Shown here: piece after piece, positions 1 through 50,042 of the stretch | How the letters are laid out: each line of letters starts with the position of its first letter | Position numbering within the stretch: position 1 is the stretch's first letter | Origin: Oscillospiraceae bacterium | GTDB taxonomy: Bacteria > Bacillota > Clostridia > Oscillospirales > Ruminococcaceae | DNA: 50,042 nt | NCBI GenBank assembly: GCA_017547525.1 | Contig: JAFYPL010000034.1 | Span: forward strand, 1 to 50,042 | Direction of reading: 5' to 3' | Notes under the pieces: generated by a model | The model's input: only the letters and a program-made list of their open reading frames with translations | Database searches by the model: none | Told to the model about the DNA's origin: nothing | Position numbers and translations under genes: made by a program

Positions 1-56
1 AGAGCAGGGGACTGAAAATCCCCGTGTCGTTGGTTCGATTCCGACCGGAGGCACCA
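1..56 (+). tRNA. tRNA-Phe (GAA), 5' end missing
   Basis: The window opens inside this tRNA. The anticodon stem pairs GGGGA (7-11) with TCCCC (19-23) around a 7-base loop whose anticodon is GAA at 14-16. The T arm pairs 29-33 with 41-45 around TTCGATT. The acceptor 3' strand is 46-52, then discriminator A and an encoded CCA at 54-56. The acceptor 5' strand and part of the D arm lie before the window. It is the first visible member of a tRNA array. Confidence 0.93.
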
Positions 57-64
57 CATAATAA

Positions 65-140
65 GCGGGTTTAGCTCATCTGGTAGAGCGCCACCTTGCC
101 AAGGTGGAGGTAGCGAGTTCGAGCCTCGTAACCCGCTCCA
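65..140 (+). tRNA. tRNA-Gly (GCC)
   Basis: This is a complete cloverleaf. The acceptor GCGGGTT (65-71) pairs with AACCCGC (130-136). The anticodon stem CCACC/GGTGG encloses loop TTGCCAA, with anticodon GCC at 98-100. CCA is encoded at 138-140. It lies 8 bases after tRNA-Phe in the same array. Confidence 0.95.
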
Positions 141-150
141 TAATATTGTT

Positions 151-225
<75 letters not shown>

Positions 226-232
226 ATAATTT

Positions 233-269
233 AAAGACAGTGGAAATTTCCACTGTCTTTTTTCTTTTA
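233..269 (+). terminator. Intrinsic terminator of the tRNA array
   Basis: A long perfect inverted repeat (AAAGACAGTGGAAA with TTTCCACTGTCTTT) is followed by a T-rich run up to 269. It lies just downstream of tRNA-Cys and separates the array from radA. Confidence 0.88.
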
Positions 270-277
270 TAAAAATA

Positions 278-306
278 TTTACAACTATCAGTTGTTGTGG
301 TAAACT
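278..306 (+). promoter_or_regulatory. Probable sigma-A promoter of radA
   Basis: The -35 TTTACA (278-283) and -10 TAAACT (301-306) are 17 bases apart, just upstream of the radA ribosome site. A short palindrome (ACAACT-ATC-AGTTGT, 281-295) lies across the -35 edge and spacer and could be a regulator site. This is inference from sequence only. Confidence 0.55.
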
Positions 307-336
307 ATATACAGTAAATTTTAAAGGATGACTGTA

Positions 337-1710
337 ATGGCTAAAGAGAAACTTAAAACCATATATGTATGCGCTAATTGTGGTGAAGTGTATCACCGCT
401 GGCAGGGGCAATGCAACTCCTGTAAAGAATGGAATACTATTACAGAAGATGTAATAGATACAGCTCCTCCATCACCAAAGCAAAACGCCAAAAATTCGGC
501 TGGAAAGGTGTCGTTTAATCAGCTGAGTGATGTAGACGCTGATGATAACAGAAACCGAATAAAGACTAATTTTGGCGAGCTGGACAGAGTGCTGGGTGGC
601 GGTATTGTACGTGGAGCCGGCATGCTCATTGGTGGTGAGCCAGGTGCAGGTAAATCTACATTGTTGCTTCAGATATGCGGAAATCTCTGCAACGACTGGA
701 ACGTGGCATATGTAAGTGGTGAAGAGTCAGTTTCGCAGATAAAACTTCGTGCTAATCGTTTAGGAATAGATGGCCGAAATATTTCCATAGCCACAGAAAC
801 AGATGTGTATGCTATTTGTCGGAGCATAGAAGAAATGAAACCTGATATTCTGGTTATAGACTCTATACAGACAATGAATTGCTCTACAATCAATTCCAGT
901 CCTGGTAGTGTAAGTCAGGTAAGAGAATGTACATCTCTTTTACTGAATACAGCAAAAAAATATGATACAGCATTATTTATAGTAGGGCATGTAAATAAAG
1001 ACGGTGCTATAGCTGGTCCAAAAGTAATGGAACATATTGTAGATACTGTTTTGTATTTTGAAGGTGATAAAACTTTACCTTACAGAATTTTACGTGCAAG
1101 TAAAAACAGATATGGATCTACAAACGAAATCGGTATGTTTGATATGTCCAGCAAAGGTATAGTTGAAATTCTCAATCCATCTATGATGCTTCTGGAAGGT
1201 AAGGGGAATAACGTAAGTGGTAGCTGTGTCACATGTATAATTGAAGGTTCTCGTCCTATTCTGACTGAAATTCAATCGCTGTCTACAAAAACTTCGTTTG
1301 GCACTCCTAGACGTGCCGCTGCAGGCATAGATTACACCAGACTTAATCTGTTGTTGGCTGTGCTTGAAAAACGTGCCGGATTTTTTACCGGAAATTCTGA
1401 CATTTATTTAAATGTTGTAGGTGGTCTTGAACTCGAAGAAACATCTATTGACCTGGCAGTTATCCTCAGTGTATTTTCAGGGCTTACTGATAAATGCATA
1501 CCGGATGATGTTGTGGTCTTTGGTGAAGTTGGACTTGCTGGTGAAGTTAGAAATGTGACAAATACAGATTTACGACTGAAGGAAATACAACGTCTTGGAT
1601 TCAAAAAGGTTATTATTCCGTCACAAAGCGTACGTCAGATAGACAAAAAAGACTATGCACTGGAAATATACGGCGTGGACAACGTGCTGCAGGCTATACA
1701 TCTTATATAA
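337..1710 (+). CDS. radA: DNA repair protein RadA
   Basis: RadA (Sms) is a RecA-like branch-migration ATPase that processes recombination intermediates in the cytoplasm. From the N-terminus it shows a four-cysteine zinc finger (CANCG then CNSC, about residues 12-29), Walker A GEPGAGKS (about 100-107), the RadA-specific KNRYG motif (about 256-260), and a C-terminal Lon-like domain. An in-frame ATG at 328 exists, but the ribosome site AAAGGA (323-328) overlaps it and sits 8 bases before the ATG at 337. The start is therefore placed at 337, which gives the usual N-terminus MAKEKLKT and 457 residues. It has its own promoter and is the first of several repair genes in the window. Confidence 0.96.
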   Translation: MAKEKLKTIYVCANCGEVYHRWQGQCNSCKEWNTITEDVIDTAPPSPKQNAKNSAGKVSFNQLSDVDADDNRNRIKTNFGELDRVLGGGIVRGAGMLIGGEPGAGKSTLLLQICGNLCNDWNVAYVSGEESVSQIKLRANRLGIDGRNISIATETDVYAICRSIEEMKPDILVIDSIQTMNCSTINSSPGSVSQVRECTSLLLNTAKKYDTALFIVGHVNKDGAIAGPKVMEHIVDTVLYFEGDKTLPYRILRASKNRYGSTNEIGMFDMSSKGIVEILNPSMMLLEGKGNNVSGSCVTCIIEGSRPILTEIQSLSTKTSFGTPRRAAAGIDYTRLNLLLAVLEKRAGFFTGNSDIYLNVVGGLELEETSIDLAVILSVFSGLTDKCIPDDVVVFGEVGLAGEVRNVTNTDLRLKEIQRLGFKKVIIPSQSVRQIDKKDYALEIYGVDNVLQAIHLI

Positions 1711-1717
1711 AATGATT

Positions 1718-1764
1718 AAAGGCTCTTTTTCTTATCCATAATAACGGAAAGAAAAGGAGCCTTT
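1718..1764 (+). promoter_or_regulatory. Long hairpin enclosing the next gene's ribosome site
   Basis: A 16-base-pair stem (1718-1733 with 1749-1764, one G-T wobble) encloses a 15-base loop. The 3' arm contains the Shine-Dalgarno AGGAG (1755-1759) of the gene starting at 1769. The element lies directly after radA and lacks a T run after the stem, so it is a poor canonical terminator. It is better placed to hide the ribosome site or set RNA stability. Termination in either direction remains possible. Confidence 0.7.
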
Positions 1765-1768
1765 CTGT

Positions 1769-2722
1769 ATGAGTAAAATAAAAGTAATTTTGCTGATTCT
1801 GCTAATATCAACCTTTATTGGCATATCAGTAAATCTCAATAAAATTAAATTTGCCAATGCCACAACGCTGAAAAAAATAGAGTACGTAAACGATATAAAT
1901 GTAGTAGGGGAATTTGAAAGCCTTAATAAAACACAAATAAAGCTATCATACCCCATAATTGTAAAAGAAATATACGTAAATGAAAACGAATATATAAATC
2001 AGGGACAGGCTATTTTCAGTATAGATATAGATAAGATGCAATCAGTTTTAAATGGAAATATTACATCAGAAGTGGCTAATCAGCTCTCTGGTATAAACAT
2101 TGCAGAAGTAAATGATAATAAAATTCTCAGTTATATTGCAGACGATACCATATATTCGCCTGTAAATGGTATTATAACCGAACATAATCTTTATGAAGGG
2201 GCTGTTATTCTTAAAAACAATAACATAGTTACTTTGTCCGATACTGATACGCTTTACGCAAAATTTTCTTTGTCTCAACAGGATTTTGGTAAAGTAAAAG
2301 TAGGTGATACCGTAATCATCAAAAGCGCTGCATTTCCTGAAAAAATATACTATGGAGAAATTTCAGACAAAAATGCAGTCGTAAGAAAACAGGTAAGTGT
2401 TACAGGTACAAATGTGGTAATAGATGTATTTGCGGAAATAAAAAATCCAGATGATAACATTACAGAAGGTTTACAGCTAAGCGGTAAGATTACGGCAGAT
2501 AAAAATGAAGTAAAAAATATGCTTGAACACCGTTATATAAATCAGGATTCAGGTGGAGAATTTGTATTTGTTTTAAAAAATGGTTCAGCAGAAAAAACGT
2601 ATGTAACCTGTGGTGTCGAAAACACAGATTATACAGAAATACTTACACATTTTGGTAATGATACAATATTTCTTGATGGAAATTTAAAATCTGGTGACAG
2701 GGTAATTATTGCAAATGAATAG
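1769..2722 (+). CDS. Membrane-fusion (HlyD/RND-adaptor-like) protein
   Basis: This is a periplasmic-adaptor-type protein, the partner of an ABC-type export permease. It has one N-terminal membrane anchor (about residues 4-22) and no lipobox. It then has two half-lipoyl (barrel-sandwich) segments around EIYVNENEYINQGQ and IYSPVNGIITEHNLYEG, separated by only a short segment rather than a long coiled-coil hairpin. A beta-barrel domain and a C-terminal membrane-proximal domain follow. At 317 residues it is short for the family. It overlaps the permease gene by 14 bases, so the two are translationally linked. The substrate is unknown. Its ribosome site is buried in the hairpin at 1718-1764. Codon use is AT-rich with many ATA codons. 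Confidence 0.75.
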   Translation: MSKIKVILLILLISTFIGISVNLNKIKFANATTLKKIEYVNDINVVGEFESLNKTQIKLSYPIIVKEIYVNENEYINQGQAIFSIDIDKMQSVLNGNITSEVANQLSGINIAEVNDNKILSYIADDTIYSPVNGIITEHNLYEGAVILKNNNIVTLSDTDTLYAKFSLSQQDFGKVKVGDTVIIKSAAFPEKIYYGEISDKNAVVRKQVSVTGTNVVIDVFAEIKNPDDNITEGLQLSGKITADKNEVKNMLEHRYINQDSGGEFVFVLKNGSAEKTYVTCGVENTDYTEILTHFGNDTIFLDGNLKSGDRVIIANE

Positions 2723-3893
2723 TGTAAACCTATATAAACTACAAAAAATCATGAAACCATATAATACGGCAATTCTTTCAGTTTTTATAGCTGTTTTTTC
2801 TGTATGCATTGTATCCCTGATTTCTATGGCTGGAAAATATGAAATTAAACGTGAACTGGATGGAATCGGACTGAATGGTATATCTGTAACCGCATATAAC
2901 TCTTTTAATGAGAATATCACTGATACCGGGTTGTATAATCTATTAGATGAATGCGATGAAGTGGAGTCACTTACCCCTGTGTTATTTGATTATGGAGAAA
3001 TTATATTTGCAAACGGATTCAAATCACAAAGTATGTGCTGGGGTATTTCACCGTCTGCTGAGGATATAGTAAATCTTGAAACAGTATCCGGCAGAATGCT
3101 GGTAGATGCAGATATAAATTCCACAGGGTTTGTTTGTCTTATAGATGAAAACTTGGCTATGGAATCTTATAAAAGAAGTGATATTTGTGGAAAGTATATA
3201 CAATTACTTACAAATAATGGAGTATTTGATCTCGAGATAATCGGCACTGTAAATAAAAGCAGTTCTGTTCTTAATAGTATGTCTGGTGATGTAATACCAA
3301 ATTTTGTATATATACCATACACAACAATGGAAAAGATATATCAGAAAACAAATCTGGAGCAGATATTAATCAATGTTTCAGATAACGAAATAACAGAAAA
3401 TATCATAGTAGATTATATTATAAACAATAGTCAGAATTACGATAATATTAAACTTAAGGTAACTAATCTTAATAACCAGCGTGAAAATATAGATGATATA
3501 GTGGAAATAGCTTTTCTGGCACTGTTTTTAGTCGGATATGTAGCTTTAATCGTATGTAGCATATCTGTAGCAGCAAGTGTGAATACAGCTATAATAAATA
3601 AGAGACATGATATAGGTATAAAAATCAGCTTAGGTGCCCGAAAGTGGGACATCGTATCTGAATTTTTATTATATTCTTTTATAGCATGTGTAATTGGTAT
3701 CACTGCGGGAATTTCACGGGGAACACTCACGTTATACGTTGTAAATTTATTATTAGATAAAAATTATATTTTTGATTTCAGATTGCTAATAGTCGGATTA
3801 TCTGCTACAATTCTTTTAACTATAATATTCAGCATTTATCCCAGCAGAAAAGCAGCTGGAATGGTGCCCGTTGAAGCTTTGAACAGGGAATAG
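2709..3893 (+). CDS. FtsX/MacB-type ABC transporter permease
   Basis: The topology is that of a MacB/FtsX permease: one N-terminal membrane helix (about 17-37), a large extracytoplasmic domain of about 220 residues, and three C-terminal helices (about 262-290, 318-342, 360-385). The cytoplasmic loop has the family pattern KRHDIGIKISLGARKWDI. The start is probably the TTG at 2709, because AGGG (2699-2702) is 6 bases upstream. The ATG at 2715 is an alternative. With the adaptor at 1769 it would form an envelope export or mechanotransmission complex, but I see no ABC ATPase next to it, so the motor must be encoded elsewhere or be shared. The substrate is not predictable from sequence. Confidence 0.72.
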   Translation: MQMNSVNLYKLQKIMKPYNTAILSVFIAVFSVCIVSLISMAGKYEIKRELDGIGLNGISVTAYNSFNENITDTGLYNLLDECDEVESLTPVLFDYGEIIFANGFKSQSMCWGISPSAEDIVNLETVSGRMLVDADINSTGFVCLIDENLAMESYKRSDICGKYIQLLTNNGVFDLEIIGTVNKSSSVLNSMSGDVIPNFVYIPYTTMEKIYQKTNLEQILINVSDNEITENIIVDYIINNSQNYDNIKLKVTNLNNQRENIDDIVEIAFLALFLVGYVALIVCSISVAASVNTAIINKRHDIGIKISLGARKWDIVSEFLLYSFIACVIGITAGISRGTLTLYVVNLLLDKNYIFDFRLLIVGLSATILLTIIFSIYPSRKAAGMVPVEALNRE

Positions 3894-3896
3894 CAA

Positions 3897-4574
3897 ATGA
3901 AAAAATGCATTATTAATTTTGAAGATAAAGATATAATCGAAAAAATGAGGGAACTGGGGTATGACTGTATACCAGTTATTAAATCTGATTGTGTCAGCGG
4001 GCCAATATCGCAGCATAGCGATGTTTTATATCTGAAAACAGATAATAACGAAATTATAGTTTCTGCCTGTCAGAAGCCAAATTTCCGTTATCTGGAAGAG
4101 TCTGGATATCATATAGTGGTATGTGATATTCTCAAACCAGGATATAGAACAGAATCATGGCTGAATTTTATAGTTAATAATGACTACATTATCTATAATC
4201 CTGAAACCGCATATAAAATAATTGTAGATAAAAATAAAATAGTTGTAAAGCAGGGCTATACCAGATGCTCAACAATATGTGTAAACAGTAGAGCATATAT
4301 AACTGATGATGAAAATATTTTTAATACCTTGTTAAAAAATAATTTGGATTGTCTTAAAATAGAAAAAGGTGATATAAAACTGGAAGGATATGACTACGGA
4401 TTTATTGGTGGGGCATCTGTAAAACTGAATGACAATGAAATATTATTTTTTGGTGATTTAAAAAATAAAAAGGATAAATCAAATGTTATCAGCTTTTTGA
4501 AAAAGTATAATGTAAAACCAATATTTATAGAAAATAAAGAAATGCACGATATAGGTTCGGTATTGATTTTATAA
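3897..4574 (+). CDS. GME-fold-like protein (resembles DUF6873)
   Basis: This 225-residue soluble protein matches my memory of the clostridial DUF6873 family, described as having the fold of guanidine-group-modifying enzymes (penteins). Recognisable segments are QGYTRCSTICVN (119-130), GFIGGASVKL (168-177), FFGD (184-187) and the C-terminal HDIGSVL (217-223). Candidate catalytic residues by analogy are Cys124 or Cys128 and His217, but I cannot confirm them. No activity is established for the family that I know of. It starts 3 bases after the permease stop with its own AGGGA ribosome site, so it is the third gene of the envelope cluster. Composition is AT-rich like its two upstream neighbours. 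Confidence 0.6.
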   Translation: MKKCIINFEDKDIIEKMRELGYDCIPVIKSDCVSGPISQHSDVLYLKTDNNEIIVSACQKPNFRYLEESGYHIVVCDILKPGYRTESWLNFIVNNDYIIYNPETAYKIIVDKNKIVVKQGYTRCSTICVNSRAYITDDENIFNTLLKNNLDCLKIEKGDIKLEGYDYGFIGGASVKLNDNEILFFGDLKNKKDKSNVISFLKKYNVKPIFIENKEMHDIGSVLIL

Positions 4575-4583
4575 GGATATCAA

Positions 4584-4613
4584 TTGACATAGCACGGGGT
4601 ACCGTGCTATAAT
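4584..4613 (+). promoter_or_regulatory. Near-consensus promoter with palindromic operator in the spacer
   Basis: TTGACA (4584-4589) and TATAAT (4608-4613) are both perfect consensus hexamers, 18 bases apart. A palindrome with 9-base arms, ATAGCACGG (4589-4597) and CCGTGCTAT (4602-4610) around GGTA, fills the spacer and touches both hexamers. A protein bound there would block polymerase, or could act like a MerR-type spacer-distorting activator. The palindrome could also be a weak terminator for the gene ending at 4574. The promoter faces the recombinase gene at 4792, leaving a leader of about 170 bases. Confidence 0.8.
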
Positions 4614-4625
4614 TTATTTGAAATT

Positions 4626-4653
4626 ATTTCGCTAAATAAAAATTTAGTGAAAT
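4626..4653 (+). promoter_or_regulatory. Hairpin at the start of the xerD leader
   Basis: The arms ATTTCGCTAAAT (4626-4637) and ATTTAGTGAAAT (4642-4653) pair over 12 bases with one G-T wobble around a 4-base loop. It would form near the 5' end of the transcript made from the promoter at 4584-4613, so RNA stabilisation is one possible role. The rest of the leader, 4654-4780, is AT-rich and I see no open frame or other structure in it. Confidence 0.5.
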
Positions 4654-4791
4654 ATAGGGTAGTAAAAAATGCGCTTTTAGCCAATTTGACCTGTTGTTTG
4701 ATATTTATTTAAATCATTATTAATGTATTATTTAATATATATATTTTTTAATTAAAATATTTCATTATTATATTTAATCTGGAGATTTTTT

Positions 4792-5796
4792 ATGGCTAAC
4801 ACTAAACCTGTTATTTATTCTGATTACTCTGACAGTCCGCAGTTTCTGAAAGAATTTCTTTATTATATGCAAACCATTAAAGGATTATCTGTAAGATCTG
4901 TTGAGTCTTATTATATTGATCTTAAACTGTTTTTCCGTTATGTTTTGCAAAAACGTAATGGTCACATTGATAATGATAAAATCAGTGAAATATCTATAAT
5001 TAATCTGGATATTGAATTTTTGTCAAATATTTCTCAATCTGATGTTCTTGATTTTTTATTTTTTGTAATGAACGAACGCGGTAATTCCGCTGCTGCCAGA
5101 GCAAGAAAATTAAGCAGTCTCCGTGGCTTTTTCAAGTACATGACTAAAAAAACCAATCAGCTTGAATTTAATCCTACTGAAAATATCGAACTACCGCAAA
5201 ACAAAAAACGCCTGCCAAAATATCTTACTTTGGAACAGAGCGTTGATTTGCTTGCTAATATAGAAACTTCTTTTACCAGTCGTGATTTCTGTATCATAAT
5301 GCTTTTTATTAACTGCGGTATGCGTTTATCAGAACTGACTGGAATTGACCTTAAAGATATTCGTGATGATACTTTAAGAATCATAGGCAAAGGTAATAAA
5401 GAGCGCACTGTTTATCTGAACAGCGCATGTATGCGGGCTCTTGACGATTATATAAAAGAAAGAAATACTATTGTTTCTCCTGTTACTGAACCAGCTTTGT
5501 TTATATCAAAGACCCGTAAAAACAGACTTTCTACACGCAGCATCCAGCTGGTAGTTGAACGCTGTCTTAAACTTGCCGGCCTTGATGGTCAGGGCTACTC
5601 TGCCCACAAACTTCGTCATACTGCAGCAACATTACTGTACCGCTCTGGCGGAGCTGATATGTTGGCACTGAAAGAAATTCTTGGCCATGAACATGTGTCT
5701 ACAACAGAGATTTACACCCATATTTCAGACGAAGAACTTAAAAAAGCGGCTAAATCTTCCCCACTTTCAAATTTTAAAAAATCAAAAAAAGAATAA
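4792..5796 (+). CDS. xerD: XerD-type tyrosine recombinase
   Basis: This is a site-specific recombinase of the kind that resolves chromosome dimers at dif near the terminus. It has an N-terminal SAM-like core-binding domain (about 15-120) and a C-terminal catalytic domain. The catalytic set is complete: Arg178 in CGMRLSEL, Lys200 in GKGNKER, His272 and Arg275 in AHKLRH, His299 in LGHEH, and Tyr308 in IYTH. At 334 residues it is longer than the usual 295-300; the extra length is an insertion at about residues 55-80 of the core-binding domain. The ribosome site GGAG is 7 bases before the ATG. There are no phage or integron genes nearby, so a housekeeping role is likelier than an integrase role. 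XerC and XerD cannot be told apart here. Confidence 0.85.
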   Translation: MANTKPVIYSDYSDSPQFLKEFLYYMQTIKGLSVRSVESYYIDLKLFFRYVLQKRNGHIDNDKISEISIINLDIEFLSNISQSDVLDFLFFVMNERGNSAAARARKLSSLRGFFKYMTKKTNQLEFNPTENIELPQNKKRLPKYLTLEQSVDLLANIETSFTSRDFCIIMLFINCGMRLSELTGIDLKDIRDDTLRIIGKGNKERTVYLNSACMRALDDYIKERNTIVSPVTEPALFISKTRKNRLSTRSIQLVVERCLKLAGLDGQGYSAHKLRHTAATLLYRSGGADMLALKEILGHEHVSTTEIYTHISDEELKKAAKSSPLSNFKKSKKE

Positions 5797-5808
5797 AGAC
5801 TTTACGTT

Positions 5809-6381
5809 TTATCCTATGAGATTCTGCAGAATATTTTTTATTAAAAAGTCTATCCGGTAAATTGTAATAACAGATAAAATGTATATAAAAACCGTACGTT
5901 TATCTCTTTTCTTGTCTTCCCTGTCCCTTAATATATCGTATATAAGTATACTACAATATATAAGAAATATAAAAGAGGCTGCCGTATTACGAAGAATATA
6001 ATCACATGTCAGAGAAAACAAACCCAAGCCGGATACGTAATCGTTTGATATTATCGCTCCGTTCTGCAACGATATAACAAATGGAAGGCATATGCACAAA
6101 CCTCTGAGTATACCAGAATATTTTATCAGTAAAGCAATAAGAAAAAATATAATATCACGTATTAAAAACGTTTTAAAACGACGGAAATCGCCATTATATG
6201 CGGTTATAGATGAATCTGTAACACCAGTTACACTTTTTACAAAATCCAAATTTAGTGCGTTTTTAATTGTCATATAACATCCCGCTGACAATCCTAAAAA
6301 ATAGACAATAATAATTATGAAAAAAATGATATTTTTATAATTATATCTAATATGTTTGTTTTTTGCAGGTTTTCTTATCAT
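5809..6381 (-). CDS. Small polytopic membrane protein, function unknown
   Basis: This 190-residue protein has a basic N-terminus, a first membrane helix (about 17-38), an extracytoplasmic stretch, then three or four more helices and a basic cytoplasmic segment (DREDKKRDKR) before the last helix. Overall shape and length resemble SpoIIM, and spoIIM neighbours xerD in Bacillus, but I see no diagnostic SpoIIM residues, so this is only a suggestion. It lies 23 bases downstream of the TIGR04086-like gene on the same strand and converges with xerD. A weak AGGA lies 11 bases upstream of the ATG. Confidence 0.5.
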   Translation of the reverse strand: MIRKPAKNKHIRYNYKNIIFFIIIIVYFLGLSAGCYMTIKNALNLDFVKSVTGVTDSSITAYNGDFRRFKTFLIRDIIFFLIALLIKYSGILRGLCICLPFVISLQNGAIISNDYVSGLGLFSLTCDYILRNTAASFIFLIYCSILIYDILRDREDKKRDKRTVFIYILSVITIYRIDFLIKNILQNLIG

Positions 6382-6404
6382 TATTTATACTTTCCTATAC
6401 TGTA

Positions 6405-6797
6405 TTATATATTTACTCCCAGTATTCCTCCAAGAGTACCCGCCAGTATGCAAGCAAAAATTTTACTGAAAAATATTCCTGTAAATACCATACTATTATG
6501 ATATATCGCTAATGTAATTACAATAACAGAAAATATAATACCTGTAGAAAAGCCAATAGCTATTCCCTTTTCTTTTTGAACTTTTGCGAGTAAAAAACTA
6601 TCTATAAAAGATGAAAGTGTAAGAAGAATAGTAGTAAGTGGCACCAGAATATACTCCGGCGTATCAATACTGGTTATCATAAATGCTGTTATACATAATA
6701 AAAATCCCAGAGTGGCAAAGCATATTATTATATAACCAACTATATGCAATATTTTTTTCTGAATTGAACTGAATGAAAAACTGAATTTATGCAACAA
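6405..6797 (-). CDS. TIGR04086-like four-helix membrane protein
   Basis: This 130-residue protein has four hydrophobic helices and ends in AGTLGGILGVNI. It resembles the TIGR04086 (YrzE-like) family, which often sits beside yajC in Clostridia, as here. Its function is unknown. The only plausible start in frame is a TTG at 6795-6797, which lies inside the T run of the yajC terminator, and no Shine-Dalgarno is visible before it. Translation would therefore depend on read-through transcripts or on an internal start that I cannot identify. Confidence 0.68.
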   Translation of the reverse strand: MLHKFSFSFSSIQKKILHIVGYIIICFATLGFLLCITAFMITSIDTPEYILVPLTTILLTLSSFIDSFLLAKVQKEKGIAIGFSTGIIFSVIVITLAIYHNSMVFTGIFFSKIFACILAGTLGGILGVNI

Positions 6798-6840
6798 AAA
6801 AACACCCCCATCGAATAGTACATTCTATTCCAAGGGGTGT
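6795..6840 (-). terminator. Intrinsic terminator after yajC
   Basis: Read on the minus strand, ACACCCC pairs with GGGGTGT, with further pairing inside (GGAATAG with CTATTC), and a run of seven T follows. It lies 24 bases after the yajC stop. The T run overlaps the TTG start of the downstream membrane-protein gene. Confidence 0.85.
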
Positions 6841-6863
6841 AATTTTATAACTATAATTGATGA

Positions 6864-7175
6864 TTATTCAACGTCAAGTTTTTCAACTTCAGAAATTGCC
6901 CATCTTTTCAGACGCATTTTGGAAGAAGCAGATTCGATAACAACTGTATCTTCTTTGATGCTGATGATACGACCTACAACACCGCCAGCTGTTACTACGC
7001 CATCACCGATTTCCAGACCGTTACGCATATCTGTCAGTTTCTTTTCTCTCTTTTTCTGTGGAGAAATGAGCATGAAGTACATAACAACCAGAACTACAAC
7101 GAATGGCATTGTGTTAGAAATAAGGATAGACAGTACAGATGTTTCAGCTGCAGCTGTTTCTAATAAAAAGAACAT
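6864..7175 (-). CDS. yajC: Preprotein translocase subunit YajC
   Basis: YajC is the accessory subunit of the SecDF-YajC complex in the membrane. The protein has one N-terminal helix (about residues 13-36) with the typical exit PQKKREKK and a small cytoplasmic domain (GDGVVTAGGVVGRI). A GTG lies 9 bases upstream in frame, but AGGAGG (7184-7189) is spaced 8 bases from the ATG at 7175, which decides the start and gives 103 residues. It has its own promoter at 7205-7233 and terminator at 6795-6840, so it can be expressed apart from tgt-queA. No secD or secF is visible in this window. Confidence 0.93.
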   Translation of the reverse strand: MFFLLETAAAETSVLSILISNTMPFVVVLVVMYFMLISPQKKREKKLTDMRNGLEIGDGVVTAGGVVGRIISIKEDTVVIESASSKMRLKRWAISEVEKLDVE

Positions 7176-7204
7176 GGTATTCACCTCCTAATAAACTAAA
7201 TTTA

Positions 7205-7233
7205 AATATAACATAAATCTGGAGATATTGCAA
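7205..7233 (-). promoter_or_regulatory. Promoter of yajC
   Basis: On the minus strand, TTGCAA (7228-7233) and TATATT (7205-7210) are 17 bases apart and end 15 bases before the ribosome site. The promoter begins 5 bases after the tgt stop, so no tgt terminator fits in between. Confidence 0.75.
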
Positions 7234-7237
7234 TAAT

Positions 7238-9423
<2,186 letters not shown>

Positions 9424-9459
9424 TTTAAACCTCATATTTTGTTTAAATATAACTAATTA

Positions 9460-9488
9460 ATTATAGTATAATTGTACAATTTTTTCAA
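9460..9488 (-). promoter_or_regulatory. Promoter of queA-tgt
   Basis: Minus-strand TTGAAA (9483-9488) and TATAAT (9460-9465) are 17 bases apart, about 27 bases before the queA ribosome site. It is divergent from the promoter at 9507-9535. Confidence 0.78.
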
Positions 9489-9506
9489 GCGTTTATCTTT
9501 TTTATA

Positions 9507-9535
9507 TTGAACAAAATATTTATTTAGAGTAAAAT
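9507..9535 (+). promoter_or_regulatory. Promoter of the CapA-like lipoprotein gene
   Basis: TTGAAC (9507-9512) and TAAAAT (9530-9535) are 17 bases apart. The gene start is 28 bases downstream. Confidence 0.7.
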
Positions 9536-9563
9536 GTACTTATAAAATTCAGAGGAAAAATAT

Positions 9564-10748
9564 ATGAAATTAAATTATCATTTTGTAAAAAAAATTATAT
9601 CTGTCTGCCTACTTTCAATTTTGCTTGTATCATGTGTAGCGGCACAACCAGTACCAGCACCTACTCCGGATCCTACCCCTACCCCACAGCCTACACCAAA
9701 ACCAGCCGATACAGTCAGTTTTGTGGCTGCCGGCGATAATCTGATACATGGTTCTATCTATCTGCAGGCCGCATCCAGAAGCACTGATGGTGGTTATGAT
9801 TTTGACTATGCTTATGCAAACACAGAAGATTATTTTGATAATTTCGATGTTCGTTTTATAAATCAGGAAACACTTGTAAACAATGCTTATCCACCTTCAC
9901 ATTATCCACAATTCTCCACTCCATTAGCGCTTGGCGACAAAGTGCTTGATATGGGATTCAATGTTATAGCTACAGCAAATAATCATTCTTATGATAAAGG
10001 TGTTGCAGGAATCAGATCTTCGCTTGAATATTGGAACAGTAAAGATGTGGTTAATATTGGTTTCTATACTGGTAATGATGACGTAGATATAAAATATATG
10101 ACTGTAAACAATATAAAAATTGCATTTCTGGCATATACATATGGTACTAATGGTATCTCAATCTATGATGAAACATCGCCTTATGTTATAAGATGCGAAG
10201 ATTTTGAAGTAATTGACCGTCAGGTTGCTATCGCCAAAGAGAATTCAGACATTGTTATAGTCTCCTGCCACTGGGGCATTGAAGATACCAACAATACAAA
10301 CATTTACCAGAATCATGTTGCAGATCATCTGAATAAAATCGGTGTTGATGTAATCATCGGTACACATCCTCATGTTATTCAGACTGTAGAATGGCGTACA
10401 AACGATGTAAACGACAACAAAACTCTTATATGCTATTCTCTTGGTAACTTTATCTCCGCACAGTCAAAAGCCAATAATATGCTGGGTGGTCTTTTCCAGT
10501 TCAATATCACAAAAGAATATGATCTGGAAGGAAACGAAACAATTTATATAGATGATGTATATTTTGTACCTACTATTGCTCATTACGATTATAACTACAA
10601 AAATATAAGAAACTATCTCCTCAAAGATTATACACCTGAACTTGCAGCGACTCATGGTGTACAGGCGTTTGACAGTAAATTTTCATACGATTATATTGAA
10701 AACATCGTTTACAGTGTAATACCTGAAGAATTCCTTTTATACAAATAA
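9564..10748 (+). CDS. CapA family (PGA_cap) lipoprotein
   Basis: This is a predicted surface lipoprotein with a metallophosphatase-like CapA/PgsA domain, the family linked to poly-gamma-glutamate capsule export. The signal peptide ends in lipobox LVSC with Cys24. A proline/threonine linker (about 30-48, repeated TP pairs) follows, then the catalytic fold with AAGDNLIHG, RFINQETL, ATANNHSYDKG, SCHWGIE, IIGTHPHVIQ and YSLGNFI. Length is 394. It is a single gene with its own promoter and terminator, and no capB/capC ligase genes are visible, so a capsule role is unproven here. Some homologues are thought to have other surface roles. Confidence 0.88.
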   Translation: MKLNYHFVKKIISVCLLSILLVSCVAAQPVPAPTPDPTPTPQPTPKPADTVSFVAAGDNLIHGSIYLQAASRSTDGGYDFDYAYANTEDYFDNFDVRFINQETLVNNAYPPSHYPQFSTPLALGDKVLDMGFNVIATANNHSYDKGVAGIRSSLEYWNSKDVVNIGFYTGNDDVDIKYMTVNNIKIAFLAYTYGTNGISIYDETSPYVIRCEDFEVIDRQVAIAKENSDIVIVSCHWGIEDTNNTNIYQNHVADHLNKIGVDVIIGTHPHVIQTVEWRTNDVNDNKTLICYSLGNFISAQSKANNMLGGLFQFNITKEYDLEGNETIYIDDVYFVPTIAHYDYNYKNIRNYLLKDYTPELAATHGVQAFDSKFSYDYIENIVYSVIPEEFLLYK

Positions 10749-10751
10749 ATT

Positions 10752-10787
10752 AAAACAAGCCGTTGGTATCAACGGCTTGTTTTTTTA
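10752..10787. terminator. Bidirectional terminator between capA-like gene and yraN
   Basis: AAAACAAGCCGTTG (10752-10765) and CAACGGCTTGTTTT (10770-10783) form a 14-base-pair stem with a 4-base loop and T tracts on both strands. It serves the convergent genes on either side, and its edge overlaps the last codons of yraN. Confidence 0.9.
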
Positions 10788-11138
10788 TTCAAAAGCATTT
10801 TCAATTATATTGATTACCGGATTATTTTCCGGGTGATATACCTCGGCAACATCAAACCTTATCGGGATATCTTCCAAATCATATAACGCAACATAACTTG
10901 CTGCAGCAGATTTAATTCGTTGCTGTTTTCTCGCATCTACATATTCTCTGGCGTGGCTGAAAGATGAGTCTTTACGGGTTTTTACCTCTATAAAAACAAC
11001 GTATTTTTTGTTTCTGGCAATAATATCTATTTCACCGAATCTGGTACGGTAATTCACAGATAAAAGTTCATATTTGTGGTCTTGATACCATTTACAAACC
11101 AGTTTTTCACCCAATTTACCTACTAATCTTTTGTCCAT
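10785..11138 (-). CDS. yraN: UPF0102 nuclease-like protein YraN
   Basis: YraN belongs to a small family with a Holliday-junction-resolvase/restriction-endonuclease-like fold whose cellular role is not settled. The signature is visible: GKLGEKLVCKWYQ, NYRTRFGEIDIIA and VVFIEVKTRK, with the acidic residues and lysine of the PD-(D/E)XK core. It is 117 residues, as usual. It overlaps rnhB by 16 bases, with GGAG 6 bases before the ATG, so it is translationally coupled. It is the last gene of the rplS-lepB-ylqF-rnhB-yraN unit. Confidence 0.92.
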   Translation of the reverse strand: MDKRLVGKLGEKLVCKWYQDHKYELLSVNYRTRFGEIDIIARNKKYVVFIEVKTRKDSSFSHAREYVDARKQQRIKSAAASYVALYDLEDIPIRFDVAEVYHPENNPVINIIENAFE

Positions 11139-11743
11139 AAGAGCTCCGGTCTTTTAGTAAAGAAACTTTTTCTATAAAAATACTGTATGCCATGCTCGGC
11201 TATCAGCTCATAATGGAGTTTGGTTGGGTAACCTTTATGTTTTGACAGCTGATACTGAGGATATTCTTTATCTAGCTGCTCCATATACCTGTCTCTTGAA
11301 ACTTTAGCCAGAATGGAGGCTGCAGCTATACTCATGCTTGTAGCATCACCTTTTACCACACTTTCTGTACTGCAAGGCATATCTTTCGGTGTTTTATTGC
11401 CGTCTATGAGTACTATATCAGGTGTAACGCTTAATGACTTTACAGCAGATTTCATACCTTCAAGTGAAGCATTCAGAATATTTATTCTGTCGATTTCTTC
11501 AGGAGAAACCATAATAATGGAATAAGCTACTGCATTTTCTATTATTATATCAAAAAGTCTGTCTCTTTTTTTCTCACTAATTTTTTTACTGTCATTTATA
11601 TCATCACATATAAAATCAGCTGGAAGAATAACCGCTGCACAACAAACAGGACCACACAATGGTCCTCTGCCCGCCTCATCTGCGCCACATACAACAGGAA
11701 AGTCTGTTCTTAATACATTATCATATTCGTATAGATTATTCAT
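11123..11743 (-). CDS. rnhB: Ribonuclease HII
   Basis: RNase HII cuts RNA in RNA-DNA hybrids and removes misincorporated ribonucleotides. The active-site segment CGADEAGRGPLCGPV supplies Asp22 and Glu23. The later conserved segments INDSKKIS and IVLIDGNKTP and the C-terminal SKHKGYPT are present. A longer frame opens at 11797, but the ATG at 11743 has AGGTG about 5 bases before it and overlaps the ylqF stop by 8 bases, giving 206 residues, the usual size. rnhB follows ylqF here as in Bacillus and many Clostridia. Confidence 0.94.
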   Translation of the reverse strand: MNNLYEYDNVLRTDFPVVCGADEAGRGPLCGPVCCAAVILPADFICDDINDSKKISEKKRDRLFDIIIENAVAYSIIMVSPEEIDRINILNASLEGMKSAVKSLSVTPDIVLIDGNKTPKDMPCSTESVVKGDATSMSIAAASILAKVSRDRYMEQLDKEYPQYQLSKHKGYPTKLHYELIAEHGIQYFYRKSFFTKRPELLWTKD

Positions 11744-12656
11744 AGTCACCTGGTTTTTCAAGGGAAATTCTGCCCAGCTTAGAAGCACGGAATTCATCGC
11801 ACAGCATTATTGCTGCACGTTCTGTGTTCTCTTCATTACCTGGTAAAAGCATGCCTCTTTTACGTGCAATCTTACGCAGAATATCATAGTTTTCCATCTG
11901 TAGGTCTTCAACTGTCAGCTTATATCTTTCCTTCAACATATCAGGATAGATTTTTTTCAGTTCTTCTATAAGTGACATTGCCAGGGATTCAATATCCAGA
12001 ATATCATCTTTGATAGAACCTATAAATGCAAGGTTCGCTGCAATATGCTGGTTTTCAAATTTACGCCACAGTACACCAGGCATATCCAGTAATTCAAAAT
12101 TGCCTACTGTAACCCACTGTTTGCCTCTTGTTACACCTGGTCTGTCAGCTGCTTTTGCACGCTGTGTACCAGCCAGAGAGTTGATAAAAGTAGACTTACC
12201 AACGTTTGGTATACCTACCATCATAGCACGGATTTTAACACCTTCGATACCTTTAGCCTGTCTACGTTCAAGAAGATCTTTGAGTTCTTTTTCTATCTGT
12301 GAAATAACAGTTTTTGCCGTTTTACCTGTTTTGGAATTAATGGCAATAGCGCCCATACCGTTTGCACGGAAGTGATTAATCCACTGATTTGTAATTTCAG
12401 GGTCAGCAAGGTCCTGTTTATTCAGAACATATACTGTAGGTTTGTTTTTTACAATAGCTTTTATTTCGGGATTCTGGCTGGAGTAAGGAATTCTCGCATC
12501 CAGCAGGCTGATAACAACATCCACATTTTTGATTTCCTTTTCCATAAGACGAAGGGTTTTCATCATATGACCTGGGAACCAGTGAATGCTTTTGCTGTTT
12601 ACATTTTTAGTGGCCAGCTCATCAAAGCTTTCTTCCATCTGTTCGTATTCTCTCAT
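11736..12656 (-). CDS. ylqF: Ribosome biogenesis GTPase YlqF (RbgA)
   Basis: This is a circularly permuted GTPase that helps assemble the 50S subunit. The motif order is the permuted one: G4 NKQD (about 98-101), then G1 GIPNVGKST (about 153-161), G2/G3 with DMPG, then a C-terminal RNA-binding domain. Near the start is WFPGHMMK, typical of the family. Length is 306. The ATG overlaps the lepB stop (TGATG), with AAGGTGA as ribosome site. Confidence 0.95.
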   Translation of the reverse strand: MREYEQMEESFDELATKNVNSKSIHWFPGHMMKTLRLMEKEIKNVDVVISLLDARIPYSSQNPEIKAIVKNKPTVYVLNKQDLADPEITNQWINHFRANGMGAIAINSKTGKTAKTVISQIEKELKDLLERRQAKGIEGVKIRAMMVGIPNVGKSTFINSLAGTQRAKAADRPGVTRGKQWVTVGNFELLDMPGVLWRKFENQHIAANLAFIGSIKDDILDIESLAMSLIEELKKIYPDMLKERYKLTVEDLQMENYDILRKIARKRGMLLPGNEENTERAAIMLCDEFRASKLGRISLEKPGDYE

Positions 12657-13171
12657 CAGTTCACCTTTCCAAATTTTGATATTGGTGATACTCTGAGAAT
12701 AACTCTTCCCAGAATATCTTTTTCATTAACAGGTCCGATTTCCCGTACACGGGAATCAGATGAAGCATTACGGTTATCCCCCATAAGAAACAGCTGATTA
12801 TCTCCCATCTGAATCTGGTATACTCCACCACCTGTAGCTATAATTTTTTCTTTTATATAATTTTCCTGTAATAATAATCCGTTTACATATACATCACCAG
12901 TATTATAGTCAATGGCAATAATATCTCCTTCGGTGGCTATTACTCGTTTTATTATAGGCCGATTAAAAAGATTGTTACTGTCTGTAACAACAATATCGCC
13001 CTTTTCCGGAGTGTACATGAAGTTAGATATTATCAGTCTTTCGCCGTGGTGAAGAGTATTATCCATAGAACCGCCATCCACTACTATAAAACGGCACACA
13101 AACAATATAACAAGAGTGAGTGTAATTACAGAAACAGCTGCAGATTCAAGGATTTCATAAAACTTTTTCAT
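12656..13171 (-). CDS. lepB: Signal peptidase I
   Basis: This type I signal peptidase cleaves secreted preproteins at the outer face of the membrane. One N-terminal helix (about 11-30) is followed by the nucleophile Ser35 in DGGSMDNTL, the general base Lys75 in IIKRVIA, and the conserved MGDNRNASSDSR. It is a short Gram-positive type form of 171 residues. An upstream in-frame ATG at 13192 falls inside the rplS terminator, so the ATG at 13171, with AGG about 9 bases before it, is preferred. No room for a promoter remains, so it probably depends on read-through from rplS. Confidence 0.92.
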   Translation of the reverse strand: MKKFYEILESAAVSVITLTLVILFVCRFIVVDGGSMDNTLHHGERLIISNFMYTPEKGDIVVTDSNNLFNRPIIKRVIATEGDIIAIDYNTGDVYVNGLLLQENYIKEKIIATGGGVYQIQMGDNQLFLMGDNRNASSDSRVREIGPVNEKDILGRVILRVSPISKFGKVN

Positions 13172-13183
13172 TATATATACCTG

Positions 13184-13217
13184 TAAAAACAAAAAGAGGA
13201 CAACATGTGTCCTCTTA
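13184..13217 (-). terminator. Terminator (probably partial) between rplS and lepB
   Basis: On the minus strand AAGAGGACA (13216-13208) pairs with TGTCCTCTT (13202-13194), followed by a T-rich tract. Because lepB starts at 13171 with no visible promoter, partial read-through is expected, which would lower lepB-yraN output relative to L19. Confidence 0.82.
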
Positions 13218-13222
13218 AAGTC

Positions 13223-13567
13223 TTATTTGATTCTTTCTTTAACTTTTGCAGCTTTACCAACTCTGTCTCTGAGGTAGAACAGTTTAGCACGACGAACACG
13301 ACCGTATCTAACGATTTCTACTTTTTCAACGAATGGTGAGTTGATTGGGAATACTCTTTCAACACCTACGCCGTAAGATGTTTTTCTAACTGTGAATGTT
13401 TCGGAAACACCACCGTGTTTTTTAGCGATAACGATACCTTCAAAAACCTGAATTCTTTCTTTTTCGCCTTCTTTGATTCTTACGTGTACTTTAACTGTAT
13501 CACCAACGTTAACTTCTGGTTTGTCGGCTTTCAGCATGCCTTCTGTCATCAATTTGATTGCGTCCAT
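13223..13567 (-). CDS. rplS: 50S ribosomal protein L19
   Basis: L19 sits at the 30S-50S interface. The sequence has the family pattern [42 protein letters not shown] and [12 protein letters not shown] longer frame begins at 13597, but GGAGG (13576-13580) is 8 bases before the ATG at 13567, giving MDAIKLMTE and 114 residues, the usual form. The gene follows a structured leader and strong promoter and a terminator follows it. It is not next to trmD or rimM, its usual partners. Confidence 0.95.
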
Positions 13568-13580
13568 TTTATTTTCCTCC

Positions 13581-13684
13581 ATTTTTTTATCAGACATTCA
13601 TACCCGATACACTATATATCGACAGAGGACTGCCCGCTTAATGTTATACATTAACCCTGTAGATGGAACTACAGATACTAACGC
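13581..13684 (-). promoter_or_regulatory. Probable ribosomal protein L19 leader
   Basis: About 100 bases separate the promoter from the rplS ribosome site. On the minus strand they hold a hairpin CTGTAG/CTACAG, a second hairpin TTAATG/CATTAA, then GCGGGCAGTCCTCTG. The two compact stem-loops right before rplS resemble the L19 leader motif known from Bacillota, thought to be bound by L19 for autoregulation. I recognise the layout, not a scored match. Confidence 0.6.
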
Positions 13685-13690
13685 CTAAAT

Positions 13691-13719
13691 ATAATACCAC
13701 ATATTAAACACAAATGCAA
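13691..13719 (-). promoter_or_regulatory. Promoter of rplS
   Basis: Minus-strand TTGCAT (13714-13719) and TATTAT (13691-13696) are 17 bases apart, placing the transcript start at the head of the L19 leader. Confidence 0.78.
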
Positions 13720-13748
13720 GCACTTTTTTATATATTTTTTACAAATAT

Positions 13749-14402
13749 TTACTGTAAAATTTCCAGTTTTTCATTAAGAAGATTCTGTCTAAGATAATCT
13801 GTTGCATTAGCGTCAATACCATAGTTTTCACTGAAATATTCTACCAGTAATGCCGGATTCAGATTATAGTCTATACCCGCAGGGAAAAGAGCTGTAAATG
13901 TCAGATAATTTTCCCCTGTTTCATTTACATTCACATTACGGATTTCTGCTTTAAGATTTACCTCTTTTGTTGTTTTCTTGCTTTGCTTGATAACAGTTAC
14001 TTTTTCTGCTGATTCATAATCAGACAGTGCTTTTTTCAGAATATCAGTATCGCCGTAAAGTGTGATTCTGTACTGTGCATATTTAATTTCTTTTGCTTCG
14101 TAATCAGGAGCACCAGCAGTTGTAAGGACAATCCCCTGTGGAAGAGTTCCTTCCATAGCTTTCAGAATTTCTGCCTCTGTAAGCTCTTCATTCAATCTGA
14201 AATCAAAACTTTCACAAAGGCTTTCCTGTCCAAGAGAAAGCGGTAATGTAAATGTCATGTAGATATGAGGATTAAAACCTTTGGAATACCATACAGGCAA
14301 ACCGGATTTTTTCAGGGCACGCTGCATTACTTTCTGAAGGTCAAGATGAGAAAAGTAAATTGCAAGGCCTACTTTTTGAAATTTAATTCTTGTTGTATTC
14401 AA
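13749..14402 (-). CDS. TIGR03936 family radical-SAM-associated protein
   Basis: This 217-residue protein is of the TIGR03936/DUF2344 family, whose members are usually paired or fused with the TIGR03960 radical SAM protein, exactly as here. Visible family segments are IYFSHLDLQKVMQRALKKSGLPVWYSKGFNPH near the N-terminus (about 16-47). The function is unproven; RNA-related roles have been suggested because it often lies beside ribonuclease G and rplU. The start is TTG at 14402: GGGAGG lies about 7 bases upstream, and the nearby ATG runs straight into a stop. It overlaps the radical SAM gene by 20 bases. rng and rplU are absent here. Confidence 0.85.
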   Translation of the reverse strand: MNTTRIKFQKVGLAIYFSHLDLQKVMQRALKKSGLPVWYSKGFNPHIYMTFTLPLSLGQESLCESFDFRLNEELTEAEILKAMEGTLPQGIVLTTAGAPDYEAKEIKYAQYRITLYGDTDILKKALSDYESAEKVTVIKQSKKTTKEVNLKAEIRNVNVNETGENYLTFTALFPAGIDYNLNPALLVEYFSENYGIDANATDYLRQNLLNEKLEILQ

Positions 14403-16233
14403 AACATGCCCTCCCTAAAAGTTTGTTTGCACCACAGTTATAACACTGTTTATTGCATGGTTTGGATGTGATAGCCTTCAGTGAACGTTCGTAATCATCA
14501 ATAAGGAATTTCTTTGAAACACCATAGTTGATGTGATCCCATGGATTGATTTCATCATATGGGCGGAACCTGTTAGCATAGAAAGCAGTATCTACATTGT
14601 TTTTTTCAAATGCTGCCTGCCATACATCGAATTTAAAACATTCGAACCAGCTGTCAAACATAGCACCACCGTTGTAAGCATCTATAATAACCTGTGACAA
14701 TCTGCGGTCACCACGAGCCAGTACAGCTTCGATAATACTTGTCTGTGGATCATTATAACTTACTTTGATGCGTTTATTTACCTTTGCACATTCCAGCAGA
14801 TACGCCTGTTTCTGTTTGATAAGTTCACTGTCATTCTGGCCGAAGAACTGGAATGGTGTAAATGGTTTAGGAATAAATGTTGCTACAGAAATTGAAACTT
14901 CTGGCTTTCCTTTTGGTCTGTTAGGCATAGACCAAAAAATTTCAATAATTTTCTGTGCTGTGTCAATTATACCTTTGATATCTTCCATTGTTTCGCCAGG
15001 CAGCCCCATCATAAAGTAAAGTTTAACATGAGTATAACCACCTGCAAAAGCAAGTTTTGCTGTTTTTTCAATTTCTTCTTCTGTAACATTTTTATTGATG
15101 ATATCACGAAGACGCTGTGTACCAGCTTCAGGAGCAAATGTAAGACCAGATTTACGGATTTTTGTGGTTTTCTCAATAAGAGATTCACTGAAGTTGTCCA
15201 CACGCAATGATGGAAGAGCGATGTTTACTTTCTGTTCCTGTGTCCAGTCTTCCATATCATCCAACAGTTTTTCGAGCTGGGAATGGTCACTGGTAGACAG
15301 TGATGTAAGAGACACTTCTTCGTAACCTGTGTTTTTGCACAGTTCATAAGCACCCTTGTTCAGCATGTCCACATTTCTTTCTCTGAACGGACGATATATA
15401 AAACCAGCCTGACAGAAACGGCAACCACGTATACAACCACGAAGTACTTCAACCATCGCACGGTTATGGATAGCTGTAACCATAGGTACAACAGTATCAG
15501 TTGGGAACGGATGATTTGCAAAATCTCTTACAATAGCCTTATTACATGGAATTGGTGCATCGTAAAGAGGTTTTACCTCTTTGATTGTTCCGTCTTCTTT
15601 ATATTCTACTTCATAGAATGAAGGAACGTAAACACCTTCAACCTTTGCAAGTTCTTTCAGTGTATCGAGACGTGAAAGTCCTTTTTTCTTACACTCTGCG
15701 TATACATTACAGATTTCAGAATTCATAAATTCACCCTCACCAAGTGCCATTATGTCAAAGAAATCTGCAACAGGTTCAGCATTACATGTACATGGACCAC
15801 CAGCAATAATCAGTGGATGAGATTCATTTCTGTCTTTTGCCATAAATGGAATACCGGATAAGTCCAGTACTTGCAGAATGTTTGTATAAGAAAGTTCATA
15901 CTGCAAAGTAAAACCAATCATGTCCATTTCTGAAAGCGGAGTTTTACTTTCCAAAGTATATAATGGAATGTTATGCTCTTTCATTTTTTCATGCATATCA
16001 GTCCATGGTGCAAAAACTCGTTCGCACCATACATTATCCAGTTTGTTCATAGATTCATAAAGAATCTTCATTCCCAGATGAGACATGCCTACTTCATATG
16101 TATCAGGAAAACAGAATGCAAAATGCACATCAATATCTTCTTTATTTTTCATAATGCAGCCTGGCTCACCACCAGTATATCTGGCAGGTTTCTGTACAGA
16201 CAGCAGTATAGATTTCAGCTTGTTATCTATCAT
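14383..16233 (-). CDS. TIGR03960 family B12-binding-domain/radical SAM protein
   Basis: This is an iron-sulfur radical SAM protein with an N-terminal B12-binding-like domain (AFCFPDTYEVGMSHLG). A central radical SAM domain has the cluster motif CIRGCRFC, and a C-terminal region follows that includes a Cys-rich end (CNKQCYNCG). The substrate is unknown for the family. The frame extends to 16248 through a TTG, but GGAGG (16239-16243) is 5 bases before the ATG at 16233, so that start is used and gives 616 residues. It has its own promoter at 16261-16289 inside the end of the M50 gene, and is cotranscribed with the TIGR03936 partner. Confidence 0.9.
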   Translation of the reverse strand: MIDNKLKSILLSVQKPARYTGGEPGCIMKNKEDIDVHFAFCFPDTYEVGMSHLGMKILYESMNKLDNVWCERVFAPWTDMHEKMKEHNIPLYTLESKTPLSEMDMIGFTLQYELSYTNILQVLDLSGIPFMAKDRNESHPLIIAGGPCTCNAEPVADFFDIMALGEGEFMNSEICNVYAECKKKGLSRLDTLKELAKVEGVYVPSFYEVEYKEDGTIKEVKPLYDAPIPCNKAIVRDFANHPFPTDTVVPMVTAIHNRAMVEVLRGCIRGCRFCQAGFIYRPFRERNVDMLNKGAYELCKNTGYEEVSLTSLSTSDHSQLEKLLDDMEDWTQEQKVNIALPSLRVDNFSESLIEKTTKIRKSGLTFAPEAGTQRLRDIINKNVTEEEIEKTAKLAFAGGYTHVKLYFMMGLPGETMEDIKGIIDTAQKIIEIFWSMPNRPKGKPEVSISVATFIPKPFTPFQFFGQNDSELIKQKQAYLLECAKVNKRIKVSYNDPQTSIIEAVLARGDRRLSQVIIDAYNGGAMFDSWFECFKFDVWQAAFEKNNVDTAFYANRFRPYDEINPWDHINYGVSKKFLIDDYERSLKAITSKPCNKQCYNCGANKLLGRACFEYNKN

Positions 16234-16260
16234 CATAGCCTCCAACAATTTAATATATTA

Positions 16261-16289
16261 AATATACCATATTTATATAATATTTTCAA
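16261..16289 (-). promoter_or_regulatory. Promoter of the TIGR03960-TIGR03936 pair
   Basis: Minus-strand TTGAAA (16284-16289) and TATATT (16261-16266) are 17 bases apart. The -35 overlaps the stop codon of the M50 peptidase gene, so the radical SAM pair can be expressed independently of the peptidases. Confidence 0.72.
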
Positions 16290-16819
16290 ATATCATTTGC
16301 TAAATTAATAATAAAATACATTACAGGTATCAATAATAAAACAAGGTTATCTGTAAAGTGAAATAACATTACACACGCAGTTAATAATGAAATAGAACTT
16401 ATTTGGTTAAAATGTTTTTGATAAAATAGTGATTTACTATATAAAATTTGACCACCATCCAAATAGTATATTGGTAGCATATTAAATATAAAGACTATTG
16501 CATTTACAAGCATAAAAATATATTTATTCAATGAGAATGAACTTTTAAGCGTAATACAAGTAATAATCGTAAGAAAAATATTTACAAATGGCCCTGAAAA
16601 TAGTATAGCTATATAATGTTTATTCAGCGCAACATTGTTCTTCATTCTAAGGCCGAACACTCCGGCTTTTATTTGAGGCCATTTCCCTGTACAAATTCGA
16701 CTTGAAAAAATATGCCCGGCCTCATGTGCTATACAGGATAGAATACAATACTTGAAAATATTAAGCCTGTCGAATGACAGGCCCATAAAACATATAACTA
16801 AAAATAAAAACATTATCAT
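16286..16819 (-). CDS. Site-2 protease (M50), SpoIVFB-like
   Basis: This is an intramembrane zinc metalloprotease. HEAGH supplies His32, Glu33 and His36 in the second hydrophobic segment, and the second metal-site segment NMLPIYYLDGG supplies Asp121. It has about five or six helices and only 177 residues, so the CBS domain of Bacillus SpoIVFB is absent. In sporulating Firmicutes this enzyme cleaves pro-sigma-K; here no sigma-K gene is visible, so its target is unknown. It overlaps the M23 gene by 4 bases (ATGA), like the spoIVFA-spoIVFB pair. Confidence 0.87.
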   Translation of the reverse strand: MIMFLFLVICFMGLSFDRLNIFKYCILSCIAHEAGHIFSSRICTGKWPQIKAGVFGLRMKNNVALNKHYIAILFSGPFVNIFLTIITCITLKSSFSLNKYIFMLVNAIVFIFNMLPIYYLDGGQILYSKSLFYQKHFNQISSISLLTACVMLFHFTDNLVLLLIPVMYFIINLANDI

Positions 16820-17577
16820 ATATCCAATACATAAACAGGATTATACCTTATTCCATCTGAAATAAATTCAAAGTGCAGATGAGTACCAGTAGCAAGACCT
16901 GTATCTCCCATAGTAGCTATTATTTGCCCTGCTATTACTTTATCACCTACATTTACAAGTATGAACTGATTATGCGCATACAACGTCATTATATTATCTT
17001 CTGAAGATATTTTTATATAATTTCCTGCCGTTTTTGATGTTGATACATCAATAACTACTCCATCAAAAGCTGACCTGATAAATGTACCTTTAACAGCAGC
17101 TATGTCTAGCCCTGTATGAAATTCTTTTTCTTTTGGATCAAAAGGATTTTTTCTTATACCATAAGGTGATGAAATATATCCTTCAGCTGGCTTTATACCT
17201 TTCTTTGATATAAAATATTTTTTGTTGCTTACATTTGCAGGAAACTCACCCGTACTCCCTTTACTATTTACCACTTCCATGAGTTGATTGAATCTTATTC
17301 TCATCTCAGAATCCATCTTATTGATAAAACTTACATATGAAAATGTACTTTCTCTATAAGTATCAGTTTCGAAAAAATAGTCATAATTTTCTTTTATATA
17401 TGAAAAGGAGTCAATGTTGCCATTTTTAAACATAAAGGACGTAACTATTATTACAAGCGAAAAAAAGACTTGTATATATAAGTGCAGTATACTGTCCTTT
17501 TTCTTCGCTGCTTTCTTAATTATGTTCTGATACTCATCCATTATATTATCGTTATCTACTAATGTTCTCTCCCACAT
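16816..17577 (-). CDS. Membrane-anchored M23 (LytM) peptidase, SpoIVFA-like
   Basis: A short cytoplasmic N-terminus, one membrane helix (about 30-50), an extracytoplasmic linker and a C-terminal LytM domain are visible. The LytM zinc residues look intact: the HxxxD of FHTGLDIAA and the HxH of THLHFEF, with SSPYGIRKNPFDP before them. So it may be an active peptidoglycan endopeptidase, or, by position, the SpoIVFA-like partner that holds the M50 protease. Length is 253. GGAGG is 8 bases before the ATG at 17577. No promoter is evident in the 75 bases upstream, which are mostly terminator. Confidence 0.85.
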   Translation of the reverse strand: MWERTLVDNDNIMDEYQNIIKKAAKKKDSILHLYIQVFFSLVIIVTSFMFKNGNIDSFSYIKENYDYFFETDTYRESTFSYVSFINKMDSEMRIRFNQLMEVVNSKGSTGEFPANVSNKKYFISKKGIKPAEGYISSPYGIRKNPFDPKEKEFHTGLDIAAVKGTFIRSAFDGVVIDVSTSKTAGNYIKISSEDNIMTLYAHNQFILVNVGDKVIAGQIIATMGDTGLATGTHLHFEFISDGIRYNPVYVLDI

Positions 17578-17606
17578 ATTTATCCCTCCTTTTAGATAAA
17601 TATATG

Positions 17607-17643
17607 AAAAAATCCCTGCGTATATACTACACAGGGATTTTTT
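17607..17643. terminator. Terminator after nfnB
   Basis: AAAAAATCCCTG (17607-17618) pairs with CAGGGATTTTTT (17632-17643), 12 base pairs with A/T tracts on both sides, so it can work in both directions. It ends the nfnAB transcript on the minus strand. Confidence 0.88.
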
Positions 17644-17652
17644 ATATTAAAT

Positions 17653-19032
17653 TTAAGTAAAGTATTCAAGTATGGATTTAGCTGCTTTCTGACCTGCACC
17701 CATGGCTTCGATTACTGTTGCAGAACCAGTAACAGCGTCTCCACCTGCCCAGATATTAGGGATAGATGTGCGCATGTTGTCATCAACAACAAAACCACCT
17801 CTACGGTTTACTTCTATACCATTTATTGTAGCTTTTAACAACGGGTTAGGGCTTGTACCGATGGCCATAATAACACCATCAACATCCATCAGGAATTCAC
17901 TGCCATCCATTACTTTTACACCACGACGACCAGATGCATCTGGTTCAGTGAGTTCCATTTTCACACATTCTATTTGTTTTACAAAACCATTTTCGTCACC
18001 GATAACTCTTACTGGATTGTTAAGTGTAAGAAAATGGATACCTTCTTCTTGTGCGTGATGAATTTCTTCTTTTCTGGCTGGCATCTGTTCAATACCACGA
18101 CGATAAATAATACTTACATCGCTCCCCATGCGTTTTGCAACACGTGCAGCATCCATAGCTACGTTACCACCACCTACTACTACAACCTTTTCGAGTTTTG
18201 GAGCAGGAGTATCTTTATCTTCTTTATAACATTCCATCAGATTTGCACGTGTAAGGAATTCATTTGCTGAGAATACACCAGCCAGACCTTCGCCTTCGAT
18301 GCCCATGAAAGATGGCAGACCAGCACCACTGCCGATGAAGAACGCTTCAAAGCCCATATTTTCCAGCTGTGGAATAGTAACGGTACGGCCTACTACTACG
18401 TCGGTGTGAATTTTTACGCCAAGTTTTTCCAAGTTTTCTACTTCATATCTGACTATAGATTTAGGAAGGCGGAATTCAGGAATACCATAGCTAAGCACGC
18501 CACCAGCTTTATTGAGAGATTCAAATATTTCTACTTCTATACCCGCCTGAGCTAATACACCAGCACATGTAAGACCTGCTGGGCCTGCACCGATAACTGC
18601 AACTTTATGGTTTGAAGATTGCCGTGGAAGAGTTTCTGTTTCTACACCATTTTCTCGGGCCCAGTCAGCACAAAATCTTTCAAGACGGCCGATGCCTACG
18701 CTTTCATTTTTAATGCCACGTACACATAATTTTTCACACTGGTTTTCCTGTGGGCATACACGTCCACAAACTGCCGGTAAAAAGTTCTTTTCTTTAATTT
18801 TTCTATAGGCAGATTCAATATCACCATCTTTGATGAAATTGATGAAATCAGGGATATCTACGTTAACTGGACAACCATTCATACATGGCTTGGTTTTACA
18901 GTTAAGGCAGCGGTTAGCTTCATTTACAGCATCTTCCAAAGAGTAGCCTGTACTAACTTCTGAAAAGTTTTTATTTCTGATATCCGGCTCCTGATGAGGC
19001 ATCGGAGTTTTAAATTCCTGTTTATTGTACAT
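17653..19032 (-). CDS. nfnB: NfnB, large subunit of bifurcating NADH-dependent ferredoxin:NADP+ oxidoreductase
   Basis: This is a GltD-like flavoprotein. Its N-terminal iron-sulfur region has Cys42, 45, 50, 54 (CLNCKTKPCMNGC) and Cys89, 93, 99, 103. Next come an FAD Rossmann motif VIGAGPAGLTCAG (about 146-158) and an NADP-binding motif VVVGGGNVAMDAARVA, with the C-terminal FAD segment WAGGDAVTG. Alone it would read as the glutamate synthase small subunit, but the directly preceding NfnA gene (1-base gap) makes NfnB the better call. The complex couples NADH plus reduced ferredoxin oxidation to NADP+ reduction, supplying NADPH in anaerobes. Length is 459. GGAGG precedes the ATG. Confidence 0.9.
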   Translation of the reverse strand: MYNKQEFKTPMPHQEPDIRNKNFSEVSTGYSLEDAVNEANRCLNCKTKPCMNGCPVNVDIPDFINFIKDGDIESAYRKIKEKNFLPAVCGRVCPQENQCEKLCVRGIKNESVGIGRLERFCADWARENGVETETLPRQSSNHKVAVIGAGPAGLTCAGVLAQAGIEVEIFESLNKAGGVLSYGIPEFRLPKSIVRYEVENLEKLGVKIHTDVVVGRTVTIPQLENMGFEAFFIGSGAGLPSFMGIEGEGLAGVFSANEFLTRANLMECYKEDKDTPAPKLEKVVVVGGGNVAMDAARVAKRMGSDVSIIYRRGIEQMPARKEEIHHAQEEGIHFLTLNNPVRVIGDENGFVKQIECVKMELTEPDASGRRGVKVMDGSEFLMDVDGVIMAIGTSPNPLLKATINGIEVNRRGGFVVDDNMRTSIPNIWAGGDAVTGSATVIEAMGAGQKAAKSILEYFT

Positions 19033-19033
19033 T

Positions 19034-19870
19034 TTATTTACCTCCGTACATTCTGCAGATATGCTCTTTGTGTTCTTTTTCCTGATTTCTATACATACTG
19101 TTTCTGATCATGAGTTCTTTGAAATCTACTTTATGACCGTCAAAGTCAGGGCCATCAACACAAGCAAATTTTACTTTACCGTCCACGTTTACTCTGCAGC
19201 CGCCGCACATACCAGTACCATCAATCATAATAGGATTAAGGCTCACTATTGTTCTGATATCAAATTCTTTGGTAATATCGCATACTGCTTTCATCATAGG
19301 CACAGGACCTATGGCTATTACGCAATCATAATTTTTACCTGATGTTATATTATCTTTCAATACACCAGTAACAAAGCCTTTTACACCATAAGAACCGTCA
19401 TCCGTACAGATAGTAAGTTCCGTAGCTGCTGCTTTCATTTCATCTTCCAGAATAACAATATCTTTGTTTCTGAAACCAGCTACCAGATCTACATTTGCTC
19501 CATGATTTTTTAACCATTTAGCCTGCGGCAAAGCGATTGCACAGCCTACACCACCACCAATTACACAAGCATTTGAAATGTTTTCCAGTTCTGTAGGCAT
19601 ACCTAACGGACCTGCAAAGTGAGCAATTTCTTCGCCTGCATTCTTTGATGCTAATTTTATTGTAGAACCGCCAATTGCTTGAAATATAATAGTAACACTA
19701 CCTGCTGTCTTATCAAAATCAGCAATAGTCAGTGGTATTCTTTCACTGTTTTCATCTGTCATAACCATTACAAACTGTCCTGGCATAATATTCTGCGCTA
19801 CCAGTGGTGCATCTATGGTCATGGAAAAAGTGGAATCATTAAGCTGTTTTTTATCTAAAATCTTAAACAC
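19034..19870 (-). CDS. nfnA: NfnA, small subunit of bifurcating NADH-dependent ferredoxin:NADP+ oxidoreductase
   Basis: This is a ferredoxin-NADP reductase-like subunit with an FAD-binding beta-barrel (MPGQFVMVM, RIPLTIAD), a nucleotide-binding domain (VIGGGVGCAIALPQAK) and a C-terminal [2Fe-2S] site (DGTGMCGGCRV with KFACVDGP). Length is 278. The start is GTG at 19870, with GAGGG 8 bases upstream. It is the first gene of nfnAB with its own strong promoter at 19906-19934. The same domain layout occurs in HydG/PyrK-type reductases, but pairing with the GltD-like gene favours NfnA. Confidence 0.9.
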   Translation of the reverse strand: MFKILDKKQLNDSTFSMTIDAPLVAQNIMPGQFVMVMTDENSERIPLTIADFDKTAGSVTIIFQAIGGSTIKLASKNAGEEIAHFAGPLGMPTELENISNACVIGGGVGCAIALPQAKWLKNHGANVDLVAGFRNKDIVILEDEMKAAATELTICTDDGSYGVKGFVTGVLKDNITSGKNYDCVIAIGPVPMMKAVCDITKEFDIRTIVSLNPIMIDGTGMCGGCRVNVDGKVKFACVDGPDFDGHKVDFKELMIRNSMYRNQEKEHKEHICRMYGGK

Positions 19871-19905
19871 TTTTCTGCCCTCATATTTTCATAATTATAT
19901 TATAA

Positions 19906-19934
19906 ATTATATATTATAATTTTAACATCTGCAA
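19906..19934 (-). promoter_or_regulatory. Promoter of nfnAB
   Basis: Minus-strand TTGCAG (19929-19934) and TATAAT (19906-19911) are 17 bases apart, about 25 bases upstream of the nfnA ribosome site. Confidence 0.72.
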
Positions 19935-19990
19935 TTATATTTTTCAGTGACCTGCGTACATTATTAGATGAGTGACTTAAACTTTGAATT

Positions 19991-20025
19991 TAAAAATCCC
20001 CACCAGATTAAAATCCGGTGGGGAG
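19991..20025 (-). terminator. Terminator of the long repair/division/transketolase gene run
   Basis: On the minus strand TCCCCACC (20024-20017) pairs with GGTGGGGA (20004-19997), with extra pairing inside, followed by TTTTTAAATT. It is the first convincing terminator downstream of uvrB, 20 kb away. Confidence 0.88.
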
Positions 20026-20065
20026 AATTATTACTTATGGATAAAAACAAGACTTTAAATCTGGA

Positions 20066-20998
20066 TTACAGGTTTTCCATAACTTTCTTAACGATAGTCT
20101 CAGCATTGAGACCAAATACGTCCAGCAGCTGTGCTGCAGGGCCAGATTTACCGAATGTATCCATAACTGCAACTGGAACAACTTTACATGGGCATTCCAA
20201 ACCTGTAACTTCTGTTACAGCGCTGTACAGACCACCGATTACACTGTGTTCTTCACATGTAACGATAAAATCTGTTTCTTTTGCAGCTTTCAGGATGATT
20301 TCTTTATCGATAGGTTTAATTGTATGAATATTGATAACTCTTGTGCTGATACCTTTTTCTTCCAGTTCTTTAGCTGCATCCAGAGCTCTTGCAACCATAA
20401 GACCAGTAGCGATAAGAGTAACTTTGTTACCTTCTTTCAGTGTAACGCCTTTGCCCAGTTCAAATTTGTAGTTTTCATCGTTAACTACAGGAACTGCAAG
20501 ACGACCAAAACGCAGGTAAACAGGACCCACATGTTCAGCAGCTGCAAATACAGCCTGTTTTGCTTCAACGTCATCACATGGGTTAATAACTACCATGCCT
20601 GGGATTGTTCTCATCAGAGCAATATCTTCGTTACACTGATGTGTAGCACCGTCTTCACCTACAGAGATACCTGCATGTGTAGCACCGATTTTAACGTTCA
20701 GATGTGGGTAACCAACACTGTTTCTTACCTGTTCAAATGCTCTGCCAGCAACAAACATAGCAAAAGAAGAAACGAATGGGATTTTACCTGTTGTAGCGAT
20801 ACCAGCTGCCAGACCAACCATGTTGGATTCAGCGATACCACAGTCGAAATGTCTTTCTGGGAATGCTTTTTTGAAAACACCTGTTTTTGTAGCGCCAGCA
20901 AGGTCTGCGTCGAATACTACAACGTCAGGGTTTAATTTACCAAGTTCGGCCAAAGCGTTGCCATAACTTTCTCTAGTTGCGATTTTTACGTCTGACAT
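20066..20998 (-). CDS. Transketolase, C-terminal subunit
   Basis: This subunit carries the pyrimidine-binding (TPP) and C-terminal domains of a two-gene transketolase. It starts with MSDVKIATRESYGNALAEL and has VVVFDADLAGATKT, HFDCGIAESNMVGLAAG (the Glu that activates TPP) and GATHAGISVGEDGATHQ. Length is 310. It lies 1 base after the N-terminal subunit stop, with GGAGG inside that gene. It moves two-carbon units in the non-oxidative pentose phosphate pathway. Last gene of the 20-kb run. Confidence 0.95.
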   Translation of the reverse strand: MSDVKIATRESYGNALAELGKLNPDVVVFDADLAGATKTGVFKKAFPERHFDCGIAESNMVGLAAGIATTGKIPFVSSFAMFVAGRAFEQVRNSVGYPHLNVKIGATHAGISVGEDGATHQCNEDIALMRTIPGMVVINPCDDVEAKQAVFAAAEHVGPVYLRFGRLAVPVVNDENYKFELGKGVTLKEGNKVTLIATGLMVARALDAAKELEEKGISTRVINIHTIKPIDKEIILKAAKETDFIVTCEEHSVIGGLYSAVTEVTGLECPCKVVPVAVMDTFGKSGPAAQLLDVFGLNAETIVKKVMENL

Positions 20999-20999
20999 A

Positions 21000-21845
21000 T
21001 TACTTAGCCTCCAATTCTTTTGCTACTGCGTCCAGTTCAGCCATAGCCTGTGCGTACTGTTCGTCGTTTGGTGCACTGCCGTGCCATGCTGCTTTGTCTT
21101 CCATGAAGGAAACACCTTTACCTTTTACAGATTTCTGTACGATAACCCAAGGTTTGCCGTTCTTTTCATTTGTTTTTTCAAATGCTTCGTGGATAGAATC
21201 AAAGTCATGCGCATCACATGTAGCTACGTTCCAGCCAAATGCTTCAAATTTTTCAGGAATTGGGTAAACGGACATAACATCACTTACTTTACCATCAATC
21301 TGAAGGCCGTTGTTATCAACGATTGCAACCAGGTTATCCAGTTTGTAATGAGCTGCAGACATAGCTGCTTCCCATACTTGACCTTCCTGAATTTCACCAT
21401 CGCCCAGAGCTGTATAAACAGTGAAAGATTTACCACTGATTTTGCCACCAAGAGCCATACCAACAGCTGTAGAGATACCCTGACCAAGAGAACCAGTTGT
21501 CATGTCAACACCTGGAATGTGTTTCATATCAGGATGACCCTGCAGAAGAGCACCTGTTTTACGCAGAGAAAGCAGTTCTTCTTTAGCAAAGAAACCTTTT
21601 TCTGCCAGTGCAGAGTAGAGGCCAGGAGCTGTATGACCTTTAGACAGAACAAATCTGTCACGATCTGGGTCCTGTGGGTTTGCTGGATCTACATTCATTT
21701 TGTAGAAATAGAGATAGGTAAGTGTATCTGCCAGAGACAGAGAACCACCTGGGTGTCCGCTTTTTGCACTGTGAACTGCAGTTACGATATCTTTTCTGAT
21801 TTCAACCGCCTGTTTTTCAAGTGCAAGTTTGAGTTTTGCGTCCAT
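21000..21845 (-). CDS. Transketolase, N-terminal subunit
   Basis: This is the TPP-pyrophosphate-binding half of transketolase. SAKSGHPGGSLS is near the N-terminus, HPDMKHIPGVDMTTGSLGQG follows, and the metal/TPP motif GDGEIQEGQVWEA ends in VDNNGLQ. Length is 281, normal for the split enzyme of Clostridia. AAGGAGG is well spaced before the ATG. A long open frame on the opposite strand (21081-21863) is a shadow. It works as a complex with the next gene's product. Confidence 0.95.
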   Translation of the reverse strand: MDAKLKLALEKQAVEIRKDIVTAVHSAKSGHPGGSLSLADTLTYLYFYKMNVDPANPQDPDRDRFVLSKGHTAPGLYSALAEKGFFAKEELLSLRKTGALLQGHPDMKHIPGVDMTTGSLGQGISTAVGMALGGKISGKSFTVYTALGDGEIQEGQVWEAAMSAAHYKLDNLVAIVDNNGLQIDGKVSDVMSVYPIPEKFEAFGWNVATCDAHDFDSIHEAFEKTNEKNGKPWVIVQKSVKGKGVSFMEDKAAWHGSAPNDEQYAQAMAELDAVAKELEAK

Positions 21846-21855
21846 ATTTTCCTCC

Positions 21856-22674
21856 TTAAGTAAATGATTTTATAATTTGAGCCAATAAGTGTCCAACGCC
21901 CCCTTCTGTACATGGAGGGACAATTATATGGCATATTTTTTTGATATCATCAGGGGCATTTTCAACACATACACTGAGACCTGCATTTTTCAGAATCTCA
22001 ACATCATTATAATAATCCCCTACTGCTATTGTATTACCAACAGGAATTCCGGTCAAGTCACATAATGTCTTTAATGCTTTTCCTTTGGTAATATTTTTAG
22101 GCATCATCTCGAAATAGATAGAATTTGTCATTACAAACTCTATTTCATCACAGTTAATATTCTGTTCACAGAATTCTTTCATCTCTAACAGACGAGAATT
22201 TTCATCTGAAAAGAGTACCTTGATCCAGTTATTTGAGATACAATCGACCTCTGTGTCAATATAACTGAGTTTTTCATCATAAAGATGCCAATATGTGTAA
22301 TCATTTTCGGTAATAAGATATGTTCTGAAATTATCGCACATAATTTCACAACCTACCTCCGGAAATTTCTCCATCAGCAGTTTAAGAATATCCTTAGCTA
22401 CTTCAGGCAGTACAGCACGATAAAGAATATTATTATTCTCATAATCGTAAATAACGCCACCATTATAAGTTATAGCAGGAGCATTAAATTTAATCTGTCC
22501 CAGATATCTGCTCACAGATTCTACACTACGGCCTGTTGCAACGGTGAATTTTCCACCTAACTGCTGAAACTGTTTTATCATCTGAATATTGTATTCAGGG
22601 ATACCTTCTTTTGCAGTAAGCAAAGTGTTATCAAGGTCACTGATTACAAGTAAATCGTTAATTTTTTTAGCCAT
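21856..22674 (-). CDS. Cof-type HAD family hydrolase
   Basis: This is a haloacid-dehalogenase phosphatase with a Cof-type cap. Motif I is SDLDNTLLT (about 12-20, catalytic Asp nucleophile), and motif IV is AVGDYYNDVEIL, with a large alpha/beta cap between. Length is 272. The substrate is probably a sugar phosphate or flavin/PLP-type phosphate, but it cannot be told from sequence. It starts 3 bases after the rluD stop without a clear Shine-Dalgarno, suggesting coupling to rluD translation, and ends 10 bases before transketolase. Confidence 0.88.
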   Translation of the reverse strand: MAKKINDLLVISDLDNTLLTAKEGIPEYNIQMIKQFQQLGGKFTVATGRSVESVSRYLGQIKFNAPAITYNGGVIYDYENNNILYRAVLPEVAKDILKLLMEKFPEVGCEIMCDNFRTYLITENDYTYWHLYDEKLSYIDTEVDCISNNWIKVLFSDENSRLLEMKEFCEQNINCDEIEFVMTNSIYFEMMPKNITKGKALKTLCDLTGIPVGNTIAVGDYYNDVEILKNAGLSVCVENAPDDIKKICHIIVPPCTEGGVGHLLAQIIKSFT

Positions 22675-22677
22675 AAA

Positions 22678-23592
22678 TCATTTAAGTTTAGTTTTATTAT
22701 AAAATTTAGTGAATTGGTGACACCATGGTGCAGAAAATTCCATATATTCGTTGGTAGTTGGATGTATAAATCCTATAACGCCTGCATGCAATGCCTGTCC
22801 TTCTAATTCTGTGATCACATTTTTAGGACCGTATACAGGGTCACCAGCCAAAGGATGGCCTATACTTTGCATATGTACACGTATCTGGTGAGTTCTACCT
22901 GTTTTTAAACGCGCTTCAATAAGTGTAAAGCTATTTAACTTTTCAAGCACTTTATAATGTGTGAATGCGTTTTTGGAGTTCACACTGGTAACGCAGAACT
23001 TTTTTCGGTCTGTTTTATGTCTACCGATAGGCGCGTCTATATCACCTTCATCATTTTTTACATTACCATATACTATTGCATTATAAACGCGTGTTATTGA
23101 ATGTTCTTTAAACTGCCGAGCCAGATGTTCGTGTGCATAATCATTCTTGGCAATAACCAATAACCCAGATGTATCTTTGTCTATTCTATGAACTATACCC
23201 GGGCGTATTTCACCATTTATACCAGAGAGACTGTCCTTGCAATGATACAAAAGAGCATTTACCAATGTTCCACTCTCGTTTCCATTCGCAGGATGTACAA
23301 CCATCCCTTTAGGTTTGTTCACAACCAAAAGGTCGTTATCTTCATAATATATATCAAGAGGAATATTCTCCCCTTCATACCGTACTTCTTTTGGGGGATG
23401 TACTGTAATTTCTATTTTGTCATCAATTTTGACTTTATAGCTTTTAGTAACCTGTTTTCCATTTACAGTTATATTACCCTCATCCAGCAGAATCTGTACA
23501 GAGTTTCGGGAATAATCCGTATTTTGTGATATAAAAGCATCCAAACGTTTATTATTGTCATCTGCAGAAACTATGAGAATTATATTATCCAT
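22678..23592 (-). CDS. rluD: RluD-type 23S rRNA pseudouridine synthase
   Basis: This is an RluA-family synthase with an N-terminal S4 RNA-binding domain (RLDAFISQNTDYSRNSVQ, about 16-33) and the catalytic motif HRIDKDTSGLLVIAK with its Asp. Further on are HYKVLEKL and RTHQIRVHM. It probably modifies 23S rRNA helix 69. The frame opens at 23640, but GAGGA is about 6 bases before the ATG at 23592, giving 304 residues and an 8-base overlap with lspA. The lspA-rluD order is conserved in Firmicutes. Confidence 0.93.
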   Translation of the reverse strand: MDNIILIVSADDNNKRLDAFISQNTDYSRNSVQILLDEGNITVNGKQVTKSYKVKIDDKIEITVHPPKEVRYEGENIPLDIYYEDNDLLVVNKPKGMVVHPANGNESGTLVNALLYHCKDSLSGINGEIRPGIVHRIDKDTSGLLVIAKNDYAHEHLARQFKEHSITRVYNAIVYGNVKNDEGDIDAPIGRHKTDRKKFCVTSVNSKNAFTHYKVLEKLNSFTLIEARLKTGRTHQIRVHMQSIGHPLAGDPVYGPKNVITELEGQALHAGVIGFIHPTTNEYMEFSAPWCHQFTKFYNKTKLK

Positions 23593-24052
23593 TATTTCCT
23601 CTTTTCTTATAGAATTCAACATAGAATGTATACAATGCATATAAAGCTATGCCTGTACATACATAAACGTCCGCAACGTTAAATACCGCAAACTTCATAA
23701 ACAGGAATTCGAAATAATCAACAACAAAACCGTTTAAAACACGGTCAATCAGGTTACCTATACCACCGGCAATAATTAAAGTAAAACAGAGCTTTTCAAA
23801 ACTGTCCCCGTAATTTTTATACCAGAACACATATGCCATAACCAGCATAGCAATGGCTGTAACAACAATAAGAAAATCTGTACTGTTACTGAGCATACTG
23901 AAAGCAGCACCAGTGTTCTCTACATACCTGAGCCCAAGAACCCCCGGAATAACTACAACAGGACTATTCCCCATCAGATAATTTGTGGCCAGATATTTGC
24001 TATACTGATCCAATGCAACCAGTAGCGAAGTTATAATAATACTGAAAATCAA
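23585..24052 (-). CDS. lspA: Lipoprotein signal peptidase (signal peptidase II)
   Basis: This aspartic membrane protease removes lipoprotein signal peptides after lipidation. It has four helices and the catalytic aspartates Asp103 (GNLIDRV) and Asp128 (FNVADVY). LDQYSKYLA and VENTGAAFSML are also typical. The frame can be opened with GTG at 24070, but AGGAG lies 6 bases before the TTG at 24052, so a TTG start and 155 residues are preferred. The CapA-like lipoprotein at 9564 is a likely client. A strong hairpin stands just upstream (24071-24105). Confidence 0.92.
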   Translation of the reverse strand: MIFSIIITSLLVALDQYSKYLATNYLMGNSPVVVIPGVLGLRYVENTGAAFSMLSNSTDFLIVVTAIAMLVMAYVFWYKNYGDSFEKLCFTLIIAGGIGNLIDRVLNGFVVDYFEFLFMKFAVFNVADVYVCTGIALYALYTFYVEFYKKRGNNG

Positions 24053-24070
24053 TTCTTTCTCCTGAAACAC

Positions 24071-24105
24071 TAATAAAGATTAGCACATAGCACTAATCTT
24101 TATTA
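24071..24105 (-). promoter_or_regulatory. AT-rich hairpin between divIVA and lspA
   Basis: TAATAAAGATTAG (24071-24083) and CTAATCTTTATTA (24093-24105) form a perfect 13-base-pair stem with a 9-base loop, directly after the divIVA stop and just before the lspA ribosome site. No T run follows on the minus strand, so it is a weak terminator at best; mRNA processing or stability is possible. Confidence 0.6.
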
Positions 24106-24110
24106 TTATT

Positions 24111-24707
24111 TTATTCTTCAAAAAGTGAAGATATATTTCTGAATTTTTCAGCTGATTCTTCCTGTACTACTTCTTCTTCAACAACTTCTTCAACTAACAT
24201 GATTTCTGTTGTTTCTTCTGTTTCTACAGGGATTTCTTCTTCCTGCTGAACTTCTTCTTTCTTTTCTTCTGGAAGACCGCTGAGAGATTCGATATGAGAC
24301 TTGTACAGACCAAGAACATTACGTTTGAAATCACTTACTTCTTTTCTAAGACGTTTGAGTGTCTCTTCTGTACCCTCGATTTCTGCGTGTGCAGAAGAAA
24401 TGATATCATTCTTTTTGATAGTAGCTTCTCTGAGTACATTTTCGGCTTTCACCTTTGCATCAGAAACAATGCTTTCACCAAGACGCTGTGCGTTAATCAG
24501 AGTGATTTTGATGCTTTCTTCTTCTGATTTGTACTGTTCTACTTTTTCAGCAAGAACATACAGTTTTTCTTCCAGGTCTTTCTTTTCATTTTCCAGTGCC
24601 TCAAATTCGTCAGCTACTTTTTCCATGAAAGATTCTACGTCTTCAGGTCTGTAGCCACGCATTACTTTCTCAAAAGTAATCTGGCGGATTTCATCAGGTG
24701 TAAACAT
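24111..24707 (-). CDS. divIVA: DivIVA family cell-division/polarity protein
   Basis: DivIVA binds curved membrane at poles and septa through its N-terminus and scaffolds division proteins. The N-terminal segment MFTPDEIRQITFEKVMRGY ends with the membrane-binding pattern, then RPEDVESFM and a long coiled coil (about 30-145). The C-terminal third is acidic and low in complexity (EEEVQQEEEIPVETEE and similar). The frame opens at 24806, but AGGAGG is 6 bases before the ATG at 24707, giving 198 residues. It lies in the usual sepF-ylmH-divIVA order. Confidence 0.94.
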   Translation of the reverse strand: MFTPDEIRQITFEKVMRGYRPEDVESFMEKVADEFEALENEKKDLEEKLYVLAEKVEQYKSEEESIKITLINAQRLGESIVSDAKVKAENVLREATIKKNDIISSAHAEIEGTEETLKRLRKEVSDFKRNVLGLYKSHIESLSGLPEEKKEEVQQEEEIPVETEETTEIMLVEEVVEEEVVQEESAEKFRNISSLFEE

Positions 24708-24717
24708 TATTTGCCTC

Positions 24718-25488
24718 CTAATATTTGTAATATGTAATAAAATATCTGTCTTTTCGACTCTTAGCGCCATCGGCGCTGATTCTGAATTTACCTTCTCTTC
24801 GTACACTTAAGATGTCTCCGTCAATAATTTCAAAATCAGAGTGTTTCAAAGCAAGATGGTTGACAGATACCATACCTTGCTTTATCAATGATGATGCTTC
24901 GCTACGGCTACAATTTAAAACCGCACCCAAAACAGCATCAGCACGCAAAGATGCGACTGTGACGCTTTTCTGCCGGGATATTGTACGGGTATAGTGCAGA
25001 TAATCTGTATACTCTTCAAAATCTACAAAACTTTTTTTTACCTTTTTTAACTCCCCTCGTATAACTGATGCCATATTTTTATGACATGCTATATAGCACT
25101 CATCATTTATAACAAGTATATCCCCTATGTATTCCCTCTTAATCATCAGATTCATCAAGGCACCGAGAAAATCGCGGTGTGTAAGCTTATCTTCACCTCG
25201 TATATCAGAGCGCAGAATCACGATTGGATACTCGTATTTTTCTACCTCATCCCACTGACTATATACACAGGCTACACATCTTTCTGTATCACCATCGAAT
25301 CCGGAATAAAACCCAATATTCAAGCCGGAAAATTTATTAAACTGTGAAACAAACAATTCTTTTTGTCTTAAATCCAAAAAAGACGAAAAAGTTCGGATTC
25401 CCATTTTATCGCTTTTTTCACATTGTGAATATGCTCTTTTACAGAATACTATTTCTTCCGTATCCTGTGGTGGTATAAATCCTCTCAA
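24718..25488 (-). CDS. ylmH: YlmH family S4-domain RNA-binding protein
   Basis: YlmH is an S4-domain protein of the sepF-divIVA cluster; Bacillus YlmH has been linked to ribosome rescue. The N-terminal half has IPPQDTEEIVFCKRAY and DLRQKELF, and the S4 domain is at about 176-235 (RADAVLGAVLNCSRSEASSLIKQGMVSVNH). Length is 256. The start is a TTG at 25488, immediately after the sepF stop (TAATTG) and without a strong Shine-Dalgarno, so translation is probably coupled to sepF. It ends 10 bases before divIVA. Confidence 0.9.
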   Translation of the reverse strand: MRGFIPPQDTEEIVFCKRAYSQCEKSDKMGIRTFSSFLDLRQKELFVSQFNKFSGLNIGFYSGFDGDTERCVACVYSQWDEVEKYEYPIVILRSDIRGEDKLTHRDFLGALMNLMIKREYIGDILVINDECYIACHKNMASVIRGELKKVKKSFVDFEEYTDYLHYTRTISRQKSVTVASLRADAVLGAVLNCSRSEASSLIKQGMVSVNHLALKHSDFEIIDGDILSVRREGKFRISADGAKSRKDRYFITYYKY

Positions 25489-25968
25489 TTAATACAGAGC
25501 TCCCTGACCATCAATATCATCCAGCAGACCAATACCGGAAATATCAACATTGTATGGTGTAATAAGGAATGTAGAATTAGCTACTTTCTGTACATTGCCC
25601 TGGTTAGCATAAGCAACACCAGACAGAAAGTCAACCAGTCTTCTAGCTACTTCTTTATTAGCAGATTCAAGGTTGAGTACCACTGTTTTTTTAGCGTTAA
25701 GGCTATCTGCAATATCACTAGCTTCTTCAAATCTTTCAGGTTTTACCAATACTACCTGTAACCGTGGTATAGAAGAAAGAGAAACGCTTTTTTCTTTCTT
25801 TGGTGCTGTTACAGGGATCTGAACTGTGTTCTGCATGAAATCAGCCTTGAATGTGTTTTCAGCTGCAGGGGCTGCTACTTCCTCTACTTCCTCTTCCATC
25901 AGTTCATCTTCTTCAAATTCTTCGTCATCAATACCGAAAGCATTTTTAAGTTTACCAAAAACACCCAT
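25489..25968 (-). CDS. sepF: Cell-division protein SepF
   Basis: SepF anchors and bundles FtsZ filaments. The amphipathic membrane-targeting N-terminus (MGVFGKLKNAFGID) is followed by an acidic linker (EEFEEDELMEEEVEEV), then the compact SepF domain with VVLVKPERFEEASDIADSL, VVLNLE and RRLVDFLSGVAYA. Length is 159. AAAGGAG precedes the ATG. It lies in the conserved yggS-sepF-ylmH-divIVA order; ftsZ is not in the window. Confidence 0.94.
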   Translation of the reverse strand: MGVFGKLKNAFGIDDEEFEEDELMEEEVEEVAAPAAENTFKADFMQNTVQIPVTAPKKEKSVSLSSIPRLQVVLVKPERFEEASDIADSLNAKKTVVLNLESANKEVARRLVDFLSGVAYANQGNVQKVANSTFLITPYNVDISGIGLLDDIDGQGALY

Positions 25969-25985
25969 CGTAATTCTCCTTTATC

Positions 25986-26699
25986 TTATAAATTATAATT
26001 TCTTTCTCCAAAAATGCCGGTGCCTACACGTACCAGTGTGCTGCCTTCGGCAATAGCCCATTTGTAGTCTCCAGACATACCCATAGACAGAATGGACATA
26101 TTTATATTATCTAATTTTTTATCTGATATGTCAACAAATAATTTGCGCATTGCACAAAAATACTTGCGTACTTCTTCTGTTGCATCCACCGGTGGAATAC
26201 ACATCAGCCCTTTTACTTTCAGATTTTTATACTCTGATAACTGGTGTACCAATTCCATTGTCTGGCTGTATGGAATACCACTTTTACTATCCTCATCACC
26301 TATATTGATTTCCAGACAGATATTAGCAATCTTGCCAGCCTTACCATACTGTTTTTCAATTTCGTTGGCAAGCTTTAAACTGTTTACACTCTGTATAGTG
26401 TCTGTCAGCGATGGCAGGTATTTTACTTTATTTGTCTGGAGTGTGCCGATTATATGGCAAGGTACATTATATTCTGAAAAGAAATCAGCCTTCTGTACCA
26501 GTTCCTGCACGCGGTTTTCACCAAAAAGAGTAATACCAGCTTTATGAGCCCGTAACAGTTTTTCTATCGGCTGTGTTTTAGATACACCCATAAGAGTAAC
26601 TTCTGCAGGATTGCGTCCATATTTTATACATGTTTCCTGAATTTCATCTTCAATTCTTTTTACATTCTCATAAATGTATTTATAAGTATTTTCCATCAT
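25986..26699 (-). CDS. yggS: YggS family PLP-homeostasis protein
   Basis: This is a fold-type III pyridoxal-phosphate-binding protein that balances PLP and amino-acid pools without a known reaction. PLP lysine Lys41 is in MGVSKTQP; also present are FGENRVQEL, HIIGTLQTNKVKYL, CLEINIGDEDSKSG, GLMCIPP and the C-terminal SMGMSGDYKWAIAEGSTLVRVGTGIFG. Length is 237. The start is one of two adjacent ATG codons (26699 or 26696), with AAAGG a little upstream. It overlaps the HlyD-like gene end by 20 bases. Confidence 0.94.
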   Translation of the reverse strand: MMENTYKYIYENVKRIEDEIQETCIKYGRNPAEVTLMGVSKTQPIEKLLRAHKAGITLFGENRVQELVQKADFFSEYNVPCHIIGTLQTNKVKYLPSLTDTIQSVNSLKLANEIEKQYGKAGKIANICLEINIGDEDSKSGIPYSQTMELVHQLSEYKNLKVKGLMCIPPVDATEEVRKYFCAMRKLFVDISDKKLDNINMSILSMGMSGDYKWAIAEGSTLVRVGTGIFGERNYNL

Positions 26700-27930
26700 A
26701 AAGATTTCTGCCTTTCACTATAATTGAATCGTATAATTTCAACTGATTGTTTTCGCTTCTTTCAATCGGAACAATCATATAATTATCATCTTCATAAATA
26801 GGTGTGATTTTTTTAAACTTTACTATATTTGAGAAATTTATAAACACACCCATATTCTGATCGCTATCAAAACGTACTGCAGATTTAGGTATTTTGATAC
26901 CAGTGTATTGTTTAAACAATATTTCACAATCCGTTATTCTCACAGACGCTGACTGTTTTGTCATTGTTGTGCACTGAATAACCACCAGGTTTTTACTTCC
27001 TTTGTCAATTATGGATTTAACACTGGCTTTTGTGAATTCATTCGAACCTACATTAGTGGAAATCTGTATCGTTTTTCCTTCCTTAAGTCCATCACACTGA
27101 TCCTTATCAAGATAAAGACATATATTCCATTTGTAATCGGTTATTATTTTCCCATAACTGTTTTCGTCAGGATAATAAACGCTTACCTGATTAATTATGT
27201 TGCTTCCTTCTTCATATGACGAATTCATAAAATAATCAACCGTAGCAATATTTTCATAGCCGTCTGCAGTTTGCATGAAATAGCCTGTATATGATGAATA
27301 AAGGCTGTTTATTGGCCGGCTGATCTGTTCTTTTGTCGCAGCTATTTCACTCTTTAATTGTGCAGATGCAGCAGAAAAATCTGTTGTTCTGCCAGTAGCT
27401 ACCCCGATCTTGTTTAAACTCAGCGTAAGCTCTGCAAGTTTTTCATTTACATCCGAATAATTTTCTGTATCTGATAATACTGCCAGTCCAGTCAGCTGAC
27501 CAGTAAGTTCCTTTTTGGTTGTGGTCATATCAACCGAGCTGTTTGTCAGATAACTTTCAGCCTGGACAATATCATCCAGCATTGACTGTCTGTTTCTCAG
27601 CAGAAATATATTTTCCAGATCGCTGTTGGATGGATACACATCGGCCAGATGATATCCTTTTGAAACCCTTTCGCCATTTTCGGCCAGGTAATCAACTACT
27701 CCACCCTGTCCTCGCACCAGTACAGATTCTTCCCTGCATACTATTCCCTGAGTAATAATACTATCATTTATGTAACCTTCGCCGGCTTTTACTGTATCAA
27801 TACTATTTGCATTGATAAGATATATCTGCATAGACAGATAACACCCAAAAAGCACCAGAAGAATAATATTCATCCAGTTTATCTTTTTTCGTTTTTTTCT
27901 ATTTTCGGCATAATATACGTTTTCTGTCAT
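26680..27930 (-). CDS. HlyD-like membrane protein upstream of yggS
   Basis: This 416-residue protein has a basic cytoplasmic N-terminus (AENRKKRKKINW), one membrane helix (about 22-43), a lipoyl-like half-motif (VDYLAENGERVSKGYHLADVYP), a coiled-coil region (about 115-215), and a C-terminal barrel part. It resembles the HlyD/membrane-fusion family found before yggS-sepF in many Clostridia, where a link to the envelope or division seems likely but is unproven. No transporter permease or ATPase lies beside it. It begins 3 bases after miaA. It is the second adaptor-like protein in this window, unrelated in detail to that at 1769. Confidence 0.75.
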   Translation of the reverse strand: MTENVYYAENRKKRKKINWMNIILLVLFGCYLSMQIYLINANSIDTVKAGEGYINDSIITQGIVCREESVLVRGQGGVVDYLAENGERVSKGYHLADVYPSNSDLENIFLLRNRQSMLDDIVQAESYLTNSSVDMTTTKKELTGQLTGLAVLSDTENYSDVNEKLAELTLSLNKIGVATGRTTDFSAASAQLKSEIAATKEQISRPINSLYSSYTGYFMQTADGYENIATVDYFMNSSYEEGSNIINQVSVYYPDENSYGKIITDYKWNICLYLDKDQCDGLKEGKTIQISTNVGSNEFTKASVKSIIDKGSKNLVVIQCTTMTKQSASVRITDCEILFKQYTGIKIPKSAVRFDSDQNMGVFINFSNIVKFKKITPIYEDDNYMIVPIERSENNQLKLYDSIIVKGRNLYDGKYL

Positions 27931-27933
27931 AAA

Positions 27934-28869
27934 TTATTTTCCTAAAAAGTTTTTTACCAACTCCAAAGAATGTGATTTATAAGCGCATTCATCTATCATA
28001 AGCCAGTGCACATCTTTCATTCTGTTAAACCATGTCAACTGACGCTTGGCATAATTTCTGGATGCCTGTTTAAGCTTATCAATACACCGTTCAAGTGTGT
28101 CGGTTCTTTCGAAATACGGAAAAAACTCTTTATATCCTATGGCGCTCACACATGTTTTAAATATGTTTTTATTATCAAAAACATATTTCGCCTCATTCAA
28201 GACTCCCTGATCCATCATCAAATCAACACGCAGATTTATATTGTCATATAATTTGGATCTGTCTCGATAATTAAGACCTATAAGAAGATAATCGTATGGT
28301 TTCTCTTCAGGCCTTGAGCATGCAAGCTGATGGGACATGTTTTTACCTGTAAGTCTGTATACCTCAATACCTCTAATAACCCTTACAGTGTTGTTTGGGT
28401 GTACAGTCTCTGCATATTCCGGGTCTATCTCTTTCAGAATGCTATACATATGTTCTTTGCCATATAAGTGTAATTCATTCTGAAGTTGCTCTTTTATCTC
28501 TTTATTGTCTTCCTGTTCTGCAAAAACAATACCATTGATAAGGCTTTCAATATACAGACCAGTTCCACCTACAATAACTGGTACTTTACCACGTGATGTA
28601 ATATCATCTATTGCTTTTTTTGCCATTTCTGTAAAAAGCTGCACATTATATGGTTCTGAAGGGTCCATAACATCTATAAGGTGGTGTGGGGCAACTGATT
28701 GTTCTTCCTTAGTAGCCTTTGCTGTACCTACATCAAGATTTCTATATATCTGCATTGAGTCCGCAGACACAATTTCGCCATCAAACTCTTTTGCTATAAG
28801 AAGTGACAGTCCGGTTTTGCCACTGGCAGTAGGACCACAAACGACAATAATTTTCTTTTTATCTTCCAA
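27934..28869 (-). CDS. miaA: tRNA dimethylallyltransferase
   Basis: MiaA adds a dimethylallyl group to A37 of tRNAs that read UNN codons, the first step that MiaB (33893) completes. Walker A GPTASGKT is at 11-18, followed by VSADSMQIYRNLDVGTAK, HHLIDVMDPSEPYNV, VGGTGLYIESL and RQLTWFNRM. Length is 311. The start is a TTG at 28869 overlapping the mutL stop region by 11 bases; no upstream ATG exists that keeps the P-loop. The tRNA-Leu(UAA), tRNA-Phe and tRNA-Cys in this window are typical substrates. Confidence 0.93.
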   Translation of the reverse strand: MEDKKKIIVVCGPTASGKTGLSLLIAKEFDGEIVSADSMQIYRNLDVGTAKATKEEQSVAPHHLIDVMDPSEPYNVQLFTEMAKKAIDDITSRGKVPVIVGGTGLYIESLINGIVFAEQEDNKEIKEQLQNELHLYGKEHMYSILKEIDPEYAETVHPNNTVRVIRGIEVYRLTGKNMSHQLACSRPEEKPYDYLLIGLNYRDRSKLYDNINLRVDLMMDQGVLNEAKYVFDNKNIFKTCVSAIGYKEFFPYFERTDTLERCIDKLKQASRNYAKRQLTWFNRMKDVHWLMIDECAYKSHSLELVKNFLGK

Positions 28870-30796
28870 ACTGTTTTTCCAGCTCCTTTTTTGTAATAGA
28901 AATAATTACAGGACGACCATGTGGGCAATAAAGCGGTATTCTTTCACTGCGAATATCTTTGACTAATTGAGTAAGCTGATTGATTTCAGCTTTATCGCCT
29001 GCTTTAATCGCGCTGCGGCAAGCAACTGAATGAAAAATCCAGTCAATTTTTTCACTCATATCCGCCTTGTTTCCATTGGAAAGATTGTATGCTATTTCGC
29101 TTACAAGCCGTTGCGGATCTTCACTTGTGATATACATTGGTATAGCACGTACAATTACACCGCCCTCACCAAACTCATCAATTTCAAATCCCTGCTCTTC
29201 AAGCAAAGTAATATTTTCAATAACAGCCGCTTTTTCAATTGCTGAAAGTTTAACTGTGGCAGGAATCATTAACAATTGTTTGTCTGGCTTTATGTTACGC
29301 TTAAGTCTTTCGTAAAGAATACGTTCATGAGCAGCATGTTTGTCTATAATGATAAGTTCATCATTTGCCTGGCAAAGTATATATGTTGCGAATACCTCAC
29401 CTAAAACAGTAATATTTTCTTCTTGATCCTCAGTAGTGGTTTCATATGTATTCACATATTTATCAATGCTTACATTATTTGTAATTTTCTCAATAGATGT
29501 AACATTGTTATTCTCTTCTTTTTGATCATCTAATTTTTCTGTCATATTTTTTGTTATATATGGTACAACAGATTCACTGGCCAGAAATTCATCTTTATTT
29601 GTTTTTTCAAACTGAGGAATAACATATTTGTTTACGTATTTGTCACTATTTTCTTCATTTTTAACTTTAAAAGGTAAAGAAAATGTCTCATATGAAGTAT
29701 CCACTGTCTTTATTGTAGTAGATACATCCGTAAAGCTTTGTTGCTTTACGGTGATATTTACCTTATCTGTGTTGGACTTCAGTTTGAAGTCATATTGTTT
29801 AAGTGGAATATCTCCTGTAATAGACATTTTAACTGCACGATATACTACAGAAAACATTTCACTTTCATTAGCAAACCTTACTTCTGTTTTAGCAGGATGC
29901 ACATTTACATCAACAGCATCGTACGGCATGGAGATATTCAGGATATATCCTGGGAACTTCCCAACCATAACACTGCCTTTATATGCATTTTCACTTGCAG
30001 CTATCACAGTTTTGTTTCTCACAAAACGTCCGTTAATAAATGAAAACTGCAGGTTTCTTGACTGTCTTGATGCATGAGGAAATGTAACATATCCTGTAAC
30101 AGTATATTTTTCATCACTGTAGTCAACCGGTGCAAGTGACTGTGCAAATTCTGTACCAAACAAAGATGCTATGGTATTCAAAAGATTGCCATCACCGATT
30201 GTAGCAAATATTTCCTTACCATCTTTTACAAATGTAAATGAAATATCTGGTCTGGAAAGAGCCAGATTAGTAAGTATATCCTGTATGTAACTGGCTTCAG
30301 TTGCATCTTTTTTAAGGAATTTCATTCTTGCCGGAGTGTTATAGAACAAATCCCTGATAATAAAACGTGAGCCGGTAACAAATGGCTTTATTTCAAATGA
30401 AGTTTCTTCGCCACCGGAAAGATGAATTTCCACAGCAAAATCCTGCATTTCTGTTTTTGTTATCAAAGAAACATGTGCAACACTTGCTATAGAAGCCAAT
30501 GCTTCCCCCCTGAAACCAAGACTGGCAATATTATCCAAATCTTCTTTGACTGAAATTTTACTGGTCGCATGACGAATAAATGCAGTTTTTACATATTCGC
30601 TGTCTATACCGCTGCCATCGTCCTGAACCAGGATTTTCTTAACACCGCCACGCTCAATATCCACAAGGATATTATGTGCTCCAGCATCTATAGAATTTTC
30701 CACCAGTTCTTTAACTACAGAAGACGGTCTTTCAACAACCTCTCCTGCAGCAATCAGCTCTGCTGTCTGTTTATCAAGTATATTGATAACCGCCAT
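28859..30796 (-). CDS. mutL: DNA mismatch repair protein MutL
   Basis: MutL links MutS mismatch recognition to strand incision. The N-terminal GHKL ATPase has ELVENSIDAGA, DDGSGI, GFRGEAL and the DVNVHPAKTEVRF segment. A long linker follows, then the C-terminal domain with DKHAAHERILYE (a variant of the DQHA(X)2E(X)4E endonuclease motif with Lys for Gln), ACRSAIKAGD and CPHGRP. It therefore looks like a nicking MutL, consistent with no mutH. GTG at 30805 is possible, but AGGTG is 7 bases before the ATG at 30796, giving 645 residues. Confidence 0.95.
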   Translation of the reverse strand: MAVINILDKQTAELIAAGEVVERPSSVVKELVENSIDAGAHNILVDIERGGVKKILVQDDGSGIDSEYVKTAFIRHATSKISVKEDLDNIASLGFRGEALASIASVAHVSLITKTEMQDFAVEIHLSGGEETSFEIKPFVTGSRFIIRDLFYNTPARMKFLKKDATEASYIQDILTNLALSRPDISFTFVKDGKEIFATIGDGNLLNTIASLFGTEFAQSLAPVDYSDEKYTVTGYVTFPHASRQSRNLQFSFINGRFVRNKTVIAASENAYKGSVMVGKFPGYILNISMPYDAVDVNVHPAKTEVRFANESEMFSVVYRAVKMSITGDIPLKQYDFKLKSNTDKVNITVKQQSFTDVSTTIKTVDTSYETFSLPFKVKNEENSDKYVNKYVIPQFEKTNKDEFLASESVVPYITKNMTEKLDDQKEENNNVTSIEKITNNVSIDKYVNTYETTTEDQEENITVLGEVFATYILCQANDELIIIDKHAAHERILYERLKRNIKPDKQLLMIPATVKLSAIEKAAVIENITLLEEQGFEIDEFGEGGVIVRAIPMYITSEDPQRLVSEIAYNLSNGNKADMSEKIDWIFHSVACRSAIKAGDKAEINQLTQLVKDIRSERIPLYCPHGRPVIISITKKELEKQFGR

Positions 30797-30811
30797 TATC
30801 TGCACCTGCCT

Positions 30812-33406
30812 TTAAAGTAAAGATTTAAGTTTATATAGAATATTCAGTGCTTCAATAGGCGTAAGCACATTAACATCTATTTTTTCCAGTTCCTGTACCA
30901 ATTCACTTGGAGCTGCAGGTACCGGTTGTGTGGAAACTGAAATATAACCATCATCGAAAGAAAGCTGACGTACAGCCATCTTTTCTCTTTCAGCATTTTC
31001 TACCAGTTCCCGTAAAATAGTTTTAGCCCTTTCGATTACAGCATCAGGTACACCAGCAAGTTTTGCTACTTGTATACCATAACTGTCATCAGCGCCACCG
31101 CGGACAATCTTTCTGAGAAAAGTAATATCGTCACCACGTTTCTTAACGGCTATATTATAGTTTACTACACCATGAATCTGGTTTTCCATTTCTGTCAATT
31201 CATGGTAATGGGTAGCAAATAAAGTTTTGCATCCCAGATTATTCTTTTTGCTATGTATATATTCCACAACAGCTTTTGCAATACTCATACCATCATATGT
31301 AGATGTACCACGTCCGATTTCGTCCAGTATAACCAGACTTTTTTCTGTTGCATTTTTAAGTATTTCACTTACTTCGCTCATCTCAACCATGAACGTACTT
31401 CTACCACTGGAAAGATCGTCAGAAGCACCTACACGGGTAAATATCGCATCACAAACCGGTATTTCTGCAATTTTAGCCGGTACAAAGCAACCTATCTGTG
31501 CCATAACCGCAATAATAGCCACCTGTCGCATAAATGTGGATTTACCTGCCATATTAGGACCTGTAATAATGTTTACCCTGTTGGAATCACAATCAAGTAA
31601 AGCATCATTAGGTATAAAAATCTCATCCTTCAGCATAGCTTCCACTACAGGATGTCTGCCATCCTTAATATACAGTTTATCACCGTCAGTTATTGTCGGT
31701 TTTACATAGTTGTGCTTCTGGCTTACCTGTGAGAAAGCAGCCAGCACATCAATAAAACTGAGTGCATTTGTTGTGCGCAGAATCTTTTCAGTTTCCCCGC
31801 TTATGCTTCTAAGCAGTTCAGCAAAAAGCTGTTTTTCTCTGGCAAGTAATTTTTCACTGGCCATAAGGATTTCCTGTTCCAGATTTTTTAATTCTTCTGT
31901 AATGTATCTTTCACTACCTGCCAGTGTCTGTTTTCTGATAAAAGTATCAGGAACCAAATCAAGATATGAGCGAGTAACTTCAATATAGTAACCAAATACT
32001 CTGTTATATCCTACTTTAAGCTTCGGAATATTTGTTTCAGTTCTGAGTCTGTTTTCAATTTCAGCCAGTATTTCCATACTGTCATTGACCAGATGTCTAT
32101 TATAGTCTATTTCCCGGTCGTAGCCATCTTTTATCATACCGCCATCTTTTGTTGTTGCCGGAGGATTTTCAACGATAGCTCTGTCCAGTAATTCTCCCAA
32201 TGCTTCCATAGGGTCAATATTGTCATTAAGAGAACTGATAAGTGGGTTAACAGATGAAGAAAGCACTGTTTTCAGCGGTTTCAAAGCTTTTATAGACTGT
32301 GACATTGAAAACACATCTCGTGGACCAGCATTACCAAAACTTGCACGTGTACACAGACGTTCCATATCCTGAATATTTTTCAGGTGTGTCTGCACGTCCA
32401 TTCTTACAATAGGATTATTGTTGAAATATTCAACGGCATCCAAGCGAGCTTCTATCTGTTTTTTATCCATCAGTGGTGCTGCAATAACTTTACGCATCAT
32501 ACGTTTACCAAAACTAGTTTTAGTACTATCCAACACCCACAACAGACTGCCGCGTTTTTCTTTTGAACGTATTGTTTCAAATAATTCCAGGTTTGCTGTA
32601 GTTGTATATGAAAGTCTCATAAAGCTGGACTGTTCATAACTATCTACCTTATCCAGTACATCAACGCCCACTTTTTGGGTTTTTGAAAGATAGTCCAGCA
32701 ACTGCCAGAGACAACGTGATGTGGATATATCGAATGATTTTCCTGCAAATTGTTTTTTAATAGTTTCATTCACAGCAAAATCATTATACTCATTATCATC
32801 TATCAGCTCTACAGAACAATGTACTATATTTTTCAGATAATCTGTCAACCATTTAAGTTTCAGAATCGGTGTATTTATAATTATCTCTTTAGGCATGTAC
32901 TTATAAATTTCCGATTTCAGATTGTTTTCAAAATTATCCGCACCAATCATAGTAGTCTGCATAGTACCTGTAGAAATATCACAGAAGCATACCCATGCCT
33001 GACTATCATCTATATAAACACTGGCAATATAGTTATTTTTATCTTCACTGAGCATACTGTTTTCCATAACAGTACCAGGAGTAACAACCCTGATAACATC
33101 TCTGTTTACCAGTGATTTACCTTTCTGTGGCCGCTCTGTCTGTTCACAGATAGCAACCTTATATCCTTTTTCCAGCAAACGCTGAATATATGCTTCGCTG
33201 GAGTGATATGGAATACCACACATTGGTGCGCGCTCTTCCAGGCCACAGTCGCGGCCAGTAAGAGTAAGTTCGAGTTCTTTTGAGGCAAGCAAAGCGTCAT
33301 CAAAGAACATTTCATAAAAGTCGCCAAGTCTGAAAAATACTATGTGATCTTTATGAGCTTCCTTGATGGAAAGGTATTGCTGCATCATTGGTGAAAGAGT
33401 AGCCAA
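30812..33406 (-). CDS. mutS: DNA mismatch repair protein MutS
   Basis: This is a MutS1-type mismatch sensor. It has the N-terminal mismatch-binding domain with the Phe-X-Glu motif in FFRLGDFYEMFFDDA, connector, lever and clamp domains. The C-terminal ABC ATPase has GPNMAGKST, DEIGRGTSTYDG and FATHYHEL. Length is 864. The start is a TTG at 33406 (LATLSPMMQQYL read as MATLSPMMQQYL), with AGGACGG about 8 bases upstream. mutL follows after 15 bases. Confidence 0.96.
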   Translation of the reverse strand: MATLSPMMQQYLSIKEAHKDHIVFFRLGDFYEMFFDDALLASKELELTLTGRDCGLEERAPMCGIPYHSSEAYIQRLLEKGYKVAICEQTERPQKGKSLVNRDVIRVVTPGTVMENSMLSEDKNNYIASVYIDDSQAWVCFCDISTGTMQTTMIGADNFENNLKSEIYKYMPKEIIINTPILKLKWLTDYLKNIVHCSVELIDDNEYNDFAVNETIKKQFAGKSFDISTSRCLWQLLDYLSKTQKVGVDVLDKVDSYEQSSFMRLSYTTTANLELFETIRSKEKRGSLLWVLDSTKTSFGKRMMRKVIAAPLMDKKQIEARLDAVEYFNNNPIVRMDVQTHLKNIQDMERLCTRASFGNAGPRDVFSMSQSIKALKPLKTVLSSSVNPLISSLNDNIDPMEALGELLDRAIVENPPATTKDGGMIKDGYDREIDYNRHLVNDSMEILAEIENRLRTETNIPKLKVGYNRVFGYYIEVTRSYLDLVPDTFIRKQTLAGSERYITEELKNLEQEILMASEKLLAREKQLFAELLRSISGETEKILRTTNALSFIDVLAAFSQVSQKHNYVKPTITDGDKLYIKDGRHPVVEAMLKDEIFIPNDALLDCDSNRVNIITGPNMAGKSTFMRQVAIIAVMAQIGCFVPAKIAEIPVCDAIFTRVGASDDLSSGRSTFMVEMSEVSEILKNATEKSLVILDEIGRGTSTYDGMSIAKAVVEYIHSKKNNLGCKTLFATHYHELTEMENQIHGVVNYNIAVKKRGDDITFLRKIVRGGADDSYGIQVAKLAGVPDAVIERAKTILRELVENAEREKMAVRQLSFDDGYISVSTQPVPAAPSELVQELEKIDVNVLTPIEALNILYKLKSLL

Positions 33407-33452
33407 AATATTACCGTCCTGTAGATTAGATAGTTTTATTTATCAAAGTTAA

Positions 33453-33872
33453 TCAGTTGCCGCAACCAGAGCAGGAAGAGCAGCTGCCGGAGCAACCACC
33501 TTCAGGCAGTTCAACCAGCATTGGGTTACCACCATTCAGTGCAGATGTGATGATAGCCTGAACGTGCTGAGTCAGTTTATCAACTTCTGCTTTACATTCG
33601 TTGTATTCAATCATAAATTCATTTGCCATGATGTCAGAATAGATAGAAATGAGTTCTTTATTCATTTCTTCCAGTTTTGCATCATCTTTATCTTCTTTTA
33701 CAGCTTCAATTCTGTAGTTGTACTGTGCCAGGTTGAATTTGCCGATAAGATCCTGAAGTTCAGCATCCATATCCATTTTTTTCTTTACCTGATCCAGATA
33801 AACAACTCTGTCATCTTCCTGCAGTTTGCATGCGAGAAGTTTAAATTCATGAATAATATCAAATTTTTCCAT
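33453..33872 (-). CDS. YlbF/YmcA family protein with Cys-rich tail
   Basis: This 139-residue helical protein of the YlbF/YmcA (RicF/RicA) family follows miaB by 20 bases, the same position ymcA has after miaB in Bacillus. In Bacillus, RicA, RicF and RicT form an iron-sulfur-containing complex acting in RNA processing and development. Here the C-terminal tail is Cys-rich: Cys127, 131, 134 and 137 (GGCSGSCSSCSGCGN), with Cys15 and Cys93 elsewhere, suggesting a bound metal cluster. The rest is a helical hairpin rich in Glu and Lys. GAGG is well spaced before the ATG. Whether a RicT homologue exists is not visible. Confidence 0.8.
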   Translation of the reverse strand: MEKFDIIHEFKLLACKLQEDDRVVYLDQVKKKMDMDAELQDLIGKFNLAQYNYRIEAVKEDKDDAKLEEMNKELISIYSDIMANEFMIEYNECKAEVDKLTQHVQAIITSALNGGNPMLVELPEGGCSGSCSSCSGCGN

Positions 33873-33892
33873 TTTTAGTTCCTCTTCTATAT

Positions 33893-35257
33893 TTATTTCA
33901 AGAGCTCAGCTGTAAGGCTGGTTCCTTTTTTACCTGTAATTTTCAGTTTTACAAACTGGTCTGTAAAATCTGAATCACTATTGAATTTTACCACAAAAGT
34001 GTTCGACAGTCGAGCCGTATAACTACCATCCTCATATTTTTCTTCCACCAGTGCAGTAACTGTTTTGCCAATATAACTGTTCAGATGCTCAAATACAATA
34101 TTCTGCTGTATTTTTATCAGTCTGTTCAGCCATACTGTTTTTTCTTTATATGATATATTATCCTCCATATCAGCGGCTTTTGTACCTGTACGTGGAGAAT
34201 AGATATATGTAAACAGCTGTGTGAAACGTACATCTTTTACAAGTTTCTCTGTATCCAGATATTCCTCATATGTTTCACCAGGGAAACCTACAATTATATC
34301 ACTTGAGAATGATACATCTTCTATCTGCTGTCTTGCATAATTGATTATATCCATGTATTGACCGATAGTATAACGACGGTTCATTTCCTTCAGGACTCTG
34401 TCATTACCAGCCTGTACCGGTAAATGTATCTGTCTTGAAATCTGCGGATTGTCACGGATAACATCAATCACTTTTTTATTTATATCTTTCGGATGACTGG
34501 ACATAAAATGAATCACATATTCACCTGGAACAGTGCAAAGCATCTGTAGCAAATCAGCAAAATCTATTTTTTCTTCCAGATTCTTACCATATGAGTTTAC
34601 ATTCTGTCCCAGAAGAGTGATGTCTTTATATCCATCCGCAATAAGCTGGCGAAATTCCGCCATTATATCCTGCGGTTTTCTGCTTCTCTCTCTGCCGCGC
34701 ACATAAGGTACTATGCAGTAAGAACAGAAATTATCGCAACCAAACATAATAGATATTGATGCTTTTGATTTTCCGCTACGAAGAATCGGAAAATCTTCCA
34801 CAATATCGGTCTTATCTATAGGTGAAAGAATTTGTTTTTTATCCTGTGTATATCTGTCACACATAAGCTGTGGCAGTACCTCCAGATTATTTACACCAAA
34901 AACTATATCCACAAAAGGATAACTTTTTTTGATTTTATCTACAATGTGCTGCTGCATTACCATACAACCACACACCGCTACTATCATATTAGGGTTTGCC
35001 GCTTTAAGTGCTTTCAATTTTCCTATATTACCAAAAATTTTCAGTTCGGCATTTTCTCTGATAGCACATGTGTTATACACCACCATGTCACTGCTTTCAA
35101 TACTGTCGGTAATCGAATAACCTATATGACTGAGCAACCCTCTGATTTTTTCAGAATCATTTTCATTCTGTGCACAACCAAAGGTAACTACATTTGCCTT
35201 TGGTGTCTCAGTGAATCTGTCCTGAAGTATATTTCTGATTTTTTCTATATAATTCAT
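33893..35257 (-). CDS. miaB: tRNA-2-methylthio-N6-dimethylallyladenosine synthase MiaB
   Basis: MiaB is a radical SAM methylthiotransferase that adds the 2-methylthio group after MiaA. The auxiliary cluster cysteines are Cys28 (FGCAQNENDSE), Cys64 (NTCAIRENA) and Cys98 (CGCM). The radical SAM cluster is Cys174, 178 and 181 (GCDNFCSYC), and a C-terminal TRAM domain (TALVEEKYEDG) binds tRNA. Length is 454. AGAGG is 5 bases before the ATG. It follows uvrA by 8 bases. Confidence 0.96.
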   Translation of the reverse strand: MNYIEKIRNILQDRFTETPKANVVTFGCAQNENDSEKIRGLLSHIGYSITDSIESSDMVVYNTCAIRENAELKIFGNIGKLKALKAANPNMIVAVCGCMVMQQHIVDKIKKSYPFVDIVFGVNNLEVLPQLMCDRYTQDKKQILSPIDKTDIVEDFPILRSGKSKASISIMFGCDNFCSYCIVPYVRGRERSRKPQDIMAEFRQLIADGYKDITLLGQNVNSYGKNLEEKIDFADLLQMLCTVPGEYVIHFMSSHPKDINKKVIDVIRDNPQISRQIHLPVQAGNDRVLKEMNRRYTIGQYMDIINYARQQIEDVSFSSDIIVGFPGETYEEYLDTEKLVKDVRFTQLFTYIYSPRTGTKAADMEDNISYKEKTVWLNRLIKIQQNIVFEHLNSYIGKTVTALVEEKYEDGSYTARLSNTFVVKFNSDSDFTDQFVKLKITGKKGTSLTAELLK

Positions 35258-35265
35258 AGAGCCTC

Positions 35266-38088
35266 TTACTCAAAATATTTTTTCAGGAACATACCTGTAT
35301 ATGACTGTGGATTACAGCTGATTTCCTGTGGTGTACCGCTGGCAACAATTGTACCGCCACCATCGCCGCCTTCCGGACCTATGTCGATAACATGATCACA
35401 TACTTTTATAAGGTCGAGATTATGCTCTATAACTACGATTGTGTTACCGGCATCAGCCAGTTTCTGCAGTACTTCTATCAGCCTGTGTACATCCGCTGTA
35501 TGAAGGCCTGTTGTAGGTTCATCCAGAATGTACAGTGTTTTACCAGTCTGGATTTTTGAAAGTTCCAGTGCCAGTTTTACACGCTGTGCTTCACCGCCGG
35601 ACAGAGTAGTCGCACTCTGTCCCAGTTTGATATAGCCCAGACCAACGTCATACAGCGTTTTGATTTTTCTGTATATTTTAGGATGATTTTCAAAGAAGGA
35701 CATTGCCTGTTCCACTGTCATTTCCAGTACGTCAGCAATACTCTTTCCTTTGTATTTTACTTCCAGTGTTTCCCTATTATATCGTTTACCCTTACATACT
35801 TCACATGGCACATAAATATCAGGCAGAAAGTGCATTTCAATCTGAATAATACCATCTCCTTCACAGGCTTCGCAGCGTCCACCTTTTACGTTGAAAGAGA
35901 ATCTGCCGGCATTATAACCACGCATTTTCGCTTCGTTTGTCTGTGCATAAAGGTTACGGATATCTGTAAACACACCTGTATAGGTAGCAGGGTTGGACCT
36001 AGGTGTACGTCCGATTGCATTCTGGTCAATGCAAATAACTTTATCAATGTTTTCCAGACCTGTCACATCTTCATGCTTACCTGGCTTAGCTTTTGATCCG
36101 TTCATAACAGCTGCTGCTTTTTTATACAGTATTTCATTAACCAGACTGGACTTACCGCTGCCAGACACACCAGTAACGCATATAAATTTTCCAATCGGAA
36201 ACTCTACATCTATGTTTTTCAAGTTGTTCTGTGCGGCACCTATTACCTTTATAAAGTTACCGTTTCCTTCTCGGAGTCTTTCAGGAAGTCCGATTACCTT
36301 TTTACCACTAAGATATTGACCTGTAATACTTTCTTCACAATTTTCAATATCCGTCAGTGTGCCCTGTGCTACGATTTCGCCGCCATGTACACCTGCTCCC
36401 GGACCTATATCAACAATATGGTCTGCCGCTCTGATAGTATCTTCATCGTGTTCAACAACAATTAATGTGTTACCAAGATCACGCAGATGCTTCAGTGTAT
36501 CAATTAGCTTTTCGTTGTCCCTCTGATGCAAGCCAATACTTGGTTCATCCAACACATAAAGAACACCTACAAGAGAAGAACCTATCTGTGTGGCAAGTCT
36601 GATTCGCTGGCTTTCACCACCTGAAAGAGACGCTGCACTTCTGGCAAGTGTCAGATATTCAAGACCTACACTTTTAAGGAAATTAAGTCTTGCTTTGATT
36701 TCTTTAAGAATACTTTCAGCTATAAGAAGTTCTCTTTCGCTCAAGTTGACGTTATCCAGAAATTCCAGCGCATCACGGACACTCATTTTAGTGAACTGAC
36801 TTATGTTTATACCGCCTACTGTTACCGCAAGAATAACCGGTTTAAGTCTGTCCCCATGACATTCAGGGCATTCAACACCGCTCATAATGCCGGAAATTTC
36901 TTCCTTTACCCAGTTTGAACTTGTTTCACGGAAACGTCTTTCAAGATTTGGAATAATACCTTCAAACTCTGTCTGGTATTTGCTCATACCTCTGTCTGTT
37001 TCACGATAGAGGTCAAGTTTTTCCCCATTGGTACCATAAAGAACTGCGTTAATCGCTTCTTTAGACAGATCTTTGATAGGTGTTGACAATGAGAATCCGT
37101 ATTTATCAGCCAGACCACGGTAGTACATATGTGAAACAGAACCTTCAGCATAGTACCATCCACTGGCTTTAATAGCACCTTCATCAATTGACAATTTCTT
37201 ATTTGGAATAACAAGGTCAGGGTCTACACGCATAAACACACCCAGACCAGTACATTTTTCACAAGCACCAAAAGGATTATTAAAAGAAAACATTCTTGGT
37301 GCAAGTTCGTCGATGCTTACACCATGGTCAGGACAAGCAAAGTTCTGTGAAAACAACATTTCCTCACCATCGATTACATCAATTATTACCGTTCCGTTTG
37401 TAAGATACAATGCTGTTTCTATACTCTGTGCCAAACGGCTGGCAATATCATCGCGTATTGAAAGACGGTCCACAACAATTTCAATGTTATGTTTTTTATT
37501 CTTTTCCAGAACAATGTCTTCTTCCAGATCGTAAATAATACCATTTACCCTCACACGGACAAAGCCCTGCCTCTTTGCAGCATCAAACTCTTTTACATGT
37601 GTGCCTTTCTGGCCTTTTACAACAGGAGCCAGAACCTGAAATCTTGTGCCCACCGGCAACTCCATAACTGCATCAACCATCTGGTCCACAGTCTGCTGTT
37701 TGATCTCTTTACCACAAACCGGACAATGTGGGATACCTATTCTTGCATACAGCAAACGCAGGTAGTCATATATCTCTGTTACTGTACCTACTGTGGAGCG
37801 AGGGTTTTTGGAAGTAGTCTTCTGGTCAATGGAAATAGCTGGTGAAAGGCCCTCTATAGATTCTACATTAGGCTTTTCCATCTGTCCCAGAAACATTCTG
37901 GCATATGAAGACAGACTTTCCATATATCTTCTCTGGCCGTCTGCATAAATTGTGTCAAAGGCCAGACTGGATTTACCACTACCTGACAGACCTGTCATAA
38001 CCACCATTTTGTCACGTGGTATAGTAACATCAATGTTTTTCAGGTTGTTCTCTTTAGCACCTTTTATAACAATTTTATCGTTGCTCAT
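35266..38088 (-). CDS. uvrA: Excinuclease ABC subunit A
   Basis: UvrA is the damage-recognition ATPase of nucleotide excision repair. It has two ABC cassettes: Walker [11 protein letters not shown] near the N-terminus and [10 protein letters not shown] in the second half, with signatures [11 protein letters not shown] and [11 protein letters not shown]. Zinc-binding cysteine sets are visible ([19 protein letters not shown] with CEVCKG), and the distal [11 protein letters not shown] and DEPTTGLH Walker B regions are intact. Length is 940. AAGGAG precedes the ATG. It follows uvrB by 8 bases, so the two are cotranscribed. Confidence 0.97.
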
Positions 38089-38096
38089 TTTTCTCC

Positions 38097-40058
38097 TTAT
38101 TTCATTTTTCTCAGTTTTTCTATTCTGTCTCTCAGGAAAGCAGCGTGTTCAAATTCAAGAATTTTAGCCGCTTGTTTCATTTCTTTTGTCAGTTTTTCAA
38201 TCAACTGATCTCTTTCAGCTTTAGACATACGTTTAGCCTGCTTTTTCGGTGAATCTTCCTTACTGGAGATTTCAATAATACCACGTATATCTTTCTTGAT
38301 TGTCTGTGGTACTATACCATGTGCTTCATTGTATGCTATCTGTATTTCTCTTCTGCGGTATGTTTCGGTAATAGCACGCTCCATACTATTTGTAACTGTA
38401 TCGGCATACATTATTACCTGCCCATTGGCATTTCTAGCCGCACGGCCAATAGTCTGTATAAGGCTGGTTTCACTGCGCAGGAAACCTTCCTTATCTGCAT
38501 CAAGGATAGCTATAAGGCTTACTTCAGGAAGATCCAGACCCTCACGAAGAAGGTTGATACCAACCAGAACATCTATGGTACCCAGACGTAAATCTCGTAT
38601 GAGTTCCATTCGTTCAAAAGTGTCTACCTCATGGTGCATGTATTTTACTTTGATTTTTTTAGCAGCAAGATAATCTGTAAGATCCTCTGCCATTTTTTTT
38701 GTAAGAGTTGTTACAAGTACTCTTTCTTCATTTTTTATACGGATATATATTTCCCCCAGAAGGTCTTCAATCTGCCCTTCTACAGGTTTTACGATAATTT
38801 CAGGGTCAATCAGGCCGGTTGGTCTGATAATAAGCTCTGCTATCTGTGTAGCGTGTTCCTTTTCGTATTTGCCTGGTGTGGCAGATACAAATACTGTCTG
38901 ATTTATTTTGCTTTCAAACTCTTCAAATTTCAAAGGTCTGTTGTCGAAAGCACTTGGTAATCGGAAACCGTATTCTACCAGATTTTTCTTTCTGGCATAG
39001 TCACCGCCATACATTGCACCCACCTGTGGAATTGTAACGTGGCTTTCATCAACAAATAACAGAAAATCATCCGGGAAATAATCCAGCAGTGTTGTACCAG
39101 TTTCGCCAGGTTTACGACCTGAGAAAACAGCAGAATAGTTTTCTATACCTTTGCACATACCTACTTCCATGAGCATTTCCATATCGTATTGCGTACGCTG
39201 TGAAATTCGCTGTGCTTCTATAAGTTTTCCCTGACTTGTGAAAAGTTCCACCTGCTGGTCCATTTCGTTCCTAATGTTTTCCAGGGCTACTTTCATTTTT
39301 TCTTCAGATACAATATAGTGGCTTGCTGGGAAAATAGCTACATGGCCTACAGTAGCAATAACATTACCTGTAACCACATGAATTTCTCTTATTCTTTCGA
39401 TTTCATCACCGAAAAATTCTACTCTGAATGCTGTTTCCTGTGAATAAGCAGGATATATTTCCACAATATCCCCACGTACCCTGAATTTGTTACGGACAAA
39501 ATTCATATCGTTGCGTTCATACTGCAACCTTACAAGTGCACGCATCAGCTCTTCTCTGGTCATTCTGTTACCTGGACGCAAAGAAACAACCATTTCACGG
39601 TAATCTATAGGGTCGCCCAAGGAGTAAATACAGGATACACTGGCTACAATAATCACATCTCGTCTTTCGGATAAAGCCGCAGTGGCACTATGGCGTAAGC
39701 GGTCAATTTCCTCGTTGATAGCACTATCTTTTTCTATATAAACATCTTTGCCCGGAATATATGCTTCAGGCTGATAATAATCGTAATAGGACACAAAGTA
39801 TTCTACTGCATTATCTGGAAAAAACTCTTTGAATTCTGTACATAATTGTGCCGCAAGGGTTTTATTATGAGCAAGCACCAATGTCGGTCTATTTACTTTC
39901 TGAATTATCTGTGCCATGGTATATGTCTTACCAGTACCGGTTGCCCCTAAAAGAATTTGGCTCTTTTGTCCGGCAATTATACCCTCACTGATTTTCTCTA
40001 TAGCTTGTGGCTGATCACCTGAAGGCACATAATCACTTTTCAATACAAATCTATCCAT
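38097..40058 (-). CDS. uvrB: Excinuclease ABC subunit B
   Basis: UvrB is the DNA-loading helicase-like subunit. Walker A GATGTGKT is at 38-45, and the beta-hairpin segment [18 protein letters not shown], the helicase motifs of domain 3 and a C-terminal UVR coiled coil (about 610-645) that contacts UvrC are present. Length is 653. GGGGTG precedes the ATG. It is the first gene of the long minus-strand run. Upstream I see a possible TATAAT on the minus strand near 40140, but no good -35 and no GAAC/GTTC-type LexA box, so SOS control is not supported. Confidence 0.97.
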
Positions 40059-40155
40059 AATTTCACCCCTTTTCCAAGAAATGTAACATCACGGGGTCTC
40101 CATATGCACAAGACTATACACGCCCGCAATATATTCAATATATTATAGCATATAT

Positions 40156-40191
40156 TATAAAAAAAAGATAGGGGGATATACTCCCCCTATC
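40156..40191 (-). terminator. Terminator of radC
   Basis: GATAGGGGG (40167-40175) pairs with CCCCCTATC (40183-40191), a 9-base-pair stem, followed on the minus strand by a run of eight T. It separates radC from uvrB. Confidence 0.88.
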
Positions 40192-40211
40192 ACTATGATA
40201 ATGTGAAATTT

Positions 40212-40898
40212 TCAGTATTTGAATTGTGCGAAAAATCCGCTGTCTACCATGGATACAAAATCATCATCTGCCACAACAATATGATCGCAAAGCTCAATAT
40301 TCATAAGTTCCAGAGCTTCAAACAATTTTTTGGTTGTATTGTAATCAGCTTTTGATGGTATAGCTACTCCCATCGGATGATTATGTGCAATAATAACCTT
40401 TGTGGCATTGTTCAGAATAGCAAACGAAACTATTTTCTTAATCTCTATTCTGGTGAGATTTTCTATTCCTTCAAAAAGTTTGGAACATTTAAGCACTTTA
40501 TTTTTATCATCCAGTAACATCACATGTACTTCTTCAAAAGACTTACCGGAAAATCTTGGCACGAAGTATCTTCCTGCCCGGTCTGTGCTTGTAACTATTG
40601 TTATGTCTTTGGTTTTATCGATGTTATATGCTGAAAATAATTGTGGCATCAGCTTTATAAGCGTAGCTGAATGCAGGCTAATCCCCTTTACTTTGCACAA
40701 GCTTTCTACAGATGCATCAAAAACCCCGGAGAGTGTTTTAAATTCATTAAGTAACCGATGTGCAATTTCATTGGTGTCGCTTCGCGGTATGGAATAGAAC
40801 AAAAGGAGTTCAAGAATATTGTGGTCTTCAAAACCAGACAGTCCCTGTGAAAGAAAACGATCTTTCAGGCGCTGTCTGTGTCCATCATGTATTCCCAT
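40212..40898 (-). CDS. radC: RadC family JAB-domain protein
   Basis: It is named after an old radiation phenotype; the true role is unknown and the name is positional. A helix-hairpin-helix region (about 26-85) precedes the JAB/MPN domain with His172, His174, Ser182 and Asp185 (AHNHPMGVAIPSKAD), so a zinc hydrolase fold seems intact. The frame opens at 40937, but GGAG is 7 bases before the ATG at 40898, giving 228 residues. It is followed by its own terminator and is divergent from the RluA-like gene. Confidence 0.9.
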   Translation of the reverse strand: MGIHDGHRQRLKDRFLSQGLSGFEDHNILELLLFYSIPRSDTNEIAHRLLNEFKTLSGVFDASVESLCKVKGISLHSATLIKLMPQLFSAYNIDKTKDITIVTSTDRAGRYFVPRFSGKSFEEVHVMLLDDKNKVLKCSKLFEGIENLTRIEIKKIVSFAILNNATKVIIAHNHPMGVAIPSKADYNTTKKLFEALELMNIELCDHIVVADDDFVSMVDSGFFAQFKY

Positions 40899-40994
40899 TC
40901 TGCATCTCCTTCCGATTACGTATTTACTAAACAGCAAAAATAATATATACTGGATTATACTATAAACCCGATAAAAATAAAAGTAGGTATTGAG

Positions 40995-41927
40995 ATGAAA
41001 AGTTTTACTGCCGGAAAAAATGAAGAAGGTGTACGCCTGTTACGTTTCTGTGAAAAAGTATGTCCTACCATGCCTAAAAGCATGTTACATAAAGCTTTCC
41101 GTAACAAAAGAGTAAAAATCAATGGAAAAAAGCAAAGCGCTGACTACAAACTTGTGCCAGGTGATCTGATTGAATTGTACATAAACGATGAATTTTTCTC
41201 TGAAAAAGAATCACCTGTGAAAACAGCAGACTACTCAAAGCTCAATATTTTATACGAAGACGCGAATGTGCTTATAGTAGTAAAACCCTTCGGCCTTTTA
41301 TGCCATTCTGACAACAAAAATGAGGATAATCTTATTGATATGGTTATCTCTTATCTCATTGACAAAGGAGAATACTCGCCTGTAAAGGACACCAGCTTTA
41401 CCCCTGCTTTATGCAACAGAATTGATCAAGGCACCGAAGGAATTGTAATTGCTGCTAAAAACCACCCTGCTCTGGCTGATATCAACGAAGCTATACGCAA
41501 CAATAGTACAGAAAAAATTTATATTTGTATCACTTCCTACTCTGTAAAAGACGGAATATATAAAGCATATCTTAAGAGAGATAAAACCGCAAAAAAAGTA
41601 ACTGTTACCGAAAGAAATATACCTGACAGTAAAGAAATTATAACGGGTTTCAGAACAATTGAATCCAAAGGAAACCATAATCTTGTGGAATGCACTCTTT
41701 ATACTGGCCGTACCCATCAGATAAGGGCTCATCTTGCTTTTATAGGTAGCAGTATACTCGGTGACAGAAAATACGGGAAACCTTTTCCAGAGACAGAAAG
41801 TCAGCTATTATGTGCTTATAAATTACGTTTCGGACTACTTGATGAAAAACTTTCTGTTGCATATCTTTCTGGCAAAGAATTCTGTTATGAAAATAATCAC
41901 GTTAAAAAATTCTTTGATAAACTATAA
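40995..41927 (+). CDS. RluA family pseudouridine synthase
   Basis: This second RluA-family enzyme has an S4-like N-terminus (KSMLHKAFRNKRVKINGKK, about 28-46) and the catalytic motif CNRIDQGTEGIVIAAK (Asp kept, Gln in place of the usual Arg). YTGRTHQIRAHLAF is at the C-terminal end. The target could be rRNA or tRNA and cannot be set from sequence. Length is 310. The ATG has a weak AGG before it. It is a single gene with its own terminator, divergent from radC in a 96-base gap. Confidence 0.87.
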   Translation: MKSFTAGKNEEGVRLLRFCEKVCPTMPKSMLHKAFRNKRVKINGKKQSADYKLVPGDLIELYINDEFFSEKESPVKTADYSKLNILYEDANVLIVVKPFGLLCHSDNKNEDNLIDMVISYLIDKGEYSPVKDTSFTPALCNRIDQGTEGIVIAAKNHPALADINEAIRNNSTEKIYICITSYSVKDGIYKAYLKRDKTAKKVTVTERNIPDSKEIITGFRTIESKGNHNLVECTLYTGRTHQIRAHLAFIGSSILGDRKYGKPFPETESQLLCAYKLRFGLLDEKLSVAYLSGKEFCYENNHVKKFFDKL

Positions 41928-41933
41928 CAAAGT

Positions 41934-41959
41934 AACACCGGGATATTCCCGGTGTTTTA
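41934..41959 (+). terminator. Terminator of the RluA-like gene
   Basis: AACACCGGGA (41934-41943) pairs with TCCCGGTGTT (about 41947-41956) and a short T run follows. It is placed 6 bases after the stop. Confidence 0.85.
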
Positions 41960-41961
41960 TG

Positions 41962-41990
41962 TTGATATAAATATTATTAATTGGTATAAT
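41962..41990 (+). promoter_or_regulatory. Promoter of the DUF6311-like gene
   Basis: TTGATA (41962-41967) and TATAAT (41985-41990) are 17 bases apart, ending 11 bases before the ribosome site GGAGG (42002-42006). Confidence 0.78.
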
Positions 41991-42011
41991 TAAATAAATA
42001 TGGAGGTAATT

Positions 42012-43808
42012 ATGCCAACTATAAAATGTATAAAATCAAATTCTTTTAAAATATTTGCAGGAGGCGCTTTATTGGGTCTGCTGTTTTTCATATTGATATA
42101 CGGAATAGAGCCTGTTATTTTCACTAATGACTATTTTGTGATAAATGGTTACATTGAAAAAGATTTATCCCAGCATTATTCCGGATGGATGCTATACCGT
42201 AACAGTCCATGGCAATTCCCTCTAGGTATAGGTCAGAACATTGCCTATCCTTATGGTAATGCTGTATCATTTACTGACTCTATACCACTGATGGCCATTT
42301 TCTTTAAACTTTTCAGTGGTATTTTACCTGATACCTTCCAGTATTTTGGTCTCTGGGTTATGTTATGTTACATATTACAGGGTGGATATGGAGCTTTATT
42401 GGCAAGCAAGTTCAATAAAGACTATGTTGTAAATATGCTTTCCGCTATTGTTTTTCTGCTGACACCGGTTATGATAGAACGCGCATTCAGACATTGTGGT
42501 CTCACTGCTCATTTTCTTATTCTTGCCGCACTGTATTATTATTTTGAAAACAAAGGACAGTACAGTTCCAAAGCATTTATTCCGTTTATTATCATAAATG
42601 CTTTATCTATTACCATTCACCCATACATGATGCCTTTTACCTTTGCCATTATGTTTGCATACTGTGCTGAATTGTTTGTAATAAATAAAAAATTCAAAAA
42701 AAGCATTGGCTATCTACTGGGCAGTATAGCTATCACATTGGGTATAGGCTTTGCTATAGGTGCATTCAGTGTAGGTGGTGGACTTTCCTCCCTGGGGTAT
42801 GGTTCATTCAGTATGAACCTTAACGCATTCTATAATCCTGTAAGCAAAGGGTTTGAAAACTGGTCAAGAGTATTAAGCGAAAAACCACTGTTTAATTTAC
42901 AGATAGAAGGCTTTAGCTACTTGGGTTTAGGCATAATTCTGTTTATACCGATTTCTGTTGCGACTTTTGTTATAACACAGAAAAAATTTGTTTTTGACAA
43001 AGCTTTTACCTTTATTAAAAATTACTTTGGTATAATCTTTTCTGTAACTGCTTTATTTGTGTTCGCAATCGGTGATGTAGTCAGATTTGGTGGTTTAGAA
43101 TTATTCAGAATCCCCTTCCCTTCCTCTCTTGTAAATGGAATTTTTGGCATTTATAGGGCTAATGGTCGTTTTGGCTGGCTTCTCATATATATGATATCCT
43201 TATTTATCATATACGCCCTGTCTTTAACTGATAAAAAAGCATTCACTGTATTCGCACTGATTTTACTTATAGGTGTACAAACCTTTGATATAAGTGATGC
43301 TTTGATTTCAAAATATAACTACTTTCATTATAAAGATGGTGATATTCAGGCGCAGCAGGTAACCAATGTTCTCCAGAATAGTTTCTGGGATGAACTGAGT
43401 CAGGAATATGATTATGCATTTATGATTGCTGACTGCATACCTGGTGCAAATTTTGAAGTAACATCAAAATTTGCAAAAGCTGATAAAGCAGTAAACACAA
43501 GATTTGACATAAAGATCGATGAAGACAAATTCCGTCAGGTGGAACAGGAAACCTTATGGATGATTTCAAACAACTCACTGCCTGATGAATACGCAGTAAT
43601 GCTGCACTTCATACCTGATAAATATAAAGAAGGTATTTCTTCCGGTGATGTAACAGTATTTTACGTAGATAACGTTATTATTGTATGCAACAACAGATTC
43701 ACCTCACAACAGATAGATAATTTTACCGCTGAAGGTAATTTCGAAATACTGGAATATCCATATACAGTTCAGGCTGAGCTGGATTTTAAAGCAGAATACG
43801 GACTATAA
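42012..43808 (+). CDS. DUF6311-like multi-pass membrane protein
   Basis: This is a large integral membrane protein with about ten or eleven helices. An early conserved stretch LSQHYSGWMLYRNSPWQFPLG (about 45-65) contains an acidic/aromatic cluster of the kind seen in GT-C-like glycosyltransferases and in the DUF6311 family. The last about 130 residues are soluble. A role in cell-surface glycan modification is a family-level guess. An ATG at 42000 is in frame, but GGAGG overlaps it and sits 5 bases before the ATG at 42012, giving 598 residues. It is a single gene with a strong promoter and terminator. Confidence 0.72.
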   Translation: MPTIKCIKSNSFKIFAGGALLGLLFFILIYGIEPVIFTNDYFVINGYIEKDLSQHYSGWMLYRNSPWQFPLGIGQNIAYPYGNAVSFTDSIPLMAIFFKLFSGILPDTFQYFGLWVMLCYILQGGYGALLASKFNKDYVVNMLSAIVFLLTPVMIERAFRHCGLTAHFLILAALYYYFENKGQYSSKAFIPFIIINALSITIHPYMMPFTFAIMFAYCAELFVINKKFKKSIGYLLGSIAITLGIGFAIGAFSVGGGLSSLGYGSFSMNLNAFYNPVSKGFENWSRVLSEKPLFNLQIEGFSYLGLGIILFIPISVATFVITQKKFVFDKAFTFIKNYFGIIFSVTALFVFAIGDVVRFGGLELFRIPFPSSLVNGIFGIYRANGRFGWLLIYMISLFIIYALSLTDKKAFTVFALILLIGVQTFDISDALISKYNYFHYKDGDIQAQQVTNVLQNSFWDELSQEYDYAFMIADCIPGANFEVTSKFAKADKAVNTRFDIKIDEDKFRQVEQETLWMISNNSLPDEYAVMLHFIPDKYKEGISSGDVTVFYVDNVIIVCNNRFTSQQIDNFTAEGNFEILEYPYTVQAELDFKAEYGL

Positions 43809-43810
43809 AC

Positions 43811-43839
43811 AAAAGGCACCTCTTATGAGGTGCTTTTTA
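43811..43839. terminator. Bidirectional terminator
   Basis: AAAAGGCACCTC pairs with GAGGTGCTTTTT around TTAT, with T/A tracts on both sides, between the convergent membrane-protein gene and yfcE-like gene. Confidence 0.87.
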
Positions 43840-43849
43840 TTTGTGATTA

Positions 43850-44401
43850 TTAAAGTTCTGTATAAAGTACTTTTTTGTACTCTTCTCCTTCAAGGTTTTT
43901 GTAGATAACAGCTTCGTCATCAATTATCATATAACTGTGCTGGCTGTTTTCTTTTGGAATTGAAACAGAACCTGGATTCATATATGTGCAAAGCTCTGCT
44001 TTTTCACATACAGGAATATGTGTATGACCATGAAGAAGAATATCACCTTTTTTAAGCATTGGCAGATTTTTAAGATTGTGGTTATGACCATGAGTCACAA
44101 AAACCATTTTTTCTTTCCAATAAAAAAATGCGTAATCTGCCAGTATTGGAAACTGTAGTACCATCTGGTCAACTTCAGTATCGCAGTTGCCACGCACAGC
44201 CAGTATTTCATCTTTTATATTGTTAAGCATTCCAATAACTTTTTTAGGTGCATAACCTTCCGGAAGGTCATTTCTTGGACCATGATAAAGTATATCACCA
44301 AGGATAACAAGTTTATCGGCTTCTTCCTTTTTGTAACATTCCAGCATTTTTTCGCAATAGTATGCAGAACCATGTATATCAGATACAACCATTAACTTCA
44401 T
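43850..44401 (-). CDS. yfcE: YfcE/MJ0936-type metallophosphodiesterase
   Basis: This is a small calcineurin-like phosphodiesterase of 183 residues. The metal motifs are in order: SDIHG (7-11), GDILYHGPRN (about 35-44), RGNCD (about 70-74), HGH (about 104-106) and HGHTH (about 124-128), with NPGSVSIPK after. The natural substrate of the family is unclear. Upstream, GGCAGA/TCTGCC (44418-44434) makes a small hairpin just before the ribosome site AGGAGA. Single gene. Confidence 0.92.
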   Translation of the reverse strand: MKLMVVSDIHGSAYYCEKMLECYKKEEADKLVILGDILYHGPRNDLPEGYAPKKVIGMLNNIKDEILAVRGNCDTEVDQMVLQFPILADYAFFYWKEKMVFVTHGHNHNLKNLPMLKKGDILLHGHTHIPVCEKAELCTYMNPGSVSIPKENSQHSYMIIDDEAVIYKNLEGEEYKKVLYTEL

Positions 44402-44456
44402 AAATTATCTCCTATATGGCAGAAATACTCTGCCTGAATACGTATTTTACAGTTAT

Positions 44457-44485
44457 ATAATACCATTTATAATCTCAATTGAAAA
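44457..44485 (-). promoter_or_regulatory. Possible promoter of yfcE-like gene
   Basis: Minus-strand TTTTCA (44480-44485) and TATTAT (44457-44462) are 17 bases apart. The -35 is a weak match. Confidence 0.42.
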
Positions 44486-44494
44486 CCTTTTTTA

Positions 44495-44523
44495 TTGACA
44501 GTTTTTAGATGATAGTTTAAAGT
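44495..44523 (+). promoter_or_regulatory. Possible promoter of the yjbR-AAA pair
   Basis: A perfect -35 TTGACA (44495-44500) is followed after 17 bases by TAAAGT (44518-44523), a weak -10. It lies 28 bases upstream of the first ATG. Confidence 0.5.
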
Positions 44524-44551
44524 TAGTATATAAATATTAAAAGGATTACTT

Positions 44552-44890
44552 ATGAAAAATTTTTATATTTCAGAACTTTTAAAATTTGAAAATGTTTATT
44601 TAGATTATCCATTTGACTCCTATGACTGGGCGGCTATAAGACATAAAGATAATAATAGAATCTTTGCTCTTATTTATCAACACAATGGTAACATATGTAT
44701 AAATTTTAAAAACACGCCTGAATGGGGTAATTTCTGGCGCGGAAGTTTTGAAAGTGTTGCTCCTGCTTATCACATGAATAAAGAGCACTGGAGCATGGTT
44801 ACAATCGGTGGGGATGCCGACCACGAACAAATAATTACAATGATAAAGGACAGCTATAACCTGACTGCCAAGAAAGGAAAGAAAAAATGA
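44552..44890 (+). CDS. MmcQ/YjbR family protein
   Basis: This small protein of 112 residues has the hallmark of the MmcQ/YjbR family, PAYHMNKEHWSMVTIGGD (about 71-88), followed by SYNLT. The N-terminal strand region contains YDWAAIRHKDNNRIFALIY. Some members resemble CyaY-fold DNA-binding proteins, but the function is unproven. An AAGGA-like ribosome site precedes the ATG. It overlaps the AAA ATPase gene by 4 bases (ATGA), so both are translated together. Confidence 0.83.
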   Translation: MKNFYISELLKFENVYLDYPFDSYDWAAIRHKDNNRIFALIYQHNGNICINFKNTPEWGNFWRGSFESVAPAYHMNKEHWSMVTIGGDADHEQIITMIKDSYNLTAKKGKKK

Positions 44891-46347
44891 GTTTCAGACT
44901 TAAAGAAGCTATAGACACTGCATACCAGCTGTGTGATGCATTGGAAAAAAGCAGCATATGGGATAAAAATAATACTGCATCAGCACGAGATATTTTCCGT
45001 GGTGAATTGTTTCATTTTCTTCTTAACCTCAGCTTTACAGACGGCAAATTGACAGCAGCTGAATCAAAATTTATAAAAGAATATCTTGGATTTGATTATT
45101 CGGTAAGCGAACTAAAAGAATACGCCATAACACACAGGGTATACAGTTCTGATTTCACAAATAATATGCCTTATTGTTTCAAAGCTTTTGTAAAAGCTGA
45201 TAACGATATAAACAGCGTAAATGAAACAGCATCCCTTATACTCAATCTTTACCGCAGACTGGGACAGGCATTTATTAAATGCGATGGTTCAGACAAAAGC
45301 GAAGGTTATTCCCTGTCTGTATTCTGCAACAATATGGAAACATATATAGACTCTAAGCTGGTGGAAAGTGCAAATAAATCTTTCAGTTATATTATTGAAA
45401 AAGACAGTGATGTGAAACTGCCGGTAAAAGAGACTCCTGCATATACACCAACTTTCCCTGATTCAGATACCCAAAATCAGGATACTGAATCAGCAACTGA
45501 AACTGATGCAGAAGAAACAGAACCTGAAAAAACACTGGAAGAATTACTGGATGAGCTTAATTCATTGATAGGTCTGGAAAAGGTAAAGACCGATGTAAAC
45601 AGCCTGATAAATCTTGTAAAAATAAGAAAAATCAGACAGGAACGCGGCATGGACAGCCCTGATATGAGTTTGCATATGGTATTCAGTGGTAATCCTGGTA
45701 CCGGTAAAACAACTATCGCCAGACTGTTGGCCGAAATTTACAAAGCAATGGGACTCCTGTCAAAAGGTCATCTTATCGAAACCGACCGTAGTGGCCTTGT
45801 AGGTGGCTATGTAGGTCAGACCGCATTGAAAGTTCAGGAAGTGGCCCAAAAGGCCAAAGGCGGCGTTTTATTCATAGATGAGGCTTATTCCCTTACTGTA
45901 AATAGAAGCTCTACAGACTATGGTTTTGAGGCTGTAGACACACTGCTGAAATATATGGAAGATAACCGTGACGACCTTATCGTAATAGTGGCCGGATACC
46001 CTGAACCAATGGAAGAATTTTTAAACTCAAATCCGGGTTTAAAGTCAAGATTCAACAAATATCTGCATTTTGATGATTATACTCCTGATGAACTTATAGG
46101 TATTTTAAAACTGAACGCCAGAAAGGCAGATTTAAAATTAAGTGAAAATGCTGAAAAGTTTGCTCTGGATTTTTTTGTGAAACGCTGCGAAAACAGACCT
46201 GAAAATTATGCAAACGGTCGTGATGTAAGAAACTTTTTCGAAAAAGCACTTATCAATCAGGCAAACAGACTTGCCAGCTTCGAAATTATAGAAGATGATC
46301 AGCTGACCACTCTGGAAGTTGAAGATTTCAATACAATACTCTTATAA
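44887..46347 (+). CDS. AAA ATPase, CbbX/SpoVK type, with TerB-like N-terminus
   Basis: The N-terminal half (about 1-170) is helical with a TerB-like stretch (LNLSFTDGKLTAAESKFIKEYL, about 47-68). An acidic linker rich in Thr, Glu and Asp follows (about 180-220). The C-terminal AAA domain has Walker A GNPGTGKT (268-275), the pore loop GYVGQTALK (about 308-316) and Walker B LFIDEA (Asp331, Glu332), then an arginine-finger region (LKSRFNKYL) and lid. It is close to CbbX, the Rubisco activase, and SpoVK, but no Rubisco is visible and a remodelling substrate is unknown. Length is 486. It overlaps yjbR-like by 4 bases. Confidence 0.83.
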   Translation: MSFRLKEAIDTAYQLCDALEKSSIWDKNNTASARDIFRGELFHFLLNLSFTDGKLTAAESKFIKEYLGFDYSVSELKEYAITHRVYSSDFTNNMPYCFKAFVKADNDINSVNETASLILNLYRRLGQAFIKCDGSDKSEGYSLSVFCNNMETYIDSKLVESANKSFSYIIEKDSDVKLPVKETPAYTPTFPDSDTQNQDTESATETDAEETEPEKTLEELLDELNSLIGLEKVKTDVNSLINLVKIRKIRQERGMDSPDMSLHMVFSGNPGTGKTTIARLLAEIYKAMGLLSKGHLIETDRSGLVGGYVGQTALKVQEVAQKAKGGVLFIDEAYSLTVNRSSTDYGFEAVDTLLKYMEDNRDDLIVIVAGYPEPMEEFLNSNPGLKSRFNKYLHFDDYTPDELIGILKLNARKADLKLSENAEKFALDFFVKRCENRPENYANGRDVRNFFEKALINQANRLASFEIIEDDQLTTLEVEDFNTILL

Positions 46348-46377
46348 AAAATAACCGGCAGGTATTCCCTGCCGGTT
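46347..46377. terminator. Bidirectional terminator between the AAA gene and nucleoside hydrolase
   Basis: AACCGGCAGG (46353-46362) pairs with CCTGCCGGTT (46368-46377). The T tract is best on the minus strand (ATTTTTTAT), serving the hydrolase pair; on the plus strand it is weaker. Confidence 0.86.
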
Positions 46378-46385
46378 TAATTTAT

Positions 46386-47342
46386 TTAGTTGAATTTTTT
46401 AGCAGCTTCAATGTGCATATTGATGAGTTTTTCTCTGTCTGCTTTCATTGAAACGTATGTATTAGCAGATTTACCTGTGTAACCAACAAGGTCTGTTACT
46501 GTACATCCGCGTGTTTTAACACCTTTCAGTTCCACATCTACGTAGCAGTGCTTAAATTCCACAACAGATTCATCAAGCAGCCATGCTACTGGCAGTGAGT
46601 CGTGGAGAACAGCGCCTGGAAGGCCACCGAGAGCTTTATAGATATCTGAATACTGCTGCATGCAATCTTTCAAAAATTCGCCTGTTTTGCCGCCATTATC
46701 AGCAATCGCCTGACGTTCATCATCAGTGATAAAACACCCCATAGTTGCATCAAGGCTGAACATGTATTTAGGTACATCACTCATAAATACGATTTTTGCT
46801 GCATCTGGGTCGTGACCGATATTAGCTTCTACGGAGAAGCCCATATTGCCACCGAAAGCAGCACCGCCCATAAGTGCAATACATTCTACTTTTTCATGAA
46901 GATCAGGATATGCCAGAAGGAATGTGGCGATATTTGTAAGTGGAGCTGTAGCAACGATTGTTACTTTTTCTTCACTTTCTTTGATAGCTTTTGCCATCAG
47001 ATCTGCCGCTGCCATTTTTTCAGCCTGTTTTGTTGGTGCTGGCAGTCTGTTGCCTACGTTACCCAGACCATCACGACCATGGATATCAACCATTGGTGCA
47101 ACTGAGTAATCTATTGGTGGGTCGATTACAGGACGATATGCACCAGCAGCTACCGGTACATCCAGACCTAACAGTTCACATATTTTCAGTGTATTTTCAG
47201 TAGTTGTTTCCAATGAACAGTTACCAAAAACTGTAGTGATAGCTTTCAGTTCAAGAGTATCTGCTGCAGCAACCAACAACAATGCAAGAGTATCATCAAC
47301 GCCAGTATCAACGTCCATAATTATAGGTTTCTTTTTCAGCAT
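46386..47342 (-). CDS. Inosine-uridine-preferring nucleoside hydrolase (1)
   Basis: Nucleoside hydrolases split nucleosides to base and ribose, using calcium. The motif DVDTGVDDTLALL gives Asp10, Asp12, Asp16 and Asp17; MGGAAFGGN and VLHDSLPVAWLL (His-Asp near the C-terminus) complete the site. The frame opens at 47363, but GGGAGG is 9 bases before the ATG at 47342, giving 318 residues and a 1-base gap after the upstream hydrolase. It is distinct in sequence from the upstream paralogue, so the two may have different nucleoside preference. Confidence 0.92.
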   Translation of the reverse strand: MLKKKPIIMDVDTGVDDTLALLLVAAADTLELKAITTVFGNCSLETTTENTLKICELLGLDVPVAAGAYRPVIDPPIDYSVAPMVDIHGRDGLGNVGNRLPAPTKQAEKMAAADLMAKAIKESEEKVTIVATAPLTNIATFLLAYPDLHEKVECIALMGGAAFGGNMGFSVEANIGHDPDAAKIVFMSDVPKYMFSLDATMGCFITDDERQAIADNGGKTGEFLKDCMQQYSDIYKALGGLPGAVLHDSLPVAWLLDESVVEFKHCYVDVELKGVKTRGCTVTDLVGYTGKSANTYVSMKADREKLINMHIEAAKKFN

Positions 47343-47343
47343 A

Positions 47344-48321
47344 TCAGCAGTCCTCCCTGTCATAAGATTTTACGCATTTAAAATACATTTCTACAAATTT
47401 TTCTCTGTCCATAGCTACAGGGAGTTTAATGTTTTTAAGTGGTGCAAAGCCCAGCCAGTCAATAACAGTCTGACCCCGTGTCATTTCACCTACACAGTCA
47501 CAGAAAGCATATTTTTCTACATACTGTGCAATTTCAGGATCGATAAGAACTGCGGCCGCTGTAGGGTCGCATGTGTAATGGTCATCACCTGTTGGGAAAA
47601 TATTTGTACCTTCTTCGCGCAGTTTTGCTTTATTTACCACTTCAAATTCCAGCATCCGTTTTGCCAGTGCTGCAAACTTGTTTGTTTCTGGAAGGTTAAG
47701 TAATGGTTTCCATTCTTCTTCTGTAAGATGAACCATATGGCAGGCATTCCAGTCAACCATTGTAAAATTAGGGAAACCAGCCTGCAGTACAATTTCACAT
47801 GCATGTGGGTCCTGTGCAATGTTGTATTCGGAATAAACGCCAAAGTTACCGCTACCTGCTGAACCGCCCATAATAACCAGATTTTTAATCAGTTTTGGCA
47901 GTTCCGGATATTTCATTACTGCAATAGCCAGATTTGTCAGTGGACCGATAGCGAGGATTTCAAGCTCACCATTCTGTTTTACTGCTTCTTCCCAGATAAA
48001 ATCCCATGCATGACCTTCAGCAAACTCAGCATCTTCAGGCAATTCGTATTCAAAACCGATAAGGCCGTTACTGCCATGAACATATTCTGCACGTGTAAGA
48101 CGCTGGATAAGAGCTTCTTTGGCACCTTTATATACAGGACAGTCCATACCGTATAATTTACTTAAAAACAGTGCATTTTTTGATGTGAGTTCCAGTGGTA
48201 CATTACCATGAACAGCTGTAATACCACGAATATCAAACTGACCGCTCCCCTGTACCATCATAAGGCATTCAGCATCATCAATACCCGGGTCACAGTCAAT
48301 AATCAAAGGTCTTTTGATCAT
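47344..48321 (-). CDS. Inosine-uridine-preferring nucleoside hydrolase (2)
   Basis: This is the second member of the tandem pair. The metal motif is DCDPGIDDAECLMM (Asp9, Asp11, Asp15, Asp16), with MGGSAGSGNFG and a C-terminal variant HYTCDPTAAAVL instead of the simple HD segment. The frame opens at 48372, but AAGGA is 8 bases before the ATG at 48321, giving 325 residues. It is first in the pair and has a promoter at 48393-48421. Ribose released could feed the pentose phosphate pathway served by the transketolase genes (inference). Confidence 0.91.
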   Translation of the reverse strand: MIKRPLIIDCDPGIDDAECLMMVQGSGQFDIRGITAVHGNVPLELTSKNALFLSKLYGMDCPVYKGAKEALIQRLTRAEYVHGSNGLIGFEYELPEDAEFAEGHAWDFIWEEAVKQNGELEILAIGPLTNLAIAVMKYPELPKLIKNLVIMGGSAGSGNFGVYSEYNIAQDPHACEIVLQAGFPNFTMVDWNACHMVHLTEEEWKPLLNLPETNKFAALAKRMLEFEVVNKAKLREEGTNIFPTGDDHYTCDPTAAAVLIDPEIAQYVEKYAFCDCVGEMTRGQTVIDWLGFAPLKNIKLPVAMDREKFVEMYFKCVKSYDREDC

Positions 48322-48392
48322 AATTATATTCCTTTCCGTTCGCTTTATTTTATGCACATAAATTCTGTACACAAATATATTCAGTTATCATA

Positions 48393-48421
48393 ATCTTATC
48401 AAATAGCTGTATAAAATACAA
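48393..48421 (-). promoter_or_regulatory. Possible promoter of the nucleoside hydrolase pair
   Basis: Minus-strand TTGTAT (48416-48421) and TAAGAT (48393-48398) are 17 bases apart, about 70 bases before the ribosome site. Direct repeats ACACAAATAT occur near 48369 and 48431, on both sides, and could bind a regulator. Confidence 0.5.
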
Positions 48422-48476
48422 GTACAGACGACACAAATATGTATTTTTATAAAAGCTGTATTAGATATTCAACCAA

Positions 48477-48510
48477 AATAAAAAGCCTCCGGATTATGAA
48501 TCCAGAGGCC
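48477..48510 (-). terminator. Terminator of trxA
   Basis: GCCTCCGGAT (about 48485-48494) pairs with ATCCAGAGGC (about 48500-48509) with one mismatch, followed on the minus strand by TTTTTATTTT. Confidence 0.85.
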
Positions 48511-48527
48511 AGAATGATTTGATTTAA

Positions 48528-48833
48528 TTATTTGAGCATATCGAGAATCCGTGCTTTTGGTTTGAAACCAACCATGCGTTTTTCTTCTTTGCCATCTTTG
48601 AACAGTACCAGTGTAGGAATGCTCATTACCTGATATTTCATAGCAATTTCCTGTGCCTGGTCAACATCAAGTTTTGCTACAACTACTTCACCTGCCAGTT
48701 CTTCTGCCAGCTGTTCAATTGTAGGTGCAAGCATTTTGCATGGGCCACACCATGTTGCCCAGAAATCAACCAGAACTGGTTTGTCGCCATTGATAACTTC
48801 GTTAAAATTTTCTTTTGTAAGTGCGAGAGCCAT
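48528..48833 (-). CDS. trxA: Thioredoxin
   Basis: This is a canonical thioredoxin with active site WCGPC (28-32), cis-proline in SIPTLVLF and a central DFWATW. It reduces disulfides in the cytoplasm. Length is 101. AAGGAG is well spaced before the ATG. It lies 78 bases after the Crp/Fnr gene stop, with a possible promoter in that gap, so regulation by its neighbour is plausible. No thioredoxin reductase is visible here. Confidence 0.95.
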   Translation of the reverse strand: MALALTKENFNEVINGDKPVLVDFWATWCGPCKMLAPTIEQLAEELAGEVVVAKLDVDQAQEIAMKYQVMSIPTLVLFKDGKEEKRMVGFKPKARILDMLK

Positions 48834-48861
48834 AGTAAATCTCCTTTATATTTTATCTTTG

Positions 48862-48890
48862 ATTATAATATACCATAATGCATATTTCTA
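48862..48890 (-). promoter_or_regulatory. Possible promoter of trxA
   Basis: Minus-strand TAGAAA (48885-48890) and TATAAT (48862-48867) are 17 bases apart. The -35 is weak. Confidence 0.42.
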
Positions 48891-48911
48891 TACAGTGATT
48901 TAATCACCTGT

Positions 48912-49583
48912 TTACAGTCTTTCCATCAGTTTCTTTTTGTCTATGATTTCAATTTCTTTTCTGGAAACCTTCACTACACCCTCATTTTCAAAATACTTGA
49001 GCATTCGTGATACAACTTCTCTGGCACTGCCCAGATATTTGGCTATTTCCATGTGAGAGTATCGGATAATAGGACCGTTTTTAATCAGCTCTTCATAGAG
49101 GAAAATTGCCAGACGTTTGTCAAAACTGAAAAACAGTATCTGCTGCATAGTCCACATTACATCAGAAAAACGGATAGCTTTCATTTTATTGGAAAAGTTT
49201 TCTACATATATATTTTTTTCTATAAGCTTTGAAAAAGCAAAAGGATTCAGTACAACAGCTTCACTTGGTTCTTCAGCATCAACATACGCATCAAAGGTAA
49301 TTTCAGATAATACGCATGATGCAGAAAGAATACATACTTCCCCCGGTGAAACGCGGTAAAGAGTAACCTCTTTCCCCTCTTCACTCATGATATATACACG
49401 CAGGCATCCGCTTTTTACAAACAATACACCGATACATTCAGAATCGGCGCTGTGAATGTTCTGTCCCGGATGATAGTTAATGACTTCAGTATTATGGCAT
49501 ACAAATGCTTTTTCTTCTTCAGAAAGATGCCGCCAGAAATCAGGATACCGGGAAAGGAATTCCAGTTTTTCTCTTACTTCCAT
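48912..49583 (-). CDS. Crp/Fnr family transcriptional regulator
   Basis: This 223-residue regulator has an N-terminal cyclic-nucleotide-binding-like beta-roll (about 30-115, with VLFVKSGCLRVYIMSEEGKEVTLYRVSPGEVCILSASCVL), a long dimer helix (about 120-160) and a C-terminal winged helix (MEIAKYLGSAREVVSRMLKYF). It lacks the CRP cAMP residues in any clear form. The several cysteines in the beta-roll hint at redox sensing. GGAGG precedes the ATG. The neighbour is thioredoxin, a common pairing in Clostridia. Confidence 0.9.
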   Translation of the reverse strand: MEVREKLEFLSRYPDFWRHLSEEEKAFVCHNTEVINYHPGQNIHSADSECIGVLFVKSGCLRVYIMSEEGKEVTLYRVSPGEVCILSASCVLSEITFDAYVDAEEPSEAVVLNPFAFSKLIEKNIYVENFSNKMKAIRFSDVMWTMQQILFFSFDKRLAIFLYEELIKNGPIIRYSHMEIAKYLGSAREVVSRMLKYFENEGVVKVSRKEIEIIDKKKLMERL

Positions 49584-49714
49584 TGTATACCTCCATTAAA
49601 AAGATTTGTTTATATAAAACATAGTTGTGATAATTTAAAGTAGTTACAATAACTATAACATTATACGGTGAAATTTGCAAATTATAATTACACTTACTGT
49701 ATACGTTAAAACTG

Positions 49715-49743
49715 TTGACTTTTAGCTAAATATAGTGTAATAT
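49715..49743 (+). promoter_or_regulatory. Promoter of tRNA-Leu
   Basis: TTGACT (49715-49720) and TAATAT (49738-49743) are 17 bases apart, 19 bases upstream of the tRNA. Confidence 0.78.
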
Positions 49744-49762
49744 ATTTAAGCACAATATTTTA

Positions 49763-49850
49763 GCCGCTGTGGTGGAATAGGCAGACACAAGGGACTTAAA
49801 ATCCCTCGCCCTAATACGGCGTACCGGTTCGACCCCGGTCAGCGGCACCA
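49763..49850 (+). tRNA. tRNA-Leu (UAA)
   Basis: This is a class II tRNA with a long variable arm. The acceptor GCCGCTG (49763-49769) pairs with CAGCGGC (49840-49846). The anticodon stem AGGGA/TCCCT encloses CTTAAAA, giving anticodon TAA at 49797-49799. CCA is encoded at 49848-49850. It is a likely substrate for MiaA/MiaB. Confidence 0.95.
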
Positions 49851-49854
49851 AGAA

Positions 49855-49886
49855 AACATTACTCTTTTGAGTAGTGTTTTTTTATT
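49855..49886 (+). terminator. Terminator of tRNA-Leu
   Basis: AACATTACTC (49855-49864) pairs with GAGTAGTGTT (49869-49878), followed by TTTTTTATTTT. Confidence 0.85.
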
Positions 49887-49943
49887 TTGTAAAATATCAA
49901 AAATAAAAACCACCCTTTTTAACCGGATGGTCATAAAACAGTT

Positions 49944-50042
49944 AATCCTCGCTATGAAATCGTTCATAGCGAGGATTTTTGCTTATTGTTTCGATACAGC
50001 AGCATCCACGGTTCCCCTTATCAGGGGAGTTGTCTGCCGAAC
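49944..50042. repeat. Hairpin-rich intergenic repeat, cut by window end
   Basis: A perfect 15-base-pair hairpin (AATCCTCGCTATGAA at 49944-49958 with TTCATAGCGAGGATT at 49963-49977, then TTT) is followed by TCCCCT-TATC-AGGGGA (50013-50028) and GTTGTCTGCCGAAC. The second part resembles the dispersed palindromic repeats with GGGGA-type stems scattered in many clostridial genomes. The first hairpin could also terminate transcription on the plus strand. The 49887-49943 stretch has only a possible minus-strand terminator (CCATCC/GGGTGG with a T run). No gene is seen in 49887-50042. Confidence 0.5.

Follow-up and report, generated by a model that had tools for sequence, protein, structure and literature searches.

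A putative mirror-symmetric dif site between a promoter and an adjacent xer gene in an Oscillospiraceae bacterium

The locus and its features

The window, by which we mean the whole stretch of 50,042 nucleotides that was analysed (contig JAFYPL010000034.1 of assembly GCA_017547525.1), contains an intergenic region between the gene of a DUF6873 family protein and a gene for a Xer-type tyrosine recombinase, named xer in the following. The features of this region are compiled in Table 1. The stop codon of the DUF6873 gene is located 10 nt 5' of the -35 hexamer of a promoter whose spacer is occupied by a palindrome; further downstream follow a hairpin, which we propose to be a dif site, a G-rich motif and the likely ribosome-binding site of xer. 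tRNA genes were found at both ends of the window (1-222, truncated by the window start, and 49763-49847), and a search of Rfam at the gathering threshold reported tRNAs only. A 14-pair hairpin at 10752-10783 was classified as terminator-like on both strands by the scan.

Table 1. Features of the xer locus (positions refer to the window)
Feature	Position	Strand	Basis
Upstream gene, DUF6873 family protein, 225 aa	3897..4574	+	Open reading frame; PF21778, E 1.8e-55
Predicted promoter: -35 TTGACA (4584-4589), 18-nt spacer, -10 TATAAT (4608-4613), TG before the -10	4584..4613	+	Hexamer match; retained in G009; spacing in relatives
Palindrome ATAGCACGG-GGTA-CCGTGCTAT, merged with the promoter and proposed to act as terminator hairpin for the upstream transcript	4589..4610	+	Folds and genus comparison; termination presumed
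Proposed dif site ATTTCGCTAAA-TAAAAA-TTTAGTGAAAT	4626..4653		Half-sites 4626-4636 and 4643-4653, centre 4637-4642; no strand
AGGGTAG, variant of the conserved G-rich dif flank in this genome	4656..4662	+	Comparison of loci
TGGAGA, likely ribosome-binding site of xer	4780..4785	+	Read from the letters
xer, Xer-type tyrosine recombinase, 334 aa, below the XerC, XerD, XerA and XerS cut-offs	4792..5796	+	Open reading frame; profile scores

The putative dif site and the replication terminus

An earlier note on this DNA had described a hairpin of about 12 base pairs downstream of the -10 hexamer and had assigned it to the leader of xer. The hairpin as such was confirmed: it starts 12 nt past the -10, and its arms (4625-4637 and 4642-4654) are complementary at 12 of 13 positions and form, in addition, one G-T wobble. 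Its assignment to the leader was given up in favour of a dif site, because inserts found in relatives end inside the hairpin, because the GC skew switches at this place, and because the element is inverted relative to xer at some loci. Positions 4626-4653 constitute a 28-bp mirror site of the form 11-6-11 with one unmatched pair, and the arrangement typical of Xer/dif systems, i.e. two inverted half-sites around a short centre within about 28 bp, was found in the window as well as in relatives. Judged from these comparisons, the element very probably represents the chromosomal dif site, used by the adjacent Xer recombinase.

In the window, the GC skew is +0.16 left of the site; on the right it is -0.08 over the next 4.6 kb (to 9.3 kb) and -0.13 up to 41 kb, beyond which, for a few kb, values are close to zero or weakly positive. 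The chromosome-wide situation can be seen in the near-complete genome G035 (main contig 3.76 Mb), where all 11 sampled stretches before the site have a positive skew and all nine after it a negative one, which places the site at the switch. Among 38 loci with usable flanks, the skew is higher on the left than on the right in 37, the exception being L117, where it is opposite; a strict change from plus to minus was counted by eye in 28 of them and is lacking in 10. These counts omit L133 and L142, which have only 310 and 7 nt, respectively, of flank on one side. Located at the replication terminus, the dif site at 4626-4653 would be the substrate of the Xer enzyme encoded beside it, which would resolve chromosome dimers there.

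The conservation of the site was assessed with the pattern ATTTCGCTAAAT-N4-ATTTAGCGAAAT. Allowing for up to three mismatches, it was found in 123 of 247 genomes of the family (101 of the 185 good ones), mostly at one place, and had no match in the other 124; the reversed pattern, which served as a control, gave none in the genome rows. The genome to which the window belongs (G000) contains a single place at three mismatches, and a few relatives contain two or three. Within the genus, 11 of 16 genomes possess the site at three mismatches, and G003 and G015 do so at four. From the 123 matching genomes, 40 loci of up to 20 kb each were chosen among the matches listed. At 38 of these, the same xer gene starts between -11 and 274 nt downstream of the site; the two exceptions are G101, with no xer within the stretch, and G254, where the contig ends. 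The distance between site and xer is about 10.8 kb in G026. Extra dif-like places were noted in G004, G008, G033, G028 and G195. Additional site-like sequences lie elsewhere in the genome at L158 (G004), L159 (G008) and L150 (G012), with four of them within about 340 bp at L159. At L131 (G152), the site is extended on both sides to a palindrome of about 56 bp.

A further 35 loci were inspected up to 600 nt 5' of xer: 10 belong to the family, 22 to other families within the order, and three are named contigs. By eye, a recognisable 11-6-11 mirror site was identified at 19 of them, 13 times with all 11 pairs, and none was recognised within this distance at the other 16; among 500 stretches of 640 nt drawn at random from the window, 17 reached 11 pairs. 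These 19 sites share the middle AAAT-N4-ATTT and differ in their outer letters.

A G-rich flank accompanies the site on one side. For 22 loci, xer is separated from the site by more than 60 nt. Following the site, a G occupies position four at 21 of them, and positions five and six at 19 each; an A precedes these Gs at 19, and a further A and G are present at 17 and 16. At L112 (G178), L129 (G112) and L133 (G234), the A-rich centre as well as the G-rich flank lies on the opposite strand, i.e. the site is inverted as a unit relative to xer. The flank thus turns round together with the site and is kept at more than 60 nt from xer, which argues that it belongs to the site and not to the translation of xer; for the same reasons, the idea that it is merely the ribosome-binding site of xer was rejected. 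We infer that the flank might give a direction to the otherwise symmetric site; the locus also raises the testable question of how such a dif site obtains its direction. That the hairpin is instead an RNA leader element of xer, e.g. an attenuator or a stability hairpin, is very improbable: it would be transcribed from the preceding promoter and does fold, but inserts begin and end inside it, it sits at the skew switch, and at the three loci just named it is inverted, with its centre and flank, relative to the gene.

The inserts resemble phages. In G009, the nearest relative, whose Xer is 88% identical, promoter and palindrome are retained but lie about 4.7 kb farther from xer. The insert comprises 4,642 bp, and both of its ends are inside the hairpin (left junction ATTTCGCTAAATAATAGATAAGCGAGAAT, right junction ATTTCGCTAAATAAAAATTTAGTGAAAT); it encodes a Rep protein (PF01719) and has a weak match to Zot (23.4 bits; cut-off 20.3). 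G015 carries a different insert of 4,823 bp, which begins and ends inside the site and also has Rep and Zot-like (21.5 bits) matches. In G001, Rep and Zot-like genes adjoin xer and continue to the contig end, which leaves one end of the insert visible. Compared with PHROGs, the Zot-like frames of G009 and G001 were again annotated as Zot-like and that of G015 as 'head morphogenesis', all of them weakly. No integrase was detected in two Pfam scans of open reading frames of the G009 and G015 inserts, one of 6 frames and one of 10, the smallest overlapping frames being left out. Rep and Zot are carried by filamentous phages. According to the accessible text of two papers, such phages integrate at dif by means of the host's Xer enzymes (PMC5666396, PMC7307601); the dif site would be a natural entry point for phage-like elements. 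The opposite assignment, namely that Xer and its site are the integrase and the attachment site of a mobile element and do not serve host dimer resolution, is likewise very improbable: it could draw on the phage-like inserts in G009, G015 and G001, on another element in G002 and on the extra dif-like places of a few genomes, but 51 of 61 relatives, among them 43 of the 45 good ones, match the window's Xer with 266 bits or more (counted by eye), and the site occupies the terminus whether an insert is present or not.

Some further observations concern these elements. The loci L074 (G009), L145 (G015) and L200 (G001) represent three different inserts at one place, between the xer promoter and xer; those of G009 and G015 leave the site with xer and separate the gene from its promoter. 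L207, a viral contig with an insert beside a xer-like gene, contains two copies (4-141 and 5835-5972) of the 110 nt that precede the site, identical at 90 of 110 positions, as if the element had taken along a copy of the region upstream of xer. At L053 (G002), a smaller element (204-2439) with frames that appear by eye to be Rep-like and integrase-like is bounded by a second site-like sequence on one side and by the site 5' of xer on the other.

Promoter and spacer palindrome

Two perfect hexamers 18 nt apart had been reported earlier, and they are indeed present: all 12 hexamer bases agree with a sigma-70 type promoter (TTGACA, 16-18 nt, TATAAT). Such a promoter had also been called unusual for a housekeeping recombinase, a view that we do not share, as the 1.5-Mb genome contains 44 perfect copies of TTGACA-16..19-TATAAT, compared with five of the reversed control. 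In G009, both hexamers and both palindrome arms are identical letter by letter within an aligned upstream stretch of about 70% identity. The fold of the promoter region has a z value of -4.5 (relative to 300 dinucleotide shuffles). Both observations speak against a chance arrangement.

For a comparison across relatives, 60 unique upstream stretches of 90 nt were collected, the two loci without xer being excluded; for L045 (G009) and L047 (G015), the stretch lying beyond the insert was substituted, here and in the terminator count below. A promoter with at least 9 of 12 hexamer bases ends 9-16 nt 5' of the site at 20 loci (shuffles 0.92, maximum 4) and one with at least 10 at 17 loci (shuffles 0.13, maximum 2). 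By the former rule, 40 loci have no promoter at that place, and eight of the 20 positive ones stem from one genus and are therefore not independent. We regard the predicted promoter of the window, together with equally distant ones in relatives, as well supported by these data. Given this distance, dif would lie at the start of transcription. RNA synthesis would begin a few bases before dif, so that the xer transcript would have dif at its extreme 5' end, and an Xer protein bound to dif would cover the first transcribed bases and could lower its own expression. Such an autoregulation of xer is a possibility to which we give somewhat less than even chances.

Also confirmed was the claim of the earlier note that a palindrome with 9-base arms fills the spacer and touches both hexamers: at its left end it includes the final A of the -35, at its right end the initial three bases of the -10. 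In a genome-wide search, it proved to be the sole copy at up to three mismatches. It is identical in G009 except for one change in the loop, and the comparison can be extended to 12 loci of the genus. Eight of these have a promoter at this place; in six (G000, G009, G003, G004, G007, G014) an inverted repeat reaches with its right arm into the -10, and in the other two (G010, G015) an ordinary terminator just 5' of the -35 takes the place of the palindrome. The six hairpins have fold z values from -2.1 to -6.2, and in all except G007 the sense strand folds more stably than the antisense strand. Between the perfect arms lie 4 to 23 nt, and the arms differ in their letters. According to an alignment of arms entered by hand from the predicted folds, the pairs covary: at the fourth pair, G003 has C-G where all others have G-C, and three pair types occur at the eighth and four at the ninth. 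The variable letters, the variable arm distance and the covariation are more compatible with an RNA hairpin than with a protein-binding site of fixed spacing. As the palindrome spans the promoter itself, the hairpin can only form in transcripts arriving from upstream, which points to a terminator.

The window's hairpin has nine pairs, five of them G-C, and the tail AATTTATTTG; it was listed by a loose terminator scan, which calls four of the six genus hairpins and misses those of G003 and G007. Within 150 nt 5' of the site, terminator-like hairpins were counted at 15 of 59 loci (59 stretches of 150 nt were kept; the two loci without xer were excluded), versus seven on the antisense strand, 1.3 in shuffles (maximum 4) and 4 of 58 in a control region 650-800 nt upstream. 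From these findings we favour, with moderate confidence, a terminator hairpin of the upstream DUF6873 transcript that has merged with the promoter of xer. A terminator for the gene at 3897 had been mentioned in the earlier note as an alternative; the genus comparison speaks for it, but the U tract is interrupted by an A.

The note itself had preferred tight control of xer by a regulator binding to the palindrome, and had named a lack of conservation in relatives as evidence to the contrary. The palindrome is in fact not conserved outside the genus but is so within it. An operator would mean that a dimeric repressor occupies ATAGCAC..GTGCTAT, which lies between the hexamers, and switches xer off. 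In agreement with this, the palindrome fills the spacer, is preserved in G009 apart from the loop, and its AGCAC/GTGCT core recurs in G004, G007 and G014; GTGCT, on the other hand, also creates an extended -10, the genome contains a single copy, the arms vary in distance from 4 to 23 nt and in sequence (ACCAC/GTGGT in G003), G-T wobbles are present, the sense strand is the more stable one in five of six cases, and no such palindrome is found outside the genus. With an ordinary terminator in two species, control by a regulator is not well supported, and we consider an operator improbable, to the same degree as the possibility that the palindrome is neither terminator nor operator. Two specific operator types were rejected. 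TAGCAC..GTGCTA resembles the CIRCE/HrcA operator, from which the palindrome differs in spacing and by its single genomic copy. Promoters of the MerR type have spacers of 19-20 nt, and the spacer here has 18 nt.

The recombinase and related Xer systems

All NCBIfam Xer models that matched gave scores below their cut-offs: XerC, the nearest one, 210.6 (335.15), XerD 187.2 (329.6), XerS 140.4 (267) and XerA, the archaeal type model, 177.5 (220). The residues R, K, H-x-x-R, H and Y, which we take to be the catalytic motif of Xer-type tyrosine recombinases, align with those of E. coli XerD. Some match exists in all 45 good genomes, but in two of them, G012 and G029, the best one is too weak to represent this gene. 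As the letters of the two half-sites are almost identical, a single enzyme probably acts on both; and since the protein is below every Xer cut-off and some relatives have only one Xer, a single-recombinase system is likely in this family. For the locus itself, we consider a single-recombinase Xer/dif module the probable arrangement, with a complication from relatives that possess an extra XerD and might use a second enzyme. A dif site worked by two enzymes, the window's Xer in the role of XerC plus a second one, appears unlikely. It would fit the nearest model, XerC (210.6 bits), and the XerD-like protein of about 300 bits (at least 295) that occurs additionally in 11 of 61 relatives, 10 of them among the 24 from the rest of the order; but in the family this protein is present in 1 of 37 (G016), the genomes G003, G018 and G045 have a single XerD-model match in all, and the window's genome, which is 79% complete, contains one strong Xer match, followed by a XerC match of 69 bits. 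The rule that an extra XerD means no mirror site holds only loosely, as a mirror site exists in 4 of the 11 relatives with the extra protein and in 12 of 21 without it (the three named contigs are not included).

Our literature search, which subscription journals mostly lay beyond, found no described dif for this bacterial group. Kono et al. (PMC3025954) predicted dif in 97 of 100 Firmicutes, and their main text, as far as accessible, names neither 'Faecalibacterium' nor 'Ruminococc'. For these gut bacteria, which form a large group, the locus offers a dif candidate that can be tested, together with the enzyme likely to act on it. Beyond this, we tentatively suggest, as an idea more likely wrong than right, that a separate lineage of single-recombinase dimer resolution extends across the order to which Gemmiger- and Anaerofilum-like gut bacteria belong, in which a mirror dif lies on its own transcription start, binding of Xer to dif sets the Xer level, and a one-sided AGGGGAG flank gives direction.

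In the accessible descriptions of the single-recombinase systems compared here, the combination of near-full symmetry, adjacency to the gene, a polar flank and a promoter ending just before the site does not appear. The two-enzyme system XerC/XerD-dif of E. coli and B. subtilis shares the 28 bp, the 11-6-11 form, the position at the terminus and the use by filamentous phages, as outlined in the available parts of PMC5357621 and PMC5666396; it relies, however, on two enzymes and two different half-sites, whereas the half-sites of the window are nearly alike and its Xer is below both cut-offs. XerS/difSL of streptococci and lactococci is described in the consulted sections of PMC2731167 and PMC5357621 as one recombinase with a gene-linked site at the terminus, which is the arrangement proposed here; difSL, according to these sections, has 31 bp and partial symmetry, in contrast to the near-symmetric 28 bp of our site, and the window's Xer reaches 140 bits against the XerS cut-off of 267. 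XerL/dif of Legionellales was found via a mobile element integrating at dif and, in the accessible text of PMC9765430, likewise has one recombinase and uninterrupted mirror arms; this description sets XerL apart, as dif and xerL are more than 400 kb distant in L. pneumophila, whereas dif and xer are neighbours in the window. XerH/difH of Helicobacter and Campylobacter also uses one recombinase, with a partly symmetric site that is near the gene in most species (PMC2731167, accessible part). The window's site is similarly placed but has different letters, and the solved XerH is a weaker match to the window's Xer (E 1.3e-19) than XerD (1.2e-31) and XerA (7.9e-23).
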